DNA of 64,000 bases from an uncultured Solirubrobacteraceae bacterium (GTDB lineage Bacteria; Actinomycetota; Thermoleophilia; Solirubrobacterales; Solirubrobacteraceae): positions 1 to 64,000 of the forward strand of contig CADCVQ010000017.1 in the NCBI GenBank assembly GCA_902806175.1, in the 5' to 3' direction. Shown piece after piece: positions 1-64,000 of this stretch. A model generated the notes under the pieces. It saw only the letters and a program-made list of their open reading frames with translations. It was not told the origin of the DNA and ran no database searches. Position numbers and translations under genes: made by a program. Positions within the stretch are counted from its first letter, which is position 1, and every line of letters begins with the position of its first letter.

Positions 1-1
1 C

Positions 2-268
2 GCGCTGTGGCCCCTGCTCGCGGGCGGCGCGCTCGGGCTCGTCGTGCTGTGGGGGCTGGCGGCGCTCTTGCTGCCGGTGCTCGTCCGCGGGCGCTCGGCG
101 GCGCTGGACATCGTCGCGGCCGCGGCCTGGGCGGCGGCGCTCGCCGCCGCCACGCAGGCGCTGTCGGAGGCGCTCGTCCTCGACCCGCCGCGCGGTCTCG
201 TCGCCGGTGCGCTTGCGGGCGGCGTCATCGCCGTCGCGGCGCGCGCCGTGCGCGGGTCGACCGTCTAG
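2..268 (+). CDS. C-terminal end of a membrane protein (5' end outside window)
   Basis: Reading frame 2 is open from the window edge to the TAG at 266-268. It encodes about 88 residues dominated by Ala, Leu and Val, with at least two likely membrane segments (around LVVLWGLAALLLPVLV and LVAGALAGGVIAVAA) and a basic end (ARAVRG). No family can be named from this fragment. It lies just upstream of the fhaA operon and could be the tail of a membrane kinase or another envelope protein, but that is only positional inference. Confidence 0.5.
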   Translation, partial: ALWPLLAGGALGLVVLWGLAALLLPVLVRGRSAALDIVAAAAWAAALAAATQALSEALVLDPPRGLVAGALAGGVIAVAARAVRGSTV

Positions 269-345
269 GAGTGGCCCCCCCGTGTGCACATCACCGATCC
301 AGCAGAAAACTGGTAGCTCGCGTCCCCGTAGCATGAGCCCCAGGC

Positions 346-1110
346 ATGAGCGTCCTGCGCAACCTCGAGGCCAAGCTCACCGACCTCGTGGAGGGCACCT
401 TCGGGCGTGTCTTCAAGTCCGAGGTGCGGCCGGTCGAGCTCGCGCGCAAGCTCGCCCGCGAGATGGACGAGCACAAGACCGTGTCGCTCTCGCGGACGTA
501 CGTCCCCAACGAGTACTTCGTCTGGCTGTCGCCGCAGGATCGCGAGCGCTTCGAGGGCGTCGAGGACTCGCTCATCGAGGAGCTGAGCGCCTACCTGCTC
601 GAGCATGCGCGGACCGAGCGCCTGGCGCTGCCGTCGCGCCCGCAGATCGAGTTTCGCACCGACGAGCGCCTGTCGCTCGGCGAGTTCGGCATCCAGGCGC
701 GGCTCGTGCGGCCCTCGGAGGACCCGGACGTCGCCGAGCCCGAGCAGGCCGACCACGGCAACACGATGATCTACTCGACCGCCGGGCGGCTGCGCGAACC
801 GGTCGAGGAGCTGCAGGGCACGCGCGCCACGAAGGCGCTCTTGCTCGCCGAGGGACGCCGCCACGTCATCCCGCCGGGCGGCGCGATCGTCGGCCGCAGC
901 CGCGAGTGCGACATCGTGCTGGCCGACGCGAACGTGTCGCGCCGCCACGCGCACGTGCTGCCGGCCGCCGCCGGCACGTGGACGATCGCCGACCTCGGCT
1001 CGACGAACGGCGTCGTCGTCAACGGCCGCAAGATCCAGGGTGCCGCGCAGCTGCAACCCGGCGACCGGATCGCGCTCGGCACCGCGCAGATCACCTTCGA
1101 GCTCGACTGA
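346..1110 (+). CDS. fhaA: FhaA-like protein: DUF3662 domain plus FHA domain
   Basis: A 254-residue protein with an N-terminal DUF3662 domain (about 1-125, beginning MSVLRNLEAKLTDLVEGTFG) and a C-terminal FHA phosphothreonine-binding domain (about 160-250). The FHA signature residues are visible: G183-R-S, S198-R-R-H and G218-S-T-N-G. In mycobacteria FhaA binds phosphorylated partners such as MviN and helps control peptidoglycan synthesis; the same cytoplasmic adaptor role is inferred here. It opens the fhaA-fhaB-pstP-ftsW-pbpA-pknB cluster. A TAGCAT hexamer at 329-334 lies 11 nt before the ATG, and the only weak SD-like bases are CAGG. Confidence 0.95.
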   Translation: MSVLRNLEAKLTDLVEGTFGRVFKSEVRPVELARKLAREMDEHKTVSLSRTYVPNEYFVWLSPQDRERFEGVEDSLIEELSAYLLEHARTERLALPSRPQIEFRTDERLSLGEFGIQARLVRPSEDPDVAEPEQADHGNTMIYSTAGRLREPVEELQGTRATKALLLAEGRRHVIPPGGAIVGRSRECDIVLADANVSRRHAHVLPAAAGTWTIADLGSTNGVVVNGRKIQGAAQLQPGDRIALGTAQITFELD

Positions 1111-1199
1111 TCACGCGCGCGACGGGCGCCGCCGCACGACGGCCGGGCCGGCGGCCCGCCGCGCAACCGCCCGCGACGGACCACTAGGCTCAAGCGCGA

Positions 1200-1685
1200 A
1201 TGCTCGAACCGGTTTCCGTCGGCCTGAAGTTCGCCTTCCTGGCCGTCCTCTACCTCTTCTTGCTGTGGGTCTCGCGCAGCGCGTTGAAGGATCTGCGCCG
1301 CGGAGCGTTCGGCGGGGCGCGCCCTCCCGTGGCGGCCGACGCGACCGGGATGCATCCGGCCTCGAGTCTCAACGTGCTCGACGGCGACGGCGAGGTGACG
1401 CCGCGGCTGGTCGTCGAGTCCGTGCCCGGGCTCTCGCGTGGGATGGCCTACGACGTCGGCGAGGGCGCGACGCTCGGCCGCGGCGACGTCGAGATCCAGC
1501 TCGAGGATCCGTTTGCGTCCTCGCGCCACGCGCAGCTCACGCGTCAGGGCGCGATCCTCGTCATCGAGGATCTCGGCTCGACGAACGGCACATACCTCAA
1601 CGACGAGCTGCTGCGCGGCCCGCGCCCGCTGCACGCCGGCGACCGCGTCCGGATCGGCGACTCGACGTTCACCTACAGCGATTGA
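1200..1685 (+). CDS. fhaB: FhaB-like membrane-anchored FHA protein
   Basis: A 161-residue protein with one N-terminal membrane helix (about residues 8-24, GLKFAFLAVLYLFLLWV), a short linker and a C-terminal FHA domain (about 78-160) with the conserved GRGD, SSRHA and GSTNGTYLN elements. FhaB (FipA) of mycobacteria is a membrane-tethered phosphothreonine reader that links PknA/PknB signalling to division proteins. The order fhaA-fhaB-pstP supports orthology. TAGGCT at 1185-1190 sits 9 nt before the ATG with no SD, suggesting an internal leaderless promoter in the 89-nt gap after fhaA. Confidence 0.93.
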   Translation: MLEPVSVGLKFAFLAVLYLFLLWVSRSALKDLRRGAFGGARPPVAADATGMHPASSLNVLDGDGEVTPRLVVESVPGLSRGMAYDVGEGATLGRGDVEIQLEDPFASSRHAQLTRQGAILVIEDLGSTNGTYLNDELLRGPRPLHAGDRVRIGDSTFTYSD

Positions 1686-1695
1686 CCGACCACTG

Positions 1696-2943
1696 ATGCT
1701 GCGCGTTGCCACCGATCACTTCTCGCACTCCGACACCGGCCGCGCCCGGCGCGCGAACGAGGACTCCTACTACGCACGCGCGCCGGTCTTCGTCGTCGCC
1801 GACGGGATGGGCGGCGCGCAGGCGGGCGAGGTCGCCTCGCGCCTCGCGGTCGAGGTCTTCGAGCGCGGCATGGGCGCCGACGACGGCGTCAGCAGCGGCG
1901 AGGAGCTGCTCGCGGCGCGCGTGCAGGAGGCCAACTCGCGCATCCACGAGATGTCGCAGGCCGAGCAGGAGCGCGCCGGGATGGGCACGACGATCACGGC
2001 GGCGCACGTCGGCGAGCACGACGTCGCGATCGCCCACGTCGGCGACTCGCGCGCCTATCGGCTGCGCGGCGAGGAGTTCGTGCGCCTGACCGAGGACCAC
2101 TCGCTCGTGGAGGAGATGCGCCGCCGCGGCCAGCTGACCGCACAGGAGGCCGACGAGCACCCGCAGCGCTCGATCATCACCCGCGCGCTGGGACCCGAGG
2201 CGGACGTCGCCGTCGACACGTCGTCGTGGCGCGGGATGGCCGGTGATGTCTACCTGCTGTGCAGCGACGGCCTGACGTCGATGGTTCCCGAGGCGAGCGT
2301 CGCGGACATCATGCGCGCGGCAAGCACCCTGCGCGACGCCGGCCGCGCGCTGATCGACGCCGCCAACGGGGCCGGCGGGCGCGACAACATCACCGTCGTC
2401 CTGTTTCGCCTCGAGGAGGTCGGCGGCGGGTCCGACGGCGCGCGCGAGCAGCCGACGTCGGTCGGCGGCCTGACGACGACCGACGTGCGCGCGGCGGTCG
2501 CGCAGGCTCCGCCTGCTTCCGCGTCCGCTCCCGCGCGTTCGGGCGTGCCGGGCCCCGAGTCCGGCACGTCGACCCGGCGGCTGCAGCCCAGCTCGCCCGC
2601 GCCCGCGCCCGCGCACTCCGGCGCGCGCCGCGCGCGCCGCCTGGCGAAGGTCTTCGCGATCCTCGCGCTGATCGCGCTGCCGGTCGGCTTCGGTGCCTAC
2701 AGCGCCAACCAGGCGGTCTTCTTCATCGGCGCAAACGACGAGGGCTTCGTGACGCTGTATCGCGGCCTGCCCTACTCGCTGCCTGCCGGGATCGACCTCT
2801 ACAAGGTCAACTACATCTCGGGCGTCCCGCTGCAGACGCTGCCCGCCCGCCGCCGCGAGCGGCTCGTCGACCACACCCTGCGCTCGCATGACGACGCGTC
2901 CGACCTCGTCCGCGAACTCGAGCGCGGCCGCATCGCGTCGTAA
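1696..2943 (+). CDS. pstP: PstP-type PP2C serine/threonine phosphatase with membrane tail
   Basis: A 415-residue protein. Residues 1-245 form a PPM/PP2C phosphatase domain with the metal-binding motifs RANED (early), D36-G-M-G-G, GDSRAYR and GGRDNITVV. A Pro/Ser/Ala-rich linker follows, then one membrane helix (about 319-340) and an outside tail of roughly 75 residues. It should dephosphorylate the operon's kinase PknB and its substrates. The start at 1696 was chosen because the family motif begins immediately after it, although the frame stays open further upstream. The stop overlaps the ftsW start by one base (TAATG), so translation is probably coupled. Confidence 0.95.
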   Translation: MLRVATDHFSHSDTGRARRANEDSYYARAPVFVVADGMGGAQAGEVASRLAVEVFERGMGADDGVSSGEELLAARVQEANSRIHEMSQAEQERAGMGTTITAAHVGEHDVAIAHVGDSRAYRLRGEEFVRLTEDHSLVEEMRRRGQLTAQEADEHPQRSIITRALGPEADVAVDTSSWRGMAGDVYLLCSDGLTSMVPEASVADIMRAASTLRDAGRALIDAANGAGGRDNITVVLFRLEEVGGGSDGAREQPTSVGGLTTTDVRAAVAQAPPASASAPARSGVPGPESGTSTRRLQPSSPAPAPAHSGARRARRLAKVFAILALIALPVGFGAYSANQAVFFIGANDEGFVTLYRGLPYSLPAGIDLYKVNYISGVPLQTLPARRRERLVDHTLRSHDDASDLVRELERGRIAS

Positions 2944-4244
2944 TGAACGCGCGCAACCGCGAGCTCTTGGCGCTGATCCCGGCGACGCTGCTCGTGACCG
3001 CCGGCTTCGCGGCGGTCTTCATCCAGCGCGAGAACCTGCTCAACGACCTGTCGCTGACGTACGGCGCGATCTTCCTGGCGCTCTGCGTCGCAGCGCACCT
3101 CGTGCTGCGCATGACGCTGCCCGACGCCGACCCGTACCTCTTCCCGCTCGTCGCCGTGCTCGCCTGCTTCGGCCTCGTGATGCTCTACCGGCTCGACGAG
3201 GAGCTCGCGCGCGAGCAGGCGCAGTGGTTCGTCGTCGGGCTGATCTTCTTCACGGGCACGATCGTCGCGCTGCGCCGCGACCACCGCGTGCTCGAGCGCT
3301 ACCGCTACGTCATCGCGCTCGGCGGCATCCTGCTGCTGCTGCTGCCGCGGCTGGGCAACCCGGTCAACGGCGCCTACCTGTCCTTCGAGCTGGGGCCGAT
3401 CTCCTTTCAGCCCGCGGAGCTCGCGAAGATCGCGATCGTCATCTTCCTCGCCTCATACCTGCGCGACACGCGCCAGGTGCTGGTGATCGGGGCGCGGCGC
3501 TTCGCCGGGATCACGTTTCCGCCGCTCAAGCACCTCGGGCCGCTGCTCGCGGTCTGGGGGACGGCGATGCTGCTGCTGTTCGTCATCCAGGACCTCGGCT
3601 CGTCGCTCATGTTCTTCGGCGGCTTTCTCGCGCTCGTCTACGTCGCGACGAACCGGATCTCGTTCGTCCTGATCGGCCTCGCGCTGTTCGCGCTCGGCGC
3701 GCGCGTGCTCTACGCGATCCGCCCGACGATCGAGAGCCGTGTCGATGCCTGGCTGCATCCGTTCGAGCCCGAGCTCTACGAGCGCGAGATCGGCGGCAGC
3801 TACCAGATCGCGCAGTCGATCTTCTCGCAGGCCGACGGCGGCTTCTTCGGCCAGGGCTTCGGCCAGGCGATCATCCAGCTCGGCGACAGCGCGCCGATCC
3901 TGCCGGCGGCGCACACGGACTTCATCTACGCCGTGATCACCGACGAGCTCGGGCTGATGGGCGCCGTCGCGGTGCTGCTCGTCTACCTGCTGATCATCGA
4001 GCGCGGATTCAAGACCGCGATGCTTGCGACCGATTCGTTCTCCAAGCTGCTGGCGACGGGCCTGACCGCGGTGCTCGCGCTGCAGGTCTTCGTCATCGTC
4101 GGCGGCGTCACGAAGCTGATCCCCCTGACCGGCGTGACCTTGCCCTTCATCTCCTACGGTGGCTCGTCGATCGTGGCGAACTTCATCCTCCTTGCCCTGC
4201 TGCTGCTCGTCTCCGACCGCGCCCGAAGAGAGGTCGCGCCATGA
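2943..4244 (+). CDS. ftsW: FtsW/RodA-family SEDS peptidoglycan glycosyltransferase
   Basis: A 433-residue polytopic membrane protein with about 10-11 helices. Recognisable SEDS features include FQPAELAK, a large outer loop, HTDFIYAVITDELG and the C-terminal block GVTLPFISYGGSS. SEDS proteins polymerise lipid II glycan strands together with a class B penicillin-binding protein. The next gene is such a PBP, and the two overlap as ATGA. From gene order this corresponds to mycobacterial rodA/pbpA; whether it serves septal or lateral growth cannot be told from sequence. Confidence 0.95.
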   Translation: MNARNRELLALIPATLLVTAGFAAVFIQRENLLNDLSLTYGAIFLALCVAAHLVLRMTLPDADPYLFPLVAVLACFGLVMLYRLDEELAREQAQWFVVGLIFFTGTIVALRRDHRVLERYRYVIALGGILLLLLPRLGNPVNGAYLSFELGPISFQPAELAKIAIVIFLASYLRDTRQVLVIGARRFAGITFPPLKHLGPLLAVWGTAMLLLFVIQDLGSSLMFFGGFLALVYVATNRISFVLIGLALFALGARVLYAIRPTIESRVDAWLHPFEPELYEREIGGSYQIAQSIFSQADGGFFGQGFGQAIIQLGDSAPILPAAHTDFIYAVITDELGLMGAVAVLLVYLLIIERGFKTAMLATDSFSKLLATGLTAVLALQVFVIVGGVTKLIPLTGVTLPFISYGGSSIVANFILLALLLLVSDRARREVAP

Positions 4245-5683
4245 ACGCGCCGATCCTCAAGCTCTTCGGGCTCGTCCTCGTGCTCTTCGGCGCGCTGGCC
4301 GGGATGACGAGCTACAACAGCGTCATCAACGCCGAGGAGTACCGCGACAACGCGCTCAACAAGCGCCCGCTGATCGAGCAGGCACAGGTCAGGCGCGGCG
4401 TGATCCGCGCGCGCGACGGCTCGCTGCTGGCGCGTTCGGTCAAGGGCGAGGACGGGCTCTACCGGCGCCGCTATCCCGACGGCGCGCAGCGCTTCTCGCA
4501 CGTGCTGGGCTACGACTACGGGCTGACGATCGGCCGCGCGGGCCTGGAGCGCTCGCGCAACGACGCGCTCGCGGGCGAGAAGGACGAGATCACGTCGATC
4601 GTGTCCGACCTCAGCGGCGAGCGCAAGATCGGCGACAACGTCGTCACGAACCTCGACCCCGAAGCGCAGCAGATCGCGCTGCAGGCGCTGGGCGGCAGGC
4701 GCGGCTCGGTCGTCGCGATCGAGCCCGCGACCGGCAAGGTCCGCGTCATGGCCAGCACGCCGGGCTTCGATCCCAATGCCCTGCGCGACGCCAGGGTCTT
4801 CAACCGCCTCAACCGCGAGAAGAGCTCGCCGCTGTTCAACCGCGCGACGCAGGCGGGCTACGCGCCGGGCTCGACGATGAAGGTCGTGACCGCCGCCGCG
4901 GCGCTCGACAGCGGCAAGTACACGCCGCAGTCGACCGTGCTGGGCAAGTCGCCGATCATCGTCTCGGGCGTGCCGCTGAAGAACTTCTCCAACGCGCAGT
5001 TCGGCGCGATCGCGCTGACGACGGCGCTGACGAACTCCGTCAACACGGTCTGGGCGCAGGTTGCCGAGGATCTCGGCAACGCCCGCATGCAGGACTACAT
5101 GGAGCGCTTCGGCTTCGGCGTCGACCCGCCGCTGGACTACCCCGACGGGCAGATGCTCCCCAGCGGCGTGTTCGACGTCAAGAAGGACGCGCCGATCTCC
5201 GCCGCCTCGCGCCGCGTCGACATCGGCCGCGTCGGCATCGGCCAGGAGCGCCTGCGCGTGACGCCGCTGCAGATGGCGATGGTCGTCGCGACCGTCGCCA
5301 ACGGCGGCATGCGGATGAAGCCGCAGATCGCCAGCCGCATCGTCGACAGGGACGGGCGCACGGTGCAGCGGATCAGGCCCGAGGTGCAGCAGCGCGTCAT
5401 GTCGGCCAGGTCCGCCGGCCAGCTCACCCAGATGATGGCCGACGTCGTGCGCGAGGGAACCGGCACCGCGGCGGCGCTCGACGGCATCGAGGTCGCCGGC
5501 AAGACCGGTACCGCCGAGCTGAACATCGCGCGCCGCATCAACCAGCCGTGGTTCGTCGGGCTGGCGCCGCGCTCGCAGCCGAGGATCGCGATCGCCGTGA
5601 CGCTCGAGAACGTGATCGGCGGCCAGGGCGGCGTCGTCGCGGCGCCGATCGCCAAGCAGGTCATGCAGGAGCTGCTGCGATGA
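4241..5683 (+). CDS. pbpA: Class B penicillin-binding protein (PbpA-like transpeptidase)
   Basis: A 480-residue protein with a short N-terminal membrane anchor (residues about 5-25) and a C-terminal transpeptidase domain. All three penicillin-binding motifs are present: the S211-T-M-K serine motif, S266-V-N and K421-T-G-T. Unlike many FtsI proteins there is only a short pedestal region, matching PbpA of mycobacteria. It crosslinks peptidoglycan outside the membrane with the SEDS partner encoded just upstream. The ATG at 4241 overlaps the ftsW stop (ATGA). The larger open frame further 5' overlaps ftsW and is not real. Confidence 0.95.
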   Translation: MNAPILKLFGLVLVLFGALAGMTSYNSVINAEEYRDNALNKRPLIEQAQVRRGVIRARDGSLLARSVKGEDGLYRRRYPDGAQRFSHVLGYDYGLTIGRAGLERSRNDALAGEKDEITSIVSDLSGERKIGDNVVTNLDPEAQQIALQALGGRRGSVVAIEPATGKVRVMASTPGFDPNALRDARVFNRLNREKSSPLFNRATQAGYAPGSTMKVVTAAAALDSGKYTPQSTVLGKSPIIVSGVPLKNFSNAQFGAIALTTALTNSVNTVWAQVAEDLGNARMQDYMERFGFGVDPPLDYPDGQMLPSGVFDVKKDAPISAASRRVDIGRVGIGQERLRVTPLQMAMVVATVANGGMRMKPQIASRIVDRDGRTVQRIRPEVQQRVMSARSAGQLTQMMADVVREGTGTAAALDGIEVAGKTGTAELNIARRINQPWFVGLAPRSQPRIAIAVTLENVIGGQGGVVAAPIAKQVMQELLR

Positions 5684-7644
5684 GGGGCGGGCTGGAGGCC
5701 GACGCCGTCATCGACGAGCGCTACCAGGTGATCGCCCACCTCGGCTCGGGCGGCATGGCCGAGGTCTACTGCGCGACCGACCTGCAGCTCGGGCGCAAGG
5801 TCGCGCTGAAGGTGCTGCACGAGCGCTTCGCCGCCGACGAGGAGTTCGTCGAGCGCTTCAAGCGCGAGGCCTCGTCCGCCGCCGGGCTGCAGCACCAGCA
5901 CCTCGTCGCCGTCTATGACCGCGGCGAATGGGACGGCACGTCGTACATCGCGATGGAGTACGTGCCCGGCCACACGCTCAAGCAGATCGTCACCGAGGCA
6001 GGCCCTCTGCCGCCGAGCCGCGCGGTCGACCTCACCGTGCAGATCCTGCGCGCAGCGCGCTTCGCGCACCGCCGCGGCGTCATCCACCGCGACTTCAAGC
6101 CGCAGAACGTGATCGTCGACGACGAGGGCCGCGCGAAGGTGACCGATTTCGGCATCGCCCGCGCCGGCGCGTCGGACATGACGCAGACGGGCTCGATCAT
6201 GGGCACCGCGCAGTACCTCTCGCCCGAGCAGGCCCAGGGCCATGCCGTCAACGCGCGCTCGGACCTATACTCGATCGGGATCATCCTCTACGAGCTGCTG
6301 ACCGGGAAGGTCCCCTTCGAGGCCGACTCGGCGGTGACGATCGCCCTCAAGCAGGTCTCCGAGGCGCCGCTCCCGCCCAGCCAGATCAACCCGGCGGTGA
6401 CGCCCGAGCTCGAGTCGGTCGTGCTGCGCGCGCTGATGAAGGACCCCAACGACCGCTTCGCGGACGCCGACGAGTTCATCGCCGCGCTCGAGGCCGCCGG
6501 CTCGCGGATCGCCTCCCCGGCGGAGATCGCCGCTGCCGAGGCGGCGGCAACCGCGCTGCCGGCGGCCGCCGCGGTGGGTGGGGGTCTGATCGCAGTGCCG
6601 CCGCCGGTCACCGCGCCGCCGCCGACCGGCGTGTATCCGGCGGTCGTCGAGCGCGAGCGCGAAGTCGCGGTCGAGCCGCTGCGCAGGCCGCCGGAGCGCA
6701 AGCGCTGGCCGTGGCTGCTAGTCGGCGCGCTCGCGCTGATCGGGCTGATCCTGCTGCTCGTCTCGGTCCTCACCCCGGAGCGCGTCCAGGTGCCCAACGT
6801 CGTCGGCAGCTCGATCTCGGTGGCGACGCAGCGCCTGCAGAACGAGGGCTTCGAGGTCGTGCCCGTGCGCGACAACTCCGACAAGCCGCGCAACACCGTC
6901 ATCGGCCAGGATCCGCAGGGCGGAACGAGCGCCGCCGAGGGCTCGCGCGTGACGATCAACGTCTCCGACGGCCCCTCGATCAGCGACGTCCCGGACGTCG
7001 TCGGCGACGGTCGCAACGAGGCGCGCAAGGAGCTCGTCGCCGCCGGCTTCGAGGTCAACGAGCGGCCGGTCGCGTCGGAGTCCGTGCGGCTCAACCGCGT
7101 CGTCAGCCAGTCGCCCGACGGCGGCTCGCTGGCCGAGCGCGGCAGGGTCGTCACGATCGAGGTGTCCTCCGGGCCCGAGCGCCTGGCGGTGCCCGACGTC
7201 ACCGGCAAGAGCGAGGACGAGGCACGCGCGGCGCTCGCTGCCTTCCGCGTCGTCGTGCAGGAGCGGGAGGACGCCGAGGCCGATCCGGGCACCGTCCTCG
7301 CCCAGAATCCGGCGAAGGGCAGCCTGCCGCGCGGCGGGACGGTGACGCTGAGCGTCGCGGTCGAGCGCACGCTGGTCGCTGTGATCAACGTCGTCGGGCG
7401 CTCGCAGAACTACGCGACGAAGCTGCTCTCCGGACGCGGCTTCGAGGTCGCCGTCGAGGAGGAGGCGGTCGACTCGTCCGCCGAGGACGACCGCGTGCAG
7501 AAGCAGTCGCCGGCGGGCGGCGACGACGTCGAGCGCGGCTCGACCGTGACGATCACCGTCGGGCGCTTTGACCCGGACCTGGACCCCGAGCCGGGCAGGA
7601 CGACGACGACGCCGGGCACGACGACGCCCGCGCCCGCGCCCTGA
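5680..7644 (+). CDS. pknB: PknB-type Ser/Thr kinase with four PASTA domains
   Basis: A 654-residue transmembrane kinase. The kinase domain occupies about residues 12-275, with a GSGGMAEVY glycine loop, catalytic K44, the HRDFKPQN loop with D138, DFG, and a T-rich activation loop. A single membrane helix near 345-365 follows a Pro-rich linker. Four PASTA repeats of about 66 residues each then lie outside the cell and should sense muropeptides or lipid II. The end is Thr/Pro-rich. The ATG overlaps the pbpA stop (ATGA). A pknA homologue, usual in this operon, is absent. Confidence 0.96.
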   Translation: MRGGLEADAVIDERYQVIAHLGSGGMAEVYCATDLQLGRKVALKVLHERFAADEEFVERFKREASSAAGLQHQHLVAVYDRGEWDGTSYIAMEYVPGHTLKQIVTEAGPLPPSRAVDLTVQILRAARFAHRRGVIHRDFKPQNVIVDDEGRAKVTDFGIARAGASDMTQTGSIMGTAQYLSPEQAQGHAVNARSDLYSIGIILYELLTGKVPFEADSAVTIALKQVSEAPLPPSQINPAVTPELESVVLRALMKDPNDRFADADEFIAALEAAGSRIASPAEIAAAEAAATALPAAAAVGGGLIAVPPPVTAPPPTGVYPAVVEREREVAVEPLRRPPERKRWPWLLVGALALIGLILLLVSVLTPERVQVPNVVGSSISVATQRLQNEGFEVVPVRDNSDKPRNTVIGQDPQGGTSAAEGSRVTINVSDGPSISDVPDVVGDGRNEARKELVAAGFEVNERPVASESVRLNRVVSQSPDGGSLAERGRVVTIEVSSGPERLAVPDVTGKSEDEARAALAAFRVVVQEREDAEADPGTVLAQNPAKGSLPRGGTVTLSVAVERTLVAVINVVGRSQNYATKLLSGRGFEVAVEEEAVDSSAEDDRVQKQSPAGGDDVERGSTVTITVGRFDPDLDPEPGRTTTTPGTTTPAPAP

Positions 7645-7675
7645 GCCGGCCAGTGGTCGCACGTTGCACCAGCTG

Positions 7676-8662
7676 ATGCGCGTCGCGGTCCTCTCCGGCG
7701 GGCGCTCGTCGGAGCACGACGTCTCGCTGGCCAGCGGCGAGGGAGTCGCCGCAGGGCTTGCAGAGGGCGGCCACGACGTGGTGCGGGTGACGCTCCGGCG
7801 CGACGGCACCTGGGTGTGCGCAGGCGAGCAGCTTGCGCTGGCGCCGGGCCGCGGACTGCTCGGCGCCGACGTCGCCTTTCCCGTCCTGCACGGGCCGTTC
7901 GGCGAGGACGGCACGGTCCAGGGCCTGCTCGAGCTGCTCGACGTGCCGTACGTCGGCTCGGGCGTGCTCGCCTCGGCGGTCTGCCTGGACAAGGTCGTCG
8001 CCAAGGACCTGATGGCGCAGGCTCAGATCGCGCAGGTCGACTACGCAGGGATCCGCGCCGCGCGCTGGCACGCCGAGCGCGACGCGGTGCTCGAGCAGGT
8101 CGCGCAGCTCGGGCTGCCGGTGTTCGTCAAGCCCGCGCGGCTGGGCTCCTCGGTCGGGATCGCGAAGGTCGTGGTCGCCGAGCAGCTCGGCGCCGCGCTG
8201 GACGCCGCGTTCGCGCACGACCCCAACGTGATCGTCGAGGCGATGAGCAGCGGCATCGAGGTCGAGTGCTCGGTGCTCGGCTCGGCGCGCGACGCACGGG
8301 CCTCCGAGCCGGGCGAGATCGTGATCGCCGCCGACTGGTATGACTACGCCGCCAAGTACCAGCCGGGCGGCATGCAGCTGCGCGTCCCGGCGCAGATCTC
8401 CGACGGCGCGCGCGAGCGGCTGCAGGCGATGGCGGTGGACGCCTTCAGGCGCTTTGACTGCGCCGGCCTGGCGCGCGCGGACTTCTTCGTCGAGGACGAC
8501 CGGGTGCTGCTCAACGAGCTCAACACGATGCCCGGCTTCACGCCGACGAGCGTGTACGCGAAGCTGTGGGCGGCCAGCGGCCTGCCCTACGCGCAGCTGG
8601 TCGGGCGGTTGTGCGAGCTGGCGCTCGAGCGCTTCGAGCTCGAGCGCAGCTACCGCTTCTGA
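7676..8662 (+). CDS. ddl: D-alanine-D-alanine ligase
   Basis: A 328-residue ATP-grasp enzyme that joins two D-alanines for the peptidoglycan stem. Visible family motifs are GGRSSEHDVSLASG at the N terminus, FPVLHGPFGEDGTVQGLLE, VFVKPARLGSSVGI in the ATP-grasp region and LLNELNTMPGFTPTSVY with the Mg ligands at the C terminus. The ATG at 7676 fits the family start; an in-frame TTG lies at 7664. It follows pknB by 31 nt and probably shares the operon, coupling precursor supply to the signalling module. Confidence 0.95.
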   Translation: MRVAVLSGGRSSEHDVSLASGEGVAAGLAEGGHDVVRVTLRRDGTWVCAGEQLALAPGRGLLGADVAFPVLHGPFGEDGTVQGLLELLDVPYVGSGVLASAVCLDKVVAKDLMAQAQIAQVDYAGIRAARWHAERDAVLEQVAQLGLPVFVKPARLGSSVGIAKVVVAEQLGAALDAAFAHDPNVIVEAMSSGIEVECSVLGSARDARASEPGEIVIAADWYDYAAKYQPGGMQLRVPAQISDGARERLQAMAVDAFRRFDCAGLARADFFVEDDRVLLNELNTMPGFTPTSVYAKLWAASGLPYAQLVGRLCELALERFELERSYRF

Positions 8663-8678
8663 AGGCTCGCGCGCGCGA

Positions 8679-10199
8679 TCAGCGGTACAGCAGCAGCTCG
8701 GAGATCCGCACGACCTGCTCGTCGGGCGGCAGCTTCGTGATCCAGACGAGGTAGCGGCGGTACGGGTTGGAGGCGGTGTCGAGGTCGATCGCCTCGCTGG
8801 TGCCGATCGGCACCGCCGGGGAGCTGACGAGCGTCCAGCCGCGCGGCGGCTCGGTCGACGGCAGCCCGTTGGGCGCCACCCAGATCGACGCCTCGAAGCC
8901 GGGCGTCGGCGTGCGGATCGTCAACTTCCTGGCGGCCACGCCCGGCGACGCGTCGATCACGACGCCGACGCCCTCCTTGCTCAGCGTGCCGGCGTCGTAG
9001 CGCTCGGTCGCCCACGTCGTCGACGAGACGCCGTCGACGAGCGCGCTCGTCTGCTCGGGGTGCTCGCCGTCGCCGCCGAGCGGATCGAAGTCCGACACGG
9101 CGCGCTGGCGCAGCCCCACCGACTTCAGGCCCTGCGGCGTCGGCGCGACCTGCTCGCGCTGGCCTGTGCCGCGCTCGGTCTGCTGCGCGGCGACGTACGC
9201 CAGCGCGCCCGCGCCCGCGACGATGAGCGCGAGCAGCCCGAGCAGCGCCTTCGTCGAGCTGCGCGCGCGCAGCGGCACGCGCCGCCGGGTCGTCTCGGGC
9301 AGGCTGCGCAGCACCGTCGTCGCCTCGCCCGTCACCTGGCCGGTGCGCGCGGTCTCGATCGCGAGCACCTCCTCGAGGTCGGCCATCATCGCGTGCGCGT
9401 TCGGATAGCGGCGGTCGAGCTCCTTGTCGGTCGCGCGGTCGAGCACCGCGGCGAGCGCGGCGGAGACCTCGGGGCGGCGGATCTGCACGTCGGGAAGCTG
9501 CTCGCGAACGTGCTTCATCGCGACGGCGATCTGGTTCTCGCCCTTGAAGGGCACGTCGCCGGTGAGCATCTCGAAGAGGACGATCCCCAGCGAGTACAGG
9601 TCTGACTGGCCCGACACGGCGTGGCCGAGCGCCTGCTCGGGCGAGACGTAGTCCGTCGTGCCGAGCACGCGGCCGTCGGCGGTCAGCCCCTCCTGGTGCA
9701 ACGTCCGGGCGATCCCGAAGTCGGTGACCTTCGCCGCGCCCTCCTCGTCGATGAGCACGTTCTGGGGCTTGACGTCGCGATGCACGATCTGGCGCTCGTG
9801 GGCGGCGCCGAGCGCGCGCGCGATCTCGATCGAGTAGGCGAGCGACTCGGCGATCGGCAGGCGGCCGTTGCGCCGGATGCGCTGCTTGAGCGTCTCGCCC
9901 TCGACGTACTCGAAGACGATGTACGGCGTCGCGTAGCCGTCGCCGTCCTCGCTCTCCTCGCCCGCGTCGATGACGCCGACGACGTGCGGGTGGTTGAGCT
10001 GGGCGACGGCCCGCGCTTCGCGGCGAAAGCGCTCGAGCTGGTCGGAGTCGCCGGCGATCTCGCGATGCATGAGCTTGATCGCGACCTGGCGCTCGAGGAC
10101 GGTGTCGAACGCCCGGTAGACCGTCGACATGCCGCCGGTCCCGACCTGTGCGTCGAGGCGGTAGCGGTTGGAGAGCAGCGTGCCGACGGGCGAGGGCAT
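8679..10199 (-). CDS. Ser/Thr protein kinase with MviN-like discoidin-type outer domain
   Basis: A 506-residue protein. Residues 10-285 are a complete kinase domain (GTGGMSTVY loop, K42, HRDVKPQN with D142, DFGIA), so activity is expected. A membrane helix lies at about 318-340. The outside part, about 370-506, begins VSDFDPLGGDGEHP and resembles the discoidin/F5-8C-like carbohydrate-binding domain found at the end of mycobacterial MviN, where it follows a pseudokinase. It converges with ddl, leaving 16 nt between the stops. It may stand in for the missing PknA and bind envelope glycans, but this is inferred from domain likeness only. Confidence 0.88.
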   Translation of the reverse strand: MPSPVGTLLSNRYRLDAQVGTGGMSTVYRAFDTVLERQVAIKLMHREIAGDSDQLERFRREARAVAQLNHPHVVGVIDAGEESEDGDGYATPYIVFEYVEGETLKQRIRRNGRLPIAESLAYSIEIARALGAAHERQIVHRDVKPQNVLIDEEGAAKVTDFGIARTLHQEGLTADGRVLGTTDYVSPEQALGHAVSGQSDLYSLGIVLFEMLTGDVPFKGENQIAVAMKHVREQLPDVQIRRPEVSAALAAVLDRATDKELDRRYPNAHAMMADLEEVLAIETARTGQVTGEATTVLRSLPETTRRRVPLRARSSTKALLGLLALIVAGAGALAYVAAQQTERGTGQREQVAPTPQGLKSVGLRQRAVSDFDPLGGDGEHPEQTSALVDGVSSTTWATERYDAGTLSKEGVGVVIDASPGVAARKLTIRTPTPGFEASIWVAPNGLPSTEPPRGWTLVSSPAVPIGTSEAIDLDTASNPYRRYLVWITKLPPDEQVVRISELLLYR

Positions 10200-10331
10200 C
10201 GCTCTATTGTGCAGTCGGTCGCGGGTGGTGCACGTCAGGTCCTATTCGGGGCCGCGAAGCGGGCATCCTCCGTGACGTTCGTACCCCGCGCGGCGGCCCG
10301 TGGCAACGTCCTGCTGGAGCCGCCGCCGCCG

Positions 10332-11375
10332 CTACGTGCGCTCGATCTGCCCCGCGCGGTCGGTGACCGTGCCGATCCGCGCCGTGCCCGGGTGGCGCGC
10401 CGCCAGCAGCGCGACGGCCTCGTCGGCGTCGGTCTCGGCGACGACCGCGACGAAGCCGCAGCCCATGTTGAAGACGTCCCACATCTCGGCGTCCTCGACG
10501 CTGCCGCAGCGCGCGATCAGGCCGAAGACCGGCGGCACGGGCAGTGGCGCCTCGATCGCGAAGCCGACGGCGTCGTTGAGGCGCAGCAGGTTCGTCAGCC
10601 CGCCGCCGGTGATGTGCGCGAGGCCGTGCACCTCGACGGGTGACGCGAGCAGCGCGAGGATCGCGCGCACGTAGATGATCGTCGGCTCGAGCAGCGCGTC
10701 GGCGACCGACGCCCGGCCGCCGAGCTCGGGCGGTCTGTCGTCGAGCCCGAGCGCGCCCTGCTCGAGCAGGGCGTGGCGCGCGAGCGTGTAGCCGTTTGAG
10801 TGCAGGCCGCTGGATGGCAGGCCGATCAGCGCGTGGCCGGGGGCGACCCTCGCGCCCGTGACGAGCGCAGCGGGCGCGACCGTGCCGAATGCGGCGCCGC
10901 AGAGATCGAAGCCGTTCGGGCTCGGGTGGCCGCGGATGAGCTCGGGCAGGACCGCGAGCTCGCCGCCGGGGATCTCGATGCCCGCGTCCTCGGCGCCGAT
11001 CTTCAGCCCCGTGGCGATCTGCGCGAGGGCGGCCGGGTCGGGCTGCTCGACGGCGAGGTAGTCGAGCATCGCCAGCGGCTCGGCACCGACGCAGATCAGG
11101 TCGTTGACGTTCATCGCGATGCAGTCGATCCCGACGGTGCCGAGGCGGCCGGTCTGCTCGGCGACGACGAGCTTGGAGCCGACGCCGTCGGTCGACAGCG
11201 CGATCGCGAGGTCCGGGGTGATCTGCAGCACGCTCGCGTAGTGGCCGGCGCCCAGCAGCGAGCGGCTCGGCCGCCCGGTCTCGATCGTGCGCAGGACGTC
11301 GACGAGCGCCCGCACCCCCGCGTCGCTTGATGCGATCGATACGCCGGCGGCTGCGTAGGCGTCGTCGGACGGCAC
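10332..11375 (-). CDS. purM: Phosphoribosylformylglycinamidine cyclo-ligase (AIR synthetase)
   Basis: A 347-residue enzyme of de novo purine synthesis that closes the imidazole ring of FGAM using ATP. Characteristic motifs: LSTDGVGSKLVVA (ATP/Mg site), the block GIDCIAMNVNDLI, GLPSSGLHSNGYTLAR and HITGGGLTNLLRL. The GTG at 11375 was preferred over the longer open frame because family homology begins with SDDAYAAAGV. On the minus strand TAGGTT (plus 11384-11389) sits 8 nt upstream of this GTG, fitting a leaderless start. The usual partner purN is not adjacent. Confidence 0.93.
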   Translation of the reverse strand: MPSDDAYAAAGVSIASSDAGVRALVDVLRTIETGRPSRSLLGAGHYASVLQITPDLAIALSTDGVGSKLVVAEQTGRLGTVGIDCIAMNVNDLICVGAEPLAMLDYLAVEQPDPAALAQIATGLKIGAEDAGIEIPGGELAVLPELIRGHPSPNGFDLCGAAFGTVAPAALVTGARVAPGHALIGLPSSGLHSNGYTLARHALLEQGALGLDDRPPELGGRASVADALLEPTIIYVRAILALLASPVEVHGLAHITGGGLTNLLRLNDAVGFAIEAPLPVPPVFGLIARCGSVEDAEMWDVFNMGCGFVAVVAETDADEAVALLAARHPGTARIGTVTDRAGQIERT

Positions 11376-11386
11376 GGACGGCGAAC

Positions 11387-12244
11387 CTAGCGCAGCGCGC
11401 GGTGCGCCTGCCCGGCCCGCGCGCCGCGCCCGCGTGCCACTCGCGCCGCCACGAGCGCCGCGAGCCCGAGCCGGTAGGCCACGTAGGGCATCAGCGAGCG
11501 GTCGCGCTCGACGGCGCGGATGATCCTGACCGACGCCAGCGTCGTCGCGAAGGAGGCGACGATGCCCGCGCCAAACGCGCCGGCGGTGCCCGGCGGCAGC
11601 CCGCGGCGTGCCAGCCGCGTGCCCTTCAGCAGCGTCGCGCCCACGATGATCGGCAGCGCGACGTGACGCGAGAGCATGCTCGCGTCCTCGCGCGCGAAGC
11701 CGCGCGCCCGCGCCGCCGCGAGCGTCGCGCCGTTGCGCGACACGCCCGGCATCAGCGCGCAGGCCTGCGCCAGCCCGAGACACAGCGCGTCGCACGCACC
11801 CGCCTGCTCGCGCCGGCGCCGGCCGCTGCTCGCGGCATCCGCCGCAGCCATCGCCAGCGATCCGATCGCGAGGCCGGCGGCGACCGTCGCGGGCGTGCCC
11901 AGCCGGCGCTCGATCGGTCGCTCGAACACGAAGCCGACGATCGCGGGCGGCACGAAGCTCAGGACGACGAGCTGCACGCGCCGGCGGTCCAGCGAGCGTG
12001 CCGCCTCGGCGACCTCGTCGCGCAACCCCAGCAGCAGCGCCGCGGCCGTGCCGGCGTGCAGCGCGACCTCGAAGGCCTTGCGCAGCTCGCCGTCAAGCCG
12101 GCTGTAGGGCCAGCCGCACAGCCACGGCACGACCGCGACGTGGCCCGACGAGGAGACCGGCAGCAGCTCCGCCGGCCCGTGCAGGAGCCCGAGGGCGAGC
12201 GCGTCGCGGGTGCGGAGGCGCAGCTCGTCAGCGCGGCGGGGCAT
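11387..12244 (-). CDS. uppP: Undecaprenyl-diphosphatase (UppP/BacA family)
   Basis: About 285 residues with roughly eight membrane helices. It should dephosphorylate undecaprenyl diphosphate to recycle the lipid carrier for peptidoglycan and capsule, and confers basal bacitracin tolerance. Motif 1 reads LLHGPAELLPVSSSGH and motif 2 PGVSRNGATL. The first of the two acidic residues known to matter in E. coli (E17 of EGxTE) is His here while the second Glu is kept. The ATG at 12244 overlaps the dedA stop by 17 nt; an in-frame ATG at 12280 would give a 12-residue extension. Confidence 0.9.
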   Translation of the reverse strand: MPRRADELRLRTRDALALGLLHGPAELLPVSSSGHVAVVPWLCGWPYSRLDGELRKAFEVALHAGTAAALLLGLRDEVAEAARSLDRRRVQLVVLSFVPPAIVGFVFERPIERRLGTPATVAAGLAIGSLAMAAADAASSGRRRREQAGACDALCLGLAQACALMPGVSRNGATLAAARARGFAREDASMLSRHVALPIIVGATLLKGTRLARRGLPPGTAGAFGAGIVASFATTLASVRIIRAVERDRSLMPYVAYRLGLAALVAARVARGRGARAGQAHRALR

Positions 12245-12899
12245 CGGCGGCCGGTTCGGCCGGCCCGACGGCTGCGTCACCGCCGCCGCCGCGGCGGTAC
12301 TTGACGATCAGATAGGCGATCCCGAGGACGATGCAGGCGGCGACGAAGTAGTCGAAGTAGTGCAGCGAGTCCTTCCAGTCCGTCCAGTTCTCGCCGACCT
12401 GCTGGCCGATGAACGTGAGCATGAAGACCCACGGCAGGCAGCCGAGGAACGTCAGCACCGAGAAGCGGACGAACGGCATCCTGGCGACGCCCGCCGGCAG
12501 CGAGATGAACGTGCGGATGATCGGGAGCATCCGCGTGAAGAAGACGGTCGCGTCCCCGTGGCGCTCGAACCAGCGGTCGGCCACCACGAGGTGGTGGGGC
12601 TTGATGAAGACCCGGTGGCCGTGCTTCTCGATCAGGTCGACGCGGCCGTAGTAGCCGACGGCGTACGCCACCCACGAGCCGACGAGGTTCGCGACCGAAC
12701 CGACGAGCGTGACCGCGACCAGGCTGTACTCGCCCTCGCTGACGTTGAAGCCGGCGAACAGCATCGTCGCCTCGCTCGGGATCGGGATGCAGGCGCTCTC
12801 CAGGAGCATGAGGACGAAGACGCCCGGAAGGCCGAGGTCGGCGACGACATCGGTCGCGAACTCGACGATCGGGTCCGTCAGTGAGGCGACGACGAACAC
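12228..12899 (-). CDS. DedA/VTT-domain membrane protein
   Basis: A 223-residue polytopic protein of the DedA (SNARE-associated, VTT) family. It shows the typical ESACIPIPSEATMLFAG block, the motif FFTRMLPIIRTFISLPAG with the essential Arg of proton-dependent DedA carriers, and a basic C-terminal tail. DedA proteins take part in flipping undecaprenyl phosphate or other lipids back across the membrane, which fits the overlapping uppP gene downstream. The start is GTG at 12899, with TAGCCT 9 nt upstream on the minus strand (plus 12909-12914) and no SD. Confidence 0.9.
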   Translation of the reverse strand: MFVVASLTDPIVEFATDVVADLGLPGVFVLMLLESACIPIPSEATMLFAGFNVSEGEYSLVAVTLVGSVANLVGSWVAYAVGYYGRVDLIEKHGHRVFIKPHHLVVADRWFERHGDATVFFTRMLPIIRTFISLPAGVARMPFVRFSVLTFLGCLPWVFMLTFIGQQVGENWTDWKDSLHYFDYFVAACIVLGIAYLIVKYRRGGGGDAAVGPAEPAADAPPR

Positions 12900-12974
12900 G
12901 CCGCGTGGAGGCTACCGGCCGCGCGCGGACGAGGTGTGCGGGTCCCGTGCGGGTCTGGTAGGCATGGCGCTGTG

Positions 12975-13613
12975 ATGAGGGCCTACGTCCTGGCGGCGCT
13001 CGCGATCAGCGCCGTGCTGCTCTCGCTCTTCGGGATCGCGCACGCGCTCGGCGTCCCGTTGCTGAGCGACGCGTCGCCCGGCCTCGGTGCCGCCGGGCCG
13101 GGCGCCGCCGCGGCGAGCTTCGCGCTGCTGGCGACCGACGTGCTGCTGCCGGTCCCGTCCAGCGCGCTGATGCTCCTCAACGGCGCGCTCTTCGGCTGGC
13201 TCGGCGGCACGCTGCTGTCGCTCGCGGGCAGCGAGGCCGCGGCGCTGCTGGCGTGGGCGATCGGCCGCCGCGGCGGCCGACTGCTGGAGCGCGGTGAGCA
13301 GGCCGGCGCCCGCGCCCGCGCCGATGCCTTCGTGCGTCGCCGTGGTGCGCTGGCGATCATCGTCACGCGCCCGGTGCCGGTCCTCGCCGAGACGACCGCG
13401 ATCCTCGCCGGAGCAGCGGGGATGCCGCTGCGGCGCCTCACGGCCGCCGCGGCGGTCGGTTCATTGCCGCCCGCGCTCGGCTATGCGCTGGCGGGCGCCT
13501 ACGCGGGGCGTTTCGACGCGGGCCCGATCGTGCTGGCCGGAGTGCTGACGCTCGCCGCGGCGTTCTGGCTGCTCGACCGCCGCCGTGCGGCCGCCGTCAC
13601 GGCGGGCGGCTGA
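12975..13613 (+). CDS. TVP38/VTT-family membrane protein
   Basis: A 212-residue protein, very Ala/Leu-rich, with an N-terminal hydrophobic helix and four or five further membrane segments. LLPVPSSALMLLNGALFG and the block ALAIIVTRPVPVLAETTAILAGAAG match the VTT domain of TVP38/DedA-related proteins. It is divergent from the dedA gene at 12899. No substrate can be assigned; lipid-carrier flipping is a family-level possibility. The ATG at 12975 is preferred; TAGGCA at 12959-12964 lies 10 nt upstream and the GTG at 12972 is an alternative. Confidence 0.82.
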   Translation: MRAYVLAALAISAVLLSLFGIAHALGVPLLSDASPGLGAAGPGAAAASFALLATDVLLPVPSSALMLLNGALFGWLGGTLLSLAGSEAAALLAWAIGRRGGRLLERGEQAGARARADAFVRRRGALAIIVTRPVPVLAETTAILAGAAGMPLRRLTAAAAVGSLPPALGYALAGAYAGRFDAGPIVLAGVLTLAAAFWLLDRRRAAAVTAGG

Positions 13614-13625
13614 TCACCGCAGCCG

Positions 13626-15314
13626 TCAGCGCGGACGGTTCTCGGCGATCCAGCGCCGAAAGAGCTCGAGCTGCGGCTCGGTCCAACGCGGGTCCGGCGG
13701 TTTGGGCATGACGTCGAGGTCATCCGGCGCCGCCAGGCGCTCGAGGATCGCGTCGCGCCGCTCGTCGACCTTCTCGTACACGTCGAGGATGACCCCGAGG
13801 TTGTCCATGTGGTCGATGTCCTTGGGTCGAAACAGCGGCTGGATGTCGCGCGCGAAGCTCGTCGGGATCGGAGCGGTCGCGGGGAGCTGCTCGATCAGCG
13901 AGATCCGTGCGGCGTCAGACGCGAGCATGTCCGCGAGGTACTTGCCTATCACCTCGTCCGTCGCGTCGCCGGCAGCCTGCATCGCCTGGACCTTCGCGAT
14001 GGCGGCGTTCGTACGCTCGCGATGCAGGTCCCATCGTGCCGCCTCGTCCGCAGGGAGGTGGATCACGGCCGGCAGCGTGAACGGGATCGCTGCGACCGCC
14101 GCCGTCGCGGTCGCGTCGCCGCGCGGCAGCGTCGTCAGCAGGCGCGCGATGTAGCCGATCCGCGAGCGCATCTCGGCGAAGATCCACGCCGTCAGCAGGT
14201 CGCGATGAACGGCCCGTGCGAGTAGGTAGTGCTCGACGAAGCCGAGCAGCAGCGCATAGCGGATGTCGGCGAGCTCGGCCCAGCGGCGGGTGCGCGCGTC
14301 GCCGATGTCCCCGACCGTCGGGTCGGTCGGCACGTCGCGCGTCGGCGTCCACTCGCTCGGAGCCGGGAACGGGACGACGCCGGTCTGCCCGCGGAAGATC
14401 GTGAGGAAGCGACCGAAGTGCGACAGCTCGCCTGCGCCGATCGGGCCCTCGCCCTGCTCGCCGACGTCGCGGATCGCCTGCACCGCCGCCGCGCGGTCGG
14501 CCATCCGATGCACGCGCACATCGCCAACCTGCCAGGCCGCCGGGTCGGCCTGCCGGGCCAGCGACGATGCGTCGAAGGCATCGTCGGGCAGGTGCCAGGT
14601 CTCGGCCGGCGCCTGCTCGAACGCCGCGACCGAGAGCTGGCGCACCATTGCGTCCCACGTCTCGTCGCCGGACGCGCCCGGACCGAGCTGGTCCGGCGCG
14701 GCGAAGATGAGCCCGAGCAGGCCGTACAGGGTGCCGACCCGGTTGATCGTAGTTCCGGCCGAGTCCGTGGCGAGCGCGGCGATGTCCTCGATCCCCGGCG
14801 CGCCGGCCGGGGCCTCGGCGACGACGTACTTCGCGAGCGAGCGCTGCGACACGGGCTCGAGATGGAGCTTGAAGGGATAGAGGTCCTTCTGCGGAGGGAA
14901 GTCCTCGCGCTCGAGGTTCGGTGCCATCGCGAGCAGCAGGAGCAGGTTCTGCACGGTCATGAGGTGGCCCATCTCCTCGCGCGCGATGCCGAGCAGCACC
15001 GTCGGCCACGCGATCTCGGAGGTCTCTCGCAGCGCTGCCTTGTGGGCGGGATCGGTGACGTCCCGGGCCGCCTTCAGGGAGTAGGCTGCGTAGAGGTACT
15101 GGACCATCAGCGCGTGCTCGACCTCGGCCGCGGATTGCAGCAGAACCTCGGCCTTCTCGCGCGGGGTGGGAAAGTCGCTGAGGTCAGGCAGCGCGATCGT
15201 CACCGTGGCGGGCGCCGGCGCGCCGGTCTGCGCCGTCGCCAGCAGCTCAAACGTCTCGCCCCCGCCGTCGGCGGGGACCTCGTAGTCGGTCCAGCGAAAT
15301 CCGGGCGCGGGCAC
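13626..15314 (-). CDS. Ferritin-like domain protein (VioB/RebD-type N-terminal fold)
   Basis: A 562-residue protein. Residues about 55-330 carry a ferritin-like four-helix domain with the diiron-style motifs EVEHALMVQYLYAAYSLK and GIAREEMGHLMTVQNLLLL, followed by GELSHFGRFLTIF. This arrangement is that of the ferritin-like domain found in iminophenylpyruvate dimer synthases (VioB, RebD, StaD). The last 80 residues (FARDIQPLFRPKDIDHM onward) resemble the c-type-cytochrome-like tail of such proteins but lack a CxxCH haem site. GTG start with AGGAGG about 9 nt upstream. No other indole-alkaloid genes are nearby, so the substrate is unknown. Confidence 0.8.
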   Translation of the reverse strand: MPAPGFRWTDYEVPADGGGETFELLATAQTGAPAPATVTIALPDLSDFPTPREKAEVLLQSAAEVEHALMVQYLYAAYSLKAARDVTDPAHKAALRETSEIAWPTVLLGIAREEMGHLMTVQNLLLLLAMAPNLEREDFPPQKDLYPFKLHLEPVSQRSLAKYVVAEAPAGAPGIEDIAALATDSAGTTINRVGTLYGLLGLIFAAPDQLGPGASGDETWDAMVRQLSVAAFEQAPAETWHLPDDAFDASSLARQADPAAWQVGDVRVHRMADRAAAVQAIRDVGEQGEGPIGAGELSHFGRFLTIFRGQTGVVPFPAPSEWTPTRDVPTDPTVGDIGDARTRRWAELADIRYALLLGFVEHYLLARAVHRDLLTAWIFAEMRSRIGYIARLLTTLPRGDATATAAVAAIPFTLPAVIHLPADEAARWDLHRERTNAAIAKVQAMQAAGDATDEVIGKYLADMLASDAARISLIEQLPATAPIPTSFARDIQPLFRPKDIDHMDNLGVILDVYEKVDERRDAILERLAAPDDLDVMPKPPDPRWTEPQLELFRRWIAENRPR

Positions 15315-15332
15315 GGTCGCTGCCTCCTGGGG

Positions 15333-15965
15333 TCAGAGCCGCGGCGGCAGGGGGTCGTTGTCGAACATCTCGTCGAGCCCGTCGGCGTCGAGCGCCAGCC
15401 AGGCCGCGCGCAGCTCCTCCATGCGCGCCTGCGGGAGCGGCGGGTTGTTCGGGTTGTCGTCGGCGGGCCGCGCCTCGGCCTGGATGCCCCACGCGAGCGC
15501 GAGGTTTCGGTTCAGCCCCAGCCAGCGCTCCTCGTCGGCCCCGAGCAGGACTACCGCGCGCATGAACGCATGCCACGCGTGATACGCCTGCGGCGGCTGC
15601 GACGGGCTGCCCTGATCCATCTTGTGGACCTTGTCGCCGACGGGCCGCCGGTCGTCGAAGTTCAGGCCCTGGCCGAACTCCTCGAACGCGTTCTGCTCGG
15701 CCGCGGCGTCGCCCTCGAAGTGGCGGTCGAAGATCGCCAGCTGCTGCTCGGCAAGCTTCATCAGCGGGCCCTGTAAGGCGGTCATGTCCTGCTTGAAGCC
15801 ATCCGGATACGTGTCGTTGTTGCGGTGCTCGTGCCAGCTTCGGCTGATCGCGAAGGGGCCGCCGATAGCGCGGATCGCCGCATCCGCCTCGGGGTCCTCC
15901 TCGCCGAAGGCGCTGTTGAAGAAGTTGTCGAACTCAAACCAGAATTCCATCGACGATCCGGCCAT
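15333..15965 (-). CDS. Conserved hypothetical partner of the ferritin-like protein
   Basis: A 210-residue soluble protein with no signal peptide. It is acidic and aromatic-rich (MEFWFEFDNFFNSAFG near the start, later SWHEHRNNDTYPDG and YHAWHAFMRAVVLLG). I do not recognise a family. It lies 18 nt upstream of the ferritin-like gene on the same strand and is almost certainly co-transcribed, so the two products may act on the same substrate. ATG at 15965 was chosen because a GAAGGGA SD-like sequence lies about 9 nt upstream; the open frame further 5' is GC-driven. Confidence 0.75.
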   Translation of the reverse strand: MAGSSMEFWFEFDNFFNSAFGEEDPEADAAIRAIGGPFAISRSWHEHRNNDTYPDGFKQDMTALQGPLMKLAEQQLAIFDRHFEGDAAAEQNAFEEFGQGLNFDDRRPVGDKVHKMDQGSPSQPPQAYHAWHAFMRAVVLLGADEERWLGLNRNLALAWGIQAEARPADDNPNNPPLPQARMEELRAAWLALDADGLDEMFDNDPLPPRL

Positions 15966-16101
15966 GTGCGATCCCTTCGTGACGGTTACCGCGACCCTAG
16001 CCCCGGCCACCGCGCGTGTGCGAAAAATGCGCAGGCGCGAACGCCGGCCGGCCGCGCGACGGGAAGGCGGGGGCTGGTCACCGGATAGCCTCGGCGCCCG
16101 C

Positions 16102-17109
16102 ATGCGCGTCTGGGTCGACCTCACGAACAGCCCGCATGTGCTCGTGCTGCGCCCGATTGTCGGCGCGCTGCGCGCGCAGGGCCACGAGGTCACGATCACC
16201 GCGCGCGACTTCGCCCAGACGCTCGGTCTGCTCGAGCGCTTCGCGATCGACCACACGGTCGTCGGGCGCCACCGCGGCGGCCGCGTGGCGGCCAAGGGGA
16301 TGGGCCTCGTCTCGCGCTCCAGCGCGCTCGCCCGCTGGGCGCGCCGCAGGCACTTCGACCTCGCCCTGGGCCACGGCTCCAACGACGTCACGGTCGCCGC
16401 GCGGCTGCTGCGCGTGCCGTGCTCGACGATGTTCGACTACGAGTGGGCGATCATCCAGCACACGGTCAACTGCCGCCTCGCGCAGGCCGTCGTGGTGCCC
16501 GACGCGATCCCGCCGCAGCGGCTGGCTCGCTACGGCGCGACGCCGCAGAAGATCGCGTCCTACGCGGGGCTGAAGGAGGAGTACTACCTCAGCGACTTCG
16601 CGCCCGACCCGGCGGTGCTCGACGATCTCGGCCTCGATCCCGCCGAGCCGATCGCGGTGATCCGCACGCCGCCGGCGGTGTCGCTGTACCACCGCTTCGA
16701 GAACACCGTCCTCGGCAGCGTCCTGGAGCGCCTGCGCGGCTCGCAGACGGTCGTCCTGCCGCGCACGCCGCAGCAGCGCGCCGAGCTGCGCGGCCGCGGC
16801 TTCGTCGTCCCGGAGCGGGCGATCGACGCGCAGTCGCTGATCGCCTACGCCGACCTCGTCGTCTCCGCCGGGGGGACGATGAATCGCGAGGCGGTCGCGC
16901 TCGGAACCCCGGTCTGGACGACGTTCCAGGGGCGCCTCGGCGCCGTCGACGAGCGCCTGATCGGCGACGGGCGCCTGAAGGTGCTCAGGCGCGCGGCGGA
17001 TGTGCAGCTCGCCAAGCGCCCGCCCCAGGAGCGCGACGCGCTCCGCGTGCGGCGCGATCCAGCGGTCCTTGCGGGGCTGCTGGCGCGGCCCGCCGTCGCG
17101 GCCGGCTGA
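16102..17109 (+). CDS. DUF354 family glycosyltransferase-like protein
   Basis: A 335-residue protein starting MRVWVDLTNSPHVLVLRPI, the hallmark of DUF354, a GT-B-like family related to MurG/WecB-type UDP-sugar enzymes. SAGGTMNREAVALGTPVWTTFQG near residue 260 is the nucleotide-sugar-binding region of the family. It is cytoplasmic, probably acting in polysaccharide or glycolipid synthesis. The polysaccharide locus resumes on the far side of the 17-25 kb island. TAGCCT at 16086-16091, 10 nt before the ATG, suggests a leaderless transcript; there is no SD. Confidence 0.85.
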   Translation: MRVWVDLTNSPHVLVLRPIVGALRAQGHEVTITARDFAQTLGLLERFAIDHTVVGRHRGGRVAAKGMGLVSRSSALARWARRRHFDLALGHGSNDVTVAARLLRVPCSTMFDYEWAIIQHTVNCRLAQAVVVPDAIPPQRLARYGATPQKIASYAGLKEEYYLSDFAPDPAVLDDLGLDPAEPIAVIRTPPAVSLYHRFENTVLGSVLERLRGSQTVVLPRTPQQRAELRGRGFVVPERAIDAQSLIAYADLVVSAGGTMNREAVALGTPVWTTFQGRLGAVDERLIGDGRLKVLRRAADVQLAKRPPQERDALRVRRDPAVLAGLLARPAVAAG

Positions 17110-17117
17110 GCACGCAG

Positions 17118-17357
17118 TTACGCGCCGCGCCAGCCCACGCTGCGCAGGGCGTCGCGCACGGAGTCCTCGGTCACGGCGACAGCGATCGCCGTGAGCGCCG
17201 TCAGCCCCAGCGCCGGGAGGATCAGCGCGTGCCGTCGCGTCAGCACGAACGGCAGCACCGCTCCGACCGTGAGCTCGACCGCGAGGACGAGCCGCGCGCC
17301 GCGGTGCGTCCATTCCTGCGTGAGCAGCAGCGCCTCGCCGACGAGCGCGCCCGACAC
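17118..17357 (-). CDS. Small hydrophobic protein, possibly a truncated gene
   Basis: An open frame of 79 residues from a GTG, with two clear membrane segments (LVLAVELTVGAVLPFVL and ALILPALGLTALTAIAVAV). The frame stays open and hydrophobic for about 24 codons upstream (TLANVLGTALVSGALVGEA) before a TAA, without a further start codon. It therefore looks like the last three helices of a larger membrane protein that lost its 5' end. It ends 9 nt from the DUF354 stop. The family is not recognised; it may also be a genuine small protein. Confidence 0.35.
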   Translation of the reverse strand: MSGALVGEALLLTQEWTHRGARLVLAVELTVGAVLPFVLTRRHALILPALGLTALTAIAVAVTEDSVRDALRSVGWRGA

Positions 17358-17490
17358 GAGCGCCGTGCCGAGGACGTTCGCCAGCGTCCCGCCGCGGCTC
17401 GGTGCAGCTTGCGCCCGCTCTACTTACAGGTGCCTTGCAGGATCGTCAAAACGGGCCGTTAAACCCTGAGCGAGCCGCTAGCGTAAGCAC

Positions 17491-20400
17491 ATGCGGTTTG
17501 GCATCCTTGGCTCGCTCGAGGTCCGTGACGACAACGGCGACCTGATCACGCTTGGCGGCATCAAGCCGCGTGCCGTGCTCGCGGTGTTGCTGTTACATGC
17601 GAATGAGCCGGTGAGCGCCGAGCGGCTTGCGCTCGCGCTATGGGGTGAGGATGCAGCGGAGAGCGCGACGAGGACCGTACGGGTGCACGTGTCGCGCCTG
17701 CGTAAGGCGCTCGGCAACGGGGAGGTGATCACGACGACGACGGCGGGCTATCGCCTGCGCGTGCGTGACGACGAACTTGACGCCGCGCAGTTCGAACGCC
17801 TTGTCGAGGATGGGCGGCGGGTTCTCGCCAACGGCCAACCGCACCACGCAACGACGATCCTCCGGGAGGCGCTCGCGATCTGGCGAGGCCCCGCGCTGGC
17901 CGATCTGGCGTTCGAGCCGTTCGCACGCGTCGAAGTCAACCGCCTGGAGGAGGAGCGTCTCGCGGCGGTCGAGGCTCGCATCGAGGCTGACCTCGCGGTG
18001 GGTCAACACGCAGAGATCGTCGCCGAACTCCAACAACTCGCTGCAGCGAACCCGACACGCGAGCGCCTTGCCTCGCAGCTCATGCTGGCGCTGTACCGCT
18101 GTGGACGGCAGACCGACGCGCTCGAGGCATACCGGGACGCACGGCGCGTGCTCGTCAGCGAGATCGGGGTCGAGCCGGGCCCTGAGCTGCGCGAGCTGCA
18201 GGAAGCCATCCTGCGCCAGGACGTCGCTCTTGAGTTGGGCCGCGGCATTGCCGAGCTTCCATCTGAGCTTGACATTGCACGCAGTTCGCCGCTCGTTGGT
18301 CGTGAGGATGAGCATGCGTGGCTACGCCTGCGTTGGGAGCGCGCGCGAGATGGATCGGGCGGCCTGGTCATCATCGCCGGCGAGCGCGGAGCAGGTAAGA
18401 CCCGCCTTGCTGCCGAGCTGGCGCAAGACGCTCATCGGCGTCACGACGCCGTGCTCTACGTGAGTGCCAACGACGCGCCTGACATGGTGCTCAGCGTGCT
18501 CCGCGGCCTGCAGGACGTGAGGCGCCCAACGCTGCTCGTCGTTGATGACGCCGACGGAGCCGCTGCCGACGTGCTCGAGACGCTCGATGTCTGTGCGCGT
18601 TCCCTCGCGAGCATCTCGTCGCTCGTGCTGGTGTGCTGTGAGGATACCGAGCTACTCGCCGGTCGGCGCGGCGATGGAGTGTTGACGCTGGGGCCGCTCA
18701 GCGAGAACGCAGTCCGCACCATCGCGCGTCATTACGCGTCGGGGAAAGCCCCCGCAGAGGTTCCCGTGGAGTGGCTGCTTGAGGCAAGTCATGGCTTGCC
18801 GCGCCGCGTCCACGAGGTCGCGGGTCAGTGGGCGCGCCGTGAGGCCGCTCGCCGTGTAACCGTGGCCGCGGAGCGTGCGGATACGGGACGTACGCAGCTG
18901 CGCACGATCGAAAACGACTTGGTGGGAGGCGTTGTCGAGCTGCAGGAGGCGGGCGAGCGGATCCTCCCGCGGCGCCAGGTCGAGCCTACTGTGGTGTGCC
19001 CTTTCAGGGGCCTGGCGTCCTACGACGTAGCAGACGCGGAGTACTTCTTCGGTCGTGAGCGGCTTGTCGCCGAGCTGGTTGCCCGGCTTGTCGGAGCGCC
19101 GCTGCTTGGCGTCGTCGGGCCGTCGGGAAGCGGCAAGTCCTCTGTGATGCGCGCTGGGCTGCTGCCCGCGCTGGCCAGCGGCGTGCTACCGGGCAGCGAG
19201 ACGTGGAAGCAGGCTGTGTTGCGCCCTGGTGCGCATCCACTACGCGAGCTCGCCGCGGTCTTGCCCGACGCCGACGGTGGCCGCAGTGGCGGCGGGCGTG
19301 TTGTGCTCGTCGTCGACCAGCTGGAGGAGGCTTTCACGATCTGCGCCGACGAGAACGAGCGCAAGGAGTTCATCTCAGAGCTCCTGCACGCGGCGCTCGA
19401 TCCCGATGGGAGGTACGTCGTCGTGCTCGCTCTGCGGGCGGACCACTACGGTCGCTGCGCCGCTCATCCCGAGCTGTCCCGCCTGCTTGCAGCGAACAAC
19501 GTGCTTGTCGGGACGATGCAGCGCGACGAGCTGCGGCGTGCTATCGAGGGTCCCTGCCGGCGTGCCGGGCTGCGTGTCGAGCACGAGCTCGTCGAGGCGC
19601 TCGTCGGCGACGTGGCAGGTGCCCCCGGCGGCCTACCTCTGTTGTCGACCGCGCTGCTGGAGTTGTGGCAGCATCGCGATGGCCGCCGCCTGCGCTACAG
19701 CACCTATGTGCAGACGGGCGGCGTGCGCGGAGCAGTGGCTCGGCTCGCCGAGGATGCGTTTGCCGAGCTCGACGACGCGCAGCGGCGCGTGGCAGAAAGC
19801 GTGCTCATGCGACTTGTCGATGCGGGGGACGGCGATGCCGTCGAACGTCGTCGCGTCGCGCTCGACGAGTTCGAGTTCGATCGGGAGGACGTTGCGCGCG
19901 TCGTGGCGCTGCTGACAGATCGTCGGCTTGTCACGGTGACCGCCGGCACGATTGAGATAGCGCACGAGGCGCTCCTGCGTGAGTGGCCACGTCTACGCGG
20001 ATGGATCGAGCACAACCGCGACGCGCTGCGGATCCAGCGCACGCTGCGGGAGGCGGCCGGGGAGTGGGAGCGGCTCGGTCAGGATGACGGCGCGCTGCTG
20101 CGCGGCTCTCGGCTTGCCGAAGCCGTCGAGTGGCGCGACGCGCGCGCGCCGTCGCTGAGCGAACTGGAGCGGGACTTCCTGGCGGCGAGCGAGGCGGCCC
20201 GGCAGCGCGATCGGCTAACGCGGCGCAGGCGGATCGGGCTTGCGTTCGGGTCGCTCGCGGTCGCGCTGCTTGTGATCAGCGTTGTTGCTGTCACGTCGAT
20301 CATCGACGGACGACGGACCGCTTCGCGTGAGTGGGCAAACCGATCGGACGCCGTGCTCGCCGGCGATCCCGGTCTTGCGCTTGCGATCGGCCTTGAGGCC

Positions 20401-22311
20401 TTGAGGCGTCACGACACCCCGGAGGCGCGAAACGCGGTTCGCCAAGCCACGCTGGCGGACCGCGCAGCGGCTGTCATCGACGCACATCCGTCGGCTATCT
20501 ACAGAGCGGCGCTCGGCTCGGACGCAACACGTCTGGCGACCGCGGGAGACGACGCAACAGTTCGCAGCGTGAACCTCGAGGATGCTCGTGCCGTTTGGAC
20601 CGTCAAGGGCGCGAAGGGGCCAGTGACTGATGTGAGCATCAGTCCCGACGAAAAGCATGTTGCAAGCGTCAACGTCTCTCCGCCGGGCTCGGGCGGTGAA
20701 ATCGCGGTCGCGACGAGCGATGGCCGTGACCGGCGCGCCGTCCTGCGGCTTCCGACGGACTTCTACGCGCGCAGCGTCGAGTACGACCGGCGCGGAGAAC
20801 GTCTGCTGATCGCCGTCGCGGGTGACGACTCGATTCGCATCATCCGGGCCACGGACGGCCATTCGAGCACGCTGGCAAGCCACAAGGGTCTGCGCGTCGC
20901 GCGCTTTGACGGTGGCGGCGAGCGGGTGCTCAGCGCGGGCCAAGACGGAAAGGCGCGGCTATGGGATCTCGCCGGCGGCCAAGCTCCGATGTCGTTGACA
21001 CACGGCAGCGATATCTTCGACGCTCGCTTTAGTCCCAACGGGCAGTATGTGGCGACGGCTGGCGCAAACGGCGCGGTGCGAATCTGGAGTGCGCGCAGCG
21101 GCCGGCTCCTGCGCGAGCTCGCGCTGGGTCTGCAGCCCCTGTACTCGGTGCGGTTCAGCCCTGACGGCCGCCGTATGGTCGCTGGGGGAGCAGACGGCAT
21201 CGTACGCGTGGCCGCTGTGCGTGGGGGGCCGATGCTCGCCGAGTTGAAGGGCCACCGTGACCGCGTATACGACGCAGGCTTCATCGGCCGCGCCGACAGC
21301 GTGTACAGCGTGGGCACCGACGGAACGGTGCGCACCTGGGCGCTGCTGAAGACTTCCACGCTACCTGCGCAGCAAGAGGAGCCTCCGACTGTGCCGAGCT
21401 TCAGCCCAGACGGCAAGCTCGTCGTCAGCGGCCATGTAGGCGGCCGCGTGCGGCTGTGGAACCCAGCGACTCACGCGATTCGAGAGCTTCCGCGGCACGA
21501 GGGCTACAGCGTGGCGCTGTACTCGGCAAGCGGAAGGTATGTCCTCAGCGCGGACGATCACCGCATACGTCTGTATGACGTCAAGCGCGGGTCCTCGGCG
21601 TGGCTGCCCGTGTCAGCGGAGGAGATGCAGGCGGTAGCGGTCGATCGGACGGGAAATCGACTCGCATTTGCGGGGGCTGCGGGCCTCGGGGAGCGTCCCA
21701 CGATCATGGCGCGCGACGGCGGTCGTCGGATCAGGCTGCCAGCCCAGGGGCAGGTCGTGTGGCTCGCGTTCAGCGCTGATGGCAAACGCCTGCTCAGCGC
21801 ATCCCAGGACGGCGCCATTCGCATCTGGAATGCCACGAGCGGCGCGCCGGAGCGGGTGCTACACGCCGGCGACGGTGGCGTGCTGCAGGCGCAGTTCAGT
21901 CGCGACGGGCGCCGCGTGGCCGGCGCGGGCACGGACGGTACGGTCCGCATCTGGGACCTTGATAGCGACGAATCGATCGTGCTGTACGGCCACGAAGGTC
22001 CGGTCACCTCAGTCGGCTTCAACGCCGATGGCAGTCAGCTGTTGAGCGGGGGGAAGGACAGAACGGTGCGGCTGTGGGACGCACGCGGCGGCGACGTGCG
22101 CGTCGTGTTGCGCAGGCATGACGGCGAGGTCACGGGCGTGGCCTTCAGCCCCGACGGCCAACGCGTGCTCAGCGGGGCGACCGAGGGGCTTGTCGTATCG
22201 GCGTGCGAGGTCTGTGAATCGTTTGCTGACGTCCTCGCGGTGGCGAAGACACGTCCCGGCGTTGCGCTGAGCGCGGCCGAGCGCGCGCGACTCGATGGCG
22301 ACCCGGGATAG
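17491..22311 (+). CDS. SARP-type (BTAD) regulator fused to two ATPase modules, a membrane helix and WD40 repeats
   Basis: A 1606-residue protein. Residues 1-95: OmpR-like winged helix (MRFGILGSLEV). About 100-245: BTAD helices (LRELQEAILRQD end). About 268-500: first P-loop domain, Walker A GERGAGKT at 297-304, Walker B LLVVDDAD. About 510-900: nSTAND1-type NTPase opening CPFRGLASYDVADAEYFFGRE, Walker A GPSGSGKS at 543-550 and VVLVVDQLEEAF. One membrane helix at about 915-938. About 985-1590: WD40 repeats with repeated FSPDGxxxxSxGxDGTVRxWD cores. With DNA-binding in the cytoplasm, the single helix would place the propeller outside. G+C looks lower than in flanking genes. TAGCGT at 17479-17484 is 6 nt before the ATG. 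Confidence 0.93.
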   Translation: MRFGILGSLEVRDDNGDLITLGGIKPRAVLAVLLLHANEPVSAERLALALWGEDAAESATRTVRVHVSRLRKALGNGEVITTTTAGYRLRVRDDELDAAQFERLVEDGRRVLANGQPHHATTILREALAIWRGPALADLAFEPFARVEVNRLEEERLAAVEARIEADLAVGQHAEIVAELQQLAAANPTRERLASQLMLALYRCGRQTDALEAYRDARRVLVSEIGVEPGPELRELQEAILRQDVALELGRGIAELPSELDIARSSPLVGREDEHAWLRLRWERARDGSGGLVIIAGERGAGKTRLAAELAQDAHRRHDAVLYVSANDAPDMVLSVLRGLQDVRRPTLLVVDDADGAAADVLETLDVCARSLASISSLVLVCCEDTELLAGRRGDGVLTLGPLSENAVRTIARHYASGKAPAEVPVEWLLEASHGLPRRVHEVAGQWARREAARRVTVAAERADTGRTQLRTIENDLVGGVVELQEAGERILPRRQVEPTVVCPFRGLASYDVADAEYFFGRERLVAELVARLVGAPLLGVVGPSGSGKSSVMRAGLLPALASGVLPGSETWKQAVLRPGAHPLRELAAVLPDADGGRSGGGRVVLVVDQLEEAFTICADENERKEFISELLHAALDPDGRYVVVLALRADHYGRCAAHPELSRLLAANNVLVGTMQRDELRRAIEGPCRRAGLRVEHELVEALVGDVAGAPGGLPLLSTALLELWQHRDGRRLRYSTYVQTGGVRGAVARLAEDAFAELDDAQRRVAESVLMRLVDAGDGDAVERRRVALDEFEFDREDVARVVALLTDRRLVTVTAGTIEIAHEALLREWPRLRGWIEHNRDALRIQRTLREAAGEWERLGQDDGALLRGSRLAEAVEWRDARAPSLSELERDFLAASEAARQRDRLTRRRRIGLAFGSLAVALLVISVVAVTSIIDGRRTASREWANRSDAVLAGDPGLALAIGLEALRRHDTPEARNAVRQATLADRAAAVIDAHPSAIYRAALGSDATRLATAGDDATVRSVNLEDARAVWTVKGAKGPVTDVSISPDEKHVASVNVSPPGSGGEIAVATSDGRDRRAVLRLPTDFYARSVEYDRRGERLLIAVAGDDSIRIIRATDGHSSTLASHKGLRVARFDGGGERVLSAGQDGKARLWDLAGGQAPMSLTHGSDIFDARFSPNGQYVATAGANGAVRIWSARSGRLLRELALGLQPLYSVRFSPDGRRMVAGGADGIVRVAAVRGGPMLAELKGHRDRVYDAGFIGRADSVYSVGTDGTVRTWALLKTSTLPAQQEEPPTVPSFSPDGKLVVSGHVGGRVRLWNPATHAIRELPRHEGYSVALYSASGRYVLSADDHRIRLYDVKRGSSAWLPVSAEEMQAVAVDRTGNRLAFAGAAGLGERPTIMARDGGRRIRLPAQGQVVWLAFSADGKRLLSASQDGAIRIWNATSGAPERVLHAGDGGVLQAQFSRDGRRVAGAGTDGTVRIWDLDSDESIVLYGHEGPVTSVGFNADGSQLLSGGKDRTVRLWDARGGDVRVVLRRHDGEVTGVAFSPDGQRVLSGATEGLVVSACEVCESFADVLAVAKTRPGVALSAAERARLDGDPG

Positions 22312-22320
22312 ACGCGCGGG

Positions 22321-22334
22321 GGCTCCGGCGAGCC
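22321..22334. terminator. Possible hairpin between convergent genes
   Basis: GGCTC-CGGC-GAGCC forms a perfect 5-bp stem with a 4-nt loop between the stop of the STAND-WD40 gene (22311) and the stop of the converging 134-codon gene (22349). It may act as a bidirectional terminator, but no T-tract follows on either strand and short GC hairpins are common in this DNA, so support is weak. Confidence 0.25.
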
Positions 22335-22348
22335 GGCGCGCGGGCCGC

Positions 22349-22753
22349 TCAGTACGGCGGCCGGCGCCAGCCGCCGGGATCGCCGTCTGCTTCTCCCCAG
22401 ATCTCGGACTCGATCTCATGCGCCCGATCGATCCGGCATGAAAGCACGGCCGCGGTTCGGAGGACCCAGAACACGTCGCGTGGATCTCTGTCGTTGTTCT
22501 CAATGTTGACTCGGTACTTGATGTCGTCGGCGCGAACCTCAAGCCATCTCCAGAAGGAGTTGTCGAGGTATATCCGATGCACCCCGTCGACCTCGGGACC
22601 GAGGTATCCCTTCACCGAGATGTAGCCCGCCGGTATCCCGGGATATGCGCCGCCGAGCTCGATAGCAATATCGTCAGCAGTGAGGTCCGGTCTGAACGGC
22701 TTTGGCGGCTTTGGTTGAGGCACGGTGGCTCCTCTGATTGAGGGAAAGTCCAT
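22349..22753 (-). CDS. Small protein of unknown function, partner of the metzincin-like gene
   Basis: A 134-residue soluble protein with a Pro-rich N terminus (VPQPKPPKPFRPDL) followed by a probably beta-rich body (GYLGPEVDGVHRIYLDNSFW, then RWLEVRADDIKYRV) and a Trp/Pro-rich end. No family is recognised. It starts 50 nt after the stop of the metalloprotease-like gene on the same strand, so the two probably form one transcript. An AAGG element lies about 7 nt before the ATG. Less GC-biased codons than the core genes suggest it belongs to the same transferred island. Confidence 0.7.
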   Translation of the reverse strand: MDFPSIRGATVPQPKPPKPFRPDLTADDIAIELGGAYPGIPAGYISVKGYLGPEVDGVHRIYLDNSFWRWLEVRADDIKYRVNIENNDRDPRDVFWVLRTAAVLSCRIDRAHEIESEIWGEADGDPGGWRRPPY

Positions 22754-22803
22754 CTAAGACCTTGTGCAATGTGGTTGTCAAGCCGGGGGGGACGGCGCGG
22801 TCC

Positions 22804-24780
22804 TCAGCGCACGCGGGCACTTCGGTTGCGTTGCGCATGGTGCTCTGCAGACGCTGCCGCAAGAACGTCCGGCAGGACAAGGGCAATCTCGTTGGCGCGG
22901 CTACGGATGTAGAGATCTGCGGGCGCCGTGCTGGGTGCAACGGGCACACGCGCCAGCTGACGCAGGATCATCGCCTCATTGGCAGCGCGGACCGTGCGCT
23001 GCAATGCCTCCAGCGTCCCGGTGCCGCGCAGGATCGTGGCCGCTTCCTGCGGGTCTGGCTTGCGCATCCGAACCGAACCATCCTGCTGGACGGCCTTGAA
23101 CTGACGTGCAGCGTTCGTTGCCTGCACGATTCGCGCAACAGACGCAAGGGGGTGCCGTGGATGGCGCTCGACGATTGCCTCTAGCGCGTCGTTACCGCGC
23201 CGCAGTTCGGGTGCGTCTGAACCGACGAGTGACATCAGCTCGCCCTGCTGATCGTCGAACATGAGCCCTGCGACGTCCTCGTCGGCTCGAGTCGCCGGGC
23301 GGCGCACAACCGTCCGCGCGATGTTCGAGAGGACAAGCGAGCCGTTGGGCGCCATGCAGCGCGCCGCGATCTCGTATCGACCGGGCCGATCGAAGACAAA
23401 GCCGTCCTTGCCGTAGTGAATGAACGCGCTGTCACGCACCGGCGCGTCACCGGCCCGCAGAACGACCGCGTCACCCACGCGGCAGTGGCGCAGCAGCGGC
23501 TCGAACACCTGAGTTACACCGTCCGGCCGGCGGATCGCGATGTCGACGTTGCCGGGCCGTGGGCCGAGGACGCTCGGGGCGGCCCGGCCTTCCTTGGTGG
23601 TTCCGGACAGCGCGAACTCCACGGTGACGGGAACGCCGTAGCGCACGACCGGGGGCGCGGCTAGCGCGAGCCGCAAGCCGGGGTCCTCTGGCTGAGTCGT
23701 GGTTTCGTGGGCGTCGTGCTCGAACGCTGCCCCGGCCAGGAACGGGTCGCCGCCCATGATGATGCTGTCGCGCATCGCGTGGCGCAGATGGACAAGCTCC
23801 GCGTCGTCGAACCGGAAGGCGAATTGCGACCAGAAGGCGTCCGCGCCACCCGGAAACAGCTGTGGATAGGCCATCCACGTGGCTGAGCGTGGACGGCTTG
23901 GCACGGGTGGGATGGCGAGGGACTTCTGAAAGCAGTGCAGCAGGTTGAAGCTGTGCGCGATCTCATGGACGCAGGCGAAAAGCTGCGTACGCAGTTGTTG
24001 CGGCCCCGCCTCCTCCATCGCCTCGATCGCCCGATAGAAGACCGCACAGCCCTGGCGCTGTCGGCCGCGCCGGTCGAACATCAGCCCGACAACGCTCTCT
24101 CGGGGCGACGTTCTGTCCCTGTCGTGAAGCCTGGCGTGCAGCAGCCAGACCGCCCACTGCGGCACGTCCGCGAACCCCGCGAAGTGCTTGACCATCGCCG
24201 CGTGCAACTCCGCGTCGCTCCACGAGGCGCCAGAGCTGGCGATCATGCCCGGCTCGCGAGTGCGCACCATTTCAATGCCCGCCTCATCGAAGGCGGACAG
24301 GTGGGTGAGCGTCCGGCGCTCGCAAGGAGCCGGCAGCAGCCCGGTGTCGTAGGACTTGAAGCACTCGATACCGACCTCTGAGTCCTCCTCCAACAGCACC
24401 GTTCGAAAGCTCGGCGAGGTGTATGCGCACTCATAGAGCGCACGCCGCTGGCCGCCTGGCGTCAGATGGCTGAGCGTCGCGCTCGCTGGCGACGCCCCCT
24501 GGCGAACACGCGGGATGGTCACGCGCACGAAGCTGGCGTTGGTCTCCCACGTTGACCGGGCAACCCCGCTGATCGTTACCTGCGAAGGACTCGGTGTCAC
24601 GGCCGGCGCATCAACCCGCATCGAGCCGAAGTACTCCAATTTGCCCCGTTGCACCCGGAAGTAGTCAGCACTTGCGCGGTGCATCGGCCGTGGTCCGTCG
24701 ATGTCGACCCGGAGCTCCACCTCGAAGCCGTTTCGGCGCCCGCGATAGCGTCCACTGACCAACGTGAGCAACGGTGGCAT
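22804..24780 (-). CDS. Metzincin-like zinc metalloprotease with C-terminal beta and helical regions
   Basis: A 658-residue protein with no signal peptide. An N-terminal region (1-250, LLTLVSGRYRGRRNGFEVEL) precedes HEIAHSFNLLH at residues 272-282, an HExxHxxNxxH zinc site in which metzincins usually have Gly at position 8. A candidate Met-turn (ATWMAYP, M303) follows 21 residues later. About 370-500 looks like an Ig-type beta domain and the rest is helical, with repeated Ala/Arg/Gln. Protease function is inferred from this motif pair; no cleavage target is known. It is transcribed toward the STAND-WD40 gene and paired with the small gene downstream. Confidence 0.75.
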   Translation of the reverse strand: MPPLLTLVSGRYRGRRNGFEVELRVDIDGPRPMHRASADYFRVQRGKLEYFGSMRVDAPAVTPSPSQVTISGVARSTWETNASFVRVTIPRVRQGASPASATLSHLTPGGQRRALYECAYTSPSFRTVLLEEDSEVGIECFKSYDTGLLPAPCERRTLTHLSAFDEAGIEMVRTREPGMIASSGASWSDAELHAAMVKHFAGFADVPQWAVWLLHARLHDRDRTSPRESVVGLMFDRRGRQRQGCAVFYRAIEAMEEAGPQQLRTQLFACVHEIAHSFNLLHCFQKSLAIPPVPSRPRSATWMAYPQLFPGGADAFWSQFAFRFDDAELVHLRHAMRDSIIMGGDPFLAGAAFEHDAHETTTQPEDPGLRLALAAPPVVRYGVPVTVEFALSGTTKEGRAAPSVLGPRPGNVDIAIRRPDGVTQVFEPLLRHCRVGDAVVLRAGDAPVRDSAFIHYGKDGFVFDRPGRYEIAARCMAPNGSLVLSNIARTVVRRPATRADEDVAGLMFDDQQGELMSLVGSDAPELRRGNDALEAIVERHPRHPLASVARIVQATNAARQFKAVQQDGSVRMRKPDPQEAATILRGTGTLEALQRTVRAANEAMILRQLARVPVAPSTAPADLYIRSRANEIALVLPDVLAAASAEHHAQRNRSARVR

Positions 24781-25112
24781 GGCGACATCATGAGAGATCT
24801 CGCCGCCTACGCCAAGGCACCTTTACGGGTAACCGCGAGCACATAGGCCGGCTGCTTTGGCAGGCGGCTCACGCCGTCGCGTCCCTGCGTATCGACACGC
24901 CGGCTATCGCCCGGACGATCCGCGCGCGATGTCGAGGTGCTCGTCCGCCCCGGGCGTTCGGTTGCTGGGAAAGGAGTTCTCCCACCCGTGCGCCGCGGCC
25001 TGTCAGCGGCCACCCTTGAAGCCCGGGCTCGGTTCGGCCCAGCACGACGGCGACGAGCATCCCGGCGACCAGACCCACGAGCATGCGGCCGAGCGGCGGG
25101 ATGAGCGCCCTG
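24781..25112. other. Intergenic stretch without a supported gene
   Basis: Upstream of the metzincin-like gene. I see no convincing coding region. On the minus strand, around 25105-24990, a short hydrophobic reading (PPLGRMLVGLVAGMLVAVVLG) may be the displaced end of the small membrane gene described next. The rest shows no clear repeat or RNA structure. Confidence 0.4.
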
Positions 25113-25346
25113 TCACCGCGCGGCGATGCAGCGTCCCGGTGCCGAGCACTGCGCCGGCGCGGCCGCGCAGGACAGGGGCCACGGCAGCACGACCAATAGG
25201 CCGGCGGCCGAGCACAGACGAAAGACGAGGTCGCCGTACAGCCTGCCGTCGAGGTCCGAGGCAAGCTGGCCGACGACCCCGAGCCCGACCCCGAGCACGA
25301 GTCCGAGGGCGATCGCCAGCAGCACAGCTCGCGCAAACGCAGCCAC
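25113..25346 (-). pseudogene. Small membrane protein, probably frameshifted
   Basis: From a GTG at 25346 the minus strand encodes 77 residues with two hydrophobic segments (AVLLAIALGLVLGVGLGVVG and LVFRLCSAAGLLVVLPWPLS), ending in an unnatural Cys/Ala/Pro-rich tail. Just downstream, in a different frame, IPPLGRMLVGLVAGMLVAVV continues as a third membrane-like segment. The simplest reading is a three-helix membrane protein broken by an indel near 25115-25180. It is divergent from the EpsC-like gene. The family is not recognised. Confidence 0.35.
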
Positions 25347-25409
25347 CGCACGATGATGACAGCGGCCCGGCACGGGCTTGCGCCGCCGATCGCCCTACAA
25401 TCGCAAGCG

Positions 25410-27407
25410 ATGCGCCGACGGATCCGTTCGGCGGCCCTGCCCCTTCACCGCCATTCGCTGCCCCAGCTCGCGGTCGACGGGGTTCTGGTCGCGCTTGCGT
25501 ACTGGCTGGCCTACCAGCTGCGCTTCGACGCCCCCTCAGGGGTCCCGAGGCGCTACGAGGACCTCTTCGAGGCGACGTTCCTGCCCGTCGTCGCCGGCTC
25601 GCTGATCATCTTCGCGTGCTTTGGCCTGTACGGAAAGTGGTGGCGCTACGTCACACAGCGCGACTACGCCGCGATCGTCCAGGCCGTCGTGGTCGCGGCG
25701 CTGTTCCTGCTGCTCTACATCGCCGTGCTCAAGCCCGTGACGCGCTCGGTCGACGACTTCGAGACGACCGTCACGACGCCGAGCGGGGTGCTCGCGCTGC
25801 ACCTGCTGCTCATGCTGGCGTTCGTCGCCGGCTCGCGCTATCTCGCGCGCACCGTCCACGAGCGGCCGCTGCGCGGCTTTCGCCCCAAGAAGGACGCGCG
25901 CGGCCTGCTGATCGTGGGTGCCGGCGACGGCGGGCGCCTCGTCCTGCGCGAGATCCTGCGCAACCCCGAGCTGGGCCTCAAGCCGGTCGGCTTCGTCGAC
26001 GACGACCCGCTGAAGCGGCGCCTGCGCGTCGACGGCGTGCGCGTGCTGGGCACGACGAGCGAGCTCAGCCGCATCCTCGACGAGGTCGAGCCCGACGAGG
26101 TCACGATCGCGATCCCCTCGGCGCCCGGCACCCTGCGCGCCAACGTCGTGCGCTCCTGCCGCGAGCGCGGGATACCCGTCCGCACGCTGCCGACGGTCTT
26201 CGAGCTGCTGCAGACCGGCGCGACCGCGGTGCGCCAGGTGCGCGAGGTGCAGATCGAGGACATCCTCGGCCGCGAGCCCGTGCGGATGGAGCTCGATCGC
26301 GTCGGCGCGTACCTGAGCTCGGAGGTCGTCCTCGTCACGGGCGCGGGCGGCTCGATCGGCAAGGAGCTCTCGCGCCAGATCGCGCGCGTCGCGCCGCGCC
26401 GGCTCGTCCTCGTCGACCACGCCGAGGACAACCTCTTCGCGATCCAGCGCGAACTCGAGGACGACCGCCACGTGCACCCCTCGACGCTCGACGTCGTCCT
26501 TGCCGACTGCAAAGAGGAGGAGCGGATGCGTGAGATCTTCGACGCGTACCGCCCGACGACCGTCTTTCATGCGGCCGCCTACAAGCACGTCGGCCTGATG
26601 GAGTCCAACCCCGTCGAGGCGGTGCGCAACAACGCGATCGCGACGCGCCTGATGGCCCGCATCTGCGGCCAGACGAAGGTCAAGACGTTCGTCCTGGTGT
26701 CGACCGACAAGGCGGTCGACCCGTCGACGGTGATGGGCGCCTCCAAGGCGCTCGCGGAGTTCGCGCTCGAGGCCGAGCAGGCCCGCTTCGCCGCGACACG
26801 CTTCTGCGCGGTGCGCTTTGGCAACGTGCTCGGCTCCTCGGGCTCGGTGGTGCCGATCTTCCGCCGCCAGATCGCCCTCGGCGGCCCCGTCACGGTGACC
26901 GACGAGCGGATGACGCGCTACTTCATGACGATCCCCGAGGCGGTGCAGCTGATCATCCGCGCGGGCGGCCTCGCGAAGGGCGGCGGCAACGGCGAGATCT
27001 ACGTGCTCGAGATGGGCGAGCCGGTGCGGATCCTCGACCTCGCGCGCACGATGATCGAGCTCTCGGGGCTGGACCCCGATCGCGACATCGCGATCGAGGT
27101 CGTCGGCCGGCGCGCCGGCGAGAAGCTCCACGAGGAGCTCTTCAACCCCTACGAGCGCCCGCAGCCGACGCCCGCCGAAAAGATCCTGCGAGCCGAGCGC
27201 GACCCCCGCCCGCCGCATGTCGTCGACGAGATGTTCGACCAGATCGGCCTGCTCGTGCTGGAGGGCGATGCGGCCGGTCTTGCTGCCAAGGTGTCCGAGT
27301 TGTCCGTGATCGAGGATGTCGCGCCCACTAGGATCCTGCGATCTGAGCCGGAGGCTGCCGTGATGTCTGCTGAACTACGACCGATGAGCGACGGTGCGCA
27401 GCCGTGA
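25410..27407 (+). CDS. EpsC/CapD/FlaA1-type membrane nucleotide-sugar 4,6-dehydratase
   Basis: A 665-residue protein. Four membrane helices occupy about residues 15-150, a Rossmann-like domain about 165-280 (GLLIVGAGDGGRLVLRE), and the catalytic NAD(P) SDR domain starts at G311-AGGSIG and runs to about 600. The catalytic motif is MGASK (MxxxK), as in PglF/FlaA1/WbpM dehydratases, rather than YxxxK. It should convert a UDP-GlcNAc-type sugar to a 4-keto-6-deoxy intermediate for exopolysaccharide. TACAAT at 25396-25401 is 8 nt before the ATG with no SD. It heads the operon continuing with the LytR_C gene (GTGA overlap). Confidence 0.92.
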   Translation: MRRRIRSAALPLHRHSLPQLAVDGVLVALAYWLAYQLRFDAPSGVPRRYEDLFEATFLPVVAGSLIIFACFGLYGKWWRYVTQRDYAAIVQAVVVAALFLLLYIAVLKPVTRSVDDFETTVTTPSGVLALHLLLMLAFVAGSRYLARTVHERPLRGFRPKKDARGLLIVGAGDGGRLVLREILRNPELGLKPVGFVDDDPLKRRLRVDGVRVLGTTSELSRILDEVEPDEVTIAIPSAPGTLRANVVRSCRERGIPVRTLPTVFELLQTGATAVRQVREVQIEDILGREPVRMELDRVGAYLSSEVVLVTGAGGSIGKELSRQIARVAPRRLVLVDHAEDNLFAIQRELEDDRHVHPSTLDVVLADCKEEERMREIFDAYRPTTVFHAAAYKHVGLMESNPVEAVRNNAIATRLMARICGQTKVKTFVLVSTDKAVDPSTVMGASKALAEFALEAEQARFAATRFCAVRFGNVLGSSGSVVPIFRRQIALGGPVTVTDERMTRYFMTIPEAVQLIIRAGGLAKGGGNGEIYVLEMGEPVRILDLARTMIELSGLDPDRDIAIEVVGRRAGEKLHEELFNPYERPQPTPAEKILRAERDPRPPHVVDEMFDQIGLLVLEGDAAGLAAKVSELSVIEDVAPTRILRSEPEAAVMSAELRPMSDGAQP

Positions 27408-28654
27408 GCGCGACGATCATCGCGGCCGCCGCGGGCGACCTCGTCGAGCAGATCGGCTCCTACGCCGGCTATGCCTCGATCGTCGGCCTGGGCGTCCTGG
27501 CGATGCTGTACTTCACCCAGGCGCGGGAGGTCAAGCGGTTGCGCGAGTGGGCCGGGCGCGCTCCGGAGCGCGCCGCCGAGCTCGAGGAGCGCGTGCAGAG
27601 CGACGCGCAGAAGCGCGTCGTCGCGCAGCCGATCGCGCCGGCCTCTGCGGCCGGAGTGCAGGCCGCCGACGCGCGCACGCAGGCGGCCACGGCGGCCGTC
27701 TACGCGAGCATCGGCGCCCCGCCGCCCGGCACCCCACCGCCTCCGCCCGGCCAGCTTGCGCGGGCTGCGACACCGGGCACCGTCGCGCCCGCACCCGGTG
27801 CGGTGCCGCCGGCGCCCGCGCCGGGCGCCGTTCCCGCGGTGCCCGCACCTCCGCCGTTGCCCAGCGCCTCGGGCGCGACGCAGACACCAGCGTCCCCGCC
27901 GACCGCCACGCCCGCGGCTCCCGCGAACCGGCCGATCGTGACCGCGACGCCCGCGCCGGTCCAGACGACGCCGCCCGCCGCCACCGCGGCAGCCCGCGTC
28001 GCCGCCTCCTCGCGCGCGATTGCGCCGCCCGCCAACGGCTCCTCGGCCCAGGACACCGCCGAATCCGACGCGGCGCGGCCCGATCCGCTGCCCGCGCCCG
28101 CCGCCCGGCCTGCGGCCGAGTTCGCCGAATACAGCGACGATGGCGGCGGCTTCTCGACCGCGCGCATCGCCATGATCGTGGGCGCAGCGGTCGCCGTGAT
28201 CCTCATCGGCGTCGTGCTGACGTTCGCCCTGACGGGCGACGACGCGACCGCGCCGCCGAAGAACAGCTTCGGCGACACGCCGGCGGTGCAGGATCCCCCG
28301 GCCGCCGCGGAGCCGCCCGCCGGCGGCTCGGCCTCGTCGGCGCTGACGAGCGCCGAGCGCCGTGCGACGGATCTCGCCGTGCTCAACGGGACGACGCAGA
28401 CCGGCCTCGCCCGCGCGGTCGCAAACAAGATCCAGGACGACGGCTTCACGATCGCCTCGGTCGCGACGAACGCCGACCAGAGCGTGCCGACGACGATCGT
28501 CTCCTACACCGGTGACAACGAGCCCGCGGCGCTCGCCGTCGCGCGGATCGTCGGGATCGACCGCGGCTCCGTTCAGGCCGCCGACGCCAACACGGCGGCC
28601 GCCGCCACCGCGGACGTCATCGTCATCGTCGGCTCCGATCAGATCGAAGAATAA
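27404..28654 (+). CDS. Membrane protein with Pro/Ala-rich linker and C-terminal LytR_C domain
   Basis: A 416-residue protein with an N-terminal membrane helix (about 18-38), a charged segment, and a very long Ala/Pro-rich linker (about 85-225). A second helix follows (ARIAMIVGAAVAVILIGVVL, about 255-275), and the LytR_C domain spans about 325-412 (LAVLNGTTQTGLARAVANKI). LytR_C domains accompany wall-polymer ligases but are not catalytic. The GTG overlaps the stop of the dehydratase gene. Its place in the exopolysaccharide operon suggests a role in anchoring or sensing wall polymer. Confidence 0.85.
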   Translation: MSATIIAAAAGDLVEQIGSYAGYASIVGLGVLAMLYFTQAREVKRLREWAGRAPERAAELEERVQSDAQKRVVAQPIAPASAAGVQAADARTQAATAAVYASIGAPPPGTPPPPPGQLARAATPGTVAPAPGAVPPAPAPGAVPAVPAPPPLPSASGATQTPASPPTATPAAPANRPIVTATPAPVQTTPPAATAAARVAASSRAIAPPANGSSAQDTAESDAARPDPLPAPAARPAAEFAEYSDDGGGFSTARIAMIVGAAVAVILIGVVLTFALTGDDATAPPKNSFGDTPAVQDPPAAAEPPAGGSASSALTSAERRATDLAVLNGTTQTGLARAVANKIQDDGFTIASVATNADQSVPTTIVSYTGDNEPAALAVARIVGIDRGSVQAADANTAAAATADVIVIVGSDQIEE

Positions 28655-28676
28655 GCGGCCAGCAGGGGGAGTCCGG

Positions 28677-29243
28677 ATGGCCGGCCCGAATGAGGTCCTG
28701 CTCGTGCGCCACGGCGAGACCGACGACAACGCGGCCGCTCGCTTCCAGGGCCAGCGCGACACGCAGCTCAACGAGCGCGGTCGCGAGCAGTCGCGCGCAC
28801 TCGCCCGGAGCCTGCGCGACGAGGGGCTGCAGGCGCTCTACACGAGCCCGCTGCAGCGCGCCCGCGCGACGGCCCAGATCGTCGGCGACGTGCTCGGTTT
28901 GCAAGCGACGGTCGACGAGCGCCTGATGGAAGCCGACACGGGCGACTGGTCGGGCCGGCTGATCGCCGACGTGACCGCCGCCGTGCCCGACGAGTGGGAG
29001 CGCTGGCGCCGCGCCGACCCGACGTTCCGCTTTCCGGGTGGGGAGTCCGTCGCCGAGCAGGCGGCGCGCGTATCGGCGGCGCTGGCGGACGTCGCCGGCG
29101 GGCCGCTGCCGGCGCTCGTCGTCACCCACGGCGGCTCGATCCGGGCGATCGGCGCGCTCGCGCGGCCGGCGGGCGGCAGGATCGGCAACTGCGCGCTGTT
29201 TCGCCTGCCGGCGGTGAGCGCCGCGGCGAGCCGGCGGACGTGA
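28677..29243 (+). CDS. Histidine phosphatase superfamily (phosphoglycerate-mutase-like) protein
   Basis: A 188-residue cytoplasmic enzyme with the catalytic RHGE motif at residues 11-14 (LLVRHGETDDNAA), the branch residue motif TSPLQRARATA, and the second catalytic His in VVTHGGSIRAIG. The substrate cannot be told from sequence; relatives hydrolyse sugar phosphates, alpha-ribazole phosphate or nucleotides. A CAGGGGGAG SD lies 6-10 nt before the ATG at 28677. Its stop overlaps the GTG of the next gene (GTGA). Confidence 0.88.
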   Translation: MAGPNEVLLVRHGETDDNAAARFQGQRDTQLNERGREQSRALARSLRDEGLQALYTSPLQRARATAQIVGDVLGLQATVDERLMEADTGDWSGRLIADVTAAVPDEWERWRRADPTFRFPGGESVAEQAARVSAALADVAGGPLPALVVTHGGSIRAIGALARPAGGRIGNCALFRLPAVSAAASRRT

Positions 29244-31042
29244 CCGCGACCGCCCGCATCGTCTTCGCGGTGCTCGTCTGCGCGACGTTCGGCGCGTTCT
29301 TCGCGGCCCAGGAGCTCAAGAGCACGCCGCCGCGCGTGGAGTTCACGGTCACTCCGTTCTTCTCGCCCAACCGGGACGGCCGCTTTGACCGCGCGCGGGT
29401 GAGGTTCAGCCTCAAGCGCGCCGACGACGTGACGGTCTCGGTCATCACCCGTGACGGCGATCCCGTCCGGCGGCTGATCGACAACCGCAGCCTGCGCGCC
29501 GGACAGGACGTGCGCGTGCCGTGGGACGGCAGGACCGCCGGGGGCCGGCTCGTCCCCGACGGCATCTACCGCGTGCGGCTGAACCTGCGCCGCCAGGGCC
29601 GCTCGATCCTGCTGCCGCGCAACATCGACAAGGACACGACGGCGCCGAACGTGCTCGTCTCGTCGATCGGGCCCGTCGCCGAGCCGGGCGCGGAGCTGCT
29701 GCCAAACGACGACGGCGACCCGGCCCGCGTCTCCTTGCAGGCGCCCGGGCGGCGCAAGGAGATCCTCGTCTACCGCACCGACGTGCGACCGCTGCGCGCG
29801 GTCTTCGACAAGCCGGTCAGGCTTGACGACGACGCCGCGCGCTGGGAGTGGGACGGCACCGCGAACGGCCGCCGCGTCGCCGCCGGGACCTACGTCGTCG
29901 TGGTGCGCGCGCGCGACCGCGCCGGCAACGTCGGCAGCTCGGTGCCGCTGCCGCCGCGCTTCGAGTACGGGCGCACGCTTGCCGGCCGCGGCGGGATCAC
30001 CGTTCGCTACCTGCGCGCCCGCGCGCCGGCAGCGCCCGTGATGGCAGGCGAAGACGCGCTCGTCGCCGTCGAGTCGGCCGGCGCGCGCTTCACATGGACC
30101 GTACGTCGCGTCGGCTCCAATGCGATCCGCAAGCGCGGCAGCGGCACCCGCTCGCGGCGCGTGCGGTTCGTCGCGCCGGGCGGCAAGTCGGGCCTGTACC
30201 TCTTCGAGGTGCGCACCCGCACGCGCCGGACTGCGACCCCGCTCGCCGTGCAGTCACAGCAGACGCGCGATGTCCTCGTCGTGCTGCCGGTGACGACGTG
30301 GCAGGGGCTCAACCCCGTCGACGACGACGGCGACGGGCGGCCGGACACCCTCAGCGCCGGGCTGGCGACCCGCGTCGTCGGGCGCCCGTACGTCAAGGAC
30401 GGCATCCCCGAGCAGGTCAAGCGCGACGAGGCGCTGCTGCTGTCCCAGCTGGACCGCGAGGGCCGCCGCTACGACATCACGACCGACGTCGCTCTCGCTC
30501 GTGGCGAGGGCCCGCAGCTCGACGGCCGCCGCGGCGCGATCATCGCCGGCGACGCGCGCTGGCTCGACGGCCGCGTCGCGCGCCGGTTGCGCGACTTCGT
30601 GCGCGGCGGCGGCAACGTCCTGTCGGCCGGGACGGCATCGCTGCGGCGCGGCATCACGCTGACGCCGCGCGGTCGTGCGATCATGCCGACGCTGCCGACC
30701 CAGCGCGACCTCTTCGGCGCCCGTCTGCGCGCGGTCGTGCGACCTGCGGCGCCCGTCACCGTCGTCAACGTCGCCGACGAGATCGACCTGTTCGCCGGCA
30801 CCGCCGGCCAGTTCGGCGGCATCGAGGCGTTCGAGCAGACGCTCGACGTGCGCGGCGACAACGCGATCGCGGCGGCTGCGGCGACGCAGGACTCGCCGCC
30901 CCGCCAGGTGATCGTCGCCGCGCGATTCGGGCGCGGGCTCGTGATCCGCACCGGTCTGCCGGACTTCTCGGCGAGTCTGCAGGACGATGCCGAACTCGCC
31001 GAGCTGCTCGACCGCATCTGGACGCTGCTGCGCACCCGATGA
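29240..31042 (+). CDS. Membrane-anchored multi-Ig (FlgD-like) extracellular protein
   Basis: A 600-residue protein with an N-terminal signal anchor (TARIVFAVLVCATFGAFFAA). A FlgD/Ig-like domain follows (about 35-130, FTVTPFFSPNRDGRFDRARV), then a second one (WEWDGTANGRRVAAGTY, about 180-240). A C-terminal alpha/beta region (about 385-600) contains GAIIAGDARWLDGRVARRLR, resembling the N,N-dimethylformamidase-beta-like or glutaminase-like fold of cell-surface proteins. No catalytic residues can be assigned. It overlaps genes on both sides (GTGA, ATGA), so it belongs to the polysaccharide operon and may help export or attach polymer. Confidence 0.75.
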   Translation: MTATARIVFAVLVCATFGAFFAAQELKSTPPRVEFTVTPFFSPNRDGRFDRARVRFSLKRADDVTVSVITRDGDPVRRLIDNRSLRAGQDVRVPWDGRTAGGRLVPDGIYRVRLNLRRQGRSILLPRNIDKDTTAPNVLVSSIGPVAEPGAELLPNDDGDPARVSLQAPGRRKEILVYRTDVRPLRAVFDKPVRLDDDAARWEWDGTANGRRVAAGTYVVVVRARDRAGNVGSSVPLPPRFEYGRTLAGRGGITVRYLRARAPAAPVMAGEDALVAVESAGARFTWTVRRVGSNAIRKRGSGTRSRRVRFVAPGGKSGLYLFEVRTRTRRTATPLAVQSQQTRDVLVVLPVTTWQGLNPVDDDGDGRPDTLSAGLATRVVGRPYVKDGIPEQVKRDEALLLSQLDREGRRYDITTDVALARGEGPQLDGRRGAIIAGDARWLDGRVARRLRDFVRGGGNVLSAGTASLRRGITLTPRGRAIMPTLPTQRDLFGARLRAVVRPAAPVTVVNVADEIDLFAGTAGQFGGIEAFEQTLDVRGDNAIAAAAATQDSPPRQVIVAARFGRGLVIRTGLPDFSASLQDDAELAELLDRIWTLLRTR

Positions 31043-32517
31043 TCGCCACGGTCACAACCCTCGGCGACCTCGCGCAGACGGCGGGCGTGATCGCGGCGGC
31101 GCTGCTGGCGGCGGTCGTCCTGCTGCACCGCTCCCCGCGTCTGCGCGCGGCGGCGATGCTCGGCGCCCTCGTCCTGACCCCCGTGCTGCTCGTCGCGAAC
31201 ATCTGGTCGACGCCGCAGTTCGAGCCGCTGCGCGAGCGCCCGCTGCTGCTGCTCGTCGCGGGCGCCGGCGGCCTTGCCGTGCTCGCCGTCGGCGCCTTTG
31301 CGATGCACCGCCGCCCGGAGCTGCTCGCGCTGTGCGCCGCCGCGGCGCTGCCGTTTCGCGTGCCGATCGAGTCCGGCGGCGACACGGCGAACCTGCTCGT
31401 GCCGCTGTACCTCGTGATCGCGGCGGGCGCGCTGGCTTACGTGCTGCCGCGGCTGCGCGGCCCGCGCGGGCTCGACGACGCCGAGCCGCAGGAGGGCGAT
31501 CACGAGCGCGGCCCGCTCGAATGGCTGCTGGGCGCCAGCGTCGTGCTCTACGCCGTCCAGGCGTCCTACTCCAGCGACTTCGACGAGGCGCTGTCGCAGA
31601 CGATCTTCTTCTACGTGCCGTTCGCGCTGCTCTACGCGCTGCTCGTGCGGATGAACTGGACCCGGCAGCTCGCCGCGCGCTGCCTGATCGTGCTGCTCGT
31701 GCTGGCGGCCGCGTTCGTCGGGATCGGCTTCGTCGAGTACGCCAGGCGCGAGCTGCTGCTCAACCCGAAGGTGATCAGCTCCAACCAGTTCGAGGCGTAC
31801 TTCCGCGTCAACTCGCTGTTCTTCGACCCCAACATCTACGGCCGCTTCCTCGTCACGGTCATGCTCGCGCTCTGCGCGATCCTGCTCTGGGCGCGCCGCA
31901 GCGCGCTCGTCGCCGGCGCCACAGCCGGGCTCGTGCTGCTGTGGGCGGGCCTCGTGCTGACCCTGTCGCAGTCGTCGTTCACCGCCCTGCTCGCCGGCCT
32001 GATCGTGCTCGGCGCGCTGCGCTGGGGGACGAGGCGCGCGGCGGCGTTCGCCGGCGCGTTCGCCGTCGCCGGTGCGCTGGTCGTGTTCGCGGCGCCCGCC
32101 GCGGTCGGCTTGGACGGCTCGGCCGACAGCGTCTCCAGCGGGCGCTGGTCGCTCGTCAAGGGCGGCGTCGAGCTCGCCGCCGAGCGCCCGGCACAGGGCT
32201 GGGGATCGGCGGCGTTCAAGACGGAGTACCGCGAGCAGGAGAAGGCCTCGAGCGAGCGCGCGTCGGCGGCGTCGCACACGATCCCGATCACCGTCGCGGC
32301 CGAGCAGGGCGTCGGTGGGCTCGTGCTCTACCTCGCGCTCGTCGTCGTCGCGCTCGGCACGCTGCTGCGCGGCAGGCGCCGATCGATCGCCCGCGCCGCC
32401 ACCGCAGCGGCTTTCGTCGCGCTTGTCGTGCACACGCTGCTCTACGCGGCGTTCCTCGAGGACCCGCTCGCCTGGGCGCTGCTGGCGGTCGGCGCGGCGC
32501 TGGCGCCCGAGCCGTGA
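31039..32517 (+). CDS. Wzy/O-antigen ligase-like polytopic protein
   Basis: A 492-residue membrane protein with about 12 helices. The pattern of the O-antigen ligase/polymerase family (PF04932) is visible: a conserved SGRWSLVKGGVELAAERP block in the large periplasmic loop, AQGWGSAAFKTEY, and a His/Thr pair (ASHTIPITVAAEQGVGGLVL). Family members polymerise or ligate undecaprenol-linked glycans on the outer face of the membrane. It overlaps the preceding gene (ATGA) and the following one (GTGA). Confidence 0.85.
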   Translation: MIATVTTLGDLAQTAGVIAAALLAAVVLLHRSPRLRAAAMLGALVLTPVLLVANIWSTPQFEPLRERPLLLLVAGAGGLAVLAVGAFAMHRRPELLALCAAAALPFRVPIESGGDTANLLVPLYLVIAAGALAYVLPRLRGPRGLDDAEPQEGDHERGPLEWLLGASVVLYAVQASYSSDFDEALSQTIFFYVPFALLYALLVRMNWTRQLAARCLIVLLVLAAAFVGIGFVEYARRELLLNPKVISSNQFEAYFRVNSLFFDPNIYGRFLVTVMLALCAILLWARRSALVAGATAGLVLLWAGLVLTLSQSSFTALLAGLIVLGALRWGTRRAAAFAGAFAVAGALVVFAAPAAVGLDGSADSVSSGRWSLVKGGVELAAERPAQGWGSAAFKTEYREQEKASSERASAASHTIPITVAAEQGVGGLVLYLALVVVALGTLLRGRRRSIARAATAAAFVALVVHTLLYAAFLEDPLAWALLAVGAALAPEP

Positions 32518-33926
32518 GCGAGCGCCTTGCGCTTGCCGCGCTCGCGGCGGGCGCCGTGCTGGCATGGGCGCTCGTCCCGACGTACCCCGACTACGACGCC
32601 TACCACCACCTCGTCTGGGGGCGCGATCTGCTGCGTGGCGCCGCGCCCGGCTTCGAGGACTACGCCGCGCCGACGCAGCACCCGCTGTATCTCGCGCTGG
32701 GGGCGCTGCTGTCGCTCGCCGGCGAGTACGGCGACCGGCTGCTCGTGCTCGTGACGATCCTCAGCCTCGTCGGCCTGACGGCCGGTACCTACGCGCTCGG
32801 CAAGGCGCTCTTCAACGTGGCGGTGGGCATCGCGGGCGCGGCCTTCGTCGGCTCGAGCTTCGCGTTTGCGCTGTACGCCGTGCGCGCGTTCGTCGACGTG
32901 CCGTTTCTTGCTCTCGTGATCTGGGCGGCGGCCCTGGAGGCGCGCCGGCCGCGACGCGGGGTTGCGCCGATGGCGCTGCTCGCGGCTGCCGGGCTGCTGC
33001 GGCCGGAGGCCTGGGTGCTGGCGGGGCTGTACTGGCTGTGGTGCCTGCGGGGCCGTGCGCGTCGCGCCCGCGCGACGCTGCTCGTCCTCGTCGTTGCCGC
33101 GCCCGTGCTGTGGGCGCTCGTCGATCTCGCCGTCACCGGCGATCCGCTCTTCAGCCTGCACGCGACGAGCAGCCTTGCGGAGTCGCTCGGCCGCGAGCGC
33201 GGCCTGCGCAACGTGCCCGCGTCGTTCGTGACGTTCCTCGCCGACCTCGCGCGCCCGCCGGTCGCGCTGGCCGGCGTCGCCGGGCTCGTGCTCGCCGTGC
33301 GCCGCTTCGGCGTGCGGCGCATGGCGGTCCCGCTGGCGCTGGCCGGCACCGGCGCGATCACCTTCGTCGCGATCGGCATCGCCGGCCTGTCGCTGATCCC
33401 GCGCTACCTGACGCTGCCCGCGGTCGCGCTGTGCGTGCTGGCGGGCTACGCGGTGGTCGGCTTCACGATGCTCGAGGCAGGTGCCGCGCGCGAGCGCTGG
33501 CAGCGCCTCGCGATCGGTGCGCTCGCCGTCGGGATCGCCTTTCTTGCGGTCAAGGCGTCGAGCTTCGGGCGGCTGTATGACGAGCTGCGCTTCATCGACC
33601 GCACGCACGACGAGCTGGCGGGCCTGCTCGCCGAGCCGCAGGTGCGGGAGGGGACGCGCTGCGGCGCGCTGACCTTCCCGACGTATCGGCTCGTGCCCGA
33701 CGCGCGCTGGCAGCTCGACGCCGACGCGGAGGCGATCCACACCCGCGCCGGCCGGCGTCCCGCGGGCGCCGTGGCGGTGTACGTAACGGGTGACGACAAG
33801 TTCGAGCGGCGCTTCGGCCGGGCCGACGGCGTCAACCGCGCGACCAACCGCCCGCCGCCCCGCCCGCCCGCCGTCGTGCACGGGCCCTTCGCCGCATATG
33901 ACCTGTGTGGCGCGCAGGCGCGCTAG
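32514..33926 (+). CDS. GT-C type membrane glycosyltransferase (ArnT/PMT-like)
   Basis: A 470-residue protein with about ten membrane helices and an early acidic loop (VPTYPDYDAYHHLVWGRDLL) typical of GT-C enzymes, in which the Asp residues bind metal and the polyprenyl-phosphate sugar donor. RPEAWVLAGLYWLW is also family-like. It should transfer a sugar from a lipid donor to a glycan on the outer side of the membrane. The C-terminal 90 residues form a soluble outside domain. GTG start within GTGA overlapping the upstream stop. Confidence 0.78.
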   Translation: MSERLALAALAAGAVLAWALVPTYPDYDAYHHLVWGRDLLRGAAPGFEDYAAPTQHPLYLALGALLSLAGEYGDRLLVLVTILSLVGLTAGTYALGKALFNVAVGIAGAAFVGSSFAFALYAVRAFVDVPFLALVIWAAALEARRPRRGVAPMALLAAAGLLRPEAWVLAGLYWLWCLRGRARRARATLLVLVVAAPVLWALVDLAVTGDPLFSLHATSSLAESLGRERGLRNVPASFVTFLADLARPPVALAGVAGLVLAVRRFGVRRMAVPLALAGTGAITFVAIGIAGLSLIPRYLTLPAVALCVLAGYAVVGFTMLEAGAARERWQRLAIGALAVGIAFLAVKASSFGRLYDELRFIDRTHDELAGLLAEPQVREGTRCGALTFPTYRLVPDARWQLDADAEAIHTRAGRRPAGAVAVYVTGDDKFERRFGRADGVNRATNRPPPRPPAVVHGPFAAYDLCGAQAR

Positions 33927-33937
33927 TCTCGCCGTCG

Positions 33938-34495
33938 ATGCTGTCGGAGCTCTGGAGACCCATGCTCGTCCTGTTCACGGTCATCGTGATCGTGGTCGTG
34001 ATCCTCATCATCGTGTTCTCGGGCGGTGGTGACGAGCCGTACGTCACCGGTCCCGTCGAGATCCCGAAACCGAAGGTCTCGCCCGGCGAACTGGACGTCG
34101 AGCCGAAGAAGAAGAACCCGGAAGCCGAGCCGGTCGCCGGCAAGGACCTGGAGGTCGGCGACTGCCTTGCCAACGCCACCGCCACGACCTTGCGGGTCAC
34201 CACGTTCGACGGCATCGACTGCGACAAGGCGCACGACGGCGAGGTCTTCACGATCATCGAGCTCAAGGACACCGCGAAGTATCCGGGCACGAAGTTCGTC
34301 AGCGGCAAGGGCCAGCGCGGCTGCCGTGCGCGGCTGCGCCGCCAGGCGACCCGCAAGGCCTACCGCGACAGGCAGCTGGGCTACAAGTTCGTCTACCCGA
34401 CCGCGCAGAGCTGGGCCCAGGGCGACCGCGAGGTCACGTGCGTGGCGACGTTCAAGAAGCCGCGCAAGACGAAGCTCGCACAGCGCGACTCCTAG
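33938..34495 (+). CDS. Membrane-anchored septum-formation-domain protein
   Basis: A 185-residue protein with one N-terminal helix (MLVLFTVIVIVVVILIIVF) and an outside domain. VGDCL, a central CDKAHDGEVF, two further Cys in GCRARLRR and VTCVATF, and a Trp-containing PTAQSWAQGDR match the septum formation (PF13845) family, whose role is unclear. The four cysteines probably form two disulfides. TAGTCT at 33924-33929 lies 8 nt before the ATG and suggests its own leaderless transcript, although the gap to the upstream stop is only 11 nt. Confidence 0.8.
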   Translation: MLSELWRPMLVLFTVIVIVVVILIIVFSGGGDEPYVTGPVEIPKPKVSPGELDVEPKKKNPEAEPVAGKDLEVGDCLANATATTLRVTTFDGIDCDKAHDGEVFTIIELKDTAKYPGTKFVSGKGQRGCRARLRRQATRKAYRDRQLGYKFVYPTAQSWAQGDREVTCVATFKKPRKTKLAQRDS

Positions 34496-34517
34496 CGCCG
34501 TCAGGCCGCCCGGTCGG

Positions 34518-35612
34518 TCAGGTTGTGGTCGTCGAGCGGCTCGCCCGCGCGCGCTTTGCGGTGGCGCTTCCGGCGAGCCGGTCGTAGTGCTCGAGCGCGA
34601 GACCGGAGCCGACGGCGACGCAGGTCAGCGCGGTCTCGATGACGTTGGTCGCGATCGCGGTCTCCTCTTCGACGAGCTTGGCCAAGCCGCGCAGCAGGGT
34701 GCCGCCGCCGGCGAGCAGGATGCCGTGGCGGGCGATGTCGCTGGCCAGCTCGGGCGGGGTCTGCTCGAGCGTTTCGGTGATCGCCAGGAGGATCTCGCGC
34801 AGCGGCGCGCGCAGCGCCTCGCGAACCTCTTCGCTGTGCAGCTGAACCTCGCTCGGCAGGCCGCTGATGATGTGGCGCCCGCGTACGGCGAAGGTCATCT
34901 CCTCGGCGAGCGGGTGGGCCGAGCCGATCGCCAGCTTGATCGCCTCGGCGGTGCGCGAGCCGATCACGAGCTGATGCGCGCCGCGCATGTAGTGGCCCAG
35001 CGCCTCGTCCATCTCATAGCCGCCGACGCGCAGCGAGCGCGACAGGACGATGCCGCCGAGCGAGATCACCGCCACCTCGCTGGTACCGCCGCCGATGTCG
35101 ACGATCATCCGCCCGACCGGCTCCTCGATCGGGACGCCCGCGCCGATCGCCGCGGCGATCGGCTCCTCGATGAGCTGCACGCGCCGCGCGCCGGCGGCAA
35201 GCGCCGCGTGCTCGACGGCTCGCTGCTCGACCTCGGTGACGCCCGACGGCGCGCAGACGATCAGCCGTGGGTGAGCCCAGCGGCGGTCGAGCACTCGCGC
35301 GATGAAGTAGCGCAGCATCTGCTCGGTGACCTCGAAGTCGGCGATCACGCCGTGGCGCAGCGGCCGCACCGCCGAGATCGTCGCCGGCGTGCGCCCGATC
35401 ATCCGCTCGGCCTCGGCGCCGACGGCATGCACCTCGCCGCTCTCGGTATCCATCGCGACCACGGAGGGCTCCGCTACGACGATCCCCTCGCCGCCGACGT
35501 ACACGAGCGTGTTCGCGGTACCCAGATCGATCGCGATGTCGTTGACCCCGAGCGTCGACCCCAGCCGCCGCCGCGACGTCGCCCCCCGAGGGCGGTCTCT
35601 GCCAAAGCGCAC
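34518..35612 (-). CDS. mreB: MreB/MreB-like actin homologue
   Basis: A 364-residue cytoskeletal ATPase. The actin-fold phosphate 1 motif IAIDLGTANTLVYV, the adenosine-region motif DIGGGTSEVAVISLGGIV and the late GILLAGGGTLLRGL are all present. MreB filaments guide cell-wall synthesis in rods. Here mreC and mreD are not adjacent; the neighbours are a septum-formation gene (convergent) and an RsiG-like gene. The first 22 residues (RPRGATSRRRLG) are a basic extension relative to E. coli MreB; VNDIAIDLG could be the true start. GTG start at 35612. Confidence 0.92.
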   Translation of the reverse strand: MRFGRDRPRGATSRRRLGSTLGVNDIAIDLGTANTLVYVGGEGIVVAEPSVVAMDTESGEVHAVGAEAERMIGRTPATISAVRPLRHGVIADFEVTEQMLRYFIARVLDRRWAHPRLIVCAPSGVTEVEQRAVEHAALAAGARRVQLIEEPIAAAIGAGVPIEEPVGRMIVDIGGGTSEVAVISLGGIVLSRSLRVGGYEMDEALGHYMRGAHQLVIGSRTAEAIKLAIGSAHPLAEEMTFAVRGRHIISGLPSEVQLHSEEVREALRAPLREILLAITETLEQTPPELASDIARHGILLAGGGTLLRGLAKLVEEETAIATNVIETALTCVAVGSGLALEHYDRLAGSATAKRARASRSTTTT

Positions 35613-35650
35613 GCAGACAGCCTGTCAGACGCGCGCGCCGAGGGGCCGCT

Positions 35651-35983
35651 TCATGGCCGGAGGTTCTCGCCCCCGTCGTGCCGGCGCCTGAGCCGATTCA
35701 CGAGCTCGAGACTCAGGACGTCGATCCTCGCGTGCAGGATGCGACGTTCGTAGGAGACGAGTGCCTCGCGCTCGTTCAGCTCCCGGAGCTTGTCCTTCAG
35801 CCCCTGGTCTGAGAGCTCACACAAGGGACGCGTGAACGTCGCCTCCAGCCGGGCGGCGAGGGCCGCCAGCATCCGGATCAGTTGCCTGATGACCTGCCGC
35901 GCGCGGTCTGTGAAGCGTTCGGCCATCGGCCGTCGCGGGCCTGGGCGGCCGCCGGCGAGCGGCGCGCGGTCGCGCATATCCAT
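35651..35983 (-). CDS. RsiG-like c-di-GMP-binding helical protein (putative anti-sigma factor)
   Basis: A 110-residue, wholly helical protein. Residues 56-100 read like the RsiG family, with E73-x3-S77-x2-R80-x3-H84-x3-D88 matching the c-di-GMP motif E(x)3S(x)2R(x)3Q(x)3D except for His in place of Gln, then IDVLSLELVNRL. RsiG sequesters the sporulation sigma factor WhiG when c-di-GMP is bound; a shorter homodimeric form is known from Rubrobacter. With only one motif, this protein would also need to dimerise. AGGAG lies about 7 nt before the ATG at 35983. No sigma factor gene is adjacent; mreB is the next gene downstream on the same strand. Confidence 0.75.
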   Translation of the reverse strand: MDMRDRAPLAGGRPGPRRPMAERFTDRARQVIRQLIRMLAALAARLEATFTRPLCELSDQGLKDKLRELNEREALVSYERRILHARIDVLSLELVNRLRRRHDGGENLRP

Positions 35984-36182
35984 CTGGGGCTCCTGTCGAC
36001 TCGGCTGGAGAGAGTCGCGGCAACCCGGCTGACCGCTGCGGCCCCGTGGCTTTGCGCCCCCGACTCGCGACGGGTTTGCCTCTACGCGTACACCCCGTGT
36101 CGGCGTAGCGATCGACTGCTTGAGTCGCCGCCGCGATCCTGGACGTTTGTTCGATGCCGCGCGAGCGGTCGCGCGCTGACGC

Positions 36183-37214
36183 TCACGCCAGCCCGAGCGC
36201 CCGCAGCCGCTCCCACAGCGGCGCGTTGACCTTCTCGGCCGTCTGCTCAAGCGCCCACGCCCGCAGCTGGGCGTCGGGCCGCACCCGCGCGCCGCCCTGC
36301 GCGCGCAGCGCGGCGACGAAGCCATCGGCATCGGCGGCCGTCGTGACGGCGCGATCCCACGTGTGGACGCCGGCCAGCTCGGGCGCGATCGTGCGCCGCC
36401 CGAGGCGGGCGTACTTGAGGATCCGGTAGGGCAGGGCGGCGTCGTTGAACGGCTCGACGCGGAAGGGCAGGATGCCGACGTCGGAGCAGAGGATCAGCCG
36501 CGCCGCCTCCTCGTCGTCGCGGCGCCCGAGCCAGACGAGGTTCGGCGCGGCGCGACACCAGCGAAAGTCGGCGTCGTCCTTGCATTCGTCGTCGTGGCGG
36601 GCGCCGACGAGCAGCAGCACGAGCTCGGGCATCCGCTCGGCGACCGCGCGCAGCAGCGCCCAATCCGTGCGCCAGCCGAGGTGCCCGAGCGAGACCGCGA
36701 CGACCGCGCTGCCCGGATCGGGCGCCGGAAACGAGTCGGCCGCAAGCCCGACGAGCTGCGCCTCGCGCCCGGCCTGCACCTCGAGCTCGGCGAGCTTGCC
36801 GGAGACGACGAACGTCAGCGCCGAGCGCGAGGCCGCCTGCTCGTGCAGCTGCGCCAGCCGCGCGCGCATCGACGCAGATGCGTCGTAGGCGACCTCGTAG
36901 CGATCCCAGCGCCCGTACCAGAGCTCGGCCTGCGGGCGCATCGTCAGCAGCGCGCTCGCCAGCGGCCACTGCACGGGGTGGAAGATCGCGACCGCGCGCA
37001 GGTCGCCCTGCAGTGCGCGCAGCAGCCGCCGCGCCGTCCCGCGCGCGAGCCGGTCGCGCAGCGGTCGCGGCAGCCGCGCCACGGCTCCGTAGGGAACGCG
37101 CGGCGGGTCGGCGGCGACGACGCCGTCGGCGCGCAGCAGGTCGCGCGCCTGGTCGGCGAGGATGAACCCCTCCAGCGGTCGCGGCAGCAGCAGGAGGGCG
37201 CGCGGATCCGGCAC
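36183..37214 (-). CDS. Glycosyltransferase, GT-B type
   Basis: A 343-residue cytoplasmic protein. The second half has the GT4-like donor domain: VAVSLGHLGWRTDWALLRAV, PNLVWLGRRDDEEAARLI, CSDVGILPFRVEPFNDAALP and YRILKYARLGRRTIAPEL. The N-terminal acceptor domain includes FHPVQWPLASALL. It probably adds a sugar during exopolysaccharide assembly. GTG at 37214 was chosen because TACTGT on the minus strand (plus 37221-37226) is 6 nt upstream and overlaps the promoter of the divergent flippase gene. There is no SD. Confidence 0.82.
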   Translation of the reverse strand: MPDPRALLLLPRPLEGFILADQARDLLRADGVVAADPPRVPYGAVARLPRPLRDRLARGTARRLLRALQGDLRAVAIFHPVQWPLASALLTMRPQAELWYGRWDRYEVAYDASASMRARLAQLHEQAASRSALTFVVSGKLAELEVQAGREAQLVGLAADSFPAPDPGSAVVAVSLGHLGWRTDWALLRAVAERMPELVLLLVGARHDDECKDDADFRWCRAAPNLVWLGRRDDEEAARLILCSDVGILPFRVEPFNDAALPYRILKYARLGRRTIAPELAGVHTWDRAVTTAADADGFVAALRAQGGARVRPDAQLRAWALEQTAEKVNAPLWERLRALGLA

Positions 37215-37220
37215 GTGCGG

Positions 37221-37230
37221 ACAGTACCGT
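37221..37230. promoter_or_regulatory. Overlapping divergent -10 elements for leaderless transcripts
   Basis: The 10-bp sequence ACAGTACCGT contains TACCGT on the plus strand (37225-37230), 7 nt before GTG 37238. It also contains TACTGT on the minus strand (37221-37226), 6 nt before GTG 37214. The two hexamers share the central TA, so RNA polymerase could serve only one direction at a time. This is inferred from position; no mapped start sites are available. Confidence 0.45.
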
Positions 37231-37237
37231 GCGCCCC

Positions 37238-38689
37238 GTGCGCAGCCTCTTCGAGCGCCTGCTGGCGGGAGGCGCGGCATACCAGGCCGCCAGCGTCCTG
37301 TCTGCGGCGCTGGCGCTCGTCACGCTGCCGCTGTACACCCGCGCGCTGAGCCGCGCGGACTTCGGCGTCGCCGAGACGCTGCTGACGTTCATCATCCTCG
37401 CGTCGATCCTGCTGCGCCTCGGGCTCGGCGAGGCGTTCGTGCGCTTCTACGTTCAGACGCCGCAGGAGGAGCGCGACCGCCTCGCGCGCACGACCACCAC
37501 GACGGTGCTGCTCGTGACGACGGCGACGGCGCTGCTGGCGGTGGCCCTCGCGGGCCCGCTCAGCTCGCTGCTGCTGGGTTTCGAGGACGCGGGCCTGATG
37601 CGGATCGCGGTGCTCGGCCTGTGGGCGTTCACGAACCTCGAGATCGCCTACGCGCTGCTGCGCGTCGACGAGCGCCGGCGCCTGTACGTGACCGCGTCGC
37701 TGTGCAACGTCGTGCTGAGCGTCGTGCTGACGGTGACCCTCGTCGTCGCGCTCGACCAGGGCGCGCGCGGCTACCTGGCGGGCAACTACGTCGCCTCCGT
37801 CGCCGTGCTGCTCGGCCTGTGGTGGGCGCTGCGCGGACGGATCGGCCTGCGTGTCGGCGGCCACGGCTTCCCGCTCGGCGCGCTGCTGCGCTTCGGCGTG
37901 CCGACCGTGCCCGCCGACGCGACCGTGTTCGCGCTCAACGTCGTCGACCGCGCCTACCTCCTGCGCGCCCAGAGCGCCGCCGCGGCCGGGCTGTTCGCGC
38001 TGTCGGTGAAGCTCGCGACGGCGGTCATCCTCGCGGTGCGCGGCTTTCAGCTCGCCTGGCCGCCGCTGGCCTACTCGATCGGCGACGACCGCGAGGCGGG
38101 GCGCTTCTACGCGGCGGTGACGACGTGGTACGTCGTCGTCACGGGCTTCGTCGTGGCGGGCCTGACCCTGCTCGGGCGCTGGGTCGTGCGGCTGCTCGCG
38201 GCGCCGCAGTACTTCGAGGCCCACGAGGCGCTGCCGTGGGTCGCGCTGGGCTGGGCGATGTACGGCCTGTTCCTCGTCCTGGTGACGATCGGCGGCCGCG
38301 CGGGCGTCACGACGCGCACCTTCCCGGCGGCGCTGGCCGGCGTCGTCGTCAACGTCGTCGCGCTCGTCGCGCTCGTCGAGCCGCTCGGGATCGCGGGCGC
38401 CGGCATCGCGCTCGTCATCTCCTACGGCGTGATGCTCGTGGTGCTGCACCTCCTGACGCGGCGCCTGTTCGCCGTGCCGTTCGAGTGGGCTCGGCTGGCG
38501 CACGCGGTCGTGCTGCTGGCGGGCGTCAGCGTCGCGGGCGAGCTGCTGCTGCCCGCCAGCGGCGTCGCCGGCTTCGTCCCGCGCGCGCTCGCGTGCGCCG
38601 CGATCGCGCCGCTGTTCGCGGCGACGCGATTCGCGCGACCCGCCGAGCTCGCCGCGCTGCGCGACCTGCTGCGCCGCAGGCGCCGCTAG
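37238..38689 (+). CDS. Wzx-like oligosaccharide flippase (MATE/MOP superfamily)
   Basis: A 483-residue membrane protein with 12-14 helices. The N terminus GAAYQAASVLSAALALVTLP then LYTRALSRADFGVAE is the standard polysaccharide-transporter (RfbX/Wzx) opening, and FGVPTVPADATVFALNVVDR starts the second half. It should flip undecaprenol-linked repeat units across the membrane for the Wzy-like protein encoded at 31-32.5 kb. GTG 37238 is preferred to GTG 37229 because TACCGT is 7 nt upstream. It is divergent from the glycosyltransferase gene, with only 23 nt between starts. Confidence 0.9.
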   Translation: MRSLFERLLAGGAAYQAASVLSAALALVTLPLYTRALSRADFGVAETLLTFIILASILLRLGLGEAFVRFYVQTPQEERDRLARTTTTTVLLVTTATALLAVALAGPLSSLLLGFEDAGLMRIAVLGLWAFTNLEIAYALLRVDERRRLYVTASLCNVVLSVVLTVTLVVALDQGARGYLAGNYVASVAVLLGLWWALRGRIGLRVGGHGFPLGALLRFGVPTVPADATVFALNVVDRAYLLRAQSAAAAGLFALSVKLATAVILAVRGFQLAWPPLAYSIGDDREAGRFYAAVTTWYVVVTGFVVAGLTLLGRWVVRLLAAPQYFEAHEALPWVALGWAMYGLFLVLVTIGGRAGVTTRTFPAALAGVVVNVVALVALVEPLGIAGAGIALVISYGVMLVVLHLLTRRLFAVPFEWARLAHAVVLLAGVSVAGELLLPASGVAGFVPRALACAAIAPLFAATRFARPAELAALRDLLRRRRR

Positions 38690-38720
38690 TGGCCCGTCTC
38701 GTAACGGACCACGGCGGCGA

Positions 38721-39080
38721 TCAGCGCGGCACCCAGACGCTCAGCGCACCCATGACGACGGCGAGCGCCGCCAGCGCGATGCCCAGGACGTTGGCGGCCC
38801 CGCCGATCGCGCCTCCGGCGCCCAGCAGCACGCACGCCCAGATGAGACAGGACACCTGCGCGCTGAGCCCCGGCGCCCTCGCCCAGCCGTAGGCGGCGTA
38901 GGCGAGCAGCGCCACGCCGAGCAGGACGAGCGGAATGCCGATCACGAACGCCGCGGCGCCGTCCTCGCAGGCGCCCGCCGACCCGCAGTCGCGGTTGACG
39001 GCGATGTACAGCCCCGCCGCGATCGCGCCGAGCGCCAGCAGGCAGGAGAGCAGCAGCGCAAACCGGGCCCGGGGCTCCAT
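38721..39080 (-). CDS. Small four-helix membrane protein
   Basis: A 119-residue protein beginning MEPRARFALLLSCLLALG, with four membrane segments and two Cys in the first outside loop (NRDCGSAGACEDG) that could form a disulfide. I recognise no named family. It converges with the flippase gene (32 nt apart). The upstream frame is open to 39131 but is low-complexity, so the ATG at 39080 was preferred. Confidence 0.6.
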   Translation of the reverse strand: MEPRARFALLLSCLLALGAIAAGLYIAVNRDCGSAGACEDGAAAFVIGIPLVLLGVALLAYAAYGWARAPGLSAQVSCLIWACVLLGAGGAIGGAANVLGIALAALAVVMGALSVWVPR

Positions 39081-39188
39081 GAGCGCACCGTCTACCCCAG
39101 CCGCGCGAGGGCCAGGCGCCCGGCTGGGCACGCGCGATGCGAGCGCCTCTCGAACGGGCGACGATCGCCGGACCTACCGAATGCGATC

Positions 39189-39764
39189 TCACGAGATTCC
39201 CCTCAAGCAGATCGCCGTCACCTCGACGCTCCAGTTCGTCGTGGTGCCGGAGCCCACCTCCTGAGCCACGATGCTCGCCGCATTGGAGAACGTGTCGACC
39301 TCGAGGCCGGTGAGCGCCACGTTCTCCTGCTGCGAGCTTGAGGTGTTGTTCAAGACCTGCCCCGAGGTGGCGACGACCTTCGAACCGGCGGGGCATTCCG
39401 CGAATCCAAACTTGAACGAGTCCGAGTTGCTCGCTGAGGAATCGTTCGCCTTGACGATCGAGATCGCCGGCGCGGCTGTTCCTGCCGGACCCGGTGCCCC
39501 TGCCGGACCCTGCGGACCTGCAGGACCCGGCTGTCCGGCTTGGCCACGGGGGCCGGCCGGCAGCTGACCGAGCTTGAAGTCTGCCGCGAGGAGCGAGCCG
39601 TTCCTGACCTCGCTGGACGTCACGGCGCCGCTTCTGATCTGCTTGGCGCCCACGCTGTTGGCGGGCAAGCGCGCGGCGGCGTACGAGGTGCCGCCCAGAG
39701 CGACGAACAGCGCGAGATATGCCACGGGCTGACGCCGAAGATGGTCAACAAGATCGCGAGGCAT
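39189..39764 (-). CDS. Secreted collagen-like protein
   Basis: A 191-residue protein with a signal-like segment (PVAYLALFVALGGTSYAA) that is characteristic of a large paralogous family in Thermoleophilia. A spacer with NSVGAKQIRSGAVTSSEVRNG precedes a short collagen-like Gly-X-Y run (about residues 72-95, many GPAGPQGPAG units). A C-terminal beta-type head domain follows (CPAGSKVVATSGQVL; NWSVEVTAICLRGIS). Surface or spore-coat-like structural roles are known for collagen-like bacterial proteins; the role here is unknown. AGGAGG lies 4 nt before the ATG at 39764. Operator site A lies 52 nt upstream. Confidence 0.85.
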   Translation of the reverse strand: MPRDLVDHLRRQPVAYLALFVALGGTSYAAARLPANSVGAKQIRSGAVTSSEVRNGSLLAADFKLGQLPAGPRGQAGQPGPAGPQGPAGAPGPAGTAAPAISIVKANDSSASNSDSFKFGFAECPAGSKVVATSGQVLNNTSSSQQENVALTGLEVDTFSNAASIVAQEVGSGTTTNWSVEVTAICLRGIS

Positions 39765-39816
39765 CATTCCTCCTAGGGTCATTTGCGGGCGATTGTTGCC
39801 GGTGAAACCGAGTCTC

Positions 39817-39849
39817 CGCATCGGGGAGCACCCCGAGATGGCACCCTGA
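39817..39849 (-). promoter_or_regulatory. 33-bp tandem-repeat operator, site A
   Basis: Read toward the collagen-like gene it is TCAGGGTGC-CATCT-CGGGGTGC-TCCCCGATGCG: two octamers 13 bp apart followed by a GC-rich tail. It is one of five near-identical copies between 39.8 and 43.7 kb, all in the same orientation relative to the gene they precede. It ends 52 nt before the start codon. Confidence 0.8.
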
Positions 39850-40168
39850 GGTTGGCGGCGCTTCGGGTCGCCGCGCGCGCGTCAAGCGGGTGACCGGTCA
39901 CCATCCGGCCGCACGGATCGCGGCCACGCTCGGGACGCGAACGCGGCGCAACGGTCGGCGCCGGCGCTCACAGGAGGGGGGCACACGCCAAACCACGACA
40001 AGCCGGCAGCTGGGTCGTCAAAGCCGCGGACGGCACGAAGATCGTGGTCCTTTCGACAGTGGGGATGTGCCGCTCAGGCGCGTGCTCCGACGATGCGCGA
40101 TCGGCGGCGTCGAGCGCTTCCCGGCAATTTCACTGGAAGGCGTTGCTTTGCGCGCGGGCGCGCAGCGC
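39850..40168. other. Intergenic stretch without a supported gene
   Basis: It lies between operator site A and the end of the lipoprotein gene. Short open frames exist (for example from 40044 on the plus strand), but they run antisense into the lipoprotein gene and show no family features. No repeat or RNA structure was recognised. Confidence 0.4.
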
Positions 40169-40831
40169 TCAACGCGTCGCGCGGAAGTCGATCCTCTTGG
40201 CCATCTCCAGAATCGTCTTGCCGTTCATGTCGCCCACGGTGTCGCCGGCGGCGATTGTCGCGACGATGTTCCGCGCGCGCCAGACGTACTGATAGAGCGC
40301 GTACGGCCCGAGCGGCAGCTTGATCCCGGCTGCCGCTTGGTCGCCGAGGCCGGATACGCGGACCTTCTGCGGCGGCTCCTCGGCGAACCCGCCGGTAAGG
40401 CTGTAGTTGTCGATCAACAGCTTCCTGACCGCCGGCAGCGCCTTGGATGCCGCGCGGCGGGTGTCATACAGCAATGCAAGCGATCCCGGGCTGTTGCTGT
40501 TCTCTCCATCCTTCTTGCGGTAGGCGACAGAGGAGAATCGCTTCAAACCGGGGGCCACGACCCGCTCAAAAGACGATCGCTCGTCTCTGGTCTGCGCAGC
40601 TTCGACGAGCTCTTGCGGGGATCCCGCAGACCGGCGTCGCCGCTCGTAGCCCGAAGGCAGATCAGAGGCCTTCAGGATGAAGCGATCGAGGTCATCGGCG
40701 GTGAAGTTCTGACCGAGTGCAGCGGCGGTGCCGGGCGCACCGTCCTCTTCACCTCCCTCGCCGCACCCCGTTGCGAAAAGCGCGAGGCAGAGCAGGCCCA
40801 TCGTCACAGATCGCGGCGGTCTCATCGGCAT
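40169..40831 (-). CDS. Secreted lipoprotein of unknown function
   Basis: About 220 residues with a lipoprotein signal peptide ending in the lipobox-like LFATGC near residue 22. The mature part is hydrophilic, with DLDRFILKASDLPSGY, SLALLYDTRRAASKALPAV and YVWRARNIVATIAAGDTVG, a pattern seen in actinobacterial substrate-binding-like lipoproteins of unknown role. The ATG at 40831 has a GAGG element about 8 nt upstream; ATGs at 40825, 40843 and 40912 are alternatives. It follows the secreted gene at 40936 by 104 nt and probably shares its operator-controlled transcript. Confidence 0.75.
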   Translation of the reverse strand: MPMRPPRSVTMGLLCLALFATGCGEGGEEDGAPGTAAALGQNFTADDLDRFILKASDLPSGYERRRRSAGSPQELVEAAQTRDERSSFERVVAPGLKRFSSVAYRKKDGENSNSPGSLALLYDTRRAASKALPAVRKLLIDNYSLTGGFAEEPPQKVRVSGLGDQAAAGIKLPLGPYALYQYVWRARNIVATIAAGDTVGDMNGKTILEMAKRIDFRATR

Positions 40832-40935
40832 GTGCAGCCTCATCGGGCGAGAACCCGGACGGTGGAAGGCCAACAGCATGCCGGCAACGAGCGTGCCGCG
40901 CCGTGATCTCATCGGTCGGCCTCCGCGCAGATGAC

Positions 40936-41382
40936 TCAGCTCCTGGGCGCCAGTACGCGCAGGGTGGTCCGCGCGCCGATGTTGCCCCCGCCGCAGCGAC
41001 CCGTGATCGAGTAGCGGCCGGGGCGCCGTGAGCGCGAAATCGTCGTCGTCTTGCGGAAGTACCCGTCCTCGTCTTGGATGGCCGCGGTGATCATCGGAAC
41101 CCCGGCGAACTCCCCGGGCCCGGAGAACGCGCGGGAGAGCAAGCTGACGGCATCGGGGCAACCGGGTACGTAGCCATCGACGATCACCGACTTCCCGGCC
41201 CTGACCGTGCGCGGCCTGACCCTGATCGACGTGCCGGGGGTGGACGCCGCGACGACCGCTTCGGGGCTCTGCACGGACCGGGGGCTCCTGTTCGCCCCAA
41301 GTGCGCTCGCTGCAGCGCTCAGGGCAATCACGCCTGTCACGGTGATGACCGTGATCGCAGGCGGTCGACGGAGACTGTCCAT
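40936..41382 (-). CDS. Small secreted beta-domain protein
   Basis: A 148-residue protein with a signal peptide (ITVITVTGVIALSAAASALG) and a mature beta-rich domain. SIRVRPRTVRAGKSVIVDGY and PGRYSITGRCGGG look like a bacterial Ig-like or macroglobulin-like fold, with two Cys (GCPDAV, GRCGG) likely paired. GGAGG lies 5-6 nt before the ATG at 41382, which decides against the upstream ATG at 41394. Operator site B lies 68 nt upstream. Confidence 0.75.
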   Translation of the reverse strand: MDSLRRPPAITVITVTGVIALSAAASALGANRSPRSVQSPEAVVAASTPGTSIRVRPRTVRAGKSVIVDGYVPGCPDAVSLLSRAFSGPGEFAGVPMITAAIQDEDGYFRKTTTISRSRRPGRYSITGRCGGGNIGARTTLRVLAPRS

Positions 41383-41450
41383 GTTGTCCTCCATTGGTAT
41401 CGGCGGGGCGGTGACCCAGCGCGTCCATCGTCACGGCCTGCGGCGCGGCT

Positions 41451-41483
41451 CGCATCGGGGAGCACCCCGAGATCGCACCCTGA
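41451..41483 (-). promoter_or_regulatory. 33-bp tandem-repeat operator, site B
   Basis: Toward the gene it reads TCAGGGTGC-GATCT-CGGGGTGC-TCCCCGATGCG. It differs from site A at one base. It lies 68 nt before the ATG of the small secreted beta protein and probably controls that gene and the lipoprotein gene behind it. Confidence 0.8.
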
Positions 41484-41522
41484 GATTTCACCGCGCAAGC
41501 TCCCCGAGAACGCCAGTTGCGC

Positions 41523-42980
41523 TCAGCACCTGGAGGTGCAGAAGTACAGCCAACCCAGCTCGCCAGAGCGCTGGACCTGCCCGATCGGGCTGAACGTCCC
41601 ACCACCGCGCCAGTGCAGGCCGGCCAACTGCCACCCGTTGTCTTGTGAGAGCGAGAAGACGGGACCGCCGCTGTCTCCGCTGTCGGAGCGGTAGTCGGCC
41701 CGGGCCTGGCAGATCATCGTCGTACCGGTGTCCCCGTCGTTGGTGTAGCTGTTGACCGTGAGGCACGTGTTCGTGACCTCGCCCAAGGTGACGCCGGTGG
41801 TCTTGCCGACCTTGATGACCAGTCTGCCGACCACCGGATAGTGCTCCTCATGTCCGATTTCGACCATCCCTCCGCGCCAGTTGGGCGAGTCGAAGTCCGC
41901 CTCGGCGAAGTACCCCAGAAAGAACTGGGGTCGCGGATTGGGGGAGGAGGTGATCGCCGCGAATGCGCTGTCGCTGTAGCGACAGCGCCTGTTGACCGGG
42001 CAGTCTCCCCCCGTGAAGTAGGCCGGATCGTCGACCTCGCGGGCTATCTCGTTGCTGTCGGTGCCGGGTCGACCCTCGAACGGTGTGTTCGATCGGGCAT
42101 GCTGAAAGAAGCGAGTGCCCTCCAGCGAGCCACGGGTGTCGGTGCAGTGGGTGTTGGTCACGATGCCCCATTTCTGGTGGCGCGGGTTCCAAGCGATGAA
42201 CCCCAGCGTGCAGCGGCCTCCCCCTGACTTGCTGATCTGAAATCCGCTCATCAGCGCCCGATGCCTGTGTTGCAGGCTCGAATCCTCCGGGGCGGGCGGC
42301 CTTCTGACGATGCGGACGGCGTCGCGCGGAATCGACAGCCGATCCAGGCGCCGGTGCAGCGCGCCCCGCAGCCGGAGATCCTCGACGCCCACGACGAGTC
42401 GGTTGGACCGATCGTCGATGTCGGTCATCGTCACCCCGGCCAGGCTCCACACGCCCGTCGTCATCCGGTCACTCCAGGTCTTCAGCTGCCCCCAGTCGTA
42501 GCGCGCCTTGAGCATCTTCGTCCGGCGCTCGGGGATGTCGAAGAGTGCCCGCAGCCGGCGCGCGACGAGCGCCAACGTCCGCGCGTTGCTGCGCGTCAGG
42601 TAGACGAAGAGCGTGTCGGCCTTCTCGTCGACGAACAGCCCCCCGAAGCTCGGGATGGCGGCGGCGAGCTGCGCAAGCTGATCGTCAAACGTCGGCTGCG
42701 CGCCCGTCTGCGGGATGGACTTCGGCGTCAGGCTGCCCGGCGCCGGCGGCGCTACCTCGACGCCTTCTTCTCTGCCGACGGTCAGATCGACGGAAATCCC
42801 GAGCGGCAGCCCCGGCGCCCGCACCACGAGCTCGTCCTGCGCCTGCGCGGCGCCAGGCACCGCCGCGACCACGAGAAGAGCGACGGCTGCCGCCACCCAC
42901 CCCGATGCACGGGGGCGGCGCCCTGCAGCGGGCGCGACCGACGACCTGAGGTGTGCGAACGACACGACCTTGAAGAACAT
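41523..42980 (-). CDS. Secreted trypsin-like (S1/chymotrypsin fold) serine protease
   Basis: A 485-residue protein with a signal peptide (about residues 27-48, WVAAAVALLVVAAVPGAAQA), a pro-like region of about 200 residues (reminiscent of alpha-lytic protease prodomains, FDDQLAQLAAAIPSFGGLFV) and a protease domain. The triad is visible as H278 in VTNTHC, D337 in RYSDSAFA and S437 in GDSGGPV. Four or more Cys pairs, including CTLGF, NTHC and the terminal FCTSRC, suit an extracellular enzyme. An AAAGG element is about 8 nt before the ATG. Operator site C lies 92 nt upstream. Confidence 0.9.
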   Translation of the reverse strand: MFFKVVSFAHLRSSVAPAAGRRPRASGWVAAAVALLVVAAVPGAAQAQDELVVRAPGLPLGISVDLTVGREEGVEVAPPAPGSLTPKSIPQTGAQPTFDDQLAQLAAAIPSFGGLFVDEKADTLFVYLTRSNARTLALVARRLRALFDIPERRTKMLKARYDWGQLKTWSDRMTTGVWSLAGVTMTDIDDRSNRLVVGVEDLRLRGALHRRLDRLSIPRDAVRIVRRPPAPEDSSLQHRHRALMSGFQISKSGGGRCTLGFIAWNPRHQKWGIVTNTHCTDTRGSLEGTRFFQHARSNTPFEGRPGTDSNEIAREVDDPAYFTGGDCPVNRRCRYSDSAFAAITSSPNPRPQFFLGYFAEADFDSPNWRGGMVEIGHEEHYPVVGRLVIKVGKTTGVTLGEVTNTCLTVNSYTNDGDTGTTMICQARADYRSDSGDSGGPVFSLSQDNGWQLAGLHWRGGGTFSPIGQVQRSGELGWLYFCTSRC

Positions 42981-43072
42981 CCCGATGCCTTTCTGCGCGT
43001 GATGGGGGCTCGCCCACAGAAAAGGGGCGGTTCACATGAACTCGCGCAAGCCTGCCGCGGCAGCGGCCCGTT

Positions 43073-43105
43073 CGCATCGGGGTGCACCCTGAGCTGACAC
43101 CCTGA
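43073..43105 (-). promoter_or_regulatory. 33-bp tandem-repeat operator, site C
   Basis: Toward the protease gene it reads TCAGGGTGT-CAGCT-CAGGGTGC-ACCCCGATGCG, followed by AA. It is the same length and orientation as sites A and B, with the second octamer fully conserved. Confidence 0.78.
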
Positions 43106-43212
43106 ACTTCAGTCCCGGTCGCCCCTCGCATGGCCGCCGACCTCCGTCGCCCTACGCGCGCATCAGGGGCACTCGGATCCAGCACCTGCCTGGGACTCGC
43201 ACGCTCGCCGCG

Positions 43213-43410
43213 CTAATCGCCGTCGGCGAGCGGCCGCGCCGCTGGATGAGGCAGCGCCATGGGCGCTTCGGTCAGCGCCTGCAGCGCCGCTGCGAGCTCC
43301 ATCCAGCCCTGAAACGTCCGGCGCTGGCCGTGCTCGGGCGCGAGTGAGCCCTTGATCGGCTCGCTGTCCGGCTCGACCTCGAGTGAGAGGCGCAGCATCT
43401 TCCCCGCCAT
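43213..43410 (-). CDS. Small conserved actinobacterial protein
   Basis: A 65-residue protein (MAGKMLRLSLEVEPDSEPIK ... QGWMELAAALQALTEAP). The pattern of a short acidic beta strand pair, then a G-W-x-E-L-x-x-A-L helix, resembles a family of about 60-80 residue actinobacterial proteins of unknown function that I recall but cannot name. AAGGG lies about 9 nt before the ATG. Operator site D begins 31 nt upstream, which supports this being a real gene despite its size. Confidence 0.6.
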   Translation of the reverse strand: MAGKMLRLSLEVEPDSEPIKGSLAPEHGQRRTFQGWMELAAALQALTEAPMALPHPAARPLADGD

Positions 43411-43441
43411 GGACGGGACCCTTGCAGCCGGGCGCCGTCTT

Positions 43442-43474
43442 CGCATCATGGAGCACCCTGAGATCGGACCCTGA
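43442..43474 (-). promoter_or_regulatory. 33-bp tandem-repeat operator, site D
   Basis: Toward the small gene it reads TCAGGGTCC-GATCT-CAGGGTGC-TCCATGATGCG, followed by AAG. The second octamer matches the consensus exactly and the first has one change. It lies 31 nt before the start codon, the closest of the five sites. Confidence 0.75.
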
Positions 43475-43626
43475 ACTTTTCGTGGTGTGATTTGCGCTCC
43501 GGCGCGGAGCCGGCCTCGGGAGGCGCTCCTTGCCCGCAGGTCGAAGCCAGTACGCCGCGCGCTTGTCAATTCCCGCGGCCGCTCGGGCGCGGAATGGCCA
43601 GCGTGACGCGAGGGACGCCGCCACCA

Positions 43627-43659
43627 ACAGGGTGCGATCTCAGGGTGCTCCCCGACCCG
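43627..43659 (+). promoter_or_regulatory. 33-bp tandem-repeat operator, site E
   Basis: On the plus strand it reads ACAGGGTGC-GATCT-CAGGGTGC-TCCCCGACCCG. It is the only copy on this strand and is followed by the plus-strand DUF3072 and CHAD genes, so its orientation relative to the downstream gene is the same as at sites A-D. The distance to the candidate starts at 43810 or 43999 is 150 or 339 nt. Confidence 0.72.
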
Positions 43660-43998
43660 ACGCGGCGACCTGCACGCCATGCTCCGGTCACGCGGCGCAG
43701 CGCCGGCGGTTGGTGTGCGGAGCGTCGAGCGCGGCAAGCCGCGTCCTCGAACCGAATCTCACACCTGCGGACAGACATCCCACACAATCAACGACGAAGG
43801 GGGAGGCTCATGCAGCGCATCTTCGGCAACGACCGACGCCGCCGGCAACAGATCGCGCCCGCAGCGCAGCCGCTTTCAGATCCGGCGCCGTTGACCGTCG
43901 ACACGATCCGCCATCCCGCTGGGCCGAGGTCAGGGGCGGATGGCCGTCCCTTGGCCTCGGAAGTTTGTCCCCTGCGCGTCGGCGGGAACCCGGAGCGC

Positions 43999-44202
43999 AT
44001 GGACCGCCCGCAAAGCAACCCCGAGAAGGACCCGAGCGACTGGACGACCGGCGACGAGCCGATGACGGGGCCGCAGGCCTCGTACCTGGAGACTCTCTGC
44101 CGCGAGGCCGGCGTGGAGTTCGATCCCGACCTCAGCAAGGCCGACGCCTCACGGCGCATCGACGAGTTGCAGCAGAAGACGGGTCGCGGCGCTGAGTCAT
44201 GA
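43999..44202 (+). CDS. DUF3072 family small protein
   Basis: A 67-residue protein with the family core DWTTGDEPMTGPQASYLETL and a following FDPDLSKADASRRIDELQ, typical of stand-alone DUF3072 proteins of 55-70 residues; function unknown. ATG 43999 gives the usual family length. The same frame is open to ATG 43810, which has a stronger GGGGGAGG ribosome site and would add a 63-residue basic extension of unclear origin. Operator site E lies further upstream. The stop overlaps the CHAD gene start (ATGA). Confidence 0.75.
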   Translation: MDRPQSNPEKDPSDWTTGDEPMTGPQASYLETLCREAGVEFDPDLSKADASRRIDELQQKTGRGAES

Positions 44203-45344
44203 GCCGCGCGAAGCAGGCGCGCGGCTTCGCCCTGGCGGCGGCCGGCGCGTCGGCGCTCTACGCGTTTAGCACCCGTCGAAGACAGGAGAAGACGGTTCAC
44301 ATGGCAGACTCACCCGCTTCACTTCAGGAGGACCCGCCCACCCGCACGCTGATCGAGGCCGCGACCACCGGCACGACAGTCGCGGACGATCCGCCGCCCG
44401 CGCCCAGGCCGCTCAGCCCCGAGGAGCGCGAGTTTCGCCTGCTGCCCGGCGAGACCGTCGCCGACGGCCTGCGCCGCGCAATCTGCGGACGACTGGCAGA
44501 CAGCTCCGCCGCGCTCGCCGGCGTCACCGACCGCGACGAGCTCGGCGAGGCCGTCCACGGCACGCGCAAGTCGATCAAGCGCGTGCGCGCCGCACTGCGC
44601 CTGTCACGCGACGCGCTCGGCGCGCCGACCTACGAGCGCGAGAACACGGCCATGCGCTCGATCGCCGGCCGCCTGGCCGGGGCGCGCGACGCACAGGTCC
44701 TGATCGAGACGTTGGACGCGCTCGAGCAGGCGTCCGGCGGCGAGCTCTCGCCGCAGGCGACCGAGCGGCTGCATGCGCGCCTGGAGGACGACCACGCGCG
44801 CGAGATCGCGGCGATGGCGGCCGACGGCGAGCTGGCCGTGGCGACGCGACAGGCACTCGAGGAGGCGCGTGCGCGCGCGGAGCACTGGAGCTTCGCGGAG
44901 GACGGCTTCGTCGCCGTCAAGCCCGGCCTGCGGCGCGTCTACAGCCGCGGGCGCAGGCAGCTGCGCGCCGCCTGCGAGCAGCCCACCGCCGAGAACCTGC
45001 ACGACACCCGCAAGCGCGTGAAGGATCTCTGGCACGCGGCAGAGCTGCTGCGCGAGGCCGACCCTAAGCGGATGAAGCGCCTCGCGCGCGACGCCCACGA
45101 GGTCGCAAGCCTGCTCGGTGACCACCACGACCTCAGCGTGCTGCGCGACTACGCCGCGGCGAACCCGCAGCTGTTCTCGGATATGGCCGCCCGCGAGACG
45201 CTACTCGACGCGCTCGACCGCGACTCCGAAACGCTGCAGAAGCGCGCGCTCAAGCACGCGCGACGGCTCTACCAGCGTCCGGCCAAGCGCTTCGTCAAGG
45301 ACGTCGCGCGCGGCTGGGACAAGCGCGTCTCGAGCGCGGGCTGA
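44199..45344 (+). CDS. CHAD-domain protein with N-terminal hydrophobic segment
   Basis: A 381-residue protein whose residues about 90-375 form a CHAD domain, a helical fold rich in conserved His, Arg and Lys: AVHGTRKSIKRVRAALRL, NLHDTRKRVKDLWHAAELL and LLGDHHDLSVL. CHAD proteins bind inorganic polyphosphate. The first 30 residues contain a helix (ARGFALAAAGASALYAF) before RRRQEK that could anchor it to the membrane; ATG 44301 would give a form without it. It overlaps the DUF3072 gene and may share the operator-E transcript. Confidence 0.85.
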   Translation: MSRAKQARGFALAAAGASALYAFSTRRRQEKTVHMADSPASLQEDPPTRTLIEAATTGTTVADDPPPAPRPLSPEEREFRLLPGETVADGLRRAICGRLADSSAALAGVTDRDELGEAVHGTRKSIKRVRAALRLSRDALGAPTYERENTAMRSIAGRLAGARDAQVLIETLDALEQASGGELSPQATERLHARLEDDHAREIAAMAADGELAVATRQALEEARARAEHWSFAEDGFVAVKPGLRRVYSRGRRQLRAACEQPTAENLHDTRKRVKDLWHAAELLREADPKRMKRLARDAHEVASLLGDHHDLSVLRDYAAANPQLFSDMAARETLLDALDRDSETLQKRALKHARRLYQRPAKRFVKDVARGWDKRVSSAG

Positions 45345-45348
45345 GCGC

Positions 45349-46284
45349 CTACAACCGCCGTCCGCGGTTGTGCTCGGAAGCCGCCTCGCGCAGACCTTCC
45401 CCCTGCGCGGGGCGCAGCGTTGCGGTCACATGGCGCCAGTAGCGGCGCGGGTCGTGGCCGGGCAGCACGAGCGCCGCGATCGAGCGCAGCGCGTAGGTGA
45501 ACGCCGTCAGCAGGCGCACGGCCCAGGCGGCTGCGCCGGTGTGGTGCTTGCGCATGTACAGGTCGCGGTTGCGTGACAGCTCGACGATGCGCCGCTCGGG
45601 CACCGCCCCCGTCGAGAGCTGCTCGTGGTGAATCGCGACGGCCTGCGGCACGTAGAGCGTGCGCCAGCCCGCGTCGCGCAGGCGCTTGCAGAAGTCGACC
45701 TCGTCGGAGTACACGAAGAAGTCGGGGTCAAACCAGCCGACCTGCTCGGCCGCCTCGCGGCGCACGAGCAGTGCCGCAGACTGTGCCCAATCGACCTCGC
45801 GGATCTCCTTGCCGCGGCTCTGCACGGTGTAGCGGCGGTGCAGGAACAGCGCGCCCACGAGCGCCGTCAGCGGCGTCGGGAAGCGCCACGCCGACGGCTG
45901 CTGGCGCCCGTCGGGCCGCTGCAGCCGCGCACCCGCCGCGCCGCAGTCGGGGCGTCCGTCGAGGGCCGCACGCAGCCGCTCGGTGGCGCCCGGCAGCAGC
46001 TCGGAGTCCTCGTTGAGCAGCAGGCACAGGCGCCCACGCGCGCGTTGCAGCAGGACGGAGTCGTTCTCGCCCTTGCCGCGCCGCCGCTGCAGCGCGATGA
46101 CCTCCGTCGTCGCCGGATGGCGCCGCGCGGCGCTGGGCGAGCCGTCGTTGGAGGCGTTGTCGAGCACGAGCACCTCGGTCTCGAGGCCGAGCGCCGCCTG
46201 CTCACGCGCGATCGCGTCCAGGCAGCACAACAGCAGCTCGCGCAGCTCTGTGTTGACGACGCAGAAGGAGATCTCGACGGCCAC
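45349..46284 (-). CDS. Family 2 glycosyltransferase (rhamnosyltransferase-like)
   Basis: A 311-residue GT-A enzyme. VEISFCVVNTELRELLLCCL begins the fold; VLVLDNASNDGS is the nucleotide-binding loop, LLLNEDSELLPG the DxD-like site, and FFVYSDEVDFCKRLRDAGWR the acceptor-side motif typical of rhamnosyltransferases. A hydrophobic stretch near the C terminus (LLTAFTYALRSIAALVLPG) may associate with the membrane. GTG start at 46284, with TAACGT 6 nt upstream on the minus strand. It converges with the CHAD gene (4 nt between stops). Confidence 0.88.
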   Translation of the reverse strand: MAVEISFCVVNTELRELLLCCLDAIAREQAALGLETEVLVLDNASNDGSPSAARRHPATTEVIALQRRRGKGENDSVLLQRARGRLCLLLNEDSELLPGATERLRAALDGRPDCGAAGARLQRPDGRQQPSAWRFPTPLTALVGALFLHRRYTVQSRGKEIREVDWAQSAALLVRREAAEQVGWFDPDFFVYSDEVDFCKRLRDAGWRTLYVPQAVAIHHEQLSTGAVPERRIVELSRNRDLYMRKHHTGAAAWAVRLLTAFTYALRSIAALVLPGHDPRRYWRHVTATLRPAQGEGLREAASEHNRGRRL

Positions 46285-46375
46285 GGCGCCACGTTATGGG
46301 ACGGGGCGCTGCTTACGCGCGCTCACGTGAGCAGTGTCGTGCGTCGGGCACAGCGTCTGGGACTACGCTCTCGCG

Positions 46376-47500
46376 GTGCGCGTGGACGTCGTGGATCCCT
46401 CGGCCTACACGCCGCCCTACGACCACGCGCTGTGCTCCGCGCTGGCGCGGGCGGGCGCGCACGTTCGCCTGCAGACGAGTCGCTTCGGCTACGGCCCGGT
46501 GCCCGCGCCCGATGGCTATGAGCGGGTGGAGCGCTTCTACCGCCGCGGCGCGGCCGCCCGTCCCGGCTCGCGCGCGCGGGTCGTCACCAAGCTCGCTCAG
46601 CAGGTGCCCGACATGCTGCGCTACGCGCGCAGTGCGGCGCCGCTGGCCGACGTCGTGCACTTTCAGTGGCTGACGGTGCAGCAGCTCGACGTCCACCTGC
46701 TGCCGCCCGGCCGGCCGCTCGTGCTGACCGCCCACGACGTGCTGCCGCGCGAGCCGCGCCGCGGGCAGCTCGCCGCGCAGCGGCGCCTGTATGAGCGCGT
46801 CGACGCCGTCGTCGTGCACTCCGAGCACGGGCGCCGGCGGCTCGCGGAGGCGCTCGCGATCGCGCCCGCGAAGATCCACGTCATCGCCCACGGCGCCTTC
46901 GAGCACCTGACGCACGTGGCGGACGCGCGCCCGCTGCCCGAGGAGCTCGCCCGCGTGACGAAGCCGGTCGTCCTGTGCTTCGGGCTCATGCGCCCGTACA
47001 AGGGGATCGACGTGCTGCTCGAGGCCTGGCGCGCGGCGGACCTCGATGCCGAGCTGTGGATCGTCGGCATGCCGCGGATGGACATCGCGCCGTTGCGCGC
47101 GCAGGCGCCGCCGTCGGTGCGCTGGGTCGCGCGCTTCATCGCCGACGACGAGATCGCCGCGTTCTTTCGCCGCGCGCAGCTCGTCGCGCTGCCCTACCGC
47201 GAGATCGACCAGTCCGGCGTGCTGTCCACCGCCCTCGCCTTCGGGCGGCCGCTGCTGCTGACCGCGGTCGGCGGCTTTCCGGAGGTGGCGGGGCACGGCG
47301 CCGCCGCGCTCGTCGCACCCGGCGACCCGCTCGCGCTCGCGCAGCAGCTGCGCCGCCTGATCGGCGACGGCGACGCTCGCGACCGCCTCGCCGCCGGGGC
47401 GCGTGCGGCGGCGGCCGGCCCGTACTCCTGGGACGCGGTCGCCGCTGCGCACATGCAGCTCTACGGCGCGCTCGCGGCGCCGGGCGCTCGGCGAGAATGA
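46376..47500 (+). CDS. Family 4 glycosyltransferase
   Basis: A 374-residue GT-B enzyme. VVHFQWLTVQQLDVHLLPPG and VLTAHDVLPREPR occupy the N-terminal domain; VVLCFGLMRPYKGIDVLLEA, then FFRRAQLVALPYREIDQSGV and STALAFGRPLLLTAVGGFPE, are the donor-binding motifs of GT4. The start is GTG 46376, with TACGCT at 46364-46369 6 nt upstream and no SD. It begins a three-gene operon with a GT2 enzyme and the priming transferase. Confidence 0.9.
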   Translation: MRVDVVDPSAYTPPYDHALCSALARAGAHVRLQTSRFGYGPVPAPDGYERVERFYRRGAAARPGSRARVVTKLAQQVPDMLRYARSAAPLADVVHFQWLTVQQLDVHLLPPGRPLVLTAHDVLPREPRRGQLAAQRRLYERVDAVVVHSEHGRRRLAEALAIAPAKIHVIAHGAFEHLTHVADARPLPEELARVTKPVVLCFGLMRPYKGIDVLLEAWRAADLDAELWIVGMPRMDIAPLRAQAPPSVRWVARFIADDEIAAFFRRAQLVALPYREIDQSGVLSTALAFGRPLLLTAVGGFPEVAGHGAAALVAPGDPLALAQQLRRLIGDGDARDRLAAGARAAAAGPYSWDAVAAAHMQLYGALAAPGARRE

Positions 47501-47504
47501 GCGC

Positions 47505-48653
47505 GTGCTCGCCTGGGAGGTCGTCTTCTGGCTCTGCGCCGCTCTGCTCGTCTACGCGCAGATCGGCTACCCGCTCGTGCTCGCCGCGCTCGCACGGGTG
47601 CGTCGTGCGCGGGCGGCTGCTGCGCCGGCGCCGGCGCCCGCGCCGGCGCAGCAGCCGTACGTCTCGCTGATCGTCGCCGCCTACGACGAGGAGGCCGTGA
47701 TCGCGCGCAAGGTGGCAAACGCGCTCGCGCTGGACTACCCGCGCGACCGGCTGGAGATCGTCGTGGCGTCCGACGGCTCGTCGGACGGCACGGCGCAGCA
47801 GGCGCGCGGCGCCGGCGCCGACCTCGTACTGGAGCTTGCGCGCGGCGGCAAGATCCGCGCGCAGGACGCCGCCGTCGCGGCGTCGCGCGGGGAGATCGTC
47901 GCCTTCTCGGATGCCAACAGCATCTGGGAGCGCGACGCGCTGCGCACGCTCGTCGCCGCCTTTGCAGACCCGCGCGTCGGCTACGCCTGCGGGCAGGTGA
48001 CGTTCGTATCCGGTTGCGCCGGCGGTACCAACCAGGAGGGCCTGTACTGGCGCTACGAGATGGCGCTGCGTGCGCTGGAGTCCAGGCTGGGCTCGATCAC
48101 GGCCGGCAACGGCGCGATCTACGCGACGCGCCGCGAGTCCTACATCGTGGTCGACCCGATCATGGGCCACGACCTCTCGTTTCCGTTCAACATGGTCAAG
48201 CGCGGCTGGCGCGCCGTGTACGTCCCGGCGGCGCGCGCGAGGGAGAAGATGGTGCCCTCGATCGAGGGCGAGTTCGCCCGCAAGCGGCGCATGATGAGCC
48301 ACACCTGGCCGATCGTCCTGCGCGGCGGGTTGCTGTCGCCGCGCGGCTATCCACCGCTGTATGCGCTGATGATCGCCTCACACAGGGTGTTGCGCTACGT
48401 GGCGCCGTTTCTGCACGTGGCGGCGCTCGTGGCGAGCTTCGTGCTGGGGGCGACAAGCACGTTCTACGCGATCGCGCTGGCGCTTCAACTGGCGCTGATC
48501 GTTGCCGCCCTGCTCGCCCGCGTCGTGCCGCTGCGCCCGCTGCTCGTCGTCCGCTACTACGTTCTGACGACGGCGTCGGTCGCCGCGGGCCTGTGGGACT
48601 GGCTGCGCCACGGCACGCCTGCCGGCTGGGAGCCGGCGGAGGGCACGCGCTGA
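47505..48653 (+). CDS. Membrane-bound family 2 glycosyltransferase
   Basis: A 382-residue protein with one N-terminal helix, an Ala/Pro-rich linker, a GT-A domain (about 50-250) and two or three helices at the C terminus (about 290-365). Visible motifs: VSLIVAAYDEEAVIARKVAN, VVASDGSSDGT, VAFSDANSIWERDALR and a late RKRRMMSHTW, corresponding to the Q/RxxRW-type motif of processive synthases. It could make a polymer backbone or add one sugar. GTG 47505 is 5 nt after the preceding stop. Confidence 0.85.
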   Translation: MLAWEVVFWLCAALLVYAQIGYPLVLAALARVRRARAAAAPAPAPAPAQQPYVSLIVAAYDEEAVIARKVANALALDYPRDRLEIVVASDGSSDGTAQQARGAGADLVLELARGGKIRAQDAAVAASRGEIVAFSDANSIWERDALRTLVAAFADPRVGYACGQVTFVSGCAGGTNQEGLYWRYEMALRALESRLGSITAGNGAIYATRRESYIVVDPIMGHDLSFPFNMVKRGWRAVYVPAARAREKMVPSIEGEFARKRRMMSHTWPIVLRGGLLSPRGYPPLYALMIASHRVLRYVAPFLHVAALVASFVLGATSTFYAIALALQLALIVAALLARVVPLRPLLVVRYYVLTTASVAAGLWDWLRHGTPAGWEPAEGTR

Positions 48654-49243
48654 TGGCTCGCCGCGCGTTCGACGTCCTCGTCGCCGGGACCGGGCTCGTG
48701 CTGGCCGCGCCGCTGCTCGCGCTCGCCGCGCTCGCGATCCGCCTGGAGTCGCGCGGCCGCGTCCTCTACCGCCAGCGCCGCGTCGGCCGCGACGGCCGCG
48801 AGTTCGACGTGCTCAAGCTGCGCACGATGGTCGACGGGGCGGAGCACATCGGCGCCGGCCTCGCGGTCAACACGGGTGACGCGCGCATCACCCGCGTGGG
48901 AAGGATCCTGCGGCGCACGTCGCTCGACGAGCTGCCCAACCTCGTCAACGTGCTGCGCGGCGAGATGGCGATCGTCGGCCCGCGCCCGACCCTGCCGTCG
49001 CAGGTGGCGCAGTACACCGCGCGCGAGCGCGGGCGGCTGGCGGTGCGACCGGGGATCACCGGCTGGGCGCAGGTCAACGGCCGCACGTCGCTGCCGTGGG
49101 CGCAGCGCATCGAGCTTGACCTCTGGTACATCGAGCACCGCTCGTGGCGCCTTGACCTGAAGATCCTGTGGCGCAGCGCGCGGCTGGTGGTCGCCGGCGA
49201 GGGGCTCTACAAGGGAACGACGGGCGGCTGGCAGGAGCGCTAG
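48653..49243 (+). CDS. Priming sugar transferase (WcaJ/RfbP-type, C-terminal domain only)
   Basis: A 196-residue bacterial sugar transferase (PF02397) with one N-terminal helix (FDVLVAGTGLVLAAPLLALA). The family motifs are KLRTMVDGA, the RRTSLDELPNLVNVLRGEMA block, IVGPRPTLP and RPGITGWAQVNGR. It should transfer a sugar-1-phosphate to undecaprenyl phosphate to start repeat-unit synthesis. It is the short form without the N-terminal four-helix domain. TGATG overlap with the preceding glycosyltransferase gene. Confidence 0.93.
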   Translation: MARRAFDVLVAGTGLVLAAPLLALAALAIRLESRGRVLYRQRRVGRDGREFDVLKLRTMVDGAEHIGAGLAVNTGDARITRVGRILRRTSLDELPNLVNVLRGEMAIVGPRPTLPSQVAQYTARERGRLAVRPGITGWAQVNGRTSLPWAQRIELDLWYIEHRSWRLDLKILWRSARLVVAGEGLYKGTTGGWQER

Positions 49244-49322
49244 CGCTGGTGACGACTCGGGCGCCGTGCGCGCACTACGAGTGATGCGGCGTCTTGCGCA
49301 CCCGATACGGCACACTTCGCTC

Positions 49323-49772
49323 ATGCATCGCAACCGAGTTGCTCTCGCCGTGCTCGTCATCACGGGTCTCATCGCCACGGGATGCGGCTCTGACGACGAC
49401 ACCGAGCGCAATTCCGCCGGACAGTCCGGCGCCGCCGAGGTCGAGAAGGACGACAAGGCCAAGCCCAAGCGCAAGAGCCGCCGCGCGCAGATGGTCCAAT
49501 GCATCGAAGACGAGATCGGATCCGACGTGAAGTCCGACGGCGGCCCCCACAACCTGTCGGTCAAGGGCGCCGACGGCAAGCGTCAGGCGATCATCGTCAT
49601 CCACGACGACGCCGCCGCTGCGCGTAAGGGGGTCGCCCGCACCTTGGGAACGGGCCGCAACGCGGTGACGTTCGGTCGTGCTGAATTCATCCGGTACGCG
49701 GCCAGCGACACCGAGGCCGGCGTCATCGTCAACTGCGTGGCGCTTCAGTACAACCCCGCCCAGCGCCGCTGA
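49323..49772 (+). CDS. Small putative lipoprotein
   Basis: A 149-residue protein with a lipoprotein signal (VALAVLVITGLIATGCGS), a charged low-complexity linker (KDDKAKPKRKSRRA) and a small alpha/beta domain (QCIEDEIGSDVK ... IIVIHDDAAAARKG ... VIVNCVALQY). The two Cys in the mature domain could pair. Family not recognised. The gene stands alone between the sugar transferase and soxR. The ATG at 49323 is preferred to the earlier in-frame start because it directly precedes the signal peptide. Confidence 0.7.
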   Translation: MHRNRVALAVLVITGLIATGCGSDDDTERNSAGQSGAAEVEKDDKAKPKRKSRRAQMVQCIEDEIGSDVKSDGGPHNLSVKGADGKRQAIIVIHDDAAAARKGVARTLGTGRNAVTFGRAEFIRYAASDTEAGVIVNCVALQYNPAQRR

Positions 49773-49836
49773 GCGGCGGTCGTCCGCGAGCGCCAGCAAC
49801 TCGTTGCGCAGCTGATGTAACGGCACCACCGCAGCG

Positions 49837-50289
49837 TCAGGCGCTCAGCGGGCGATCGCCGATCCAGTAGCGGGGGCCGGGCCCGCGGCGCGCCGCGCGG
49901 TCTCCCGGATTGGACAGCTGGCAGCGGTCAAGCGACAGGCACCCGCAGCCGATGCACTCCGTCAGCCCCGCCTTGAGGCGCTCGAGCTCGGCGATGCGTT
50001 GATCGATTCGCGTGCTCCAGCTGTTCGACAGGCGCGACCAGTCCTCGCGCGTCGGTGCGCGATCGGGCGGCAGCTTGGAGAGCTCGGCTGCGATCTCCTC
50101 GAGCGTCAGGCCGACGCGCTGGGCGAACACGACGAAGGCGATCCGCCGCAGCACCGATCGCCGGTAGCGGCGGTGCCCCGAGCCCGCGCGCTCGGAGTCG
50201 ATCAGGCCCCGCTGCTCGTAGAAGCGCAGGGCGGAGGATGCGACGCCGCTGCGTCGCGCGACCTCCCCGATGCTCAGCAGATCACCCAT
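49837..50289 (-). CDS. soxR: SoxR-type redox-sensing MerR-family activator
   Basis: A 150-residue regulator. The MerR winged helix (SIGEVARRSGVASSALRFYE) is followed by a dimerisation helix and the SoxR iron-sulfur signature C112-x2-C115-x-C117-x5-C123, which holds a [2Fe-2S] cluster oxidised by redox-cycling compounds. The C-terminal PGDRAARRGPGPRYWIG is usual in actinobacterial SoxR. It is divergent from the metallo-beta-lactamase gene across an 86-bp gap with a MerR-type promoter, which is its likely target. ATG start at 50289. Confidence 0.93.
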   Translation of the reverse strand: MGDLLSIGEVARRSGVASSALRFYEQRGLIDSERAGSGHRRYRRSVLRRIAFVVFAQRVGLTLEEIAAELSKLPPDRAPTREDWSRLSNSWSTRIDQRIAELERLKAGLTECIGCGCLSLDRCQLSNPGDRAARRGPGPRYWIGDRPLSA

Positions 50290-50313
50290 GCCAGAAGAGA
50301 CGACACCACGCCC

Positions 50314-50344
50314 TTGACTTCAAGCGTACTTGAAGTTGTAGCTT
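50314..50344 (+). promoter_or_regulatory. SoxR operator inside a 19-bp-spaced promoter
   Basis: A perfect inverted repeat, ACTTCAAG-CGTA-CTTGAAGT (50317-50336), lies within a promoter whose -35 is TTGACT (50314-50319) and -10 is TAGCTT (50339-50344). The spacer is 19 bp, the overlong spacing typical of MerR-family-activated promoters. The start codon of the downstream gene is 31 nt beyond the -10, with AAGGAG in between. Confidence 0.8.
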
Positions 50345-50375
50345 GCGCCCATCTTCTGACAGGCAAGGAGCGATC

Positions 50376-51386
50376 ATGGCGATCAAGCAGCAGACCGCGA
50401 GCGAGCGGATCACCGAGCAGGTCACGTCGTGGCCGGGCGTCGAGGCCGGGCTCGGCCGCCGCGGCGAATTCGGCTTCACCCTGGGCCGCCGCGAGCTCGG
50501 CCACCTGCACGGCGATCGCGTCTTTCATGGCGGCTTTCCCAAGAAGGTCTGGCAGGAGCTGTTCGACCAGGGCCGCATCGACCACCACCCCGTCTTCCCC
50601 GGCAAGCCGGGCTACGCCGCGCGCAGGATCGACGGCGACGACGACGTCCGCGACGTGATCGAGCTGATCCGGCTGAACTACGACCGGGCCGTCGCGACGC
50701 ACGGCCTGCCCGGCGAGTCCTCCGCGCCTGCGCACGCCGCGCGCGGCGACAAGACCGAGATCGACGGCCTCTACGCGCTCGCGCCCGAGTCGCTGCCGTT
50801 CGCCCCGTCGCACGACATCCGCGCCTTTCTCCTGCGCCGCGACCGCGGCAACCTGCTGCTCTACAGCACCACCATCGCGAGCGCCGCCGCGCCCGCGGTC
50901 AAGCAGCTCGGCGGGATCTCGCGCCACTACCTCAATCACCGCCACGAGGCGCTGTTCGCATCGGAGCGGGTCGCTGCCCCGGTCTTCGTGCACGAGGCCG
51001 AGCGCGCGTCGGTCAGCGGGCGATACACCGTCCGCGGCACCTTCTCCAGGCGCCACATGCTCGACGAGGACTTCGAGGTGATCCCGACGCCCGGCCACAC
51101 CCCGGGAGCGACCGCCTACCTGTGGGACAGTGGCGAGCGTCGCCTGCTGTTCACGGGTGACACGATCTACCTCGACGACGGCGAGTGGGTCGCCGCGGTC
51201 CTTGCGTCAAGCGACCGCGAGGCGTACATCCACAGCCTCGAGCTGATCGGCGAACTCGACTTCGACGTGCTCGTCCCGTGGGCCGCCACCCGCGGCCAGC
51301 CCTTCTACGCGGTCACCGATCGATCCGACCTACAGCGCCGGATCGGCGCGATCATCGAGCGCGTGCGGCGCGGCGAGGACCACTGA
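50376..51386 (+). CDS. DUF5519 domain fused to a metallo-beta-lactamase-fold domain
   Basis: A 336-residue protein. Residues about 8-110 resemble the DUF5519 (luciferase-family) domain: ITEQVTSWPGVEAGLGRRGE, then HLHGDRVFHGGFPKKVWQEL. Residues about 135-330 are a metallo-beta-lactamase fold with PTPGHTPGATAYLW and FTGDTIYLDDG, but the usual HxHxDH site reads HRHEAL, so part of the metal site is missing or altered. Placement opposite soxR suggests a redox or xenobiotic stress role. ATG 50376 has AAGGAG 7 nt upstream. Confidence 0.82.
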   Translation: MAIKQQTASERITEQVTSWPGVEAGLGRRGEFGFTLGRRELGHLHGDRVFHGGFPKKVWQELFDQGRIDHHPVFPGKPGYAARRIDGDDDVRDVIELIRLNYDRAVATHGLPGESSAPAHAARGDKTEIDGLYALAPESLPFAPSHDIRAFLLRRDRGNLLLYSTTIASAAAPAVKQLGGISRHYLNHRHEALFASERVAAPVFVHEAERASVSGRYTVRGTFSRRHMLDEDFEVIPTPGHTPGATAYLWDSGERRLLFTGDTIYLDDGEWVAAVLASSDREAYIHSLELIGELDFDVLVPWAATRGQPFYAVTDRSDLQRRIGAIIERVRRGEDH

Positions 51387-51739
51387 CCCGCGACCGACTG
51401 CGAGCGAGCGCGGGCACGACGCGATGATGCAAGCTCCCGCCGGTTCATCCGAGGACACGCCGCGCGATGCCCGAACCGCGGCCGGCCGCGGGGCCACATG
51501 AGGTCCGTGCGGGAACTCACCCGGACGGCCCGATCGGGAGACGCGTCGCGCGTCGTGACGGGAGCAGCGCGGTCGCACGTCGAGCGCTCGTGGAGGACCG
51601 GTTTTGGCTCACCCGGCCGGGATCCCGGTGCTGCGTCCGAGCGCAGGGAGCAGCCGCCTGGCGCAAACTGCGCCGACGAGCACAGCGTCCGACAACCGTT
51701 GACGGTGAGGGGTGGGCCAGCCAGTATCGGCGTAGGTGG
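51387..51739. other. Stretch without a supported gene
   Basis: Open frames here are GC-driven and carry no recognisable family features. The last part (from about 51700) reads in frame into the decayed phosphotransferase/antitoxin ORF, so this stretch is probably remnant DNA from the deletion that made that fusion. Confidence 0.4.
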
Positions 51740-52009
51740 GTGAGTGCTCAACAGCGCTACGCCGTGCTCGGCTGGTGCGACTGGATCGATGCCATCCTCG
51801 GCGCCCCGAGTCCCGCAGATGTCCTCGTGCACGGCGACTTTCATGGCCACAACCAGGTATGGGACCTAAGCTACGGCGCCGGGCTGCAGTTGCTGCCGAC
51901 GGGGCGCACGGCTCGACTGGTCGACGAGTCCGGCGTGCTGGTAGCCACAGGCGACACCGTGATCGACGACGATGTCGTCTTCGGGTTGATTGACACGGGA
52001 CGCCGTTGA
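51740..52009 (+). pseudogene. Fusion remnant: phosphotransferase fragment joined to an antitoxin C terminus
   Basis: The in-frame sequence reads WCDWIDAILGAPSPADVLVH then GDFHGHNQVWD, which is the catalytic-loop region of an aminoglycoside/macrolide phosphotransferase (HGDxxxxN). It runs without a stop into RTARLVDESGVLVATGDT and [14 protein letters not shown], which resembles the C-terminal toxin-binding tail of AbrB-type antitoxins seen upstream of VapC genes in actinobacteria. The DNA-binding AbrB half and most of the phosphotransferase are missing. Its stop overlaps the vapC start (TTGA), as in an intact antitoxin-toxin pair. GTG 51740 is an arbitrary start. Confidence 0.6.
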
Positions 52010-52416
52010 CCGCACTCGCGCTGGACACGAGCGTCGCGATCCCGCTGCTCGTCGCCTCGCACCGCGCGCACGCCGCAGTCACTCGCTGGTGGGACGGTCG
52101 CGAGGTCGCGCTCAGCGGACACGCCCTGCCCGAAACGTATTCCGTCCTGACACGCCTTCCCGGTGATCTGCGGCTGGCGCCGTCTGACGCTGCCCGACTG
52201 CTCGAGGAGCGGTTTGTCGAGCCGTTGCTCCTGTCGCCGGACGTGGGCGGACGCCTACCGGAGGCGCTCAGCCAGCTGGGGGTCGCCGGGGGAGCGGTCT
52301 ACGACGCGCTCGTGGCACTCGCCGCGCTCGAGCACAGTGCTGATCTGGCCACCCGCGACGCCCGCGCCAAGGCCATCTATGACGCCGTCGGCGTACGCGT
52401 CACCGTGGCCGCGTGA
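52006..52416 (+). CDS. vapC: VapC-type PIN-domain toxin
   Basis: A 136-residue PIN-domain ribonuclease. The four acidic active-site residues are present: D7 ([11 protein letters not shown]), E43 (LPETYSVL), D100 (VYDALVAL) and D118 (ATRDARA), so the toxin should be active. VapC enzymes cut tRNA or rRNA and are held off by a cognate antitoxin. The upstream antitoxin gene looks truncated (see the fusion ORF). TTG start inside TTGA with the preceding frame. Confidence 0.88.
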
Positions 52417-52471
52417 TGCGCGGCCGATAGCGTGAGTGGCGCGCGCCCCGTCACGAGCTGATCGAGCCGCA

Positions 52472-52486
52472 GGCGCCACTGGCGCC
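52472..52486. repeat. Perfect 7-bp inverted repeat between convergent genes
   Basis: GGCGCCA-C-TGGCGCC lies between the vapC stop (52416) and the stop of the channel gene (52510). It could be a terminator stem or a protein site. No T-run follows, and the 1-nt loop is too short for a normal hairpin. Confidence 0.3.
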
Positions 52487-52509
52487 CACATGACAGCTGC
52501 CGCGACGAG

Positions 52510-53379
52510 CTACTGGCGCTTCAGCTCGGCCTCCAGATCATCGAGCGCCTCGCGCACCGCCACCACCCGCTCCTGCGCCGTCGGCCCCGTGTCGCGGCCG
52601 TGCTCGAGCGCGTCCGCGCGCTCGCGCGCATGTTCGATCGCGCGCGCCTCCTCCAGCGAGTTGATGACGACGCCGATCAGGATGTTGAAGATCAGAAACG
52701 CCGCGACGAGGGCGTAGGAGATGAAGTAGAGGATCGTCCAGTCCGACAGCTCGCGCCCGAGCGCGAGCTGGTCGGGCAGGTTCTCGAGCGTCAGCGTGAC
52801 GAACAGCGTCAGCATCGCCTCGCTGACCGTGCCGTACTGCTCGGGCGCGTGGTCCTGGAAGATCGTCCAGCCGACCATGGCGTAGATGAACACGACGAGC
52901 ACCGCGAGCACGGTCAGCGACACGACGCCCGGGATCGAACGCCCGACGGCGACGATCAGCACGCGCAGGTCCGGCAGCAGCCGGATGACCCGCAGGATCC
53001 GCGCCAGCCGCGCGAGTCGCAGCAACAGCGCGTTCTCGCGCAGCCCCGGCGCCAGCGACGCGACCACCACGAGGAAGTCGAAGATGTTCCAGCCGCTGCG
53101 AAAGAAGTCCTGCGGCCGGGAGCCGAACGAGACCAGCCGGATCGCGAGCTCGACGACGAAGATCACGAGGAAGACGTCGTTGAGCGCGCGCAGCAGCCCG
53201 CCGGCGTCGCGCACCACGGCCGGGTAGGTCTCGAGCCCGAGCACGACCGCGTTCGCCAGGATCACCGCGAAGATGAAGATGTTGAATGCGGATGCGTCGG
53301 CCAGCGCGGCGCAGAAGCGCACCACCGACGAGCGGCTGTCGTGGTGCTCGCGTTCGTCGGTCGATGGCCGGTGCTTCAT
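52510..53379 (-). CDS. Bacterial voltage-gated (sodium-channel-like) ion channel
   Basis: A 289-residue six-helix channel. S4 carries Arg at every third position (LLLRLARLARILRVIRLL), the pore follows S5, and the selectivity filter reads T197-L-E-N-L-P-D203 where NaChBac-type channels have TLESW. A cytoplasmic coiled-coil tail (about 245-289, EEARAIEHARERADALEHGR) should tetramerise the channel. Cation selectivity is uncertain because the filter Ser-Trp is Asn-Leu and a further Asp follows. TACGCT on the minus strand (plus 53390-53395) is 10 nt before the ATG. Confidence 0.9.
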   Translation of the reverse strand: MKHRPSTDEREHHDSRSSVVRFCAALADASAFNIFIFAVILANAVVLGLETYPAVVRDAGGLLRALNDVFLVIFVVELAIRLVSFGSRPQDFFRSGWNIFDFLVVVASLAPGLRENALLLRLARLARILRVIRLLPDLRVLIVAVGRSIPGVVSLTVLAVLVVFIYAMVGWTIFQDHAPEQYGTVSEAMLTLFVTLTLENLPDQLALGRELSDWTILYFISYALVAAFLIFNILIGVVINSLEEARAIEHARERADALEHGRDTGPTAQERVVAVREALDDLEAELKRQ

Positions 53380-53424
53380 GGCGGCGCGAAGCGTAGCCGC
53401 GCCGCGTGCCCCGACGCCGGAGGG

Positions 53425-53931
53425 CTAGGTGTCGGCGTCGACGCCGATCTCGCGCAATCCGTGCGTGTCGACGTCGTAGACGAAGCCCCGCACGAGGTCG
53501 CGGTGCAGCACGAACGGCGATCGGCGCACGCGCAGGATCGACTGGCGCACGTCGGCTGCGACATCGGTGAAGGACTCGATCGCAAACGCGGGCGCCACCC
53601 CCGTCGCCGCCTGCAGCTCCGCACGGAAGCCGTCGTCGGTGAGCGTCTGCAGGCCGCAATCGGTGTGGTGGATCAGCATCACGGCGCGCGTTCCGAGCCG
53701 CCGCTGCGACACCGCCAGCGAGCGGATCACGTCATCGGTGATCACCCCGCCCGCGTTGCGCAGGATGTGCGCCTCGCCCTCGCGCAGGCCCAGCGCCCTG
53801 AAGACGTCCAGGCGCGAGTCCATGCACGTCACGATGACGAGCCGTCGCCTGGGCCGCACGCTGAGATGCTGGACGGGCAGTGAAGCCGCGAAGGCCTCGT
53901 TGTTGTCCAGCAGCTCGTCGATGACGTCCAT
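53425..53931 (-). CDS. Beta-class carbonic anhydrase
   Basis: A 168-residue enzyme interconverting CO2 and bicarbonate. Zinc ligands and partners are visible: C36-M-D38-S-R40 and H89-T-D-C92, plus the GGVITDDVIRSLAVSQ helix. The length matches short beta carbonic anhydrases such as mycobacterial Rv1284. ATG 53931 was chosen because TACGCT lies 11 nt upstream on the minus strand and family homology starts at MDVIDELL. The gene order carbonic anhydrase-narK on one strand may be incidental. Confidence 0.92.
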   Translation of the reverse strand: MDVIDELLDNNEAFAASLPVQHLSVRPRRRLVIVTCMDSRLDVFRALGLREGEAHILRNAGGVITDDVIRSLAVSQRRLGTRAVMLIHHTDCGLQTLTDDGFRAELQAATGVAPAFAIESFTDVAADVRQSILRVRRSPFVLHRDLVRGFVYDVDTHGLREIGVDADT

Positions 53932-53992
53932 CCGCGGCGCGAAGCGTAACCGGCGGCCGCGCGCGGCCCGTCCCTCAGTTGGACCGCTGGCG

Positions 53993-55534
53993 CTACACCG
54001 ATGCGTGCGCGAGGCTCGCGACCTTGTCGGTCGCAAAGCTGGTGCGCAGATAGAAGAACCACGTCATCGCCGCAAACACGAGGTACGCGATGAGAAAGAC
54101 CCCCAGTGCCGGGATCGACCAGTCCGCCTGCGCCTGCGCGATCGCGAGCTTCTCGGCCGGGGCCTCCGCCGCCTTCACCGCTGCCGACACGCCGAGCGAC
54201 GCCTGGCGGAAGATCACCTGGATCAGGAAGCCGCCGAACGCGCCGATCGCACCGGCGATTCCGATCACGGCCGCCGCCTGGTGCTTGTAGTCGAGGATCG
54301 TCTTCTTGACGTCGAGGTCCTTCTCTGCCGCCTCCTTGCGCCCGAGCTCGCTGAAGATCGCGGGGATCATCCGGTAGGTCGACCCGTTGCCCATCCCGGC
54401 CAGCAGGAAGATCAGCATGAAGGAGCCGAAGAAGATCGGGAAGCTGTGCTCGTTGACGCCCATGATCGCCGTCAGCGTGAAGACCGCCTCGCCGAGAAAG
54501 ACGGCGAGCGTCACCCGCGCGCCGCCGAGCCTGTCTGACAGCCAGCCGCCCAGCGGCCGCGCGACCGAGCCGATCAGCGCGCCCACGAAGCCCAGGCCGG
54601 CGAGGTAGGTCGCGATGAACGGATGCGCCGCGAGGAACTCCGGAAACGTGTTCTTGATGACGAGCGGCAGCGCGAACGCGTAGCCGATGAAGGAGCCGAA
54701 CGTCCCGATGTAGAGCAGCGACATGACCCACGTCTGGCCGTGCCGCAGCGACTTCGTGTACGAGCCCGGATCGGCCTTCGCGTCGCTGATGCTGTCCATC
54801 CAGCGCCAGGCCAGGACAGCCGCGAGCACGATGAACGGCAGCCACATGAGCCCGGCGTAGGCGAGGTTGACCTCGTGCACCGGCAGCTTCACCGCCGCCG
54901 CCGGCACCCCGATGATGATCACGAGCGGCACGAGCAGCTGGGCGACCGCGACGCCGAGGTTGCCGCCCGCGGCGTTCAGCCCGAGCGCGGCGCCCTTGTG
55001 CTTCTCGGGATAGAAGAACGAGATGTTCGCCATCGACGACGAGAAGTTGCCGCCGCCGAAGCCCGCCGTCGCGGCGCACAGGGCGAGCACCCACATCTGG
55101 GTGGCGTGGCTCTGATCCAGCAGCCAGCCGCTGGGCACGAGCAAGGCCAGCAGGCACACCGGGATCAGCAGCAGCGACGCGCTCACACCGGTCCAGGCGC
55201 GCCCGCCGAACTTCGGCACCGCGAACGTGTAGGGGATCCGCAGCGTGGAGCCAACGAGGTTGGGCAGCGCGATCAGCAGAAACTGCTCGGACAGCGAGAG
55301 CGTGAACCCGGCGTTGGCGAGGTTGATGACGACGATCGTCCACAGCACCCAGATCGAGAAGCCGAGATGCTCGGCGAAGATCGACAGCGCGAGGTTCTTG
55401 CGCGCGATCCGCTTGCCGCCGGCCTGCCAGAACGCCTCGTCATCGGGCTCCCAGTCGTCGATCCAGCGTCCCCTGCGGCTGTACTGCGTCGTTGTCGCCG
55501 CAGCTGTTGGCGGCGTCTCGACAGCGGTGGTCAT
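53993..55534 (-). CDS. narK: NarK-type nitrate/nitrite transporter (MFS)
   Basis: A 513-residue transporter with 12 predicted helices preceded by a 50-residue acidic N terminus (WIDDWEPDDEAFWQAGGKRI), typical of actinobacterial NarK. The nitrate signature in helix 5 (GLNAAGGNLGVAVAQLLVPL) and the substrate Arg region (STLRIPYTF) are present. A 50-residue insertion lies between the last helices (KAAEAPAEKLAIAQAQADW). No nitrate or nitrite reductase gene lies nearby. GAGAGGA is about 6 nt before the ATG at 55534. Confidence 0.92.
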   Translation of the reverse strand: MTTAVETPPTAAATTTQYSRRGRWIDDWEPDDEAFWQAGGKRIARKNLALSIFAEHLGFSIWVLWTIVVINLANAGFTLSLSEQFLLIALPNLVGSTLRIPYTFAVPKFGGRAWTGVSASLLLIPVCLLALLVPSGWLLDQSHATQMWVLALCAATAGFGGGNFSSSMANISFFYPEKHKGAALGLNAAGGNLGVAVAQLLVPLVIIIGVPAAAVKLPVHEVNLAYAGLMWLPFIVLAAVLAWRWMDSISDAKADPGSYTKSLRHGQTWVMSLLYIGTFGSFIGYAFALPLVIKNTFPEFLAAHPFIATYLAGLGFVGALIGSVARPLGGWLSDRLGGARVTLAVFLGEAVFTLTAIMGVNEHSFPIFFGSFMLIFLLAGMGNGSTYRMIPAIFSELGRKEAAEKDLDVKKTILDYKHQAAAVIGIAGAIGAFGGFLIQVIFRQASLGVSAAVKAAEAPAEKLAIAQAQADWSIPALGVFLIAYLVFAAMTWFFYLRTSFATDKVASLAHASV

Positions 55535-55643
55535 GTCGTCCTCTCTCGCAGCACATCCGTACGACAGGCACCCCAGCACCCCGTCGTTTCGCAGCCGTGA
55601 GGGCCGTGTGTCGAGTGCGTGAACCGCCGGTTGCCGTCGTGCG

Positions 55644-57371
55644 TCAGCGGCGTGCGCGCACAGCGCGCAGATAGACGTCGCCCGAGCGGGCGCCGCCGTT
55701 GCGCCGATCGGCGGCGAACGCCACGCGGATGCGATGCAGCGCCGGCCGTCGCAGCGCCACCGGCGCCGAGAAGCGTCCGCGGCGCACTCGCACCGGGACG
55801 CGCGCGACGCCGTGCAGCCGCCCGTCCGATCCCTTGCGCGCGATCTCGAGCACGACCTTCGACCGGCGCGGGCGGATGCTGCCGCTGACGGTAAAGCGCC
55901 GCCGCGCGGTCACCCGCTTGGGCGCGCGAACGCGCAGCGCCGGCGCCACCTGGATGTCGACCGTCGGCGAGCTGACGAGCGTGCCGCCGGGCAGCTTCGC
56001 GACGGCCCGCAGCGTGCGCGAGTACTGCGTCAGCAGCGGCGTCGCCCACGCGCCGTCGCTGTTCGTCGTCGCGCGCGCGAGCGTGACGAAGCCGCTGCCG
56101 GCGGCGACCTGAACCACGATGGGCGTGCCGCCGAGCGGAGCGCCCGCGGATGTCGTGGCCAGGCCCGAGAGCTGCGCCGGTTGCGGGAAGTCCAGCGTGG
56201 GGTCGGCCGCCGCGAGCGAGACGGCGCCTGCCGGCGGGGCGAACGCGAACTGCGGCGCGAGCTCGGCCGCCCGGGCGCGGATCTGCGGCAGCTGGGCGAA
56301 GAACGCATCCCCGGGGCAGGCCGTCTTGTCGGCGTCGCGGTGGCCCGCGATGCGCTCGAACGTCACCGCTCGCCCCGGCGGGTAGCGATTGGACGCCCCG
56401 CCTGCCGACGTCACGGTGACGCGCCCCGCGACCGGCGCTCCGTGCAGCGAGAGCTTCCAGGCCAGCAGCTCGGCGGTCGCGGCCACGCCGGCCTCGGTCT
56501 GCGGCTCCTGCGAGAACGTGCCGATGTTCGCCACGCCCGTCGAGACGCCGTTGTAGCCCTGCGCCTGGGCGCCGATGACGGGCTGGTCGATGCCGCCCGC
56601 GCGGCCCTCGAAGATCTGCCCGTAGCGGTCGACGAGGAAGTTGTAGCCGACGTCTCGCCAGCCGTTGTCGTCGCGGTGATAGCGGCAGATCGAGAGCACG
56701 ATCGCTGCGCTGTCCTGCCGTGAGTACGTGTTCGCGTTGACGGTGTGGTGCACGTAGCCGAGCTGCACCTCGCCGTACGCCGGTGCGGCGCGCGGCTTGC
56801 ACTGATCGCCGCCCCAGGCCTCGCGCGGGATGATCGCGGGGGCGGCCCGCCCGCCCGCGGGCGCCTGCGCGCGTGCCTGTGTCCCGGCGATGGCGGCGAG
56901 CGCGTCGTGGGCGCCGCGCCGCAGCGCCGTGCTCAGTCGGTCGGCGGCGGTCGCCGTTCCCGTGGCGTTGACGAAGCGCGCCCGCAATCCGCGCGGGCGT
57001 CCGTCGATGCGCAGCTGGTAGGCGTCCGCTCCTCCCGCCCAGACCGGCTCGGCGCCGGCGCCGCCGGCGTGGTCCTGCGCCATCAGCGTCCAGCGCTGCC
57101 AGCGCCCGCCCGCGTCGCGCACCCGGATGCGGGCCTGGCGCTCCTCGCCGTGCGCTGCACGCCGCCAGCGCAAGCCGACGAGATCAAAGCGCTTGGGCGC
57201 CCGCACGACCGGCGAGCGCCACGTGCCGTCACCCGCGCGCGTCCAGCGGCTCGCGTCGAGCGGCTGTCCGAACTCGACGACGCGCGGGACGAACGGCCGC
57301 GACGACAGCGCCGGAGCGGCCAGCCAGACCAGTAGGCCGGCAGGCACGAGCAGTGCGGCGAGTCGTCGCAT
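55644..57371 (-). CDS. Secreted PGRP/N-acetylmuramoyl-L-alanine amidase with C-terminal beta domains
   Basis: A 575-residue protein with a signal peptide (RLAALLVPAGLLVWLAAPAL). The N-terminal region (30-170) is a beta domain as in actinobacterial PGRP-like proteins. The Amidase_2/PGRP domain lies at about 185-355, with Zn ligands in VQLGYVHHTVN and IAGHRDADKTACPG. Two Ig-like modules follow (about 395-480 and 490-575). It should cleave the bond between MurNAc and L-Ala in peptidoglycan outside the cell. The gene stands alone between narK and the DUF3105 gene. Confidence 0.9.
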   Translation of the reverse strand: MRRLAALLVPAGLLVWLAAPALSSRPFVPRVVEFGQPLDASRWTRAGDGTWRSPVVRAPKRFDLVGLRWRRAAHGEERQARIRVRDAGGRWQRWTLMAQDHAGGAGAEPVWAGGADAYQLRIDGRPRGLRARFVNATGTATAADRLSTALRRGAHDALAAIAGTQARAQAPAGGRAAPAIIPREAWGGDQCKPRAAPAYGEVQLGYVHHTVNANTYSRQDSAAIVLSICRYHRDDNGWRDVGYNFLVDRYGQIFEGRAGGIDQPVIGAQAQGYNGVSTGVANIGTFSQEPQTEAGVAATAELLAWKLSLHGAPVAGRVTVTSAGGASNRYPPGRAVTFERIAGHRDADKTACPGDAFFAQLPQIRARAAELAPQFAFAPPAGAVSLAAADPTLDFPQPAQLSGLATTSAGAPLGGTPIVVQVAAGSGFVTLARATTNSDGAWATPLLTQYSRTLRAVAKLPGGTLVSSPTVDIQVAPALRVRAPKRVTARRRFTVSGSIRPRRSKVVLEIARKGSDGRLHGVARVPVRVRRGRFSAPVALRRPALHRIRVAFAADRRNGGARSGDVYLRAVRARR

Positions 57372-57461
57372 CGGAGCATCAACACGATGACGGGCGCCGC
57401 GGTGCGGCGTGCAATCGGGGTTGCGCGTCCGGGCGCGGCCGCAGGGCCGCGTGTACCAGGC

Positions 57462-58136
57462 CTACGGGATCTTCTCGGGCGCCTTGTCGACCAGCTCTTC
57501 GCGGAAGACGCGCATCGCGTCGATCGCCTTGGGCGTGAACTCCCTGCAGGCGACGTAGTGGCGCCACGCGACGGCCGCGACCTCGAAGGGCATGTTCGTG
57601 TTGTTCTGCATGACGACGCTGTGGTACCCGCGGCCGCTGTCGTCGACGTCCTCGTTGAAGAGCCGCTCGAGCTGCGTGACCACGGAGCGTTCGGTGCCGC
57701 GGCGGTACTGCAAGAGGATCCGGCCGTGTTCGAGCGTGTGGACCCAGTTCGCGATCTCCGGCTCGTTGCCGGCGACGTAGATGCCGTCCGGCGCGGGCTC
57801 GGGGTTATGCGCGCCCGACGTCGGCGGGTTGGTCTTGAAGTCCGCCTCCGTGAGCTTCTCGGTCACGTGGTCCTCACCCTCGTTGGGAAAGGCGCGATAG
57901 ACGCAGCCCGCCGCCTGGGCGGCGCTCTTGAGCTGGTCGTCGTCGACGTCTGCGCCGTCGTCGCCGCCCCCGCCGCTGGACACGGCGTAGGCGACGCCCG
58001 CGATCACCGCGCAGGCGACGACGACACCGCCGATCAGCTGCAGCAGACGCGCGCGCTTGGCCTTCGCCGCAGCGGCGCGCTCGCGCTCCTCGCGCTCCTT
58101 GCGCAGGCGCTCCTTCTCTTCCTTGCGGCTGGACAT
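57462..58136 (-). CDS. DUF3105 membrane-anchored protein
   Basis: A 224-residue protein with a highly charged cytoplasmic start (RKEEKERLRKEREERERAAA), one helix (LIGGVVVACAVIAGVAYAV) and an outside DUF3105 domain. The domain shows the family motifs NPPTSGAHNPEPAPDGIY, WVHTLEHGRILLQY and MPFEVAAVAWRHYVAC. The conserved His residues suggest metal binding but function is unknown. ATG 58136; TAGGCT on the minus strand (plus 58145-58150) is 8 nt upstream. Confidence 0.88.
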   Translation of the reverse strand: MSSRKEEKERLRKEREERERAAAAKAKRARLLQLIGGVVVACAVIAGVAYAVSSGGGGDDGADVDDDQLKSAAQAAGCVYRAFPNEGEDHVTEKLTEADFKTNPPTSGAHNPEPAPDGIYVAGNEPEIANWVHTLEHGRILLQYRRGTERSVVTQLERLFNEDVDDSGRGYHSVVMQNNTNMPFEVAAVAWRHYVACREFTPKAIDAMRVFREELVDKAPEKIP

Positions 58137-58382
58137 CGGCGCAGAGCCTAGTGAATCGGTGGCGTGCGACGGCTCGCTTCTCAGGGCGCCGCCGCGGCGC
58201 GCCGGCTTCCAGCACTCGTCGAGGAAGTCAGCGATCTCGCCCGTCCGTACCGGGTATAGGCGATCTGCTGCCCGCCGTGACGAAAGCGGGCCATCGCGCA
58301 ACCATAACCTTCCAACCTCTGTCGACCACGCCGGTTGGACAGGTGTGTCACGTTGTCAGCTGTGCGTGCCGATACCACACCC

Positions 58383-59894
58383 ATGGACGGGTTCGCCGCT
58401 TCTGCGCCGAGGTCGCGGTTGGCCCTGCCGCGCCGATCGCTGCACAGCGCCGGCGACGAGCGGCTCGTCGCGCAGATGCGCAGCGGCGACGAAGCCGCAT
58501 CCCGCACCGCCTTCGAGGTTCTCTACGACCGCCACCATCGCGGCGTCCTGGCCTTCTGCCGGCACATGCTCGGCTCGATCGAGGAGGCCGAGGACGCCGT
58601 CCAGCACACGTTCAGCTCCGCCTACCGCGCGCTCCTGCGCGACGATCGCGAGATCTCGCTGCGCGCGTGGCTGTACGCGATCGCGCGAAACCGCTGTCTG
58701 TCGATGCTCGCGGCACGCCGCGAGCAGGTCGCCCTGGACGACGTCGACGACGTGCTGCCGTCCACGACCGGCCTCGCGCTCGAAGTCGAGCAGCGCAGCG
58801 ACCTGCGCGAGTTGCTCGCCGACATGCAGCGCCTGCCCGAGGACCAGCGCGCGGCGCTCGTCCTCGCCGAGCTCGAGGCGCACAGCCACAAGGAGATCGG
58901 CGACATCCTCGGCGTGCCCCCGGCGAAGGTCAAGGCGCTCGTCTTCCAGGCGCGGGAGTCGCTCATGATCCGCCGCCAGGCGCGCGAGACCTCCTGCGCG
59001 GACATCCGCGAGCAGCTGTCGGTGCTGCACGGCGGCGCGCTGCGCCGGCGCGAGCTGCGCCGCCACGTCGAGTCGTGTGAGGGCTGCCGGATGTTCGAGG
59101 CCGAGGTGCGCCGCCAGCGCGCCGGCATCGCCGCGCTGCTGCCGGTCGCCCCGACGCTCGCGCTGAAGCACAGCACGCTCGCCGCGGCGTTCGCGACGAC
59201 CACGTCGGCCACCGCGGGCATCGGCACGATCTCGGGCGGGGGCGCCGTCGCCGGCGCCGTTGCCGTCGGCACGAAGGCGATGGGGATGAAGGCGCTCGCG
59301 GTGCTCGCAGTCGCCGGCAGCGCCGGTGGCGGCGGGTACGTCGCCGTCAACGAGGTCACCGATTCGCGCCGTGCTCCGGCGCCGGCTCCCGCCAAGCTGA
59401 GCCCCGCCCCCGGGCAGGCCCCGCAGCCGGCCGCGGTGACGCCGGTCGTCACGCCGAAGTCATCGTCCAGCGCTGGGCGCAGCGCCGCTGCCGCGACCGG
59501 CGCGACCGGCGCGCAGCGGCCCGCGGATCGCTCCGGCGGCCGCTCGTCGGCCGGCACGCGCGGCAACTCCGAGGCGGCGCGCGCGGGCAAGGCCACCAAG
59601 GCCGATCGCGCCGCTGCCAGGAAGAACGGGCCGGCGTCGCGCAAGAACGCCGGCGCGTCCTCGCAGTCCAGTGCCCGGCGCGAAGCCGCGCAGAACAGGC
59701 GCGATGCGCAACGCCAGGCGGCCCTCGAGCGGCGGGCGCGCGCGTTGCAAGAGTCGCTGCTGCGCAAGCGCAAGGCCGACGCGGCGCGAGCCGAGAAGAA
59801 GGCCGCTTCCGCCGCACCGCAGCGCCCGGCGCCCCCCGCGACGGCTTCGCCACAGGGCTCTGCCGCCCCGCTGGTGCCCGGCGCCGCCGGCTAG
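58383..59894 (+). CDS. ECF sigma factor fused to zinc-finger anti-sigma-like and membrane C-terminal parts
   Basis: A 503-residue protein. Sigma region 2 spans about 40-110 (FEVLYDRHHRGVLAFCRHML ... AWLYAIARNRCL) and region 4 about 135-190 (LPEDQRAALVLAELEAHSHK). A zinc-finger anti-sigma motif H-x3-C-x2-C follows (RRHVESCEGCRMF, near 220-232), then a hydrophobic segment (MGMKALAVLAVAGSAGGGGY, about 300-320). The tail is long, Ala/Lys/Arg/Pro-rich and probably disordered. Sigma and brake in one chain suggest a membrane-held sigma factor released by an envelope signal. ATG 58383. Confidence 0.88.
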   Translation: MDGFAASAPRSRLALPRRSLHSAGDERLVAQMRSGDEAASRTAFEVLYDRHHRGVLAFCRHMLGSIEEAEDAVQHTFSSAYRALLRDDREISLRAWLYAIARNRCLSMLAARREQVALDDVDDVLPSTTGLALEVEQRSDLRELLADMQRLPEDQRAALVLAELEAHSHKEIGDILGVPPAKVKALVFQARESLMIRRQARETSCADIREQLSVLHGGALRRRELRRHVESCEGCRMFEAEVRRQRAGIAALLPVAPTLALKHSTLAAAFATTTSATAGIGTISGGGAVAGAVAVGTKAMGMKALAVLAVAGSAGGGGYVAVNEVTDSRRAPAPAPAKLSPAPGQAPQPAAVTPVVTPKSSSSAGRSAAAATGATGAQRPADRSGGRSSAGTRGNSEAARAGKATKADRAAARKNGPASRKNAGASSQSSARREAAQNRRDAQRQAALERRARALQESLLRKRKADAARAEKKAASAAPQRPAPPATASPQGSAAPLVPGAAG

Positions 59895-59934
59895 GCCGGG
59901 CCGCCGCTGCGCGCTCTGTAGCCTCGCTGCGTAC

Positions 59935-60795
59935 ATGGCTCGTGCTCGACGTCACCTCGACGGCCGCGTCGTCGCGATCACCGGCGCCGGTCGCGGCATC
60001 GGGCGCGCGACCGCGCAGGCCTGTGTCCGCGCCGGGATGAAGGTGTCGATCGGCGATCTCGACCTGCCCGCCGCGCAGCAGACCGCCGCCGACCTCGGCG
60101 ACCGCACGATCGCGCTCGAGCTCAACGTCTGCGAGCGCGCCTCCGTCGGGCGCTTCATCGACGCGACCGAGAACCGGCTGGGCCCGATCGACGTGTTCAT
60201 CAACAACGCCGGCATCATGCCGCTCGCGCCATTCGTCGAAGAGGAGGACGCCGTCGCCCGCCGCCAGGTCGACATCAACGTCCACGGCGTCCTGCACGGG
60301 ATGAAGGAGGCGCTGGACCGGATGCTCCCGCGCGGCCGCGGCCACATCGTCAACATGGCTTCGACGGCCGGCCGGGTGGGCTTCGCCGGCGGAGCGACCT
60401 ACTCGGGCACGAAGCACTTCGTCGTCGGCGTGAGCGAAGCCGTGCGCACCGAGCTGCGCGGCTCGGGGATCGAGATCACGTGCGTCATGCCCGGCGTCGT
60501 GAACACCGAGCTCGGCGCCGGGCTGCCGCAGGCGCGCTTCGTCGGCCACATCGAGGCGCCGATGGTCGCCGACGCGATCGTCGCGGCGCTGCACTCGCCG
60601 CGCTTCGAGGTCTACGTCCCGCGCCGGATCGGGCCGCTCTCGAAGGCCGGCGCGGCCGTTCCCACCGTCGTGCGCGACGCGTTCGGCCGTCTGCTCGCGC
60701 TCGACCGCGTGCTCGGCCGGCCGGACCTCGACGCGCGCCGCTCCTACGAGCAGCGCGCCGCGCGCTCGGCCGGCGACCTCGAGTCCGGCGCGTAG
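59935..60795 (+). CDS. Short-chain dehydrogenase/reductase
   Basis: A 286-residue NAD(P)-dependent oxidoreductase. The cofactor loop ITGAGRGIGRATAQ, FINNAGIMPLAPF, the catalytic Ser region VNMASTAGRVGF and YSGTKHFVVG (YxxxK) are complete. Substrate unknown; the DLxxPA context after the second strand (SIGDLDLPAAQQ) favours NAD over NADP. TAGCCT at 59919-59924 is 10 nt before the ATG with no SD. The methyltransferase gene follows after 10 nt, so the two are probably one operon. Confidence 0.92.
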   Translation: MARARRHLDGRVVAITGAGRGIGRATAQACVRAGMKVSIGDLDLPAAQQTAADLGDRTIALELNVCERASVGRFIDATENRLGPIDVFINNAGIMPLAPFVEEEDAVARRQVDINVHGVLHGMKEALDRMLPRGRGHIVNMASTAGRVGFAGGATYSGTKHFVVGVSEAVRTELRGSGIEITCVMPGVVNTELGAGLPQARFVGHIEAPMVADAIVAALHSPRFEVYVPRRIGPLSKAGAAVPTVVRDAFGRLLALDRVLGRPDLDARRSYEQRAARSAGDLESGA

Positions 60796-60805
60796 CACCC
60801 GCGGG

Positions 60806-61435
60806 GTGAGCCTCTACGGCCGCCTGTTCGCGCGCTTCTACGACCGCACGCTGGCCGTCAGCGAGGAGGCCGGGCTCGCCGCGCGCCGCGCCGCCGTGCT
60901 GGCGAAGGCCCGCGGCCGCGTGCTCGAGCTCGGCGCCGGCACCGGGCTGAACCTCGCGCACTACGACGCGGCCACCGTGACCGAGCTCGTCCTGACCGAG
61001 CCCGAGGAGCCGATGCTGCGCCGGCTCATCCCGCGCGCGTCGGCCGGCGACCCGCGCGCGAGCGCGGTTCGCGCGCCCGCCGAGGAGCTTCCGTTCGCCG
61101 ATGCGAGTTTCGAGACCGTCGTCAGCACGCTGACGCTGTGCACCGTCGACGACCTGGCCGCGGCGCTGGCCGAGGCGCGGCGCGTCCTCACCCCGGGCGG
61201 GCGCCTGCTCTTCCTCGAGCACGTCCGCGCCGGGGACGCGCGCGAGGCGCGCCGCCAGGACCGGCTCGCGCCACTGTGGCGGCGCGTCGGCCACGGCTGC
61301 CATCCCAACCGCGACACGCTCGCCGCGATCGAGGCGGCGGGCCTGAAGATCGAGCACGTCGAGCACGACCGCTTCCCGAAGGCGCCGCGCATCGTCGCGC
61401 CGCTGATCAGCGGCAGCGCCGTCAGGCCCAGCTGA
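60806..61435 (+). CDS. Class I SAM-dependent methyltransferase
   Basis: A 209-residue Rossmann methyltransferase: motif I VLELGAGTGLNLAHY, motif II ELVLTEPEEPMLRRL, LPFADASFETVVSTLTLCTV and LTPGGRLLFLEHV. The small-molecule substrate is unknown; the sequence resembles the Methyltransf_11/METTL7-like group (RVGHGCHPNRDTLAAIEAAG). GTG start at 60806, 10 nt after the dehydrogenase stop. Confidence 0.9.
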   Translation: MSLYGRLFARFYDRTLAVSEEAGLAARRAAVLAKARGRVLELGAGTGLNLAHYDAATVTELVLTEPEEPMLRRLIPRASAGDPRASAVRAPAEELPFADASFETVVSTLTLCTVDDLAAALAEARRVLTPGGRLLFLEHVRAGDAREARRQDRLAPLWRRVGHGCHPNRDTLAAIEAAGLKIEHVEHDRFPKAPRIVAPLISGSAVRPS

Positions 61436-61848
61436 CGTCGAGCTCGCCGGCGCCGAGGTATGCGGCGAGCCGCGCCGCCTCGGCCTGCGCACGAGCGCGC
61501 ACAGCGGCGCCCGGATCGGAGAAGGGCTCGATCCGCACGGTGAGCGCGCCGCGCTTGTGCTCGTGGCTCCAGACGCCCTCGATGCGCCCGTCGACGAGCA
61601 GCACGGGCGACAGCCAGCCCTGCGGCCGGTAGACCCGCGCACGCAACTGCCGTGCAAGCACGGCGTCCTCGCCGCGCGGCGCCGCGACGACGTATGGGCG
61701 AAGGCGGGCAGCAGCGCTGCACCTGCGCATGCAGGCCGCAGATGCGCCGCACGACGTCGAGCCACTCCCCCGCCGGCGCGCGCTGCGCGAGCGCCTGGCG
61801 CTCCATCCGCCACGCCAGCACACTCTCCCGGCTCAGGGCTTCGGACAC
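61422..61848 (-). pseudogene. Internally deleted winged-helix DNA-binding (HTH_42/AlkZ-like) gene
   Basis: From ATG 61848 the minus strand encodes [20 protein letters not shown] ... [12 protein letters not shown], the standard N terminus of HTH_42 (PF06224) proteins. Immediately after, in another frame, [20 protein letters not shown] ... [20 protein letters not shown] ... [18 protein letters not shown] is the standard C terminus, ending at 61422. About 200 or more residues between the two are missing and the frame is shifted, so the gene is a deletion remnant. Intact relatives of about 350-400 residues act on damaged DNA (AlkZ/YcaQ) or are uncharacterised. Confidence 0.75.
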
Positions 61849-62002
61849 GGCGCGATGCTACGCCGCATGCTCGCGCGGCCGCGCGGGAACTGGTCTAGGA
61901 GGGGGATATTCGCCATGTAGTGGGCTCACATTGAGCTTTGACGCGCCAGCGCGCGGTTTCTCTAATCCGCAGCGCGGGCGGAGGATGTTGATACTTCACG
62001 CC

Positions 62003-63985
62003 ATGACTTCCGAGAACGACCAGCTCTGCATCGACGCGATCCGCGCGCTGTCGATGGATGCCATCCAGAAGGCGAACTCCGGCCATCCGGGTCTGCCGAT
62101 GGCGATGGCGCCCGCCGCCTTCGTGCTCTACCGCAACATCATGCGCCACGACCCGGCCGACCCGACGTGGCCCGACCGCGATCGCTTTCTGCTCAGCGCG
62201 GGCCACGGATCGATGCTCCTGTACTCGGTCCTGCACCTCACGGGCTACGACCTGTCGATGGACGAGATCAAGAATTTCCGCCAGTGGGGCTCGCTGACGC
62301 CGGGTCATCCCGAGCGCGACCGCGTGCACGTCACGCCCGGCGTCGAGGTCACCACCGGACCGCTGGGCCAGGGCTTCGCCAACGGCGTCGGCATGGCGAT
62401 GGCCGAGAAGTTCCTGCGCGAGCGCTACGGCGACGACGTCCAGAACCACCACATCTACGCGATCGTCTCCGACGGAGACCTGATGGAGGGCATCGCCTCC
62501 GAGGCGGCCTCGCTCGCCGGCCAGCTCGGCCTCGGGCGGATCGTCTACATCTACGACGACAACGACATCTCGCTCGACGGGCCGACGTCGCTGAGCTTCG
62601 ACAAGGAGGACGTCGACAAGCGCTTCGAGGCCTACGGCTGGCATGTGCTCGACGTCCGCGACGCCAACGACACCGTCGCGATCGAGTCCGCGCTGCGCGC
62701 GGGCCAGAGGATCGAGGACCGGCCGACGCTGATCCGGGTGAAGTCGATCATCGGCTACCCGGCGCCCAACAAGCAGGGCTCGAGCAAGGCGCATGGCGCC
62801 GCGCTCGGCGAGGACGAGGTGCGCCTGACGAAGGAGGCGATGGGCTGGGACCCCGACAAGCAGTTCTACGTCCCCGACGAGGTCTACGCCGCCTTCTCGA
62901 TGAAGGACGACGGCGCCGCGGCGCGCGCCGAGTGGAACGAGCGCTTCGCCTCCTGGAAGGATGCCAACGCCGAGCTCGTCGAGGAGTGGGAGCTCGCATG
63001 GCAGGGCAAGCCGCTGCCCGGCCTCGCGGACTCGCTGCCGACCGAGTGGGACAAGGACAAGCTCGCGACCCGCTCGGCGGGCGCGAAGGTGATGGCGGCG
63101 TTCGAGACGTCCGTGCCGACGATGGTCGGCGGCGCGGCCGACCTGTCGGAGTCCACGAAGACCGAATTCCCCGAATCCGAGCGCTACACCGACGAGCGGG
63201 CCGGGCGCAACGTCTTCTTCGGCGTGCGCGAGCATGCGATGGGCGCGGCCGTCAACGGCATGGCGGCCCACGGCGGGATCGTGCGCCCGTACGGGTCGAC
63301 GTTTCTGCAGTTCGCCGACTACATGCGCGGCGCGATCCGCCTGTCGGCGCTCACCGGGCTGCCGACGACGTGGGTCTTCACCCATGACTCGGTCGGGCTG
63401 GGCGAGGACGGGCCGACGCACCAGCCCGTCGAGCACGTCGCGGCGCTGCGCGCGATCCCCGGCCTCGTCGTGCTGCGTCCGGGCGACGCGACGGAGACCG
63501 CCGAGAGCTGGCGCGTGATGATCGAGGACCTCGAGGGCCCGGCCGCGCTGATCCTCTCGCGCCAGGACCTGCCCGTCCTGGACCGCTCCGTCTACGGCGC
63601 GGTGGCCGGCGTGGGGAAGGGCGCCTACGTGCTGGCCGACGCCGACGACGCCCAGGTCACGATCATCGCGACCGGCAGCGAGGTTGCGACGGCGCTCGCC
63701 GCGCGCGATCAGCTCGACGTGCCGGCGCGCGTCGTCTCGATGCCGTCGTGGGAGCTCTTCGAGCAGCAGGACGACGAGTACAAGGAGTCCGTCCTGCCGG
63801 TCGACATGCCGACGGTCTCCGTCGAGGCCGGCGTGCGGATGGGCTGGGAGCGCTACGCCGACGCGATCGTCTCGATCGACCGCTTCGGCGCGTCGGCGCC
63901 CGGGACGATGGTGCTCGAGAAGTTCGGCATCACGCCCGAGAACGTCGTCACCCACGTGCACGAGCTGCTCGGTACGAAGGTCTAG
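62003..63985 (+). CDS. tkt: Transketolase
   Basis: A 660-residue thiamine-diphosphate enzyme of the pentose-phosphate pathway. Motifs: [15 protein letters not shown] near the N terminus, [20 protein letters not shown], the TPP motif GDGDL-like [15 protein letters not shown] with a later [22 protein letters not shown] in the pyrimidine domain and [23 protein letters not shown] 62003 fits the family start. GATACT at 61990-61995, 7 nt upstream, suggests a leaderless start; ATG 61985, directly after GGAGG, would add six residues. The gene is complete, ending 15 nt before the window edge. Confidence 0.96.
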
Positions 63986-64000
63986 GCGGCCGCTAGGGCT

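Follow-up and report, generated by a model that had tools for sequence, protein, structure and literature searches.

A 33-bp element with three half-sites and a fixed spacing to a -10 hexamer, a probable operator of LAL-type activators, in an uncultured Solirubrobacteraceae bacterium

The MalT region of Actinoplanes sp. SE50/110 is a local and partly shared regulon in which a 6-N-6 dyad (TCATCC-N5-GGATGA) precedes 17 transcription start sites (TSSs). The 3' end of this dyad lies 34.4 +/- 1.0 nt from the TSS, and LAL/MalT-like LuxR regulators are encoded within the co-regulated region (PMC7567727). The MalT boxes of E. coli and Klebsiella, as cited there, are G-rich direct-repeat half-sites over the -35 position that are used by a LAL activator; they have the core GGGGA(T/G)GAGG and serve maltose genes (via PMC7567727). 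Among other LuxR-type systems, the PAS-LuxR protein PimM has the box CTVGGGAWWTCCCBAG, a 16-bp GGG-N4-CCC palindrome at -35 that is read by a LuxR HTH (PMC9774167). A TpdR-type promoter of Rhodococcus jostii, served by a LAL activator, features direct repeats and a 7-4-7 inverted repeat near -35 (PMC6099782), and the LuxR-HTH activator MilO acts on three direct repeats with a 13-bp period (PMC11784345). In the few papers found that name both LuxR regulators and bacteria of the order studied here, no targets of these regulators are described, to judge by titles and abstracts.

The window, i.e., the whole stretch of DNA that was analyzed (64,000 nt), comprises bases 1-64000 of contig C17; the assembly amounts to 4.12 Mb in 183 contigs. 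It contains five copies of a 33-bp element with the half-site plan TCAGGG-N7-TCRGGG-N4-CCCYGA, in which a direct half-site (D1) is followed by a second (D2) and an inverted third (D3) that together form a dyad. On the best reading, the regulon of the window is closest to the Actinoplanes MalT region, to which it adds a further half-site and a small protein as conserved companion. The 6-N-6 dyad, the local regulon and the co-encoded LALs are common to both, and the distance of ca. 35 nt from dyad end to predicted TSS would fit the Actinoplanes value. The dyad sequence and the target genes differ, and no upstream direct half-site is reported in the available part of the Actinoplanes account (PMC7567727). 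The half-sites share their G-rich, direct-repeat character with the enterobacterial MalT boxes. MalT itself was rejected as the cognate factor: its box core GGA(T/G)GA is absent, and the half-site TCRGGG points instead to another LAL specificity. We know of no small-protein companion of the E. coli or Klebsiella MalT. PAS-LuxR proteins such as PimM differ in their size (ca. 200 aa), in their antibiotic-cluster targets and in having no D1 (PMC9774167). The TpdR-type promoter differs in its 15-bp direct repeats with 13-nt spacing and in being a single catabolic promoter (PMC6099782). The period of MilO is matched by a triple element at C163:11649, but MilO is a REC-like LuxR protein, and its site has another sequence and lies 142 bp upstream of the TSS (PMC11784345). 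Precedent exists in the open literature for each part; what is new is the combined three-half-site operator, the two-block regulon of secreted proteins, and the linkage between LAL and small protein.

Elements of the window and the genes behind them

A preliminary description had proposed that five 33-bp tandem-repeat operators, with octamers 13 bp apart, are present in the window, all pointing the same way relative to the gene that they precede. All five were recovered at the positions it gave; length and octamer spacing were constant in 5/5, and each element points at the gene that it precedes. Chance matches (up to 3 mismatches) did not occur in 100 dinucleotide-preserving shuffles of the window, and no sixth site was found there in a scan with a weight matrix made from the 14 sites of this genome. 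The tandem-repeat reading was correct as to the direct octamers but incomplete, as D2 and the trailing CCCCGA also constitute a 16-bp dyad (6-4-6), with D1, 13 bp ahead of D2, as a third half-site. Along the direction of transcription, the consensus is (T/A)CAGGGTGCGATCTC(A/G)GGGTGCTCCCCGATGCG, with few changes among the five elements; both octamers are exact only in the plus-strand copy at 43627, and the remaining four copies have 1-5 differences. The CAGGGT of D1 is invariant, while three of the five window copies (elements 1, 2 and 5) have the GTT replaced. In elements 1 and 2, as in the copy at C163:14799, the dyad is perfect, with full agreement between its two half-sites.

Element 1 (39817..39849, minus strand; D1 39849-39844, D2 39836-39831, D3 39826-39821) reads TCAGGG-N7-TCGGGG-N4-CCCCGA. 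It is followed, 23 bp past D3, by the predicted -10 hexamer AACAAT (39792..39797, minus) and then by the gene of a collagen-like secreted protein (39189..39767, minus), which has the ribosome-binding site AGGAGG directly ahead of its ATG at 39767. In element 2 (41451..41483, minus), the D2/D3 dyad is TCGGGG-TGCT-CCCCGA; the predicted -10, GACGAT (41427..41432, minus), starts 22 bp past D3, as do those of elements 3, 4 and 5. Behind it lie W2, a gene for a secreted protein without a Pfam family (40936..41394, minus), and, downstream of W2, a lipoprotein gene (40169..40912, minus), which has a close paralog at C163:11883 and is related to a fragment at C163:16484-16879. Element 3 (43073..43105, minus) and its predicted -10, CAGGCT (43049..43054, minus), precede the gene of a trypsin-like secreted protease (41523..42980, minus). 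Element 4 (43442..43474, minus) is followed by the predicted -10 AAGGGT (43418..43423, minus) only 7 nt ahead of the ATG of a small 65-aa protein gene (43213..43410, minus), for which a leaderless start is predicted; its product, with the motif PIKGSL...F.GWMELA.AL, is the founder of the LAL-linked family treated below. Element 5 (43627..43659, plus; D1 43627-43632, D2 43640-43645, D3 43650-43655), with the predicted -10 CATGCT (43678..43683, plus), leads a DUF3072 protein gene (43810..44202, plus; E 1.5e-31) that is overlapped by a CHAD-domain protein gene (44199..45344, plus; E 6e-35). From predicted TSS to start codon, the distances for elements 1-5 are 17, 25, 61, 0 and 119 nt.

The earlier gene list held up in broad terms, and its DUF3072 and CHAD assignments were firm. 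The collagen match (E 1e-3, under the Pfam cut-off) and the trypsin match (E 1e-3, just under it) were weak, and the small protein and the lipoprotein matched no family. Elsewhere in the window, the translation of 34518-35612, beside polysaccharide-type genes, was judged by eye to resemble MreB/actin-like ATPases.

Genome-wide copies and the spacing to the -10 hexamer

Genome-wide statements are based on pattern searches of the assembly. The five copies that had been taken as the regulon are joined by nine more intact copies on contig C163 (45 kb), for a total of 14, and by two degenerate ones there. No comparable motif was found by these searches of the 4.12-Mb assembly outside the window block and C163, and a reversed control pattern gave 0 matches in the strict search. 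The intact copies of C163 are located at 10145 (plus), 11649/11662 (plus; the triple element, with its three repeats in register), 14799 (minus), 17557 (minus), 19929 (minus), 20078 (plus; 14-bp spacing), 27440 (minus), 27610 (plus) and 28947 (minus). All 14 intact copies lie upstream of genes, in a single orientation relative to the gene. The genes led by elements on C163 resemble those of the window in kind, encoding collagen-like, lipoprotein, trypsin-like (E 9e-34), FG-GAP (E 8e-91) and small proteins. The small protein of this block (C163:28401-28637) shares 54% identity with that of the window. The start codon downstream of C163:14799 is tentative, as its gene has an apparent frameshift, and the one taken downstream of C163:28947 is provisional. 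Decayed copies were seen at C163:9534 and 10014, the former of which retains CATGCT 22 bp downstream with no intact gene recognized behind it. A 157-aa protein made up of repeated EYDRLGSR/YDRMGSR-like units, with no match in NCBIfam, is encoded at C163:17582-18055.

A -10-like hexamer, xAnnnT, starts 22 bp past D3 in 11/14 copies and 23 bp past it in 3/14. Any other offset (50 were examined) had xAnnnT in two copies at most, and 2000 shuffles yielded a maximum of 5, whatever the offset. Mean identity among copies was 40% in the spacers and 27% in the flanks. Because the copies are otherwise so diverged there, recent duplication does not account for the hexamer, two pairs on C163 excepted (10145/27440 and 14799/19929), whose spacers are 83-94% identical; duplication does explain part of the sequence identity among copies. 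The predicted TSSs of the intact copies fall 0-119 nt ahead of the start codons used, and the distance of ca. 35 nt between the end of D3 and the predicted TSS is implied by the -10 at 22-23 bp. Since a sigma70-type -10 stands at a fixed 22-23 bp, the element occupies the -35 position, which is the geometry of a class II activator. SARP promoters carry heptamer direct repeats with an 11-bp period, the last repeat being ca. 8 bp from the -10. A SARP-regulated promoter was rejected here, as the period is 13 and as many as 22-23 bp separate the end of the element from the -10.

LAL regulators and relatives of the element in other genomes

The block in the window contains no regulator gene, as had been remarked earlier; two candidates reside in the second block. 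The genes at C163:21994-24996 (minus) and C163:29038-31899 (plus) encode LALs of 1001 and 953 aa, with AAA_16 and GerE above cut-off, a MalT-type architecture (N-terminal AAA ATPase plus C-terminal LuxR/GerE HTH, ca. 900-1000 aa in such regulators). Both are situated among the element copies of C163, and the gene of the 953-aa LAL adjoins the last copy. The two are 51% identical to each other, and the next LAL in the genome is ca. 40% identical; the genome encodes further LALs and other LuxR-HTH proteins, with dozens of GerE-domain matches. A degenerate LAL remnant (C163:11101-11468), 46-68% identical to the LAL at 29038 and located between two element-bearing genes, indicates that a third LAL was formerly present in this block. 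On contigs C115 and C1 of this genome (L063, L065), near-identical LAL genes are followed by CAGGGT...CCCGGACGATGCC right ahead of a start codon, which is probably another LAL-controlled promoter.

No other genome (146 of the family, 232 of the order) had the near-exact motif in numbers, with scattered copies at most in genomes of the family, and no further species turned up when the near-exact element was sought globally. Relatives were reached using the weight matrix and looser patterns. In G031 (another genus; single contig, 6.36 Mb), a 42-bit weight-matrix match, GTTCAGGGACCGATCTCGGGGTGCTCCCCGACGCG, lies 4 bp past a LAL gene and 35 nt ahead of a small-gene homolog, with TAGCGT at +22 and the ATG 7 nt further on; in the same neighborhood, a second dyad, with TACGGT at +22, is found upstream of a transporter gene. 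In G412 (another family), the element TCAGGGACGCGGTTCGGGGAGCTCCCCGACGCG occurs after a LAL that is 58% identical to that of G031, and its dyad is still perfect although GGGT is changed to GGGA. This element (L176, ca. 1464 downwards) precedes an ECF-type sigma factor gene, and in that species the LAL may sit above a sigma factor. A variant in G137 is placed between divergent genes for a LAL and a secreted protein. In G134, G135 and G008, variants stand ahead of genes for envelope or secreted proteins, and no LAL is close by; those at L159:9854 (G134) and L160:181 (G135), GTTCAGGGTGYGGGTTCCGGGTGTTCCCTGAGG, have CAGAGT at +22, precede a small lipoprotein gene, and are in a cell-division gene neighborhood. 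No element was found near the best LAL match within the same genus, which is in G015. Loose TCAGGG-N7-TCAGGG matches in other genomes were mostly single, with several within ORFs, and were not used. Of the class-wide matches to the dyad pattern, the many that fell within long open frames were dropped, as was G386 (L179), which has no -10 at the expected position.

A tree of 34 LAL C-terminal halves was calculated with FastTree. The C163 pair and the LALs of G031 and G412 formed one clade, with moderate support (0.82); the pairs within it had support of 0.99 and 1.0, and the tree has 3 clades of four among 46,376 quartets. G412 had been found by motif, not by LAL similarity, and its place in the clade is therefore an independent check; G031 was found both ways. 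The element is linked to this LAL clade across genera. Linkage and phylogeny point to one or both of the C163 LALs as the cognate factor.

Mode of action and the small-protein companion

The elements are probably class II activator operators of a LAL regulon in which most products are secreted. The sister LALs of C163, one or both, would bind D1-D2-D3 in place of a -35 box. Once bound, the LAL would bring sigma70 RNA polymerase to the xAnnnT -10 located 22-23 bp downstream, and ca. 14 transcription units would be switched on, mainly for secreted or surface proteins (collagen-like proteins, lipoproteins, trypsin-like proteases, FG-GAP repeats). Our inference comprises binding by the LAL, activation in preference to repression, and a signal that the LAL would sense. 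The preliminary description had placed the elements in the right class (activator site or regulator-specific promoter), and the activator is now favored, in keeping with the fixed position of the sigma70-like -10.

It is unlikely that the same geometry serves another regulator, be it a NarL/LuxR-type response regulator or a LAL encoded elsewhere. The many GerE-domain matches of the genome and the LAL-less variants of G134, G135 and G008 would suit such a protein, but element and LAL are linked on C163 and in G031, G137 and G412, and a single clade unites the LALs of C163, G031 and G412. A repressor operator, at which a LAL or other protein would cover the -35 region and block the promoter, is very unlikely. 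The site does overlap the -35 position, and the LAL-family protein SCO6993 of Streptomyces is reported as negative in the available part of its account (PMC9628970); however, no recognizable -35 box was noted apart from the element, and MalT-type activators have the same spacing (PMC7567727). Activation is thus favored over repression by the geometry. Also very unlikely is an alternative-sigma promoter of the SigB/F type, with GTTC as its -35 and GGGTGC as its -10, for which the sigma gene would perhaps be C163:5465-6241; this gene of the sigma-70 family (regions 2, 3 and 4) lies ca. 4 kb from the C163 elements. SigB/F-type promoters have a conserved GTTT-like -35 and a GGGTA(T/C)-like -10, and GTTC-N14-GGGTGC of the element resembles a SigB-type promoter. 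Yet GTT is replaced in three window copies in which the CAGGGT of D1 is kept, G412 has GGGA for GGGT with a perfect dyad, and the conserved xAnnnT at 22-23 bp would be left unexplained. A dispersed MITE- or REP-like repeat with no regulatory role is scarcely credible: there are many copies, some duplicated surroundings and two relics on C163, but the genome-wide search that had been proposed for recognizing such a repeat found intact copies solely ahead of genes, 14/14 sharing one orientation, a distance typical of promoters and a -10 at fixed spacing, their flanks are not common to the copies, and a diverged copy occupies the matching place in another genus (G031).

The family of the small protein has invariant G, F and GW residues and a predicted strand-strand-strand-helix fold (mean pLDDT 81). 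No match was found in Pfam, in NCBIfam or among PDB folds, and a Foldseek search with the predicted structure gave no match below E 0.4. Relatives are present in 38/399 genomes of the class, all within the order; there were 71 matches, two of which were spurious (fragments inside LAL genes), leaving 69 real small genes. A LAL lies within 1.5 kb of 55/71 matches (ca. 53-54/69 of the real ones), mostly 60-240 bp away. The regions upstream of 62 non-redundant relatives from other genomes were examined for repeats. GGG direct repeats had their peak at lag 13 (7 observed vs. 0.83 expected, 0/200 shuffles), a peak that is partly exploratory because several cases were first spotted by eye in closely related genomes; lag 22 was also raised (5 vs. 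0.81, 0/200 shuffles), and GGG/CCC dyads with gaps of 3, 5 and 6 were above all shuffles. A further test, free of by-eye choice and leaving out this genome and G031, considered 29 GGG/CCC dyads: xAnnnT was found at 22 bp in 10 promoters and at 23 bp in 4, with two promoters at most at any offset outside 21-24. We regard the repeats that lie within the 3' end of small genes (L079, L086) as coincidental.

By inspection, half-sites differ among LAL groups, as with the CTGGGGT-like repeats that accompany the L110, L233 and L249 clade, which suggests that operator half-sites co-diverge with LAL groups. The flanks of LALs not selected for the small gene had only a weak peak at 22-24 bp, with a second one at 12-13 bp in other Actinobacteria, and the geometry is therefore not claimed for all LALs. 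We tentatively propose a possible order-wide module, consisting of a LAL, a ca. 65-aa partner expressed from a LAL-controlled promoter (sometimes leaderless), and an operator with a fixed 13-bp repeat and a 22-bp dyad-to--10 spacing whose half-site has diverged per LAL clade. In such a module, the small protein might bind the LAL as a feedback co-regulator or anti-activator.

This order of soil Actinobacteria is rich in LAL regulators, and the element, its spacing to the -10 and the small-gene link supply a rule for predicting the genes under a given LAL. The new small-protein family is a likely LAL partner. In the species of the window, one LAL pair probably controls a two-block regulon of mainly secreted proteins.
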